DNA of 30,961 nt. It comes from a virus. The DNA is taken from positions 1 through 30,961 of IMG/VR virus record IMGVR_UViG_3300029787_000218. One strand, given 5' to 3'. Below are positions 1 through 30,961 of this stretch, piece after piece. Each line of letters opens with the position of its first letter. Position 1 is the stretch's first letter. Under the pieces are notes generated by a model. That model did no database searches and was not told where the DNA came from. It worked only from the letters and a program-made list of their open reading frames with translations. The translations under genes were made by a program, and so were the position numbers.

Positions 1-210
1 CATGTCCCGGAACTGACCCGCCACTTTCTTGCGGCCAGCGAACTTGTCAACATCAAGTCCAAGGCCCTTAGCTACGACTGCGAGATTTGCAATCGCCATA
101 ACCTTGTTTACCTCTGGGTTAAGCTCATCCCGGAGCCCGGAGATTTGAGCTTCCTTAGCGGAAACGATGGCGATATCGTCGGCGGCGGCTTGCATGAATA
201 CGTTGGTCAT
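1..210 (-). CDS. Hypothetical protein, C-terminus cut by window edge
   Basis: This is a leftward gene of which the first 70 codons are visible; it continues past base 1. The start is ATG at 210-208, preceded by a good ribosome site (GAGGT at about 222-218). The visible protein begins MTNVFMQAAADDIAIVSAKE and continues with a mixed helical-looking sequence rich in Ala, Val and Asp, ending in a basic stretch (GRKK) near residues 60-63. I see no signal peptide, membrane segment or catalytic motif and do not recognise the family. It is the only leftward gene at this end and is transcribed away from the small terminase. Its leader (211 to about 565) is long and strongly structured, which suggests post-transcriptional control. 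The function is unknown; that it is a gene is supported by start context and open frame. Confidence 0.6.
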   Translation of the reverse strand, partial: MTNVFMQAAADDIAIVSAKEAQISGLRDELNPEVNKVMAIANLAVVAKGLGLDVDKFAGRKKVAGQFRDM

Positions 211-231
211 TTTGTTACCTCATGTTGGTTT

Positions 232-302
232 GTGTTTCGACCCTGCTAGGTCCAAGGCCGCACCATGCGGCTCATCAGCGCCCCAGCTTCAGGGGCGGAC
301 AC
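232..302 (-). ncRNA. Hammerhead-ribozyme-like core (type III order), stem II irregular
   Basis: Read on the minus strand, the elements of a hammerhead occur in the order of an open-stem-III ribozyme. GUC (300-298) is followed directly by a perfect 6-bp hairpin with arms CGCCCC (297-292) and GGGGCG (284-279). Then come CTGATGA (278-272), a G271...C239 closing pair and GAAA (238-235). The bases after it, CAC (234-232), pair with GUG (302-300), so stem III has 3 bp plus the A-U core pair. The problem is stem II: 271-239 does not form one helix but two small hairpins (257-262/266-271 and 239-242/249-252). It may be a diverged or inactive hammerhead, or chance within a structured RNA. Confidence 0.35.
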
Positions 303-345
303 TTTGTTGCTAGGTGCGGTTTAGCCCGAAGGCCGCAAGCTCATC
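244..345 (-). repeat. Duplicated RNA module within the leader
   Basis: On the minus strand the words GATGAGC, TGCGGCCTT and CCTAGCA occur in that order twice: at 276-270, 262-254 and 250-244, and again at 345-339, 337-329 and 314-308. The spacing inside the two copies differs, with insertions in different places, so this is a diverged duplication rather than a recent copy. Each copy can form a hairpin through its TGCGG word. A duplicated structured module is what tandem aptamers or duplicated regulatory hairpins look like, but no ligand or class is recognised. Confidence 0.5.
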
Positions 346-374
346 CTAGGTGAGAGGCAAGAGCCCGAAGGTTG

Positions 375-542
375 TCATGCCCGGCTGTGGATGTTGCCGC
401 TCTTGCCCTTCCCTGAAACCCCCACCTTGCTGTGGGTATCCTGTGGCCTTTGCCTCAGGGTGGCTGAGAGCGGGACTGGTCCCGCCTCGTTTGGTGCGCT
501 TTGTTTGAGCCTAGCGTGGGCTGGTCTGTTGCGGTGCAACAT
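375..542 (-). CDS. Possible 55-aa upstream ORF in the leader
   Basis: A minus-strand ORF starts at ATG 542-540 and ends at TGA 377-375. Its start context GGTAACAAAATG (551-540) is identical over 12 bases to that of the gene starting at 210 (219-208). The protein (starts MLHRNRPAHA) is Arg-, Pro- and Gly-rich with no recognisable domain, and it overlaps most of the hairpins of the leader, so base composition may be set by RNA structure rather than coding. It could be a leader peptide or a relic of a duplicated start region. Low confidence as a gene. Confidence 0.2.
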   Translation of the reverse strand: MLHRNRPAHARLKQSAPNEAGPVPLSATLRQRPQDTHSKVGVSGKGKSGNIHSRA

Positions 543-571
543 TTTGTTACCGAACTCGTTGGCCGGTGACC

Positions 572-603
572 ATTATATGCTCACAACCGTGACACATAGT
601 CAA
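572..603 (-). promoter_or_regulatory. Candidate leftward promoter with dyad in the spacer
   Basis: Reading leftward, a perfect TATAAT lies at 577-572 and TTGACT at 603-598. The 20-base spacer is longer than the usual 16-18, so the -35 match may be fortuitous. A small dyad, TCAC-AACC-GTGA (581-592), lies between the two boxes, where an operator could sit. A start near 565 would give the structured leader and then the gene starting at 210. Confidence 0.35.
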
Positions 604-638
604 CACAAAAAAGCACATAATAGTAAATTAATTACACA

Positions 639-667
639 TTGCATGAAACCCGCAGAAAACCTACGTT
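639..667 (+). promoter_or_regulatory. Weak candidate promoter for the small terminase
   Basis: TTGCAT (639-644), a 17-base spacer and TACGTT (662-667) give a weak sigma-70-like pair. The first copy of the dispersed palindrome (673-686) would lie over the predicted start site, as an operator often does. The -10 matches the consensus at only three of six positions, so this is tentative. Confidence 0.25.
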
Positions 668-672
668 TAACG

Positions 673-686
673 GGTTAATATTAACC
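673..686. repeat. Dispersed 14-bp palindrome, copy 1
   Basis: GGTTAATATTAACC is a perfect 14-bp palindrome, 19 bases before the small-terminase ATG. It is one of seven copies in the window that share the GGTTA...TAAC(C/T) arms and the same 14-bp length. Its place upstream of a gene fits an operator. Confidence 0.7.
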
Positions 687-705
687 TGTGGATGGGGCCG
701 CACTA

Positions 706-1212
706 ATGAGTGATGAAAAAAAAGATGGTGACCAATCACCAAAATTGACCGTTGTGGAGGGTGGAAAGGAATCGCCCGCAAGCAAACGCCGCAAGCTTAC
801 CGGAAAGCAAGAAGCATTCTTGGCTGGGTTGATCAGGGGCAAGACGCAATATGAAGCTTACTGCAATGCATACGATGCAAGCGGCATGAAACGCAGCGCT
901 ATCGATAATGAAGCATGGAGATTAGCAGGGCACCATGAGATAGCCCGGAGACTACAGGCCCATCATGCGAGTATTGAGCGGGCGGCGTCAGCCTCTGCGG
1001 GCTCGCGAAGGCGGCTGGTGTTGGAGCGGCTGGAGCATGAGGCTATGAACGCTGAGTCAGATGCGGCTAGGGTCCGGGCGCTGGAGTTGCTGGGCAAAAC
1101 ATATGACGTGGGGCTATTCATAGAAAGAATCGAGACGGACAATTCTGACCGATCACCTGATGAGCTACGGCAGGAACTGACTCGAAAGCTACAGGATTTG
1201 CTGACGGGTTAA
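706..1212 (+). CDS. Terminase small subunit
   Basis: This is the DNA-recognition subunit of the packaging motor. It binds the packaging site on phage DNA and recruits the large subunit. The 168-aa protein has a charged N-terminal tail, then a helix-turn-helix-like segment typical of small terminases: KLTGKQEAFLAGLIRGKTQ followed by EAYCNAYDASGMKRSA and EAWRLAGHHEIARRL (about residues 31-83). The C-terminal half is helical, with the stretch RALELLGKTYDVGLF near residues 125-139. I chose ATG at 706; an in-frame GTG at 688 would add six residues but lacks a ribosome site and directly abuts the palindrome at 673-686. The stop codon lies inside another palindrome copy (1206-1221). The large subunit does not follow directly but starts 2.5 kb downstream, beyond an accessory block. 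Confidence 0.8.
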   Translation: MSDEKKDGDQSPKLTVVEGGKESPASKRRKLTGKQEAFLAGLIRGKTQYEAYCNAYDASGMKRSAIDNEAWRLAGHHEIARRLQAHHASIERAASASAGSRRRLVLERLEHEAMNAESDAARVRALELLGKTYDVGLFIERIETDNSDRSPDELRQELTRKLQDLLTG

Positions 1213-1221
1213 AATTAACCC
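1206..1221. repeat. Dispersed palindrome, copy 2, over a stop codon
   Basis: GGGTTAA-AA-TTAACCC has 7-bp arms around a 2-base centre. The TAA stop of the small terminase (1210-1212) is part of the left arm. There is no T-run after it, so it is not a standard intrinsic terminator. The following stretch to 1384 has no gene. Confidence 0.7.
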
Positions 1222-1384
1222 CACAGAAAAACGCTTGCCTCAGTCGCTAGAAAAATCGATAGGGGGTAGACCTTTTAGCCACACTATCTGGACGGCTAGG
1301 CCCCACCTACCCCCACCCCACCGCTATGCTACGGCGCAGGCCTACACACACGCACACTAATCCACTCAAATAATCACAGATTTA
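1222..1384. other. Gene-free stretch between convergent genes
   Basis: It lies between the small terminase and the methyltransferase 3' ends. It is C-rich with short CACA and CCCAC runs near 1300-1360. No ORF, tRNA or terminator is seen in it; the active terminator is at 1399-1426 inside the methyltransferase. Confidence 0.5.
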
Positions 1385-1942
1385 TCATAGCAAGAGGGGG
1401 GTACCCTCTTTAGGTACCCTTTTTTTGCCATAGAACCTCGTAAATTCGGGTTCTTTTCTTTCGAAATGGTACCATGCACAGTTATCTTTACCCGTATGGG
1501 GTGAATCTTCGATCCATTTGCATCTACCTACACTGATAATAGTGTGACATCTGCTCATATAGGGTTCTGATTGGATAGTATGAGCCCAATCGCTATCGAA
1601 TAGTAGATATGTTGGGGCTAGATTTGATAGGTGTAGGATTAATGGGTGTAGTATTCTACGATCCCAAGGTGGATTTGTTATGAATGCCTGTGCATTACAG
1701 CTAGTAATATCAAAAACATTCATTTTATGAATGGGTTTAGGGCTATCTTGAGGACAGATATCGCTTAGATAAGCGTAATACTTACCAAACCTGCCTAAAT
1801 GTTCGGCCAAAGCACCATCACCCGCACAAGGTTCGACGTAATTCTTAATGTGGCGTATGTGAGGTATTAAAACTTCGACTGCACTTAGCGGGGTTCGATA
1901 AAAATCGCGTTCTTTTCGCTCAAAATCAGATCGTTTACCCAT
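1385..1942 (-). CDS. DNA methyltransferase (class I, SAM-dependent)
   Basis: The 185-aa protein carries the two hallmark motifs of amino-methyltransferases acting on DNA: the SAM-binding motif EPCAGDGALAEHL (about residues 37-49) and the catalytic NPPW (90-93). It also has an N-terminal FYRTPLSAVEVLIPHI segment typical of small phage enzymes and a likely SAM-contacting Asp at 61. It should transfer a methyl group from SAM to adenine N6 or cytosine N4 of DNA; the target cannot be read from the sequence. It is short, with no separate target-recognition domain. It is the only leftward gene in the accessory block, looks AT-richer than its neighbours, and has its own divergent control region. This suggests a mobile accessory gene, perhaps for protection against host restriction or for regulation. 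The start ATG (1942-1940) follows an A-run with no clear ribosome site. Confidence 0.75.
   Translation of the reverse strand: MGKRSDFERKERDFYRTPLSAVEVLIPHIRHIKNYVEPCAGDGALAEHLGRFGKYYAYLSDICPQDSPKPIHKMNVFDITSCNAQAFITNPPWDRRILHPLILHLSNLAPTYLLFDSDWAHTIQSEPYMSRCHTIISVGRCKWIEDSPHTGKDNCAWYHFERKEPEFTRFYGKKRVPKEGTPLLL
1399..1426 (+). terminator. Rho-independent terminator embedded in the convergent gene's 3' end
   Basis: The plus strand has GGGTACC (1399-1405), a 7-base loop, GGTACCC (1413-1419) and then seven T residues (1420-1426). This is a textbook intrinsic terminator for rightward transcripts leaving the small terminase. It lies wholly inside the last codons of the leftward methyltransferase, so the protein's C-terminal residues double as terminator sequence. 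Read leftward there is no T-run, so it should act in one direction. Confidence 0.8.
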
Positions 1943-1962
1943 TTTTTTTGTGTTGTTGAAAA

Positions 1963-2019
1963 AGAACTAGATAGTTCTAGCATATAGTTCTATACTAGTC
2001 TAGTACTAAATAGAACTAT
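1963..2019. promoter_or_regulatory. Operator-like array of inverted repeats in the divergent region
   Basis: The half-site AGAACTA, or its complement TAGTTCT, occurs four times in 57 bases. One pair forms AGAACTA-GA-TAGTTCT (1963-1978). The other is a perfect 10-bp inverted repeat, ATAGTTCTAT (1984-1993) and ATAGAACTAT (2010-2019), with 16 bases between. The array sits between the leftward methyltransferase and the rightward DUF1937-hydroxylase-lipoprotein operon. This layout is that of a shared operator for a dimeric repressor. No matching regulator gene is visible in the window. Confidence 0.6.
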
Positions 2020-2065
2020 TCTAGCTAGATTTATTTTTTTTAGTTAGTACTATATAGGGGGGCCT

Positions 2066-2548
2066 ATGATAAAAAATTTGGATATTCCTTTCCCGGAGTT
2101 TGGGCTTCCTGCCTCTCTGGAGGGTGGCGCTCATAGTGATTTCTTCATGTTTGCTGCCGAATGTAAGAATAAAGCCGTCTATCTTGCCTCTCCCTACTCA
2201 TCACAACCCACTTATCAGCCCGATTCTGGCGTTTCTAGCGCTGTTATGGAGGAAAGGGGTAGGGTGACCGCCAAAATAACCGAATGGCTGCTTAGAAAGG
2301 GAATTTGGGCCTTCTCGCCTATTGTTTATGGTGAAGCGATTAAGGGTAGGGACCATAAGATGGGGGCGCATGATAAGGGCTTCTGGATGAGAGTGGATTT
2401 CCACCTCTTTAAAGGCTTTGATGTGTTGGCAGTTCTTGCCCTGCCGGGGTGGCGTAAAAGTCCGGGCGTGGACGACGAGGTAGGCTGGGCGTTAACCATG
2501 AACAAGCCAGTGTTTATCCTTAAACCCGACGACGAGTGGTATCGATGA
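2066..2548 (+). CDS. DUF1937 protein, nucleoside 2-deoxyribosyltransferase-like
   Basis: The 160-aa protein matches the pattern of the DUF1937 branch of the nucleoside 2-deoxyribosyltransferase superfamily. It has a strand with VYLASPYSS (about residues 38-46), a helix with the RVTAKITEWLL stretch (66-76), then WAFSPIVYGEAI, a Trp-Asp-containing segment ending in FDVLAVLALPGW, and the SPGVDDEVGWAL signature near the C-terminus. Relatives act on nucleosides or nucleotides, so a role in nucleotide metabolism or in processing a modified base is possible; this is inference from family. It opens a three-gene rightward operon. The start ATG follows a G-run only three bases upstream, which is unusually close spacing. 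It overlaps the next gene by ATGA, implying translational coupling. Confidence 0.65.
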   Translation: MIKNLDIPFPEFGLPASLEGGAHSDFFMFAAECKNKAVYLASPYSSQPTYQPDSGVSSAVMEERGRVTAKITEWLLRKGIWAFSPIVYGEAIKGRDHKMGAHDKGFWMRVDFHLFKGFDVLAVLALPGWRKSPGVDDEVGWALTMNKPVFILKPDDEWYR

Positions 2549-3246
2549 ATGCCTTTGAGTTCGCTCAAGCGGTAAAAGCGCCATTTCGTAAGGCTTGCTT
2601 GTGCGGTGATCATAAGTTCTACGATAAGTTTTGGTTTCCTATTTCTTCTGAACTGGAAGATGCCTATCCTGAGATACTCAAAGAAACAAAGCGCATGATG
2701 ACCCGGTATGTGGGGTTTGCGCCTTTTCAAGACATATCGCCAGATCAGATTTACATCAGCAATGACGACAAATGGCGTATGTTTTTCCTGAAAGGGGCAG
2801 GGTGGACGTTCCGCAAGAACGCCAAGCAGTTCCCCATTCTCATGAGTATACTGAAAAAGTATCCACAGATCGTATCAGCGTATCTGTCGGTTCTGGGGCC
2901 AGAGAAAGCGCTTAACCCCCATGAGGGGCCGTGGGCTGGGGTGCTTCGGATGCACATGGGCCTGATTATCCCTGACGAGGACAAATGCTTCATCGACGTG
3001 GAGGGGGATAGGTACCACTGGAAGAACGGGGAAGTGATGGTCTTCGATGACACATATAATCATTATGCGGTCAATGGTACTGACAAGCTGAGAGTGATAT
3101 TATTCTTGGACTACATGAGGCCGATGAAGTTTCCCTATAATGCGTTTAACTGGACAATCATGAAGTTAAGCTGGGCTTTCCCGTATATATGGAAACCTCT
3201 ATACAGGCATTGGAAATGGTCGAGGAAGTTCTATGAGAAAGCTTAA
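2545..3246 (+). CDS. Aspartyl/asparaginyl beta-hydroxylase family dioxygenase
   Basis: The 233-aa protein looks like an Fe(II)/2-oxoglutarate dioxygenase of the AspH family, which hydroxylates Asp or Asn side chains of proteins, or small substrates. Visible signature parts are NPHEGP (124-129), RMHMGLIIP (135-143) with a likely iron ligand His137, WKNGEVMVFDDTYNHYAVN (159-177) with a likely second ligand His173, and RVILFLD (183-189), whose Arg would hold 2-oxoglutarate. AspH enzymes are unusual in using two His without an acidic ligand, which agrees with what is seen. The C-terminal part is rich in Trp, Tyr and Lys and may be membrane- or lipid-associated. The start ATG at 2545 overlaps the preceding stop (ATGA). 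The substrate is unknown; it could modify a host or virion protein. Confidence 0.75.
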   Translation: MNAFEFAQAVKAPFRKACLCGDHKFYDKFWFPISSELEDAYPEILKETKRMMTRYVGFAPFQDISPDQIYISNDDKWRMFFLKGAGWTFRKNAKQFPILMSILKKYPQIVSAYLSVLGPEKALNPHEGPWAGVLRMHMGLIIPDEDKCFIDVEGDRYHWKNGEVMVFDDTYNHYAVNGTDKLRVILFLDYMRPMKFPYNAFNWTIMKLSWAFPYIWKPLYRHWKWSRKFYEKA

Positions 3247-3562
3247 AACGGTAGGAATGATCGTGATTGCTGCAATCCTATTGATTGCCTGTTCCTCGTG
3301 TGTCTCTGAAGTTCAGTCTTCAGGCGCACAAACAATCCCGCCGTGTCAAGAACGAGACATTATGTCAAAATTTTTGATGGAGAAGTTTGGGGAGAAACCT
3401 TTGATAAGAGGGACCGCGAAAGACGGTGCTGATTTCGTAATATATGTGGGGAATGGGACGTGGACGATGACACGGGCTGTGAATAAAAGGGAGTGTTTCT
3501 TTCTAATTGGTCATGGCAATCTAGAGATTGTGGGGCCTGAAGTGGAGAAGGCAGAAAACTAA
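3233..3562 (+). CDS. Small predicted lipoprotein
   Basis: The 109-aa protein starts with MRKLK and a hydrophobic stretch ending in the lipobox LIAC (17-20), so it is probably lipidated at Cys20 and placed in the outer membrane (Ser, not Asp, follows). The mature part is small, with IPPCQERDIMSKFLMEKFGE and a predicted beta segment FVIYVGNGTWTM. It has two further Cys residues. It overlaps the hydroxylase by 14 bases, has its own ribosome site AGGAAG (3223-3228), and ends the accessory operon. Phage lipoproteins of this size include spanins and superinfection-exclusion factors, but neither can be assigned. It might be the protein acted on by, or acting with, the hydroxylase. Confidence 0.6.
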   Translation: MRKLKTVGMIVIAAILLIACSSCVSEVQSSGAQTIPPCQERDIMSKFLMEKFGEKPLIRGTAKDGADFVIYVGNGTWTMTRAVNKRECFFLIGHGNLEIVGPEVEKAEN

Positions 3563-3575
3563 AAATTACAGACAT

Positions 3576-3603
3576 TTGATATTTCAGGGATTTTATGTAT
3601 TAT
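3576..3603 (+). promoter_or_regulatory. Candidate sigma-70-type promoter for the terminase-head operon
   Basis: TTGATA (3576-3581), a 16-base spacer and TATTAT (3598-3603) each match the consensus boxes at five of six positions. They lie in the gene-free stretch before the large terminase. A start near 3610 would give a leader of about 130 bases that contains the strong hairpin at 3700-3725. Confidence 0.5.
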
Positions 3604-3699
3604 TTAACTGCTTAATGCATTTGTTTTGTCCCCCCTTAGCAAATGTTGCAGGCGCGGTTCCGAGAACACCGTTACTCGTGCATTTTCCATACGCACTTC

Positions 3700-3725
3700 G
3701 GAAAGGGCGCGAGAGCGCCCTTTCC
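3700..3725 (+). terminator. Strong GC-rich hairpin (attenuator or terminator) before the large terminase
   Basis: A perfect 11-bp stem, GGAAAGGGCGC (3700-3710) and GCGCCCTTTCC (3715-3725), closes a GAGA tetraloop. The core GGGCGC/GCGCCC followed by TTTCCTT fits an intrinsic terminator, since the extra A-T pairs come from the T-tract. It ends 16 bases before the large-terminase ATG. It can terminate the accessory operon. If the promoter at 3576 is real, it would act as an attenuator of the late operon. Confidence 0.65.
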
Positions 3726-3741
3726 TTAAAGAGATTAAGGC

Positions 3742-5244
3742 ATGGATGCTGAACTTCAGAGCTACCTAGATCAAGTCGGCTCCCTTCCCTTCGAAGAGCA
3801 AGAAGAGATACTCAAGCTCCTTCAAGACCTTGAGATATCCACAAAGCGCGAAAACTCCCAAAAAGCTTTTCTGCCATTTGTCAAAGAAATGTGGCCTGCG
3901 TTTATCAATGGGAGCCATCATAAAATTATGGCTGACGCATTTCAGCGCGTGTGTAATGGGGAGCTTAAAAGACTAATCATCAATATGCCGCCAAGGCATA
4001 CGAAAAGTGAGTTTGCCAGCTACCTTTTGCCAGCTTGGTTTTTGGGCAGATACCCAGAGAAGAAGGTCATCCAGACCGCCCATACAGCGGAATTGGCTGT
4101 AGGTTTTGGACGTAAGGTCAGGAACCTTGTTGGTGATGATGACTTTAAAAAGGTATTTAAGGGCGTGTCCCTCCAAGCCGATTCAAAAGCAGCAGGACGT
4201 TGGAACACCAACAAAGGTGGGGAATATTTTGCTATTGGTGTAGGCGGTGCGGTGACGGGTAAAGGCGCGGACCTGTTAATCATCGATGATCCGCACAGTG
4301 AACAGGAAGCACGATCCCCAGACGGCTCCGTATTTGATCCCGTGTATGAGTGGTACACATCAGGCCCACGTCAGCGTTTACAGCCGGGAGGAGCCATTGT
4401 CATCGTGATGACGAGATGGCACCAACGGGATTTGACAGGTCAAATATTAAAAGCGTCCCAGAACCGTGACGGTTCAGACGCATGGGAGATCATACAGCTT
4501 CCCGCTATATTGCCTTCGGGTAATTCTCTTTGGCCTGAGTTCTGGAAGCTGGACGAATTGGAAAAGCTCAAGGCAGAACTGCCAGCATCAAAGTGGAGCG
4601 CCCAGTATCAGCAAGACCCAACATCTGAAGAAACAGCGATCATCAAACGTGAGTGGTGGCGTCCTTGGGAGAAAAAGAACCCCCCAGAATGCGAGTTTAT
4701 CATTCAGTCGTGGGATACAGCTTTCCTCAAAACAGAGAGATCAGACTATTCTGCTTGTACGACATGGGGTGTGTTTTACACAGAAAACGATGACGGCACG
4801 TCAGGTGCGAATATTATACTGTTGGACGCATTCAAGGACCGGATGGAGTTTCCAGAACTCAAGATGGTCGCTATGAAAGCTTACAATGAATGGGAGCCTG
4901 ATGCGTGTATCGTTGAGGCAAAGGCCGCTGGTACGCCGTTGATATTTGAATTGCGGCAAATGGGGCTTGCAATAGGAGAGTTCACACCGTCTCGCGGAAA
5001 TGATAAGATTGCGCGGGTAAACGCGGTAAGTGACCTATTTGCGTCAGGTGTGGTGTGGGCTCCTCAGAAGCATTGGGCAGAAGAGGTCATTGAGGAGTTT
5101 GCTGCATTCCCTGTAGGCGAACATGATGATTTGGTCGATAGCAGTACACAGGCTTTGTTGAGGTTCAGGCAGGGCGGCTTCATCCGCATCGAATCAGATG
5201 AAGATGATGAATTTGTGCCATTGCAGAGAGCGGAGTACTACTGA
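3742..5244 (+). CDS. Terminase large subunit
   Basis: This is the ATPase-nuclease of the packaging motor; it docks on the portal, pumps DNA into the prohead and cuts the concatemer. The 500-aa protein has all expected elements. There is a Walker-A-like MPPRHTKSE (82-90), a Walker B LLIIDDPHSEQE (178-189, with the catalytic acidic residue following the paired Asp), and the coupling motif VMTRWHQRDL (222-231). The RNase-H-like nuclease shows acidic residues in SWDTA (Asp325), VEAKAAGTPLIFELR (Glu392) and HDDLVDS (462-463). The length is usual for the family. The stop overlaps the next start (TGATG), so it is translationally coupled to the nuclease gene. It is separated from the small subunit by the accessory block. 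Confidence 0.93.
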   Translation: MDAELQSYLDQVGSLPFEEQEEILKLLQDLEISTKRENSQKAFLPFVKEMWPAFINGSHHKIMADAFQRVCNGELKRLIINMPPRHTKSEFASYLLPAWFLGRYPEKKVIQTAHTAELAVGFGRKVRNLVGDDDFKKVFKGVSLQADSKAAGRWNTNKGGEYFAIGVGGAVTGKGADLLIIDDPHSEQEARSPDGSVFDPVYEWYTSGPRQRLQPGGAIVIVMTRWHQRDLTGQILKASQNRDGSDAWEIIQLPAILPSGNSLWPEFWKLDELEKLKAELPASKWSAQYQQDPTSEETAIIKREWWRPWEKKNPPECEFIIQSWDTAFLKTERSDYSACTTWGVFYTENDDGTSGANIILLDAFKDRMEFPELKMVAMKAYNEWEPDACIVEAKAAGTPLIFELRQMGLAIGEFTPSRGNDKIARVNAVSDLFASGVVWAPQKHWAEEVIEEFAAFPVGEHDDLVDSSTQALLRFRQGGFIRIESDEDDEFVPLQRAEYY

Positions 5245-5669
5245 TGTTTGAGTATCAGTGCAGGGTGGTGAAGGTCATTGACGGCGACACCGTTGACGTA
5301 GATATCGATCTGGGCTTTGGCGTTTGGCTTCATAAACAACGGGTGCGGCTTTATGGGGTAGATACACCCGAAAGCAGAACCCGTGATAAGGTTGAGAAAG
5401 AATATGGTAACATAGCGAAACAATACGTTATTGATTATCTTCCGCTTGGCTCGTTGCAAGTTCTTAAAACACAGATAGACAAGCAGCGCGGGAAGTTTGG
5501 GCGCATACTTGGAGAGTTTTTAATTAACGATACGACCATCAATCAAATGCTCATAGACAATCATTTAGCGGTCAAATATCAGGGCCAGTCAAAAGATGAT
5601 ATCGAAATGGAGCATATTGCCAATAGAGCTAGGGTTATCGTAGATGACTATGAAAATAGCTCTGTGTAA
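5244..5669 (+). CDS. Staphylococcal-nuclease-like (thermonuclease) protein
   Basis: The 141-aa protein is a single SNase (OB-fold) domain. It shows VVKVIDGDTVDVDIDLG (8-24), RVRLYGVDTPESR (33-45) and GKFGRILGEFL (83-93). Residues equivalent to the catalytic set of staphylococcal nuclease are present: acidic residues near 20, Arg35, Asp40, Thr41, Glu43 and Arg87. It should therefore be an active Ca-dependent nuclease cutting single- or double-stranded nucleic acid. There is no signal peptide, so it acts in the host cytoplasm or travels with the virion. Its position between large terminase and portal, coupled to the terminase by a one-base overlap, suggests late expression. Roles in host DNA breakdown, end trimming during packaging or removal of competing DNA are all possible; the sequence does not decide. 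Confidence 0.8.
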   Translation: MFEYQCRVVKVIDGDTVDVDIDLGFGVWLHKQRVRLYGVDTPESRTRDKVEKEYGNIAKQYVIDYLPLGSLQVLKTQIDKQRGKFGRILGEFLINDTTINQMLIDNHLAVKYQGQSKDDIEMEHIANRARVIVDDYENSSV

Positions 5670-5727
5670 TGGGTGTAGAACTTTTTATATTTAATCTTTA
5701 TGATAATCGCGGAAGCGAGGAAGCGTT

Positions 5728-8235
5728 ATGGCTGTAGAAAAGAGACTTGAAGAATCCGAAATCGAGTTGATGGACCCGGACACAAACGCGCAGAAAGTCG
5801 AAGTCGCGATTGTAAATCCAGAGGCTGTTGCGATTACCACCGATGATGGCGGGATGATTATTGATTTCGATCCTGAGACTGAAGGGGTCGGGACATCTGA
5901 GCATGATTCGAACCTTGCGGAGTTTATGGATGATTCAGACCTTCAGTCTCTAGCGTCAAATCTAATGGGAGATTTTGAGGGCGACAGGGATTCTCGTTCA
6001 GAGTGGGCCGAAACCTATGTCAAAGGTTTAGATTTACTGGGCTTGAAAATAGAAGATCGAACATCGCCTTGGCCGGGTGCTTGTGGGGTCTTCCATCCTA
6101 TACTTACAGAGGCTGTTATACGGTTCCAGTCACAAGCAATCATGGAAGTGTTCCCGTCTTCTGGCCCCGTGAAAACCAAAATCTTAGGCAAGATGACGGA
6201 TGAGAAAGAAAAGCAGTCTCTCCGTGTCCGCGATTATATGAATTATATGCTGACCGAAAGGATGACAGAGTATCGTCCTGAGATGGAGCAACTCTTGTTC
6301 AGCCTGCCTTTGGCGGGATCAGCGTTCAAGAAAGTATACTTTGACGCGACAATGAATAGGATTTGCACGTCATTCGTGCCAGCAGAAGATTTCATCGTTA
6401 GTTATGGCGCTTCAGACCTAAGATCAGCAGAGCGCTATACGCACATGATGCGTAAGACCGCCAACGAAATTAGAAAGCTACAAGTTGCGGGGCTGTATCG
6501 TGACGTAAAGATTGGCAATGCACCTTCTTTCGATACAGACATCCAAGAAAAGTATGATGAGCTAGAGGGCGAAAGTTACTCAGGTGATTCTGATACGCGC
6601 CATATCGTCCTCGAAATGCACGTTGATTTGGACTTAGATGGCTTTGAGGATACTGACGACAGTGGGGAAGAGACGGGCATTGCCCTGCCTTATGTCGTTA
6701 CGATATTGAAAACAAACAATAAAATTCTTTCTATTCGTAGGAACTGGTACGAGGATGATCCGCAAAAGATGAAGCGGATGCATTTTGTGCATTATCAGTA
6801 TATGCCCGGTCTAGGTTTCTACGGGTTTGGTCTGATCCATTTGATTGGCGGGATTGCGAAAAGCGCGACATCTTTGCTTCGACAGTTGATTGATGCAGGT
6901 ACACTCGCAAACCTTCCGGGGGGATTGAAGTCCCGTGGCTTGCGGATCAAGGGTGATGATACGCCCATCATGCCGGGAGAGTTTCGTGATGTAGACGTTC
7001 CGGGTGGCGTAATACGGGATAACATCACGTTCCTACCGTACAAAGAGCCAAGCAACGTCTTGCATCAAATGCTCCAAGAGCTTGTTGATGAAGGACGCAG
7101 GTTCGCCTCCCTGACAGACCTAAAGATTGCTGACATGAAGCAGGACGCCCCTGTCGGCACAACGCTGGCTCTCATTGAGCGGTCAATGAAAGTGATGACA
7201 GCCATTCAAGCAAGGCTTCACGCTTCAATGAAGCGAGAGTTCGTCTTGTTGGCAGAGCTTATTCATGACTATGGGGCAGATGAAAACTACGAATATGAGT
7301 CAGAGGATGATGCGGTAAAGGCTGAAGACTTCGACAATCGCATTGATGTTATCCCCGTAAGCGATCCGAACTCATCCACGATGAGCCAGCGGATTATGCA
7401 GTATCAAGCTGCACTGCAATTATCGCAACAGGCACCGCAGATGTATGATCTGCCTGAACTGCATAGGCAGATGCTTGATGTTTTGGGCATTCAGGACGCT
7501 GATGCAATCATTCCTCTCTCGAAAGAAGCAGAGCCTCGCGATCCAGTGTCGGAGAACATGGATGTATTGAACAGCAAGCCACTCAAGGCGTTCTCGCATC
7601 AAGACCACGATGCACACATCCAGATACACATGAATGTGATCCAAGACCCGAAGATACAACAGTTGGTCAGTCAAAGCCCAATGGCTGGTACAATTGGCGC
7701 TGCGTTGGCGGCTCATGTGCAAGAGCATTTGGCATTCAAGTATCGTCGCGAGATAGAGAAGGAGCTTGGTATAGAGTTGCCGCCCTTGGGCGAGGCCTTG
7801 CCAAACGATGTGGAGGTCAAGCTTTCCAAGCTTATTGCAGAAGCTTCGGATCGTCTGTTCCGCAAAGACGTGCAAGAGCAACAAGCCAAAGAGGCGCAAG
7901 AGAAAGCGCAAGACCCTGTCATCCAGATGCAGCAACAAGAGTTGCAGCTTGAGGCTGCTGATCTGGAGCGTAAAGCTCAGACCGACACAGCCCGTATGAT
8001 CAAAGACTTGCAGGAAGCGCAAATGCGTCAGGAGACAGAGTTGCTTCGCATCAAGTCTATGGAGCGCATGGAAGGTGCCAGACTGGGCGTTGAGATTGCC
8101 AAAGAGTCTATGAAGGATGGCCGTGAGCAAAAAGCCGCTGATCGTAAAGACGCAATAGAAAATGCAAAAATCGTTCAGGAAGTTGGAAAAAGCTTGATCG
8201 GAACGGGTAATGGTAATAGAAACGATTCAGGTTAA
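5728..8235 (+). CDS. Portal protein (P22-like)
   Basis: The portal is the dodecameric ring at one capsid vertex through which DNA enters and leaves; it binds terminase, scaffold and neck proteins. The 835-aa protein has an acidic N-terminal region. It then has the segment typical of this group: DRTSPWPGACGVFHPILTEA near residues 112-131, followed by AIMEVFPSSGPVKTKI. Later comes MPGLGFYGFGLIHLIGGIAK (354-373), in the wing/stem region. The C-terminal 150 residues are rich in Gln, Glu, Lys and Arg and should form a long coiled-coil barrel, as in P22. The size exceeds that of siphovirus portals and fits P22-like ones. A clear ribosome site (GAGGAAG) precedes the ATG. The stop lies inside a copy of the dispersed palindrome (8226-8247). 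Confidence 0.88.
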   Translation: MAVEKRLEESEIELMDPDTNAQKVEVAIVNPEAVAITTDDGGMIIDFDPETEGVGTSEHDSNLAEFMDDSDLQSLASNLMGDFEGDRDSRSEWAETYVKGLDLLGLKIEDRTSPWPGACGVFHPILTEAVIRFQSQAIMEVFPSSGPVKTKILGKMTDEKEKQSLRVRDYMNYMLTERMTEYRPEMEQLLFSLPLAGSAFKKVYFDATMNRICTSFVPAEDFIVSYGASDLRSAERYTHMMRKTANEIRKLQVAGLYRDVKIGNAPSFDTDIQEKYDELEGESYSGDSDTRHIVLEMHVDLDLDGFEDTDDSGEETGIALPYVVTILKTNNKILSIRRNWYEDDPQKMKRMHFVHYQYMPGLGFYGFGLIHLIGGIAKSATSLLRQLIDAGTLANLPGGLKSRGLRIKGDDTPIMPGEFRDVDVPGGVIRDNITFLPYKEPSNVLHQMLQELVDEGRRFASLTDLKIADMKQDAPVGTTLALIERSMKVMTAIQARLHASMKREFVLLAELIHDYGADENYEYESEDDAVKAEDFDNRIDVIPVSDPNSSTMSQRIMQYQAALQLSQQAPQMYDLPELHRQMLDVLGIQDADAIIPLSKEAEPRDPVSENMDVLNSKPLKAFSHQDHDAHIQIHMNVIQDPKIQQLVSQSPMAGTIGAALAAHVQEHLAFKYRREIEKELGIELPPLGEALPNDVEVKLSKLIAEASDRLFRKDVQEQQAKEAQEKAQDPVIQMQQQELQLEAADLERKAQTDTARMIKDLQEAQMRQETELLRIKSMERMEGARLGVEIAKESMKDGREQKAADRKDAIENAKIVQEVGKSLIGTGNGNRNDSG

Positions 8236-8247
8236 TTTTAACCTGAA
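8226..8247. repeat. Dispersed palindrome, copy 3, longest (10-bp arms)
   Basis: The 14-bp core GGTTAATTTTAACC (8230-8243) is extended by TTCA and TGAA to a 22-bp inverted repeat with 10-bp arms and a TT centre. It contains the portal stop codon (8233-8235) and ends just before the ribosome site of the next gene. As RNA it would be a perfect stem with almost no loop room, so a DNA-binding role is more natural than a hairpin. Confidence 0.8.
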
Positions 8248-8255
8248 GGTGCAAA

Positions 8256-8459
8256 GTGGAAACAAAAGAAGTTTCGTTATTTGAGGTTTTTCAAAAGAAC
8301 CTTAGAGTTACTATGAACGAGAAGGCTGACTTTTTAGCAACAGGTGGCGCGAAGAGCTTCGAAGAATATTCAAAGATTGTTGGCGTTATAGAAGGTTTAG
8401 CTTTGGCAGAGCGCGATCTAATCGATCTTTTTGAAGCGTTGCGTAAGGGGGAAGAGTAA
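8256..8459 (+). CDS. Small hypothetical protein between portal and co-chaperonin
   Basis: The 67-aa protein starts at GTG with GAAGGT five bases upstream. It begins METKEVSLFEVFQKNLR and is predicted almost wholly helical, with the stretch SKIVGVIEGLALAERDLIDL in the C-terminal half. There is no membrane segment or known motif. It overlaps the co-chaperonin start by one base (TAATG). It may be a small capsid-assembly helper, judging only by position. I do not recognise the family. Confidence 0.6.
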   Translation: METKEVSLFEVFQKNLRVTMNEKADFLATGGAKSFEEYSKIVGVIEGLALAERDLIDLFEALRKGEE

Positions 8460-8830
8460 TGGCAAAAGAGAAAGTTGTGAAGCTTGAGGATAGAAAAGCA
8501 TCACAAATTCCAGAGCCGTGTGGCTTTAAGCTTCTAATCGTTATCCCAGAAAAAGAAACAAAGACTGAAGGCGGCGTCCTTTTGCCTGAAGACACAAGAA
8601 GGCGAGAAGAGGCTGCTAGTCTTATAGGCATGGTCATGAAAGTGGGTCCAGATGCCTATAGGGATGAAAACAGGTTTCCAACAGGCCCGTGGTGTAAGGA
8701 AGGAGATTTCATTGTTATGAGATCGTATTCTGGCACACGAATGGTTATTCACGGTCAAGAGTTTCGACTTATAAATGATGATTCTATTGAAGCTGTTGTT
8801 GCTGATCCAAGAGGGGTATCCAAAGCATGA
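8459..8830 (+). CDS. GroES-like co-chaperonin
   Basis: The 123-aa protein follows the Cpn10 layout. There is an N-terminal extension, the strand PCGFKLLIVIPE (about 20-31), a mobile loop with TEGGVLLPED (37-46) where GGVLL stands in place of the GroEL-binding hydrophobic tripeptide, then IGMVMKVGPDAYRD and a beta barrel ending in INDDSIEAVV. Phage co-chaperonins such as T4 gp31 replace or adapt host GroES so that GroEL can fold the large capsid protein. The insertion DENRFPTGPWCKEGDF before the conserved GD-x-V strand is longer than in host GroES. It lies directly upstream of scaffold and capsid genes and overlaps the scaffold start by ATGA, which fits a role in folding capsid or portal. Confidence 0.8.
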   Translation: MAKEKVVKLEDRKASQIPEPCGFKLLIVIPEKETKTEGGVLLPEDTRRREEAASLIGMVMKVGPDAYRDENRFPTGPWCKEGDFIVMRSYSGTRMVIHGQEFRLINDDSIEAVVADPRGVSKA

Positions 8831-9780
8831 GCGAGAGAGCTTTAGAAGACCAGTCAGATGTTGATCAGGAAACTGATGAGATCGACCCTGATGCTATTGA
8901 GGTAAAGGTCATAGATGACGAAGCCGCTTCTGATGGTGACACAGTCGAGGAAGATAGCGATGAATCAGAAGAAGACTTTGATGAGTCCCAACTCAGCAAT
9001 CGAATCCAAAAGAGAATTTCCAAGCTTCGATATGAGTTCCATGAAGAGCGTAGGAAAAGTGATGCATTCAAAAAAGAGAATGCTGAAGCGATTAAGTACG
9101 CAAAAAGCATTCAACAAGAAAACGAAGGCTTAAAGAATCAGTCCGCTGATCTTAGAAAGCTTTTGTATGAACAGGTATCTGAGAAAACAAACACAGAGCT
9201 AGAGGTCGCTAAACAGCGCTTTCAGGATGCTTATGAGAGTGGAGACGCAGATGCTATTGTACAGGCGCAGTCTGACATGGCGCGTCTCAATGCAGAGAAG
9301 ATACATTTTTCTGTTGAGAGTGATGCAATTAATCAGTCTCATCAAAATCAAATCTCTGCACAGCAACAAGAGCCTGTCCAACAACAGGAAGTTGTGCCAC
9401 CAGACCCAATGGCAGTTAGCTGGTTAAAGAATAATGCGTGGTTTCAATCTCCGGGGAATGAGCGGATGACTGGCTTTGCAGTCGGCCTTCATGAGGAACT
9501 TGTAAAACAAGGGGTAGACCCCAGAGGAAATTCAGACTACTATAAACAAATTGATGCTGCTTTACATGAGCAGTTTCCGAATTTTTTTGAGAAGGCTAAC
9601 AATGTCAGTAAAGCTCCGACTTCTCGAAAAACTCCGGTTGTCTCTCCCTCGAAAAGGGGATCAGGGAAGGCACCGCGCCAAGTGGAGTTAACTGACCGCC
9701 AAGTAACCCTCGCTAGGAAACTCGGCGTAACACCTGAGAGATACGCTGCCCAACTTATGAAGGAGATGAGTAATGGCTGA
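8827..9780 (+). CDS. Scaffolding protein candidate
   Basis: The 317-aa protein has the composition of a capsid scaffold. The first 55 residues are extremely acidic, with many Asp and Glu. A long coiled-coil follows (about residues 57-160, with Lys/Glu heptad-like character), then a Gln-rich linker (SAQQQEPVQQQEVVPPD). A conserved helical segment WLKNNAWFQSPGNERMTGFA follows, and a basic tail ends in ARKLGVTPERYAAQLMKEM. Scaffolds guide coat assembly through a basic C-terminal helix and leave the head before or during packaging. Position between portal and major capsid, with ATGA coupling upstream, supports this. No protease gene is seen near it, so scaffold may be released rather than digested. 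Confidence 0.7.
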   Translation: MSERALEDQSDVDQETDEIDPDAIEVKVIDDEAASDGDTVEEDSDESEEDFDESQLSNRIQKRISKLRYEFHEERRKSDAFKKENAEAIKYAKSIQQENEGLKNQSADLRKLLYEQVSEKTNTELEVAKQRFQDAYESGDADAIVQAQSDMARLNAEKIHFSVESDAINQSHQNQISAQQQEPVQQQEVVPPDPMAVSWLKNNAWFQSPGNERMTGFAVGLHEELVKQGVDPRGNSDYYKQIDAALHEQFPNFFEKANNVSKAPTSRKTPVVSPSKRGSGKAPRQVELTDRQVTLARKLGVTPERYAAQLMKEMSNG

Positions 9781-10243
9781 CGTTACAGGATCAGAGCGCA
9801 AACCAAGACAGACACAAACCCGTGAAACAGAAGTGCGTGAAAAATCGTGGGAACCGCCGCAGGTTCTTCCTGATCCGACTCCGCAAGAGGGCTATGTCTT
9901 CAGGTGGATTAGGACAGCAACTCTAGGGGCCGCTGACAACGTGAATGCGTCTAAGAGGTTCAGAGAGGGGTGGGAGCCAGTAAAGGCAGAAGATCATCCA
10001 GAGCTTATGATCCAGTCTGATCACAATAGTCAATGGGCTGGAAATATAGAAGTTGGTGGTTTGCTCCTTTGCAAAACTTCTGCGGAGAACGTAGATGCTC
10101 GTAACGAGTACTATGAGAAAGCGGCATTACGGCAGGTTGAGTCTGTTGACAATAACTTTATGCGTGAGAGTGACCCCCGGATGCCAAAACTAAATGAATC
10201 TTCTTCAAGAGTGCAGTTTGGTAGTGGCGTTAAGCCGGGTTAA
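9773..10243 (+). CDS. Conserved structural or assembly protein of unknown function
   Basis: The 156-aa protein begins MADVTGSERKPRQTQ and has a disordered, charged N-terminus followed by PPQVLPDPTPQEGYVFRWIR. A central part has GADNVNASKRF-like and KAEDHPELM-like elements, and the C-terminus is Ser/Arg-rich. I recall similar proteins next to capsid genes in marine phages but cannot name a function. It overlaps the scaffold by 8 bases and lies directly before the two capsid-type genes, so a capsid-assembly or minor head role is likely. A hairpin (10239-10259) spans its stop. Confidence 0.6.
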   Translation: MADVTGSERKPRQTQTRETEVREKSWEPPQVLPDPTPQEGYVFRWIRTATLGAADNVNASKRFREGWEPVKAEDHPELMIQSDHNSQWAGNIEVGGLLLCKTSAENVDARNEYYEKAALRQVESVDNNFMRESDPRMPKLNESSSRVQFGSGVKPG

Positions 10244-10259
10244 ACTCTTTTGGTTTAAC
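10239..10259 (+). repeat. Stop-codon hairpin related to the dispersed palindrome
   Basis: GTTAAAC (10239-10245) and GTTTAAC (10253-10259) form a 7-bp inverted repeat with a 7-base loop. As with copies 2 and 3, the TAA stop is inside the left arm and the arms begin with (G)GTTAA. It lacks a following T-run. It may be a looped-out variant of the palindrome, or an RNA hairpin setting the stability of the downstream capsid message. Confidence 0.5.
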
Positions 10260-10288
10260 TTCGATCTTCTAGGAAGGAGATTAGGCAA

Positions 10289-10894
10289 ATGGCTACTACT
10301 GCTGCGCCTTATGGTTTCCGTCCTGTCGGCCTGCTTGGTGGCGGTTCATGGTCTGATGCCATACGCCATATCAAGATTGCCAACAACTACGGGACCGCGA
10401 TCTTCTACGGGGATGTCGTAAAAATCGTCAACACCGGGACTGTCGAGAAAGACACCGGGACCACGACGATGACCCCCTGTGGTATCTTTGTTGGTGTTAA
10501 GTACACTGATCCCAACACCAACCAACTGACTTTCAGTCAGACTTACCCCGCATCAACGGCTGCTGACGACATCATGGCCTATGTCTGTGATGATCCGAAT
10601 GTTGTTTTCCAAGCCCAAAGTGATCAATCAATCGCTCAAACGGGTTTAGGTAACAACGTAGCAGTTGTGCAGACGGCTGGCTCAACTTCGATTGGCACGA
10701 GTAAGAACGCCATTGATGGAAGCACTATTGCTACCACCAAGACGCTCCCAGTTCGTATCATCGATTTTGTTGATGGGCCAAACTCAGCGGTTGGTGACTC
10801 ATTTACTGATGTCATTTGTAAGTTCAATTCGGGCGGTGATGCGACTGGCGACAGTTGCGCTTCTCACCAGTACCAAGACACGACAGGAATCTAA
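10289..10894 (+). CDS. Virion structural protein, head decoration candidate
   Basis: The 201-aa protein begins MATTAAPYGFRPVGLLGGGS and continues with beta-rich sequence: FYGDVVKIVNTGTV, then TPCGIFVGVKYTDP and a Gly/Thr/Ser-rich C-terminus. The N-terminal PYGFRPVG pattern is one I associate with marine-phage capsid-associated proteins encoded just before the major capsid. It has a very strong ribosome site (AGGAAGGAG, 10271-10279), which suggests high-level production. Only three bases separate it from the capsid gene. A head decoration or cement protein is most likely; a minor capsid role is the alternative. Confidence 0.6.
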   Translation: MATTAAPYGFRPVGLLGGGSWSDAIRHIKIANNYGTAIFYGDVVKIVNTGTVEKDTGTTTMTPCGIFVGVKYTDPNTNQLTFSQTYPASTAADDIMAYVCDDPNVVFQAQSDQSIAQTGLGNNVAVVQTAGSTSIGTSKNAIDGSTIATTKTLPVRIIDFVDGPNSAVGDSFTDVICKFNSGGDATGDSCASHQYQDTTGI

Positions 10895-10897
10895 GCG

Positions 10898-11806
10898 ATG
10901 GCTATTTCAAGAGCGCAAATGCTTAAAGAACTCCTGCCGGGGCTTAATGCTCTCTTCGGTCTGGAGTATGAGAAGTACGAAGATGAACACACGGAAGTGT
11001 ATGAGACTGAGGCTTCAGAGCGTAGCTTTGAAGAAGAGGTCGCGCTTTCGGGTTTTGATGCGGCTCCTGTTAAGAATGAAGGTGCATCTATCTCGTATGA
11101 CGTTGCTCAAGAGTCTTTCACGGCTCGTTACAACCATGAAACGGTCGCTATGGGTTTTGCGATTACGGAAGAAGCTATGGAGGACAACCTCTATGACAGC
11201 TTATCCGCTCGCTATACTAAAGCCCTAGCCCGTGCAATGGCGTATACGAAGCAAGTGAAGTCTGCAACGCCGCTCAACAATGGCTTTACGTCTTTCCAAT
11301 CTGGAGACGGCGTGACGCTGTTTAGCACCGCTCACCCATTGGTGAGTGGAGGGACCAACTCAAACAGGCCTGCTACGGCATCTGACTTGAACGAAACCTC
11401 TCTTGAGGCAGCGGTCATTCAGATTTCGAAGTGGACCGACCAGCGCGGCTTGCTCATTGCGGCACGTCCTCGCAAGTTGATTGTTCCACCTGACCTCATG
11501 TTCGTGGCAACTCGTATTCTGGAGACAGAACAACGGGTAGGCACTGCTGATAACGATATCAACGCTATCAACAGCAATGGCACGATACCTGAAGGTTATT
11601 CGGTCAATCATTACTTGACGGACACGAATGCTTTCTTCATTCGGACTGATGTGCCAAATGGCATGAAGCACTTCGAACGTGCGCCTATGACTACGGCAAT
11701 GGACGGAGACTTCCAGACTGGTAACGTGCGGTATAAAGCCCGTGAGCGTTATTCGTTTGGTGTGTCTGATCCTCTGGGGGTCTTCGGATCACCGGGCGCT
11801 TCTTAA
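10898..11806 (+). CDS. Major capsid protein (Mu gpT-like)
   Basis: The 302-aa protein matches the pattern and length of the Mu gpT-type major head subunit, an HK97-fold shell protein. It begins MAISRAQMLKELLPGLNALF. It then has VAMGFAITEEAMEDNLYDSL (about 89-108), a central segment VTLFSTAHPLVSGGTNSN, and RPRKLIVPPDLMFVATRILE as one conserved C-terminal-domain block. It ends in RYSFGVSDPLGVFGSPGAS. No N-terminal delta domain or protease site is evident, agreeing with a separate scaffold. The gene is followed 9 bases later by a strong terminator, the only clear one after the start of this operon, which would let capsid transcripts accumulate separately from downstream genes. Confidence 0.88.
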   Translation: MAISRAQMLKELLPGLNALFGLEYEKYEDEHTEVYETEASERSFEEEVALSGFDAAPVKNEGASISYDVAQESFTARYNHETVAMGFAITEEAMEDNLYDSLSARYTKALARAMAYTKQVKSATPLNNGFTSFQSGDGVTLFSTAHPLVSGGTNSNRPATASDLNETSLEAAVIQISKWTDQRGLLIAARPRKLIVPPDLMFVATRILETEQRVGTADNDINAINSNGTIPEGYSVNHYLTDTNAFFIRTDVPNGMKHFERAPMTTAMDGDFQTGNVRYKARERYSFGVSDPLGVFGSPGAS

Positions 11807-11815
11807 TGTAGGGGA

Positions 11816-11839
11816 GGGGGGGTTCGCCCCCCTTTCTTT
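11816..11839 (+). terminator. Rho-independent terminator after the capsid gene
   Basis: A G-run (11816-11822), a TTCG loop and a C-run (11827-11832) give a 6-bp all-GC stem followed by TTTCTTT (11833-11839). It lies right after the capsid stop codon. Genes downstream run the same way, so either it leaks or a promoter lies in 11840-11948. Confidence 0.85.
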
Positions 11840-11877
11840 ATTAGATGATGGTTACTCTGACTATCTGGGATGCATTA

Positions 11878-11940
11878 GCCCTAGCGACTGGCCCAGCAGA
11901 CGCTTACGAAGACTCTAGGGCGAAACCTTTCGTAAGGAGG
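11878..11940 (+). promoter_or_regulatory. Leader able to fold as an H-type pseudoknot over the ribosome site
   Basis: Two perfect inverted repeats are interleaved. GCCCTAG (11878-11884) pairs with CTAGGGC (11915-11921), and CTTACGAA (11903-11910) pairs with TTCGTAAG (11929-11936). The order a-b-a'-b' is that of a classic pseudoknot with loops of 18, 4 and 7 bases. The second helix takes in the first three bases of the strong ribosome site AAGGAGG (11934-11940), eight bases before the ATG at 11949. This could be a translational switch for the downstream structural gene. No known riboswitch core was recognised. Confidence 0.5.
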
Positions 11941-11948
11941 AATGCCAA

Positions 11949-12680
11949 ATGGCAAAAACTCATTTCTCAGGCCCGGTCCTGTTTTCTTCGGCTCGCCCCA
12001 CATTGGAGGGGCTCAATATTGCGGCATGGCCTGATCAAGTTGTCTACATGGATGACTTCACGGGCGTAACCCTAGATAACACCAATGATTGGACAGTCGT
12101 TAAGGACAGCAGCGCTTCTGCCGCTATTCTGGCTGATACTGTCGGCGGCTTTGTTAAGCTCTCGTCTCAAGCAACTACAGACAATGACGGCGCATCTATT
12201 CAGGGCAACGAGATTTTTGCTCTCCCCAGTGTGGCTGGTGAGAAGCTTTATTTTGAAGCGCGTTTCTCTATGTCTGATGCGGATCAAATGGATTTGTTCA
12301 TTGGTCTTTGTGAGAACTTCGCAACGAACCCAGAGAACTGTTTGGCTGCTGATAACAGAATTGGCTTCCAGATCGATGATGGCGATGCAACCCCGCATCT
12401 AATCTCAGAGTCTGGTGGCACAGAGACTGATACAACGCTTGCTGCTACTAATGATTTTGCTGATGACACCAATGTCACTGTAAGTTTTGTAGCAACGTAT
12501 GGCACAACCAGTCGGGTTGAGTACTACATTAACCGTAAGCTAGTTGGCACACACACCGATAATATCCCCACTGCTAATATGACAGCAGCGGCTATGGAGA
12601 TTTCTGGTGATGCAACAGGAACCAAATCGATGTCCATCGATTACATTCTTGTCGCTCAAGATCGTGGCGTTAGCTACTAA
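11949..12680 (+). CDS. Lectin-like virion structural protein
   Basis: The 243-aa protein is beta-rich and resembles a concanavalin-A-like jelly roll. After a capsid-associated N-terminus (MAKTHFSGPVLFSSARPTLE) come FVKLSSQATTDNDGASIQGN and LYFEARFSMSDADQMDLFIG, then FVATYGTTSRVEYYINRKLV and MEISGDATGTKSMSIDYILV. The strand pattern fits a domain that binds glycans or decorates a capsid surface. It directly follows the capsid terminator and the pseudoknot leader, and has the best ribosome site in the area. A capsid decoration or head-fibre protein is the likely role; this is inference from fold impression and position. Confidence 0.6.
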   Translation: MAKTHFSGPVLFSSARPTLEGLNIAAWPDQVVYMDDFTGVTLDNTNDWTVVKDSSASAAILADTVGGFVKLSSQATTDNDGASIQGNEIFALPSVAGEKLYFEARFSMSDADQMDLFIGLCENFATNPENCLAADNRIGFQIDDGDATPHLISESGGTETDTTLAATNDFADDTNVTVSFVATYGTTSRVEYYINRKLVGTHTDNIPTANMTAAAMEISGDATGTKSMSIDYILVAQDRGVSY

Positions 12681-12691
12681 GGAGAGAACTT

Positions 12692-12883
12692 ATGGCTAAA
12701 CGAGCGCGGACGAAGTCAGGAACTTACGTTGCAGACGATCCATCGACGCCAGATGTTAATGAAGCGTATGTGCAGGAGAAGCCAAAGAAGAAGACTACAA
12801 AAAAGTCTGTCTCTTCAGACCTTCCTCCAGAAGGCAGCGCGGATAGAAAACGTCTGGTCTTGATGGGCTTGATTGAGGAGTAA
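12692..12883 (+). CDS. Small charged hypothetical protein
   Basis: The 63-aa protein begins MAKRARTKSGTYVADDPSTP. It has a central Lys-rich patch (KPKKKTTKKS) and ends RKRLVLMGLIEE. It has a strong ribosome site (AAGGAGAG) and sits three bases before the next gene. The pattern of a disordered basic linker with a conserved end is common in small phage neck or head-associated proteins, but no function can be assigned. Confidence 0.6.
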   Translation: MAKRARTKSGTYVADDPSTPDVNEAYVQEKPKKKTTKKSVSSDLPPEGSADRKRLVLMGLIEE

Positions 12884-12886
12884 GAC

Positions 12887-13291
12887 ATGGCAGATGCTGT
12901 AAATGTCACAACCATCGAAGATGGTGAAAGGCAACTTGTCGTTCAGCTTACAAACCTTTCAGACTCGTCTGGCGAATCAAAAGTTACAAAGATTGACGTG
13001 TCAGCATTACAGGCAAAGGCAACAGGTCAAGCTTGTAACGAAATTCGAATACAAGAGATATGGGGTTCAGTCCACGGATTTGATGGCGTCCAGCTTTTCT
13101 ATGATGCTGATACAGACGTTGTTGCTTTTAGCCTTGGCCCAGACTGGACATATCAAGATTTCTCAAAAGTAGGGGGCCTGAAGATGTATGGCACCAACGC
13201 AACGGGAGACATACTGTTGTCTACGTTGGGTACAGAGGTGTCTGGAGATTCCTATACGATTGTGATTCGGGCCGTTAAGTACTATGCGTGA
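12887..13291 (+). CDS. Conserved beta-rich structural protein
   Basis: The 134-aa protein begins MADAVNVTTIEDGERQLVV. It is a compact beta-rich domain with IRIQEIWGSVHGFDGVQLFY, then VVAFSLGPDWTYQDFSKVGG and a final SYTIVIRAVKYYA. No catalytic motif is visible. Its small size and position among head and neck genes suggest a virion component. I recall similar proteins in marine phages without an assigned role. Confidence 0.6.
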   Translation: MADAVNVTTIEDGERQLVVQLTNLSDSSGESKVTKIDVSALQAKATGQACNEIRIQEIWGSVHGFDGVQLFYDADTDVVAFSLGPDWTYQDFSKVGGLKMYGTNATGDILLSTLGTEVSGDSYTIVIRAVKYYA

Positions 13292-13312
13292 TGAGGCTGT
13301 AGGGGCTTTTTC

Positions 13313-13606
13313 ATGGCAAAAAGGAAAAAAAGCACGGGCATGAAGGGCATGACCATCAAAGGTGGTCATAAACGCCCGACTAAAGCTGGCGCAGGCCTTA
13401 CAAAGAAAGGCGTGGCAAAGTATCGTCGTCAGAACCCCGGCAGTAAGCTGAAGACGGCTGTTACTGAAAAGAAGCCTAGCAAGGCTAGAGCGGCAAGACG
13501 CAAGTCTTACTGCGCCAGAAGTGCTGGTCAAATGAAGAAATTCCCAAAAGCTGCGAAGAACCCCAACAGCAGGCTACGGCAGGCGCGTAGAAGGTGGAGA
13601 TGTTAA
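13313..13606 (+). CDS. Small Lys/Arg-rich protein (DUF6321-like)
   Basis: The 97-aa protein is very basic throughout. It carries a recognisable core, GLTKKGVAKYRRQNPGSKLK, followed by RRKSYCARSAGQMKKF and a C-terminal RLRQARRRWRC. I recall this core as the DUF6321-type domain of marine phages, which has no proven function. The basic character suggests nucleic-acid binding. It is the first of five consecutive tiny basic genes (13313-14235 and 14777-14914), most with directly abutting or near-abutting starts. Confidence 0.7.
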   Translation: MAKRKKSTGMKGMTIKGGHKRPTKAGAGLTKKGVAKYRRQNPGSKLKTAVTEKKPSKARAARRKSYCARSAGQMKKFPKAAKNPNSRLRQARRRWRC

Positions 13607-13813
13607 ATGCCAGCTAAGAAGAAATCGACAGCAAAGAAATCAAAAAGCCGTGTTAATGAGGCAGGGAACTATACGAAACCTGCTATGCGGAAAAGAATGT
13701 TTAGCGCGATTAAAGCTGGAGGAAAGGGTGGGAAGCCGGGGCAATGGAGTGCTAGGAAAGCCCAGATGTTAGCGCAGCGCTATAAGAAAGCGGGTGGTGG
13801 GTATAAAAACTAA
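13607..13813 (+). CDS. Small Lys-rich protein
   Basis: The 68-aa protein begins MPAKKKSTAKKSKSRVNEAG and contains the block YTKPAMRKRMFSAIKAGGKG, followed by KPGQWSARKAQMLAQRYKK. The GQWSARKAQ pattern recurs in small marine-phage proteins as I remember them. It starts directly after the previous stop and its last base overlaps the next ATG. Strong positive charge suggests contact with DNA or with the acidic interior of the head. Function unknown. Confidence 0.65.
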   Translation: MPAKKKSTAKKSKSRVNEAGNYTKPAMRKRMFSAIKAGGKGGKPGQWSARKAQMLAQRYKKAGGGYKN

Positions 13814-14064
13814 TGGCTCTTAAAAAGTCACAAAAATCATTAAAGAGTTGGGGTAAGCAAAAGTGGCGTACTAAATCAGGAAAGCCATCGACGCAAGGCC
13901 CAAAAGCGACTGGAGAGCGCTATCTTCCAACTGCTGCGATCAAATCGTTAAGCTCTAAAGAGTACGCAGCAACAACGAGAGCAAAAAGGAAAGCGACAAA
14001 AAAGGGCAAACAGTTTGCCAAGCAGCCTAAGAAGATAGCTAAGAAGACAAAGCGATATAGATAA
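13813..14064 (+). CDS. Small Lys-rich protein (DUF5872-like)
   Basis: In this 83-aa protein 28 residues are Lys or Arg and only two are Glu. It has the segment SWGKQKWRTKSGKPSTQGPK, followed by ATGERYLPTAAIKSLSSKEY, a pattern I associate with DUF5872-type phage proteins. It ends in KKIAKKTKRYR. The conserved, non-repetitive middle argues that it is a folded domain rather than random basic sequence. Condensing or binding packaged DNA is plausible; no experimental role is known to me. Confidence 0.7.
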   Translation: MALKKSQKSLKSWGKQKWRTKSGKPSTQGPKATGERYLPTAAIKSLSSKEYAATTRAKRKATKKGKQFAKQPKKIAKKTKRYR

Positions 14065-14235
14065 ATGCCAAATACAAGAGGCCAAATGCAAAGTCAATTA
14101 AGGGGTAACAAGAAGATGCCAGCTAAAAAGTATAGCCCGAAGCAAAAAAAATTAGCTAGAGTTGCTCCTCCTCGCGACAAGGTTACTGGTGCAGATTTTA
14201 AAAAGTTAAAGAAACGTACAAAAAAGAAGAAGTAA
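14065..14235 (+). CDS. Tiny Lys-rich protein, 56 aa
   Basis: This short gene starts at ATG directly after the previous stop and ends directly before the next ATG, so it fills an otherwise unexplained gap exactly. The protein begins MPNTRGQMQSQLRGNKKMPA, contains KKYSPKQKKLARVAPPRDKV and GADFKKLKKR, and ends in four Lys. Composition and context match the neighbouring basic genes. An internal ATG at 14116, giving MPAKKYSPKQ, is an alternative start. Confidence 0.65.
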   Translation: MPNTRGQMQSQLRGNKKMPAKKYSPKQKKLARVAPPRDKVTGADFKKLKKRTKKKK

Positions 14236-14772
14236 ATGACTACTAATATGCCGCCACTGTTACAAAGTTTTGTGAGACAAGATATTCGGTCTTGGTCCCG
14301 TGACGTGCTTGAAGTGCCAAATCCTCATTTGGGGGGAATGAAAGCGTGTCCGTATGCAGAGGCGGCATGGAGAAACGATAAGGTGGATGTTGTCGTAGGT
14401 ACTGATATCCTCGGCCTCAAGGAGGCTATCAAACATTTTGACCCAAAAGATAAAGACATATTGATTTGGGTTAATTTTAACCTGAACAAGTATGAGAGAT
14501 GGGACCGATGGGTTGGTCTATGGAATGAGAAGAACAAGAAATCTGACACGCACTTGATGTTGTTTCACCCTGACTTCCCGCCCAGCGAGGAAACAGAGGA
14601 GTTCCTTACTGATAATGAGTGGGAGTCTAGCATAGAAGAGGACTATATGATGATTTTTGTTCAATCATTATCATTCTTGAACAAGGCCAGTGTAGCTTTA
14701 GAAAATTCAGGATACTATAATTATTTTAGTGACGACTTGTATCAATCTTTACTTGAAGCGAGAAGGAGTTAA
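14236..14772 (+). CDS. Conserved hypothetical protein with Cys-Pro-Tyr motif
   Basis: The 178-aa protein is acidic and folded-looking, unlike its basic neighbours. It contains PHLGGMKACPYAEAAWRNDK near residues 30-49, then a strand VDVVVGTDI and DILIWVNFNLNKYERWDRW. The C-terminal half is helical (FVQSLSFLNKASVALENSGY). I recall proteins with this layout in marine phages and some bacteria, without a known function. A copy of the dispersed palindrome (14469-14482) lies inside the gene and encodes part of VNFNLN. Confidence 0.6.
   Translation: MTTNMPPLLQSFVRQDIRSWSRDVLEVPNPHLGGMKACPYAEAAWRNDKVDVVVGTDILGLKEAIKHFDPKDKDILIWVNFNLNKYERWDRWVGLWNEKNKKSDTHLMLFHPDFPPSEETEEFLTDNEWESSIEEDYMMIFVQSLSFLNKASVALENSGYYNYFSDDLYQSLLEARRS
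14469..14482. repeat. Dispersed palindrome, copy 4, inside a gene
   Basis: GGTTAATTTTAACC is identical in its 14 bases to the core of copy 3 but lies within coding sequence, followed by the same TGAA. An exact match inside a gene argues that the DNA site itself is selected, not a by-product of stop codons. Confidence 0.7.
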
Positions 14773-14776
14773 GGTT

Positions 14777-14914
14777 ATGGCGATGGGCAAAAGCGGAATG
14801 AAAAAGAAGAAGATGATGATGCGCGGCGGGTCTAAGAAAAAAGTTATGATGCGCGGCGGGTCTAAAATGGCTAATGGCAAGAAAAAAGTCATGGCAAAGC
14901 GCGGTAAGAAGTAA
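14777..14914 (+). CDS. Tiny Met/Lys-rich repeat protein, 45 aa
   Basis: The protein has 45 residues, of which 15 are Lys, 3 Arg and 10 Met. It contains a tandem repeat of the pattern MMRGGSK-(KK): residues 14-20 and 24-30. At DNA level a 20-bp perfect repeat occurs at 14816-14835 and 14846-14865. The ATG at 14777 has a good ribosome site (GGAG, 14764-14767) inside the previous gene's end, and the stop abuts the next ATG. It may bind DNA or RNA. Unusual composition, function unknown. Confidence 0.6.
   Translation: MAMGKSGMKKKKMMMRGGSKKKVMMRGGSKMANGKKKVMAKRGKK
14816..14865 (+). repeat. 20-bp direct repeat with 30-bp period
   Basis: The word ATGATGCGCGGCGGGTCTAA occurs at 14816-14835 and again, without a mismatch, at 14846-14865. 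The 30-bp period keeps the reading frame, giving a 10-residue protein repeat in the Met/Lys-rich protein. Perfect identity at synonymous positions implies a recent duplication. Confidence 0.85.
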
Positions 14915-15604
14915 ATGGCTACAAGCGGCACTCAGAACTTCACTTTAGATATTATTGATATTTGTGAAGAAGCCTATGAAAGGGCTGGCGTGGAGATGCG
15001 CGGTGGGTATGACTTGAAAACCGCCCGTAGAAGCCTCGACCTGATGTCGCTTGAGTGGATCAACAGGGGCGTAAACCTCTGGACAATCGAAGAAGGTACT
15101 ATGGCTCTTACAGCAGGGACAGCAACATATAGCTTCCCTGCTGGGACCATAGATTTTATTGAGCATCATATCCGCACAAACTCTGGAAGCTCTAGTAATC
15201 AAAGTGATTCAAATTTAAGTCGAATAAGCCCCTCCACGTTTGCTAATATTCCTAATAAGTTAACGCAGGGTAAGCCTCTTCAAATTTATATACAGCGCAC
15301 AAATTCGCCACAATTCACGTTGTGGCCCATACCAGATAGCACAGAGACGTATACATTTTATTTTTTGAGGATTAAGCGTATTGAAGATGTAGGGACCAGC
15401 GGCACAAACAATTACGATGCCCCTGAGAGATGGTTGCCAGCCCTTACGTCTGGATTGGCTTATTATATTTCTATGAAAAAGCCAGAGGCCTTTACGCGCA
15501 TAACCACACTCAAGCAGATATATGATGAGCATTTTAATTATGCTGCTGGAGAAGACCGTGTTAAGGCAGGCATACAAATCACGCCGGGAGGGTATACAAT
15601 CTGA
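14915..15604 (+). CDS. Head-tail adaptor (P22 gp4-like) candidate
   Basis: The 229-aa protein starts MATSGTQNFTLDIIDICEEA and has the helical layout YERAGVEMRGGYDLKTARRS followed by LDLMSLEWINRGVNLWTIEE. It then has a beta-rich middle (TLWPIPDSTETYTFYFLRIK) and a final helical part (WLPALTSGLAYYISMKKPEA). This resembles the P22 tail accessory factor gp4 group, which attaches under the portal as the first ring of the neck. It precedes other neck-like genes, as expected. It overlaps the next start by one base (TGATG). The assignment is from pattern memory; another neck protein family is possible. Confidence 0.6.
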   Translation: MATSGTQNFTLDIIDICEEAYERAGVEMRGGYDLKTARRSLDLMSLEWINRGVNLWTIEEGTMALTAGTATYSFPAGTIDFIEHHIRTNSGSSSNQSDSNLSRISPSTFANIPNKLTQGKPLQIYIQRTNSPQFTLWPIPDSTETYTFYFLRIKRIEDVGTSGTNNYDAPERWLPALTSGLAYYISMKKPEAFTRITTLKQIYDEHFNYAAGEDRVKAGIQITPGGYTI

Positions 15605-15960
15605 TGTCCTCTTATGCAGCGGGTAAATATGCACTAGGAATATGCGACAGAAGCGGGTTCACATATAAACTCAAAGACCTTGTGTATGAGGTTCAAGACG
15701 GCAGGAATACAGGTATTCGGGTTGGTCGAGATATGCTTGATCCTGATCATCCACAAAATTTTTTAGGCAGGTATCCTGTCCACGATCCGCAAGCGTTGTT
15801 CGGTGCAAGGCCAGATAACAGGATAGAGTCATCGTCAATAGCTTCAGCAAACTGGAACCCAGTTGGAGACAGAAACTCCTTGGCAGATGCTTACGGCTTC
15901 TCTACAGAGACGAGTTTGCAGGCAGAGGGTCAGGTTGGTTCTGTAACCATTGTAACCTGA
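15604..15960 (+). CDS. Conserved neck-region hypothetical protein
   Basis: The 118-aa protein begins MSSYAAGKYALGICDRSGFT followed by YKLKDLVYEVQDGRNTGIRV and DMLDPDHPQNFLGR. The beginning recalls a common phage family with a CxxCG zinc-knuckle and a PxHPQ tail, but here only one Cys remains in the CDRSG position, so metal binding is unlikely. It lies between two candidate adaptor genes and is translationally coupled to the first. It is likely a small structural or assembly protein of the neck; function unknown. Confidence 0.6.
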   Translation: MSSYAAGKYALGICDRSGFTYKLKDLVYEVQDGRNTGIRVGRDMLDPDHPQNFLGRYPVHDPQALFGARPDNRIESSSIASANWNPVGDRNSLADAYGFSTETSLQAEGQVGSVTIVT

Positions 15961-15969
15961 TGTAATGAT

Positions 15970-16602
15970 ATGAACTACACTCAACTTAAAACGGCCATCC
16001 AAGAATACACACAAAATACAGAAACGTCTTTTGTCAGCAACATTGATACGTTTATCGGGCAAGCAGAAGAGCGTATATTTTATGATGTTGATATACCAGA
16101 CTTTCACAAGAATGTGTTAGGAACGGCCACAGCGGGCTCTGTGTATCTTTCAAAGCCAACAGATTTTTATAGAGCCTATTCTATGGCTGTCGTAGATTCA
16201 GGGAATGTCTATACATTTTTGATCCCTAAAGACGTGTCTTTCATAAGAGAGGCGTTCCCAGATTCTGATACGACAGGAACCCCAAGGTTTTACGCACACT
16301 TCGATGATGATTTCTTTTTAATCGCTCCAGCAACAAGCTCAAACTTTTCAACAGAGCTTCATTATAAGGCGAAGCCAGTTCAGCTTTCTTCATCTAATGC
16401 TAATACATGGTTAAGCGATAATGCTGAAACTGCGCTTCTATATGGGACGCTCGTTGAGGCGTACACTTATCTAAAGGGCGAACAGGACATTATGGCGTTT
16501 TACGAGAAGCGTTACAAAGAGGCTTTAGGGTCATTAACTCAATATGGAGCGATTGAGACAAACGTCGATTCGTATCGCAATGGGATGAGGCAAACAGCAT
16601 GA
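15970..16602 (+). CDS. Phage adaptor / neck protein candidate
   Basis: The 210-aa protein begins MNYTQLKTAIQEYTQNTETS and contains NIDTFIGQAEERIFYDVDIP, then KDVSFIREAFPDSDTTGTPR, a beta segment with FYAHFDDDFFLIAPATSS and a C-terminal helical part (LLYGTLVEAYTYLKGEQDIM and FYEKRYKEAL). I recall this pattern as the adaptor family of podoviruses such as SU10-like and marine phages, which joins the portal ring to the tail nozzle. Its position between portal-side proteins and fibres fits. It overlaps the next gene by ATGA. Confidence 0.65.
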   Translation: MNYTQLKTAIQEYTQNTETSFVSNIDTFIGQAEERIFYDVDIPDFHKNVLGTATAGSVYLSKPTDFYRAYSMAVVDSGNVYTFLIPKDVSFIREAFPDSDTTGTPRFYAHFDDDFFLIAPATSSNFSTELHYKAKPVQLSSSNANTWLSDNAETALLYGTLVEAYTYLKGEQDIMAFYEKRYKEALGSLTQYGAIETNVDSYRNGMRQTA

Positions 16603-16892
16603 AGTTTGACGCTGTTGAGGCAGGCCCCGTTGGCTCTGTGTTTGTTCAGACAAGCAACGATGGGGGATTATCGTGTGAGCAAATAACAGAGTTGTGTTGC
16701 AATAAAATTGTTAACGTCAGTGATTCAGCCCCTGACGTTATACGAGATCAAGCACACGCCTTCGAAAAAAATATGAAGAATGTTGTTCTTGAGTATGTTA
16801 AGATGGCAATGCGTTCAGAAAGAGATCGTTGTGTACAAATTGCCCTTAAAGGGGGATATAAAGACTTGGCAGATGTCATGAGGAGAGTGTGA
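16599..16892 (+). CDS. Conserved helical hypothetical protein
   Basis: The 97-aa protein has an N-terminal strand (VGSVFVQTSNDGGLSCEQIT) followed by a helical domain with ELCCNKIVNVSDSAPDVIRD, then QAHAFEKNMKNVVLEYVKMA and a final GYKDLADVMRRV. The order IVxVSDSAPxxIRDQAHAF is one I have seen in many phage genomes near tail or neck genes, with no known function. It is coupled at both ends by short overlaps. A 9-bp inverted repeat (16712-16740) lies inside it. Confidence 0.65.
   Translation: MKFDAVEAGPVGSVFVQTSNDGGLSCEQITELCCNKIVNVSDSAPDVIRDQAHAFEKNMKNVVLEYVKMAMRSERDRCVQIALKGGYKDLADVMRRV
16712..16740. repeat. Perfect 9-bp inverted repeat inside a gene
   Basis: TAACGTCAG (16712-16720) and CTGACGTTA (16732-16740) are perfect complements separated by 11 bases. 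The sequence differs from the dispersed palindrome. It could be an RNA hairpin or a binding site; it may also be chance in coding DNA. Confidence 0.5.
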
Positions 16893-17326
16893 TGGCCTTT
16901 AGCGGTAATTTTATGTGTACGAGTTTCAAACAAGAATTGTTGGAAGGCGTTCACAACTTTAAGAACTCTGGTGGGAACACGTTTAAACTTGCTATGTATA
17001 CAAATAGTGCAAGTTTCACGGCTGCGACTACAGCTTATACAACAAGCAATGAAATATCTGGAACTGGATATTCGGCTGGTGGCGGGACTCTTACGCGAGT
17101 TGACCCATCGACAAGTAGCACAACGGCGTTAACAGATTTTGCTGACCTGACATTTTCGTCTTCGTCTCTCACCGCGAGAGGGGCGTTGATTTATAACGAT
17201 ACCGCGTCAGGCGATCCAACTGTATTGGTCCTTGATTTTAGCTCTGATAAAACGAGTAGCTCTGGAGATTTTACTATTCAATTTCCATCTGCAAGTTCGT
17301 CGGCTGCTATTATTAGGATTGCATAA
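16892..17326 (+). CDS. Beta-rich virion protein, tail or neck
   Basis: The 144-aa protein starts at ATG 16892, overlapping the previous stop (TGATG), with AGGAGAG just upstream; a GTG one codon earlier is possible. It begins MAFSGNFMCTSFKQELLEGV followed by HNFKNSGGNTFKLAMYTNSA, has a Gly/Thr/Ser-rich middle (ISGTGYSAGGGTLTRV) and ends with beta strands (FTIQFPSASSSAAIIRIA). The TSFKQELLxGxHNF opening is one I recall from marine phage structural genes. A minor tail or fibre-attachment role fits its position directly before the fibre genes. Confidence 0.6.
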   Translation: MAFSGNFMCTSFKQELLEGVHNFKNSGGNTFKLAMYTNSASFTAATTAYTTSNEISGTGYSAGGGTLTRVDPSTSSTTALTDFADLTFSSSSLTARGALIYNDTASGDPTVLVLDFSSDKTSSSGDFTIQFPSASSSAAIIRIA

Positions 17327-17340
17327 TATTTGAGTGAACA

Positions 17341-17907
17341 ATGGCTAATATAACCGGGTGGGGCAGAGGCACTTGGGGGGAAGGCGTCTGGGGAGAAGAA
17401 CTCCCCGTTTCTGTGTCTGGACTTGCAGGGACAGGAAGCACCAATGATGTTACCATTGTTGAGGGAACGGGCGTTTCGTTCTCTGTCTCAGGGCTTGGAG
17501 CAACAGGCTCTGTTGGAGACGAAACAGTAACTACTGGCGTTGGAATATCTCCAACTGGCATAGCAGCAACAGGCGGTGTTGGTCAGGTACTTGTTGATCT
17601 GCCAACGGTAATTCTTTCTGGCTTGAGTGCTACGGGCTCAGTCGGTGACGTTACTGTAGCATTTGGTCAAACAATCTCAGTAACTGGGGTAGCAGGCACT
17701 GGGGCAGTAGGTCAGGCTACGGTTGATTTGCCAACCGTGATAGTTGCAAGCCCCGGCGCAACAAGTGCAATGGGGTCTGTTGCAGTATTTGGAGATGTTA
17801 TAGTCTCTCCAGAGGGTGTAGCAGCTACTGGCGTTGTTGGAGAATCAAACGTATGGGGGCTCATTGTCCCAAATCAAGATGCTGGATGGGAACAGATAGC
17901 AGCCTAA
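17341..17907 (+). CDS. Tandem-repeat fibre-like protein with WG motif
   Basis: The 188-aa protein opens with a Trp-Gly-rich head (WGRGTWGEGVWGEE) and then consists almost entirely of about seven degenerate repeats of 20-24 residues of the type VSGLAGTGSVGDVTV. Val and Gly alternate in a way expected for stacked beta turns or a beta helix. The last residues (VPNQDAGWEQIAA) are non-repetitive. It starts the fibre cluster and is followed 12 bases later by the next fibre gene. It is probably a short fibre or attachment element; the repeats invite length change by recombination. Confidence 0.65.
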   Translation: MANITGWGRGTWGEGVWGEELPVSVSGLAGTGSTNDVTIVEGTGVSFSVSGLGATGSVGDETVTTGVGISPTGIAATGGVGQVLVDLPTVILSGLSATGSVGDVTVAFGQTISVTGVAGTGAVGQATVDLPTVIVASPGATSAMGSVAVFGDVIVSPEGVAATGVVGESNVWGLIVPNQDAGWEQIAA

Positions 17908-17919
17908 CGGAGAAGTGTA

Positions 17920-19239
17920 ATGACAACTGCTTATACAAATAATTTGCGTCTCTCAGAAATGGGAACGGGTGAAAACGCAGGAACGTGGGGGAACACCACG
18001 AATACCAACCTTGAGCTTATCGGAGAAGCTCTTGGGTACGGTACTGAGAATATGGGCTCAGATGCGAATACCACTATTACAATGGCAGACGGAACTTCGG
18101 ATGGCGCTCGTGCATTTTATCTTAAAATAACTTCTACTTCTCTTAGCACGACGAGGACTGTAACTCTCGCACCAAACACTGTTTCTAAGGTGTGGATCAT
18201 AGAGAATGCGACAACGGGCAGTCAGTCCATTATCATAAGTCAAGGGTCCGGGGCGAGCGTGACCATACCTAACGGCAAAGTTAAGGTAGTCATTACAGAC
18301 GGCGGGGGCTCTGGAGCAATTGTATATGATGTTTTGGAAGACGTTGTTTTCGCAAATGACGTTGTGTGTTCTGGCACGTTTCAGCCAGAAGGGGATACGT
18401 CTGCTGGAGATGCAGCAGCAGTGGGTTTTGCAGCAGCAGATGGGATAATCGTTACTGGTCAGGGATCAACAAACGATGTCACCATTAAGAATGATGCAGA
18501 CGGAACGGTAATAGCAATTCCAACAGGAACAGTGAACGCAACGCTATCAGGTGATCTTACGATTGGCACAGGCACAGAAGTAGATAGAAAGATCGTTTTT
18601 GATGGTCATGCTCAAGATTTTTACATGGGCCTAGATGATTCTGCTGATGATCTGGTGATCGGACTAGGAGCCACTGTAGGGACAACGCCAGCGGTTTCTA
18701 TCGATGAGAACCAAGCTGTAGTGTTTCCAGCCGCTGCCGTAACCATAGGCGATGGGACGGCAGAGGATACTAAGCTTGTTTTTGACGGAAACGCTCAAGA
18801 TTTTTATGTAGGAGTTGACGACTCAGCCGATGATCTTGTTTTTGGTCAGGGTTCTACCGTTGGCACCAATGTGGCGTTTTCTATTGATGAAAACCAACTA
18901 ACTAACTTCAGTCATGCTGCGATTGGATCGACGCAAACAGCGGACGCTACTGGAAGTACGGTTCTTGACTTTCAGACTTATCAAAACTTCCTTCTGACGT
19001 TCACTGGCAATGTGACGCTTGCCAACCCATCAACCGAAGCTGTTGGTCAGTCTGGGTTCATTATTATCATCCAAGATGGAACGGGAAGTAGAACGCTTGC
19101 CCTTGGCACCGATTACGAGACAGCGGGAGGAGCGGGATTGACAATATCGACGGCGGCGTCAGCAGTTGACGTTGTGCCATATGTAGTAAAAGCAAGCGGG
19201 TCCATTCAGTTGGGTGCCGCACAGTTGGCGTTCTCATAA
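17920..19239 (+). CDS. Tail fibre protein with duplicated 42-residue module
   Basis: The 439-aa protein begins MTTAYTNNLRLSEMGTGENA followed by GTWGNTTNTNLELIGEAL, a virion-attachment opening common in marine phage fibres. The shaft is Thr/Gly/Asp-rich and beta-like. Residues 224-265 and 285-326 are two copies of a module with the pattern VFDGxAQDFYxGxDDSADDL, 61 residues apart (18589-18714 and 18772-18897). The C-terminus (TFTGNVTLANPSTEAVGQSG onward) looks like a distal domain found in many fibres. The stop overlaps the next ATG region, so it is coupled to the large lectin-like gene, which may sit at its tip. Confidence 0.75.
   Translation: MTTAYTNNLRLSEMGTGENAGTWGNTTNTNLELIGEALGYGTENMGSDANTTITMADGTSDGARAFYLKITSTSLSTTRTVTLAPNTVSKVWIIENATTGSQSIIISQGSGASVTIPNGKVKVVITDGGGSGAIVYDVLEDVVFANDVVCSGTFQPEGDTSAGDAAAVGFAAADGIIVTGQGSTNDVTIKNDADGTVIAIPTGTVNATLSGDLTIGTGTEVDRKIVFDGHAQDFYMGLDDSADDLVIGLGATVGTTPAVSIDENQAVVFPAAAVTIGDGTAEDTKLVFDGNAQDFYVGVDDSADDLVFGQGSTVGTNVAFSIDENQLTNFSHAAIGSTQTADATGSTVLDFQTYQNFLLTFTGNVTLANPSTEAVGQSGFIIIIQDGTGSRTLALGTDYETAGGAGLTISTAASAVDVVPYVVKASGSIQLGAAQLAFS
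18589..18897 (+). repeat. Duplicated 126-bp fibre module
   Basis: Two diverged in-frame copies, 18589-18714 and 18772-18897, lie 183 bases apart start to start. The proteins match at most positions, while many codons differ, so the duplication is old and held by selection on the protein. Confidence 0.75.
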
Positions 19240-21839
19240 TGCCTATATGGTCACCAGCGTTCTTTGGCTCTGCGACATCTGGGTTTGTCGTTGAGGACTC
19301 GGTCTATTTTGACGGCACCGCTGACCGGCTTACTTTTGATCCAAGTGGAGCTTCAAGCACTCCCGATCTTTATTGCATTTCTTATTGGGCAAAACGGACA
19401 GGGTTTGGTGCAACCCATTACAATGTCATGAGTGGTGGTGCAAACGGGTACGATAGTACTCTAAGGTACACAAATTATTCGAGTTACCAAGAGGCTATTC
19501 AGTTTTACGCTAACGGCGGTCCAGATAACCTAATTACAAATGCAGCATTCCGTGACCCGACTGCGTGGCATCATGTCTTTGCAAGATATGACAGTAATGC
19601 CAGTGGTGGTTCGTCGGATTATATGCAACTCTGGGTCAATGGAGTAAGACTCACTTCATTTGCTAGTAGCTCAATGCCTTCAGCCGGTGAAAATAGCACC
19701 CTTTTTGACGGAAACATCATTGCAGTTGGCGGTTATAACCATAGCGCAACGCAATGGTTTGATGGCTACCTCGCGGAGGTTGCCGCCAGTGATGGTCAAG
19801 ATCATGCGGCTACCGATTTTGGTGAGTATGATGATGATGGTGTGTGGGTTCCTAAAGATATAACCGGCTTAACTTATGGGACAAATGGGTTTCTGCTACA
19901 GTTCAAGCAAACCGGCAGTGGTCAAGATGCCAGCGGAATTGGCGCGGATACCTCTGGAAACAATAATCATTTTGCGATAGCTGGAGGTTCACCACAGAGC
20001 CAACAAGTTACCGATACATGCACGGATAACGCTGCTAGTGATATTGGAAACTACGCAACGCTAAACCCTCTTGATTTAGGGTCTAGTACGGCACTATCTG
20101 AAGGCAACCTCAGATGCACAAGTGGTAGTAATTTTTTTGATAACAATTACGCTTTTTCTACGATAGCAATGGACAGTGATAAATTTTATGTTACCAGCTT
20201 GCCAACTGACACTGGAAAGTATCTTGGAATAGCGAACGCCAGCGTTACCACTGATATAGCTACAGCGAATGATGTTCATATTTATTGGGATAGCAGCGCA
20301 CCTCGCATGGTGTACTGGAATGGGTCAAACAATAATCTTACCCCATCACCGACAGAAGTACGCGGCACTGATCAGTTCGGTATCGCGCTGAATGCGACAA
20401 ACGGTGATTATTGGATTGGTTGGTATGACATAAGTGGTAGCGCGTGGTACTGGTACAACTCAAGTGCGGGAAACTGGACGGGCAACCCTGATAGTGATTC
20501 TGGCAAATCTGGCACACTGTCTGGTGGACCGTATCGGTTTATGATTGGGTGTAATGCAAGTGGAACCCATGATGTAGATTTCGGCCAAGGATCACTTTGG
20601 AATAACATCACTGAATTAACTAACTTTAAAAAACTTAACACCGCCAATCTCCCGGCTCCGACAGTTACGGACCCAAGAAAGTATTTTGGCATTTTGACTT
20701 GGAGAGGAAATAACACAGAAAACACTGAAGTGAAGGCTGGTGAGACTATCGATGGTCAAGCAGTTGGTGGTGCGTTGAAAGACAAAGGTGGAACTGGAAC
20801 TTCGTGGACGCCAGATTTTGCTTGGATAAAAAACAGAACAGACTCTTCAACGAGTTGGGTCATGGCAGACGCCGTGCGTACCGCAACCAGAAATATCAAT
20901 TCAGACACCGATGCTGCCCAAGACATTGCAACCCGTACCATCAGCTTTTTGGAGGGAGGGATTGAGGTAGGAGATTCTAACTTCACAAATAAAGATGATA
21001 AACAGCATGTTGGTTATTTTTGGAAAGCTGGCGGCGCACCATCTGTTGACAACTCAGGTGGACAGACACCAACAAATAATTCGGTGATGATTGATGGTGT
21101 TGCATCTACATCTTCAATATCAACCCCCGGCTCTGGTACAAACATATACCCAAAGAGAGCCAGTATAAATAACACGGCTAACTTTGCTATAATTACGCAT
21201 ACTAATCAAAGTGGCGATTATGCTGTCTGTCACGGTGCATCTTTTACTCCAACTTTTCTGATGCAAAAAGGACTTGGTTCTCAAGGTTGGCTAGTGTGGA
21301 CAGACAAACTTGGAGGAAATAATAAGTACCTTTCATTATCAAGCACTGGTGCAACTCAAGACCCTACCGCTGATCCGTTCCACGACGATGCACCAACGGT
21401 CCAAACTTTCTCTAACTCAGGGACCGATTGGTACGGAGGTGGAAGTTTTGACATCGTAACGTATTTGTTTGATCGAGTTCCGGGGTACTGCGCACATGGG
21501 ACATACACAGGAAATACGACTACCTTACCATACGTAGTTTTGGATGATTCGGCTTTTGGTTTTAGACCAGCATGGATTATGGTAAAAAGAACTGATTCTA
21601 CTGAAGGGTGGCATATCAATGATGCTGCGCGTGATCCTATTAATCCATTAAATTTGCAATTACAACCAAACACAAGTGCTGGAGAAAGCGGGTCTTCCTA
21701 CATGGATTTTACTGCTAACGGCTTTAAGTTGCGTGGAACTCAGGGAGCTACAAATGCTAATACAGGTACTTACATCTACCTAGCATTTGCAGAACATCCA
21801 TTTGGTGGTGACGGCGTGGCACAGGCTAAAGCGCGATAA
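19239..21839 (+). CDS. Large lectin-like receptor-binding tail protein
   Basis: This 866-aa protein is the largest in the window and is likely the host-recognition protein. Residues about 20-200 look like a LamG/concanavalin-A-like domain (VYFDGTADRLTFD; AWHHVFARYDSN; MQLWVNGVRL; GYLAEVAASDG). A middle part carries further beta-sandwich repeats rich in Trp and Tyr (YWIGWYDISGSAWYWYNSSA). The C-terminal third has a pattern I associate with the DUF7483 domain of marine tail proteins (FRPAWIMVKRTDSTEGWHIN and YIYLAFAEHPFGG). Glycan binding on the host surface is the expected activity; no hydrolase motif is obvious. It is coupled to the fibre gene upstream and followed by a fibre chaperone. Confidence 0.75.
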   Translation: MPIWSPAFFGSATSGFVVEDSVYFDGTADRLTFDPSGASSTPDLYCISYWAKRTGFGATHYNVMSGGANGYDSTLRYTNYSSYQEAIQFYANGGPDNLITNAAFRDPTAWHHVFARYDSNASGGSSDYMQLWVNGVRLTSFASSSMPSAGENSTLFDGNIIAVGGYNHSATQWFDGYLAEVAASDGQDHAATDFGEYDDDGVWVPKDITGLTYGTNGFLLQFKQTGSGQDASGIGADTSGNNNHFAIAGGSPQSQQVTDTCTDNAASDIGNYATLNPLDLGSSTALSEGNLRCTSGSNFFDNNYAFSTIAMDSDKFYVTSLPTDTGKYLGIANASVTTDIATANDVHIYWDSSAPRMVYWNGSNNNLTPSPTEVRGTDQFGIALNATNGDYWIGWYDISGSAWYWYNSSAGNWTGNPDSDSGKSGTLSGGPYRFMIGCNASGTHDVDFGQGSLWNNITELTNFKKLNTANLPAPTVTDPRKYFGILTWRGNNTENTEVKAGETIDGQAVGGALKDKGGTGTSWTPDFAWIKNRTDSSTSWVMADAVRTATRNINSDTDAAQDIATRTISFLEGGIEVGDSNFTNKDDKQHVGYFWKAGGAPSVDNSGGQTPTNNSVMIDGVASTSSISTPGSGTNIYPKRASINNTANFAIITHTNQSGDYAVCHGASFTPTFLMQKGLGSQGWLVWTDKLGGNNKYLSLSSTGATQDPTADPFHDDAPTVQTFSNSGTDWYGGGSFDIVTYLFDRVPGYCAHGTYTGNTTTLPYVVLDDSAFGFRPAWIMVKRTDSTEGWHINDAARDPINPLNLQLQPNTSAGESGSSYMDFTANGFKLRGTQGATNANTGTYIYLAFAEHPFGGDGVAQAKAR

Positions 21840-21851
21840 GGAGATGAGACA

Positions 21852-22433
21852 ATGACCACAGTATACAAAGTTAATGGTCAAACAATTAGACCGGGTCGCG
21901 CATGGAAAGATGCGGACGGCACCCTACAGCCTAAAAACTGGCAAGTCTGGTCTGCTGACGAAAAGAAGGCAGCGGGTATATCTGAGGTTGTGATGCAACC
22001 GTTTCCTGACGAAAGGCTTTACTGGTCCTCTCATAATGACGATGGGAGCGTTTCCTCAACAGCTAAATCACTAACTGATGTAAATGAAGTTGATGAAGAC
22101 GGAAAAGCTGTTCTTGATAGCGACGGGAATCAACTTGTAACTCTTGGGGTTAAAAGTAACCTTAAGAAAGAGGTCAAGAATCAACAGGCTTCCTTGCTCT
22201 TTCAAACCGATTGGGCGGTAGTGCGTAAGGCCGACAAAGGCACAGCGATTCCGTCTAACATTCAGACGTATCGAGACGCCATTCGCACTAAAGCAACAGA
22301 GATGGAAACGGCCATTGATAACGCTGCGGACACGGCGGCGGTAGAAGCGTTGTTTGTTAAACGGACAACGGACAGTGATGGCAAGACTACCAAATCTGGC
22401 ATCTTATATGATTGGCCTGAATTGGGCTCATAA
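21852..22433 (+). CDS. Tail-fibre assembly chaperone candidate
   Basis: The 193-aa protein has an N-terminal domain with GQTIRPGRAWKDADGTLQPK and NWQVWSADEKKAAGI. The C-terminal helical part has LLFQTDWAVVRKADKGTAIP, then TYRDAIRTKATEMETAI. The order LLxxTDWxVxRxxxxGxxIPxxIxxYRxxIR is characteristic of tail-fibre assembly proteins, which help fibre trimers fold and are encoded right after the fibre. Position after the large lectin-like protein agrees. A near copy of the dispersed palindrome (22148-22161) lies inside the gene. Confidence 0.7.
   Translation: MTTVYKVNGQTIRPGRAWKDADGTLQPKNWQVWSADEKKAAGISEVVMQPFPDERLYWSSHNDDGSVSSTAKSLTDVNEVDEDGKAVLDSDGNQLVTLGVKSNLKKEVKNQQASLLFQTDWAVVRKADKGTAIPSNIQTYRDAIRTKATEMETAIDNAADTAAVEALFVKRTTDSDGKTTKSGILYDWPELGS
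22148..22161. repeat. Dispersed palindrome, copy 5, degenerate
   Basis: GGTTAAAAGTAACC keeps both GGTTA and TAACC arms and the 14-bp length, with a changed centre. It is intragenic, so it is weaker evidence taken alone than copies 1-4. Confidence 0.45.
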
Positions 22434-22443
22434 GGTTCGTAGA

Positions 22444-22457
22444 GGTTAAAATTAACT
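22444..22457. repeat. Dispersed palindrome, copy 6, before a start codon
   Basis: GGTTAAAATTAACT matches the 14-bp consensus at all but the last base. It fills the 25-base gap between two genes and ends one base before the ATG at 22459, where it replaces a normal ribosome site (no clear Shine-Dalgarno beyond GAGG at 22442-22445). Confidence 0.6.
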
Positions 22458-22458
22458 C

Positions 22459-22995
22459 ATGGACCCATTGACAATCGCAGCAGCAATCGCCGCAACAAAG
22501 ACGCTGGTTAAGAGTGCGCGTGGGGTCCAAGAAATTGCACATGGGATCGATTCGTTGTTTCACGCGCAAGAGGCGCATGAAAAAAACAAAGATCAAAGTG
22601 CAGGAAGCTCTATCGGCCAGAAGAATAAGAACATATTGCAAAAACGTGCGGCTGATGATGGTTCAGAAACTTCGATGTCTGCTGCTGCTGCGGCGGTTAT
22701 TGAAGAAAAGCAACTCAAGCAACAATTGGATGATCTTCGTGATGAGATCAATCGCAAGTGGCCTGTAGCGCCGGGGGAGCTAAAGACTTGGGATTTGATA
22801 CTAAAAGAGCGAGAAAAGCGGGTTGCGGCAAAAAAAGAACGCGAAAGACAGGAAGAAATCCTTGCTGAAGAGCGTAAGGAGAAGCGTCAAAAGATTTTGA
22901 TAGAAATTGGTAAAGGCATGATGGTCCTTCTTGTTGCTGGGGGCTTGGCGTGGTTTCTTTGGTGGGCCGCAACACACGGACCAGCGGTGAGGTAA
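22459..22995 (+). CDS. Helical protein with C-terminal membrane anchor
   Basis: The 178-aa protein begins MDPLTIAAAIAATKTLVKSA, a hydrophobic helix-prone start. A coiled-coil rich in Lys, Glu and Arg follows (LKQQLDDLRDEINRKWPVAP and EREKRVAAKKERERQEEILA). It ends in one membrane segment (MMVLLVAGGLAWFLWWA) near residues 153-169. Marine phages often encode such a protein between fibres and nozzle. It opens the cluster of small membrane proteins and may be a virion protein that inserts in the envelope during entry, or part of lysis. Function not known. Confidence 0.6.
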   Translation: MDPLTIAAAIAATKTLVKSARGVQEIAHGIDSLFHAQEAHEKNKDQSAGSSIGQKNKNILQKRAADDGSETSMSAAAAAVIEEKQLKQQLDDLRDEINRKWPVAPGELKTWDLILKEREKRVAAKKERERQEEILAEERKEKRQKILIEIGKGMMVLLVAGGLAWFLWWAATHGPAVR

Positions 22996-22997
22996 TT

Positions 22998-23354
22998 ATG
23001 GAACTTGGGGCAAGTCACGCGATACAGGGTATTATGGTTCTGGCTACCGTGGCGGGTGGTTATGCTGTGGTAAAGAGTAATCTGAGTCGCGTCATGCATG
23101 ATCTTGAAGATCACATGAAAAACGCGGAAGATATCCGTGAGAAGTTTGATGCGAGGTTAGATAACGCAGAGCAAGAACGCGGCAAGATTGCAAATCAAGT
23201 TATGACCCTCAAGGGGATCAACTCCCCAACAGAACTAAAGCTTTTGCATAGGGAGCTTGAAGGGCTTCAGAAAGACGTGAAGTGGATCACAAAACAGTTG
23301 GATCAGCTTTCACACGCACATAATGGCAAGCATCCACCTGTGAAGGACACATAA
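22998..23354 (+). CDS. Membrane-anchored coiled-coil protein, spanin-like layout
   Basis: The 118-aa protein starts at ATG 22998, two bases after the previous stop. An N-terminal membrane segment (IMVLATVAGGYAVV, about residues 12-25) is followed by a long charged coiled-coil (SRVMHDLEDHMKNAEDIREK through LEGLQKDVKWITKQLDQL) and a short His/Pro tail. One N-terminal anchor plus a periplasmic coiled-coil is the layout of an inner-membrane spanin, but no paired outer-membrane partner is certain. A structural or regulatory membrane role is equally possible. Its stop overlaps the next ATG. Confidence 0.55.
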   Translation: MELGASHAIQGIMVLATVAGGYAVVKSNLSRVMHDLEDHMKNAEDIREKFDARLDNAEQERGKIANQVMTLKGINSPTELKLLHRELEGLQKDVKWITKQLDQLSHAHNGKHPPVKDT

Positions 23355-23515
23355 TGGAACCGAAAGACCTTATAACCGTTGCTCCCGGTGGTGTAGCTGT
23401 AGCGGCTTCTTGGTTAGGGCTTGTTGAAACAAGTCTTTCCATATTGTTGCTGCTTGCGAGTTTAGGGTTTCTAGCATGGCGCTGGAGACAAGCATTGAAA
23501 GATAAAAATGGATAA
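23354..23515 (+). CDS. Tiny membrane protein, holin candidate, 53 aa
   Basis: The ATG overlaps the previous TAA. The protein begins MEPKDLITVAPGGVAVAASW and has one or two hydrophobic stretches, residues about 8-24 and 27-42 (SLSILLLLASLGFLAW). It ends in a positively charged tail (RWRQALKDKNG). Small size, hydrophobic hairpin and basic C-terminus are typical of holins, which open the inner membrane at lysis. No endolysin follows, so this is a candidate only. Confidence 0.55.
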   Translation: MEPKDLITVAPGGVAVAASWLGLVETSLSILLLLASLGFLAWRWRQALKDKNG

Positions 23516-23627
23516 GATTTTAATTTGGTGGGAAAACACGTTTGGTGGCAACAATGCGATTTGGAACATCGATTACGGCAAGCTCATTATTATTGGCCTT
23601 TTGCTGTTTCATATCTTCTGGCAGTAG
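23508..23627 (+). CDS. Tiny membrane protein overlapping its neighbours, 39 aa
   Basis: The ORF starts at ATG 23508 inside the end of the 53-aa gene and ends at TAG 23627, inside the start of the secreted protein. The protein begins MDKILIWWENTFGGNNAIWN and ends with one membrane segment (LIIIGLLLFHIFW). Two-sided overlap in different frames and a membrane segment recall nested lysis genes. It is short enough that chance cannot be excluded. Confidence 0.4.
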   Translation: MDKILIWWENTFGGNNAIWNIDYGKLIIIGLLLFHIFWQ

Positions 23628-23877
23628 CGCTAAAGCAGACGAGAAGGTCTTTGCTGGCTGGATATTGCATATGTTTATCAGTGGACAGCTTAAAGAGTAT
23701 ACGCCAAGAGGGGGAATGGCTGAGTGCCTGAAGGTGAAGCGCAAGATATTACGCTCCCAAGGCACGGCGGTTGGCGCTCGTTGGGAGTGCGGTCAGGGAA
23801 AACTGGTTTTGCGTAAGTTCGACGCTGGCAGAGACGGTGAGAAATGGTTGCCTGTTGAGCATCTTGGTAAACAATAA
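23554..23877 (+). CDS. Small secreted protein with signal peptide
   Basis: The 107-aa protein starts at ATG 23554 (an upstream TTG at 23542 is possible). It has a signal peptide: MRFG, then a hydrophobic core (SSLLLAFCCFISS) and a likely cleavage after AKA (26-28). The mature part contains two Cys residues that could form a disulphide, and the pattern KVKRKILRSQGTAVGARWEC. It acts outside the cytoplasm. Its start lies within the 39-aa membrane ORF. It has no muramidase or amidase motif, so it is not a recognisable endolysin. Function unknown. Confidence 0.6.
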   Translation: MRFGTSITASSLLLAFCCFISSGSSAKADEKVFAGWILHMFISGQLKEYTPRGGMAECLKVKRKILRSQGTAVGARWECGQGKLVLRKFDAGRDGEKWLPVEHLGKQ

Positions 23878-24344
23878 TGGTTGAAGAGACGCCCAGAGGA
23901 AGAAGAGGAAGTGATCAAATAAGGGTTAGCGATAGTTCTGCAATCTCTATGCCTATTCGCAATCTTATTAGCATCGTTGCAGCGGTTAGTGTGGGGGTCT
24001 GGGGCTACTTTGGTGTTGTGGAGCGTTTGAACAAGTTAGAGACGTTTGAACAGTTAATTGCTAAGGATTTAGAAACGGGGCTTAAAGAGCTACAAGCGGA
24101 CATTGCAAAGAATAACGAGTTTCGAATTAAATGGCCTCGTGGGGAGTTAGGTCAAGCATCAGCGGACCAAGAGCAATATTTGCTGATTGAGCATTTAAGC
24201 GGTCAAGTAGAAGCAATACAGAGTCGCATTGAAAAAGGTATGAGTAACGGCGTCAACATCAAAAGACTGCAAGAAGATGTACAAACTTTGCGTAGTGATG
24301 TAGAAAAGTTAAAAGACAAACAACGTGGTATGTCAGTAAATTAG
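23877..24344 (+). CDS. Membrane-anchored coiled-coil protein
   Basis: The 155-aa protein has a charged cytoplasmic head (MVEETPRGRRGSDQIRVSDS) and one membrane segment (NLISIVAAVSVGVWGYFGVV, about 29-48). A coiled-coil follows (ERLNKLETFEQLIAKDLETG; later VNIKRLQEDVQTLRSDVEKL). I recall this head-TM-coil type as common in marine phages just before the nozzle gene, without a proven role. It overlaps the preceding stop (TAATG) and is followed two bases later by the nozzle gene. A spanin-like or virion-associated role is possible. Confidence 0.6.
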   Translation: MVEETPRGRRGSDQIRVSDSSAISMPIRNLISIVAAVSVGVWGYFGVVERLNKLETFEQLIAKDLETGLKELQADIAKNNEFRIKWPRGELGQASADQEQYLLIEHLSGQVEAIQSRIEKGMSNGVNIKRLQEDVQTLRSDVEKLKDKQRGMSVN

Positions 24345-24346
24345 CC

Positions 24347-26671
24347 ATGCTTCAGAAATTAACATTCAAGCCCGGAATAGTTAAAGACCTGACTAGATAT
24401 GCTGGATCAGGTGGATGGTTTGATTGTGATAAGGTTCGTTTTGTAAACGGCTTTCCTCAGAAGATGGGAGGCTGGATTAAGACAACTGCAACAGCCTTTA
24501 CTGGCACCTGTAGATCATTATTTAACTGGTCAAATCTTGATGGCAGAGATTTGATGGGGATCGGCACTTCTGCCAAGCTCTTAATTGAAGAAGGTGGCGG
24601 CATTAACAATGTTACGCCTTTGAGGGTTTCATCAGTAACGCTTGGATCAAACCCACTCGCTACGGCGGCTTCAGGATCAAGCACCCTTACAATAACTCAT
24701 GTGGCGCACGGCGCTCTTGCAGGCGACACGGTTATATTATCGGGAGCTACAACAGTTGACGGCATAACGGCTTCTGTAATCAATACAAGCCATGTGATTG
24801 TGTCTGTTTTATCTTCTAACAGCTATGTAATCACAACAACTGATACGGCGTCATCCGGTTCGACGGCTGGCGGGGGTTCTTCAGTTTTAGCGAGTTATGA
24901 AATAAATACAGGAAGCGAGACTTCAACGGGGGGTGGCCTTGGTTTTGGCGCGGGTGCTTGGGGCGGCACGAAGTCAGGGGCAACTACGACTACGTTAGCC
25001 TCTGGCATTAACAATTCAGTGACCACCATCCCTCTTACAAGTGCAACGGGATTTGATACATTTTCGTCTACGATAGCAGCGAATGTGCTTTTGACGGATG
25101 GCACTATTACGTTAGCGTCAACAACTTCTTTGCCTACAATTGGTATAATCAAAATTAACTCTGAGCAAATACGTTATGAGACTGTAGACACTGAAACAAA
25201 TGTGTTGGGCTCTTTGACAAGGTCTTTTAATGGAACGACAGTGGCCGCGCATACGTCAGGAGCTACAGCGACATATGTTGGAACGGTGGTAATAGACAAC
25301 GAAATCATTACCTATACAGGTGTTAGCACTAATGACTTAACGAGTGCAGTCAGGGGCCAGATAGGAACATCTCCAGAAGCACATGATTCAGGGGCAACAG
25401 TCACAGAATCTAATAATTTTGATGGTTGGGGTTCTGCGGTTTCTGGGGTAGCCGCAGGAGATTTAACGACAACTGTCAGAATTTGGAAGCAAGATAACTT
25501 CGGTGAGGACTTGCTGGCAAACATATGGGGGGGAAGTCTTTATTACTGGGACGCAAGCGCAGGCCTTGCGAACAGGGCTGTAGAGCTTTCAAGCTTGTCT
25601 GGTTCATCAAATTGCCCAACAAAAGCAAGGATTGTTTTGGTTTCTGACAATGATCGCCATGTTCTTGCTCTTGGAGCAACGCCTCTTGGCGGGGCAACAT
25701 TAGACCCTCTTTTAATCCGATGGGGCAGTCAGGAGTCATTGACGCAATGGACACCCGCCTCAACGAACACATCAGGTGATCTTAGAATTAACAATGGATC
25801 AGAGATCATAGCAGCGGCTGAGAACAGGCAAGAAATATTAGTGTGGACTGATAAAAGCTTACACTCATTACGTTTTGTAGGTAATCCATTTGTGTTTGGT
25901 CAAACCCTTATATCGCAAAATATCACAGTTATGGGACCAAACTCACCAGTCGTTGTGGGAGACGTAACATATTGGATGGGCGTTAATAATTTCTACAAAT
26001 ATGATGGTCGGGCTCAGTCCATCCCTTGCCCAGTCAGGAACTTCGTTTTTCAAAACTTAAACTTTAGCGAGAGGATGAAGTTCTTCTCTGCAAGCAATTA
26101 TGAGTTCAACGAGGTTATGTTTTTCTATGTGTCATCTGCCGCCACAGAGATAGACAGGTACGTAGTTTACAACTTCCAAGAAGACATTTGGTACACAGGT
26201 ACGTTGGCTAGGACTTTCTGGATCGATAGAAGTCAAAGAGAGTTTCCAACAGCAGCAAGCGCAGACGGGTTTTTGTATGAGCATGACAATGGCCTAGATG
26301 ATGGGAGTGAGAATCCTGCTGTAGGCATTACAGCTTTTATCGAAAGCGCTGACTTTGAAATTGGCGATGGCAATAATTTTCAGTTTGCAAATAGAATTAT
26401 ACCTGATGTTAGTTTTAACGGCTCTTCGTCAGACGCCCCTGTCGCTACTTTCTCTCTAAAGCCTAGAAATTTTCCGGGCTCTGCTTTTGGGTCTGCATCC
26501 TCATCTTCTGTAACGGCAACACAGACTGTGGATGTTGAGCAATTTACAGATCAAGCGTTTGTGCGTCTTAGAAGTAGAGAATTGGCAGTACGGATTGAAT
26601 CGTCTGGGGAAGGAGTTTTTTGGAGATTAGGAGCGCCAAGAATTGATATTCGACCTGACGGGAGAAGGTAA
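24347..26671 (+). CDS. Tail nozzle / stabilisation protein (P22 gp10, T7 gp12-like)
   Basis: The 774-aa protein forms the tube below the adaptor ring and closes the head after packaging. It opens with the pattern LTFKPGIVKDLTRYAGSGGW and CDKVRFVNGFPQKMGGW (8-42), which I recognise from nozzle-type proteins of marine podoviruses. Residues about 180-355 hold a Ser/Thr/Gly-rich insertion with two related modules around IIKINSEQIRYETV and VVIDNEIITYTGV, each followed by AHxSGATxT. The rest is beta-propeller-like (SLHSLRFVGNPFVFGQTLIS; YWMGVNNFYKYDGRAQSIPC). The insertion could give an exposed knob. The stop overlaps the next ATG. Confidence 0.75.
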   Translation: MLQKLTFKPGIVKDLTRYAGSGGWFDCDKVRFVNGFPQKMGGWIKTTATAFTGTCRSLFNWSNLDGRDLMGIGTSAKLLIEEGGGINNVTPLRVSSVTLGSNPLATAASGSSTLTITHVAHGALAGDTVILSGATTVDGITASVINTSHVIVSVLSSNSYVITTTDTASSGSTAGGGSSVLASYEINTGSETSTGGGLGFGAGAWGGTKSGATTTTLASGINNSVTTIPLTSATGFDTFSSTIAANVLLTDGTITLASTTSLPTIGIIKINSEQIRYETVDTETNVLGSLTRSFNGTTVAAHTSGATATYVGTVVIDNEIITYTGVSTNDLTSAVRGQIGTSPEAHDSGATVTESNNFDGWGSAVSGVAAGDLTTTVRIWKQDNFGEDLLANIWGGSLYYWDASAGLANRAVELSSLSGSSNCPTKARIVLVSDNDRHVLALGATPLGGATLDPLLIRWGSQESLTQWTPASTNTSGDLRINNGSEIIAAAENRQEILVWTDKSLHSLRFVGNPFVFGQTLISQNITVMGPNSPVVVGDVTYWMGVNNFYKYDGRAQSIPCPVRNFVFQNLNFSERMKFFSASNYEFNEVMFFYVSSAATEIDRYVVYNFQEDIWYTGTLARTFWIDRSQREFPTAASADGFLYEHDNGLDDGSENPAVGITAFIESADFEIGDGNNFQFANRIIPDVSFNGSSSDAPVATFSLKPRNFPGSAFGSASSSSVTATQTVDVEQFTDQAFVRLRSRELAVRIESSGEGVFWRLGAPRIDIRPDGRR

Positions 26672-26976
26672 TGGCCTCTACAGAGAAGAGCCAAATACTT
26701 TCGTTTGTGGTGCCGACTGCCACACGCGAATACTCTCAGGATTACATGAATACGTTCGCAAGGACTTTAGAGTTATATTTTCAATCCTTGCAAGAGGTCG
26801 GAAACATTCGCGGGTCAACAATTAATTTGAGTAGTCTGCCAACAAATATTGCTGATTTACGAAACGGAGACGTGTATATTGATCCCGATGGGTTTTTGAA
26901 AATAAAGAGATCAGATGATAACTTTACAACTTCCCTGTCTGGCTCAGTGGGCTCTGTAACGGTTGTTATATCTTAG
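26671..26976 (+). CDS. Small tail-associated structural protein
   Basis: The 101-aa protein begins MASTEKSQILSFVVPTATRE, has a helical middle (YMNTFARTLELYFQSLQEVG) and a C-terminal strand region with ADLRNGDVYIDPDGFLKIKR. The NGDVYIDPDGFLKI pattern recurs in phage tail and needle-like proteins near the nozzle. It is coupled to the nozzle gene by a one-base overlap. A tail-tip plug or nozzle-associated role is plausible but unproven. Confidence 0.6.
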   Translation: MASTEKSQILSFVVPTATREYSQDYMNTFARTLELYFQSLQEVGNIRGSTINLSSLPTNIADLRNGDVYIDPDGFLKIKRSDDNFTTSLSGSVGSVTVVIS

Positions 26977-26985
26977 GAGAGTTTA

Positions 26986-28959
26986 ATGGCGATAGTTTAT
27001 CCTCAGTTACAAGGCCTAGACGCGGCACAAGTGCCGTTTGTTTTTTCGCCGCCTTCTCCTAATCCAGCGCTCAACGACACAGACATGATGCAGCAGCAGG
27101 GAATTGTTTCTGCTGCGCGTCAGGCAGGCATGATGCCTTCGGCTCGTCGCCCTATGGATATGGGTGATGGAGAGGGGGCGAATGTCTCTGACAGCATGAT
27201 ACAACAGATTATTCAAGATCAGCCCCAGCCCCGCCCAGAGGAAGATGTGATCGAAATGAGGGATGGCGGCATGGCGAGAGACGCTATGCGCGTTCAAAGT
27301 CAGGGGCGTAATGGCGATAGTATGCTCGTCCACATGAACCCGGACGAGTACAATGCAATGATGGCCTTGGGTGGCCTTGGCGGGTTGGTTCAAAACGGCG
27401 CAACGATTAACCCAGAAACAGGCTTGCCTGAGATGTTTAGCTTTAAAGACATCTTGCCAGCAGTTGTTGGTGTAGCTGGGGCAGCATTTGGATTGCCCAC
27501 ATGGGCTGTGGCATTAGGCACAGGCGCTACAACAGCGGTTACAACCGGGGATATAGGCAAAGGTATCCTTTCGGGACTTGGCTCATATGCCCTTGGTAGC
27601 TTGTTCTCTGATGTAGGGGCTAGTGGAATTGACCCCGGCACTCAAGCCGCGCAAATCGCATCAACTAATGCTCCTCAACAAGTCTCGGCAGGGATTACGA
27701 GCGCTCCTTTGGCTTCAGTGCCTCAAGCCACTATGGCTGGTGCGCCACTAGCCCAAACATCTCAACAAGCGGGGCTTGCTGCTTCGCAAGAACTTTTGAA
27801 ACAAGCTCCAGCAAGCACACAATTAGCACTAAACCAAGCCGCTCAAAAAGCAGCGTTCGACGCCGCTCCCTCTTTCGGTCAAAATTTATTTCAAAACGTA
27901 ACAGGAGGATCAGTTCCGACTGGCGCAACGCAATTCGACCTATTTAAAGAGGGGTTTGGAAGAATAGGTGAAGCAGGCGGGGTTCCGTTATCAACTGCTG
28001 TGACTAAAGGAGCTTTGGGTGGAGCGGGTATTATTGGAGGGTCAGGATTGTTGGACCCAGAGCCAATGGAATTTGAGCCTATGACTAAAAGAGATTACAG
28101 CAGATTTGCAATGAGAACGCCGCCCTTTGAGAGAGAGCGCAGAACGCCGCCAGAAGACTATAGGCCGGGTATTGATCCTGAATTTGATTATTTTGCGAAA
28201 GATGGCAAGAAGGGCAATCTCGAAACAATCTTCGCGCAGAGCGGAATACAGCAAGACCCAAATGCACAAGACCCGAATATGCGTAATGCAATCATGAAAA
28301 GCGCTCAACAGATTGTTTCGAATATACAACCAGCGCAACAAACACGGATGAACCCTAATATGTTCGCTGCAAATGCAGCCGTGCAAGGTATGCCGCCAAA
28401 TATGAGGCCCGTGCGGATGCAAGAGGGCGGGGTGCCGGGGGAAGTCGCGATGGCAGGCCTTATGGACGTAGCAAACGATCAGGTTAAAAATAACCTGACG
28501 GAGCGAATGGCAGTGCCAACTTCCGCTAATCAGCCAAGGGATTTCAAAGAACGCGCAATCTATGACCAAGCAATGTTGGCAGTTCAAGGGATGTTAGAGC
28601 CTGAAGAGGCCCAGTCCGCTCTAGAAAGCTTTGTAGACTTGTTTGGGGAAGAAGCTTTGCAGGTGCTTATGGACAGCGCTAAACAACCAAGAGAAGAGGG
28701 GGGAGTGATTAAGCCTGCGAGTGGAGAAGACACGGTGGCCGAAGGGGCCATGCAGGGCGAAGACATTATAGCGGGAAAGATCGTTGATCCAATGACTGGA
28801 GAAGAATCGGCTAATCTTAGAGTAGGGGAAAATGAGTATATCGAACCTGCTGATAGCTTGGCACGGAGAGCTATGGCATCAGGGTTAGCGCCAACTCCAG
28901 ATAATGGGGCTATGGTTAGGGCCGTGGAAGAGGAGCAATTACGTCAGGCGTTTGGTTGA
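26986..28959 (+). CDS. Internal virion / ejection protein candidate
   Basis: The 657-aa protein is low in complexity: Ala, Gln, Met, Pro and Gly dominate. A hydrophobic Gly/Ala-rich stretch (ILPAVVGVAGAAFGLPTWAV, then ALGTGATTAVTTGDIGKGIL, about 156-196) could insert in a membrane. Conserved patches include MLVHMNPDEYNAMMALGGLG near 116-135 and a C-terminal GEDIIAGKIVDPMTGEESAN followed by RVGENEYIEPADSLARRAM. Ejection proteins of P22 and T7 type, carried in the head and sent into the host to form the DNA channel, share this composition. It is followed by other internal-protein-like genes. A dispersed-palindrome copy (28479-28498) lies inside. Confidence 0.6.
   Translation: MAIVYPQLQGLDAAQVPFVFSPPSPNPALNDTDMMQQQGIVSAARQAGMMPSARRPMDMGDGEGANVSDSMIQQIIQDQPQPRPEEDVIEMRDGGMARDAMRVQSQGRNGDSMLVHMNPDEYNAMMALGGLGGLVQNGATINPETGLPEMFSFKDILPAVVGVAGAAFGLPTWAVALGTGATTAVTTGDIGKGILSGLGSYALGSLFSDVGASGIDPGTQAAQIASTNAPQQVSAGITSAPLASVPQATMAGAPLAQTSQQAGLAASQELLKQAPASTQLALNQAAQKAAFDAAPSFGQNLFQNVTGGSVPTGATQFDLFKEGFGRIGEAGGVPLSTAVTKGALGGAGIIGGSGLLDPEPMEFEPMTKRDYSRFAMRTPPFERERRTPPEDYRPGIDPEFDYFAKDGKKGNLETIFAQSGIQQDPNAQDPNMRNAIMKSAQQIVSNIQPAQQTRMNPNMFAANAAVQGMPPNMRPVRMQEGGVPGEVAMAGLMDVANDQVKNNLTERMAVPTSANQPRDFKERAIYDQAMLAVQGMLEPEEAQSALESFVDLFGEEALQVLMDSAKQPREEGGVIKPASGEDTVAEGAMQGEDIIAGKIVDPMTGEESANLRVGENEYIEPADSLARRAMASGLAPTPDNGAMVRAVEEEQLRQAFG
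28479..28498. repeat. Dispersed palindrome, copy 7, inside a gene
   Basis: TCAGGTTA-AAAA-TAACCTGA has 8-bp arms around a 4-base centre. The 14-bp core GGTTAAAAATAACC fits the family consensus, and the flanks CA/TG match those of copy 3. Intragenic. Confidence 0.6.
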
Positions 28960-29390
28960 TGCAAGTATCGCTTGTAGACCCTGACTACGTTGACACGGTA
29001 TGGGAAGAGGTTAAGCCAATCTTAGAAAAGTCTATTCATACAGCCCACGGTAGATACGATATGATGGACATTCTTAGAGAGGTCGAAAGGTTTGAACAGC
29101 ATCTTTGGATAGTGTTTGACGATAGCAAAACCATAGTTGCAGCGCTTACAACAAGGTTTGTTATCTACCCAAAGAAAGTAATGTTGGCTGGTCAATTTTT
29201 AGGTGGTGAGAAGATATTTAGGTGGCGAGATCAAATGCTAGATACTCTGCAAAAATGGGCGAAAGACCATGACTGTGATGGTTTAGAGATGACGGGCCGA
29301 AGCGGGTTCGAAAAGGTTCTAGGCCGACATGGTTGGACCCCAGAGTACATAGTGTTTGAGAAAATGTTTGAGGAGAAGTCAAATGGGTAA
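28959..29390 (+). CDS. GNAT-fold protein (T7 gp13-like internal virion position)
   Basis: The 143-aa protein starts at ATG 28959, overlapping the preceding stop (TGATG). It has the layout of a GNAT acetyltransferase: an N-terminal helix pair (VWEEVKPILEKSIHTAHGRY; DILREVERFEQHLW), the strand pair IVFDDSKTIVAALTTRFVIY and the final WAKDHDCDGLEMTGRSGFEK followed by VLGRHGWTPEYIVFEKMF. The expected Gln/Arg-x-x-Gly-x-Ala acetyl-CoA loop is not clear, so it may be a structural relative rather than an enzyme. Small GNAT-like proteins are found beside internal virion genes in T7-like phages. Its role in virion assembly is inferred from position. Confidence 0.6.
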   Translation: MQVSLVDPDYVDTVWEEVKPILEKSIHTAHGRYDMMDILREVERFEQHLWIVFDDSKTIVAALTTRFVIYPKKVMLAGQFLGGEKIFRWRDQMLDTLQKWAKDHDCDGLEMTGRSGFEKVLGRHGWTPEYIVFEKMFEEKSNG

Positions 29391-30381
29391 AGGCGGCGGC
29401 GGCGGGGCTCCCCCTCCTCAACCAACAAGCACGACAACAAATACAAGTAATCTGCCAGAATATGCAGAGCCATTCTTTACGCGCTTGTTAGAAGATTCAG
29501 AAGCTGTAGCTGGAGGAGAGTACCAGCCTGTTGATTTGCAGAGAATTGCTGGATTTGATCCCTATCAGACGCAATCGTTCAATTTAGCGGCTGGTATTGC
29601 AGAGGGCGGGATACCTGAAGAATTTTCTGCTGCGCGGACAGAATTAGGCGAAGCAATGGCTTTTGATCCCGGCTATTCGCCCGGTGAGATACAAGCGCGT
29701 CAGTTTACAGACCCCGGTGTAGCCCAGAGTTACATGAACCCGTTTATCGAAAATGTTATTGATGTCCAACAATCTCGTGCAAGACAGCAGTTCCAAGAGG
29801 ACACTGCCCCTAAACTTGCCGCCCAAGCCGTAGGCGCTGGCGCATTTGGTGGGTCAAGACAAGGCATTGTAAGCCAGATGGCAGCGGAGCGCCTTGAAGA
29901 TAGGCTTGCGGATATGGAGTCTACACAAAGGGCGCAAGCATTCTCAGACGCGCAACGTGCTTTCGAGTCAGACAGGACAGCAGATTTAAGGGCTGCTGCT
30001 TTGCGTGAGGAAGCAGCGCAACAGGCGGGACGCATTGGTCTTGCTGGGACACAGCTTGGTATGGAAGCTGCCAGAGACACCGCCGCTTTGGGCGAGGCAG
30101 AGCTTGGTCTAGGCTTACGCCAAGCAGATGTGTTGCGCCAGATTGGTGAGCAATATCAGGCTATGGACCAGCAAGGACTAGACGTTGCCCTGTCAGATTT
30201 TATTTCTCAAAGAGATTTCCCACGGCAGAACTTGGTGTTCCGTAGTGGTATCTTAAGAGGAATACCTGTCAGCCCGATGAGTGAGACGGCGCAGTTCCAA
30301 GCGCAACCAAGCGCTTTTCAACAAATGTTAGGTTTTGGACTTGGGGGATTAGGTCTAGCTAGAAACGTATTTGGACGATAG
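29383..30381 (+). CDS. Internal virion protein candidate
   Basis: The 332-aa protein starts at ATG 29383, eight bases before the end of the GNAT-like gene, with AGGAGAAG as ribosome site. A disordered head (MGKGGGGGAPPPQPTSTTTN) precedes a conserved part: PGVAQSYMNPFIENVIDVQQ, then QAVGAGAFGGSRQGIVSQMA. The rest is an Ala/Arg/Gln-rich long helix (ERLEDRLADMESTQRAQAFS onward). Proteins with this GAGAFGGSRQ core are common in marine podoviruses and I take them to be ejected internal proteins. Placement before the final large gene matches the T7 and P22 order of ejection proteins. Confidence 0.65.
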   Translation: MGKGGGGGAPPPQPTSTTTNTSNLPEYAEPFFTRLLEDSEAVAGGEYQPVDLQRIAGFDPYQTQSFNLAAGIAEGGIPEEFSAARTELGEAMAFDPGYSPGEIQARQFTDPGVAQSYMNPFIENVIDVQQSRARQQFQEDTAPKLAAQAVGAGAFGGSRQGIVSQMAAERLEDRLADMESTQRAQAFSDAQRAFESDRTADLRAAALREEAAQQAGRIGLAGTQLGMEAARDTAALGEAELGLGLRQADVLRQIGEQYQAMDQQGLDVALSDFISQRDFPRQNLVFRSGILRGIPVSPMSETAQFQAQPSAFQQMLGFGLGGLGLARNVFGR

Positions 30382-30389
30382 GAAACGGC

Positions 30390-30961
30390 ATGAGTTTAGC
30401 TAACCTCTCCATCATTGAAAAAGATGACTTGATCCGCAAGATGCCGAAGGATTCGTTGCAACAGGAGTTGCGTCAGCCCTCTGGCAACTTCCCACTCTAC
30501 ATGGTTGCGGCACGTCTCAAAGAAGTCGAGGACATGGAGAAAGAGGCCACTGCCCGTCAGATGGCAGAACAGTCATCTCAAGAGGCCCCAACGGTTGCCG
30601 CTAGACTTGCAATGCAGGCGATGCCGCAAGGCGCAATGTCATCTATTGGAGCAATGCCTGCGCCTCAACCACGTCCAGACCCACAAGGTCAGATGGCACA
30701 GCAACTGGCTGGCCCACAGCAACAGATGCCGACTGTACGCGCACAACGTGGCCTGAAGGGCGCTTATGCTGGAGATACGGCACCTATCGATGCAGAGATG
30801 ATTGCAGCGGCGGTGAGGGAGCGTCAGAGGAAAGGTGATCCTCGCTTGTACAATCTGGGCCGTAAGGCTGGATTTGAACAGGCTGGCAGAAAAGGCGCTA
30901 CACCAGCAGCGCAGATAGCCGCAATGCTGGGTCTGCCAAGTGGTGTAGCCAGAGCGCAAGA
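30390..30961 (+). CDS. Internal virion protein, N-terminal part, cut by window edge
   Basis: The visible 190 codons begin MSLANLSIIEKDDLIRKMPK and SLQQELRQPSGNFPLYMVAA. This opening recalls large marine-phage internal proteins (PxxxLQQELxxPSGxFPxYMV). A Met/Gln/Pro-rich linker follows, with QMAQQLAGPQQQMPTVRAQR. The start follows GGAAACGGC, a weak ribosome site, nine bases after the previous gene. The gene runs off the right edge, so its total size and any lytic transglycosylase domain, common in such proteins, cannot be seen. It ends the visible ejection-protein cluster. Confidence 0.6.
   Translation, partial: MSLANLSIIEKDDLIRKMPKDSLQQELRQPSGNFPLYMVAARLKEVEDMEKEATARQMAEQSSQEAPTVAARLAMQAMPQGAMSSIGAMPAPQPRPDPQGQMAQQLAGPQQQMPTVRAQRGLKGAYAGDTAPIDAEMIAAAVRERQRKGDPRLYNLGRKAGFEQAGRKGATPAAQIAAMLGLPSGVARAQ

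Follow-up and report, generated by a model that had tools for sequence, protein, structure and literature searches.

Among small ribozymes, the hammerhead is the best studied. The CChMVd hammerhead, as described in JBC in 2001, is said to tolerate an additional nucleotide (A10) that separates A9 from G10.1. As of 2023, no known hammerhead alignment had more than 1-2 nt between CUGAnGA and stem II, and an enumeration of hammerhead permutations in the same study assumed that this connection is never interrupted (PMC10085705). Prophage hammerheads have been proposed to process long transcripts into mRNAs of gene length, with cleavage in vivo seen for one cluster, and 2-nt insertions near C3 slowed cleavage (PMC3088659). 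Here we describe an RNA encoded in a 30,961-base stretch of DNA (the window), a complete IMG/VR virus record that includes phage genes for packaging and the head. Comparison with relatives leads us to conclude that it is very probably a phage-borne type III hammerhead that has acquired a helix (P4 plus CUUG) between A9 and G10.1, forming a four-helix junction, and that self-cleaves after C298.

Architecture of the ribozyme in the window

Every element of a type III hammerhead was found at 302-232 on the minus strand. A prior reading from the letters alone (the sequence-only reading) had proposed GUC, a 6-bp stem I, CUGAUGA, GAAA and a short stem III in type III order, all of which are present. 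The features of the locus, in transcript order, are:

299..562, minus strand: noncoding leader, the predicted 5' cleavage product; similar sequence occurs in L002 and L139, and its ends covary
299..302, minus strand: 5' strand of stem III, GUGU, pairing with 235-232; U299 is position 16.1 (RF00008 alignment, A1)
298..298, minus strand: C17, with predicted cleavage 3' of this base (RF00008 alignment); UC is kept in all relatives
279..297, minus strand: stem I hairpin CGCCCC-UGAAGCU-GGGGCG, 6 bp (297-292 with 284-279); 6/6 pairs show compensatory change in A2, with 100% of cells paired
285..287, minus strand: GCU of loop I, predicted partner of AGC in loop II; paired in 18/19 cores
272..278, minus strand: catalytic core CUGAUGA (C3-A9), invariant in A1 and A2 and kept in the loci from the protein search
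257..271, minus strand: inserted accessory hairpin P4, GCCGCA-UGG-UGCGGC; 11 P4 versions in relatives, missing from matched relatives
253..256, minus strand: CUUG linker from P4 to stem II, seen also in relatives whose search did not demand CUUG
239..252, minus strand: stem II hairpin GACC-UAGCAG-GGUC, its loop containing AGC; 3/4 pairs show compensatory change, 100% paired
235..238, minus strand: catalytic core GAAA (G12-A15.1), invariant in A1 and A2
232..235, minus strand: 3' strand of stem III, ACAC, pairing with 302-299; A235 is common to GAAA and ACAC
218..221, minus strand: GAGG, probable ribosome-binding site from its sequence; its spacing to the start codon is kept in relatives
1..210, minus strand: downstream gene, leftward and cut off by the contig end; the 70 aa seen belong to a helical protein 64% identical to that of L002

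Both ends of the RNA lie in stem III, loops close stems I and II, and U16.1-H17 stands at the cleavage site. Stem II is closed beside GAAA by G252-C239 (G10.1-C11.1), a G-C pair invariant in 19 cores, and minimum-energy folding also gives the four helices as described. The one departure is that stem II does not adjoin A9: where at most 1-2 nt are expected (PMC10085705), 19 nt (P4 and CUUG, 271-253) intervene. The sequence-only reading had interpreted this as a stem II broken into two hairpins; its second hairpin is instead a complete stem II, and its first a separate inserted helix. Because its loop contacts loop I, as predicted from pairing, we regard the identification of the 3' hairpin as stem II, with or without the insert, as settled.

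Two other pairing schemes were considered and rejected. A single broken stem II, comprising P4 and the second hairpin and closed by the previously suggested G271-C239 pair, fails because that pair is lost in several relatives: the inserts of L033, L126 and L134 begin with C, which faces the C before GAAA and is unable to pair. A stem II formed by GCC/GGC pairing across the insert is feasible in some relatives and fails in the window, L054 and L062.

The Rfam model RF00008 aligned to 305-229 in the correct register with 20.4 bits (E = 0.0014 across the whole 31-kb record), short of the gathering score of 48.5, which the canonical relative L103 (39.8 bits) also misses; at the gathering threshold, Rfam gave no match in 17 loci and the window. 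A strict descriptor (stem I of at least 6 bp, stems II and III of at least 4 bp each, plus the core letters) matched the window once, compared with twice in 377 Mb of dinucleotide-shuffled sequence, or ~2e-4 expected for a sequence of the window's length. These two shuffled matches, together with conservation, rule out a chance match.

Conservation of the core and of the inserted helix

The first relative, L002, shares the gene order and has a compact hammerhead whose stem I sequence is wholly rewritten. Further members came from pattern scans of viral contigs, one pattern scan of bacterial genomes and descriptor scans, and eight pattern-matched loci without stem I were left out; neither DNA nor protein searches found a relative among the annotated phages of INPHARED. 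Many relatives come from patterns that contained core letters, and the invariance of CUGAUGA is thus partly built in. The fairest test is a search with the aligned downstream proteins alone, in which the ribozyme sequence plays no part. It returned ten loci, each with a hammerhead immediately upstream that retains GUC, CUGAUGA and GAAA, as the sequence-only reading predicted of homologous leaders.

Across 19 distinct cores with the insert excised, 99.7% of cells were paired and 13/17 pairs showed compensatory change, with a covariation score of 0.543 versus 0.136 for shuffled and at most 0.114 for slid partners. Stems I, II and III follow the hammerhead order, with covariation. Covariation had been anticipated for stems I and III; stem I bears this out fully, while stem III varies in few sequences, with compensated variation in 1/19 cores and also in L006 and L196. 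Stem III is 4 bp long, and its near-invariance arises partly since search patterns fixed its letters. The predicted tertiary pairing between loops I and II (GCU/AGC) co-changes to GCC/GGC in L146 and to ACU/AGU in L111, with one mismatch in L018. Loop I had its final two letters preset in one scan, and loop II its AGCA in another, which leaves as unbiased cases L146 and, for loop II only, L111.

The insertion site lies between A9 and stem II, and its content differs among members at this one site. It holds 0 nt in L021, L096, L100, L103 and L261; 1 nt in L002, L006, L061, L066 and L111; one hairpin and a short linker, usually CUUG (18-20 nt), in the window and 13 further distinct sequences; and two hairpins (26-37 nt) in L033, L126 and L134. 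The insert occurs in 17 distinct type III sequences, on one bacterial contig and otherwise on phage contigs; in every case it is a paired helix, and its sequence varies. Of 21 loci matched by an insert-blind pattern scan, 12 bear it. Across the 11 versions of the P4 helix, 49/49 positions form standard pairs, compared with a mean of 62% for arms exchanged among versions; the P4 helices of L137 and L139 are distinguished by one compensatory pair. The insert-bearing set by itself was 96.3% versus 82.1% paired, a figure that understates P4 pairing because MAFFT misplaced one gap in P4 in four sequences; the arms were recounted separately. In the two-hairpin forms a second helix occupies the CUUG position, and we infer that CUUG is a collapsed C(UU)G mini-hairpin.

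P4-CUUG was also found in type I hammerheads, both on phage contigs (L142, L143, L145, L148 and L154) and on Desulfosporosinus and Gracilibacter bacterial contigs (L183, L192, L202, L208, L210 and L211). A model built on this type I set (R2) matched 18/83 genomes of the Desulfosporosinus/Gracilibacter class. The best eight matches bear P4-CUUG, including L240 and L241, where no pattern demanded CUUG; the weaker matches, where readable, have 1 nt in its place. Pairing support is weaker for type I (97.7% paired, 7 distinct rows). Insert-bearing type I hammerheads lie upstream of a gene of 389-446 aa in Desulfosporosinus genomes and of an 80-aa gene in phage contigs. Several contigs carry more than one hammerhead. 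The minus strand of L146 has four (strand positions 2271, 4518, 5591 and 6228), one type III with the insert and three type I without it; L006 (2814 and 7871) and L066 (3165 and 3432, a spacing of 270 bases) are phage contigs that each have two hammerheads sharing a loop type.

Closely related loci differ in whether the insert is present. Two of them, L103 and L030, share 93.3% identity across 774 bases, and their stem I is the same. L103 lacks the insert, scores 39.8 bits with RF00008 and has a canonical 14-nt stem II; in its place L030, which scores 28.7 bits, has the insert P4-CUUG and a new stem II. The same contrast separates L096 from L029 (93.5% identical) and L061 from L018 (84.6%). 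On a downstream-protein tree of 20 sequences (a quick tree with some long branches), the insert state switches at least seven times. By comparison among relatives, these data demonstrate the fold, the core and the predicted contact of loop I with loop II; they also show that the insert is a genuine helix and that it interchanges with the canonical form at the same gene.

The sequence-only reading left a choice between a junction variant and a dead relic. The former is supported, with one helix more than normal between A9 and an intact stem II. A decayed hammerhead, in which the insertion abolished activity, would account for an insertion within the catalytic core, where none was seen in 2023 (PMC10085705). 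We consider it improbable: the core is intact, compensatory changes continue among insert-bearing sequences, P4 itself stays paired, and insert-bearing forms occur next to unrelated genes, in two circular permutations and in several bacterial lineages. A dead expanded form is likewise hard to square with its rapid exchange for the canonical one while the gene stays the same. Still less credible is the idea that P4 is the working stem II and that the second hairpin and CUUG are an insertion before G12. P4 does start right after A9, as is normal for stem II, but it is the second hairpin that has the AGC loop pairing with loop I, with which the contact covaries (L111 and L146), and that matches stem II of insert-less relatives, whereas P4 loops vary freely in sequence.

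A different kind of alternative keeps the ribozyme active and makes P4-CUUG a sensor of a protein or ligand, perhaps the downstream gene product, that switches cleavage. Such a natural allosteric ribozyme would fit an insert that is conserved both with a single downstream gene family and elsewhere, and the alternation of forms with and without it. We think it unlikely, as P4 varies widely in sequence and length, the helix is very short and has no conserved binding loop, and CUUG, the sole constant part, is missing from the two-hairpin forms. More plausible, although tentative, is that P4-CUUG (or P4-P5) is a widespread movable module of type I and III cores that alters rate, metal need or responsiveness, so that phages may swap constitutive and tuned self-cleaving leaders.

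Gene context and proposed consequences of cleavage

The downstream protein belongs to a very divergent, all-helical family (alignment A4) of ~215-230 aa with a K(K/R)xxEN motif, which the ribozyme repeatedly precedes; homologues are 15-90% identical to the family representative. It has no Pfam, PHROG or PDB-fold relative (model confidence moderate, pLDDT 76.9). The ribosome site lies about 15 nt past the ribozyme, and 21 nt separate the ribozyme end from the start codon, in agreement with the earlier placement of the hammerhead just 5' of a ribosome site.

The start of the leader was inferred from a TATAAT-like box near 575-570; no promoter consensus matched within the window. The leader (299-562) has a folding z-score of -1.9. 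A structured stretch of it, GGCAAAGGCCACnGGATACCC..., is common to the window (299-562, minus strand), L002 (4697-4920, plus strand) and L139, and its arms covary (CCCTGA/TCAGGG versus CCGGGT/ACCCGG). This stretch had no Rfam match, and scanning DNA for the leader's conserved portion returned just the two relatives already known. In at least eight loci an upstream cistron stops 24-27 nt ahead of the cleavage site, which fits the transcript processing proposed for prophage hammerheads (PMC3088659). In L021, L096, L103, L044, L052, L058 and L127, the stop codon of the upstream cistron is separated from the cleavage site by a GC hairpin, and both cleavage products would therefore end in a hairpin.

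We propose that the RNA self-cleaves after C298 during transcription. The downstream mRNA would then have a 5'-OH end and open with the stem I hairpin. What lies upstream, the leader here and a cistron in other phages, would be freed with a 2',3'-cyclic phosphate. Cleavage would free a leader of 110-270 nt in the window, L002, L018 and L061; in other phages it would split two cistrons, each new end then bearing a hairpin. The likely benefit would be defined mRNA ends and separate stability for the two parts. Cleavage could affect mRNA stability in either direction: in E. coli, mRNA is protected by a stem-loop at its 5' end, and in Bacillus RNase J1 degrades the glmS product that carries a 5'-OH (PMC3997798). 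P4 probably points out from the outer side of the core with catalysis still possible, much as with the lone additional nucleotide that other members have there. A large insertion in the core could nonetheless make cleavage slower.

Relation to known hammerheads

A conserved helix after A9 suggests that the hammerhead core accommodates a fourth arm, and the extra helix explains why such RNAs score low with standard models. Natural matched pairs with and without the arm allow its role to be tested, and the A9-stem II site suggests itself for adding sensor domains. The link between hammerheads and one phage gene family also makes their role in phages testable. No later description of an inserted helix after A9 was found in the literature searched, with many subscription papers, including Weinberg 2015, outside its scope.

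The window shares with type III hammerheads of RF00008 the CUGAUGA, GAAA and UC^ letters, the type III stem order and the loop I-loop II contact, and differs in the 15-nt hairpin and CUUG between A9 and stem II. Like the phage and prophage hammerheads of Perreault et al. 2011 (PMC3088659), it lies beside phage genes and has loop-loop pairing; the core insertions described in the main text of that paper are of 1-2 nt (after A6, after A13 and near C3), with no inserted helix after A9. The pseudoknot hammerhead (Weinberg et al. 2015; structure PMC11300833) also has an additional stem-loop, but there it is on helix I and pseudoknotted with loop II, whereas in the window the extra helix follows A9 and precedes a normal stem II. 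The type SGC hammerhead (HRIMA-1, PMC10085705) is another unusual natural architecture, differing in that SGC is a non-circular permutation. The insertion site is identical to that of the CChMVd hammerhead, where 1 nt stands in place of the 18-37 nt seen here. By sequence and structure we therefore classify the window RNA as a hammerhead and, because it departs from the class in one stated feature, a stem II next to A9, as a new structural variant of this known ribozyme class.
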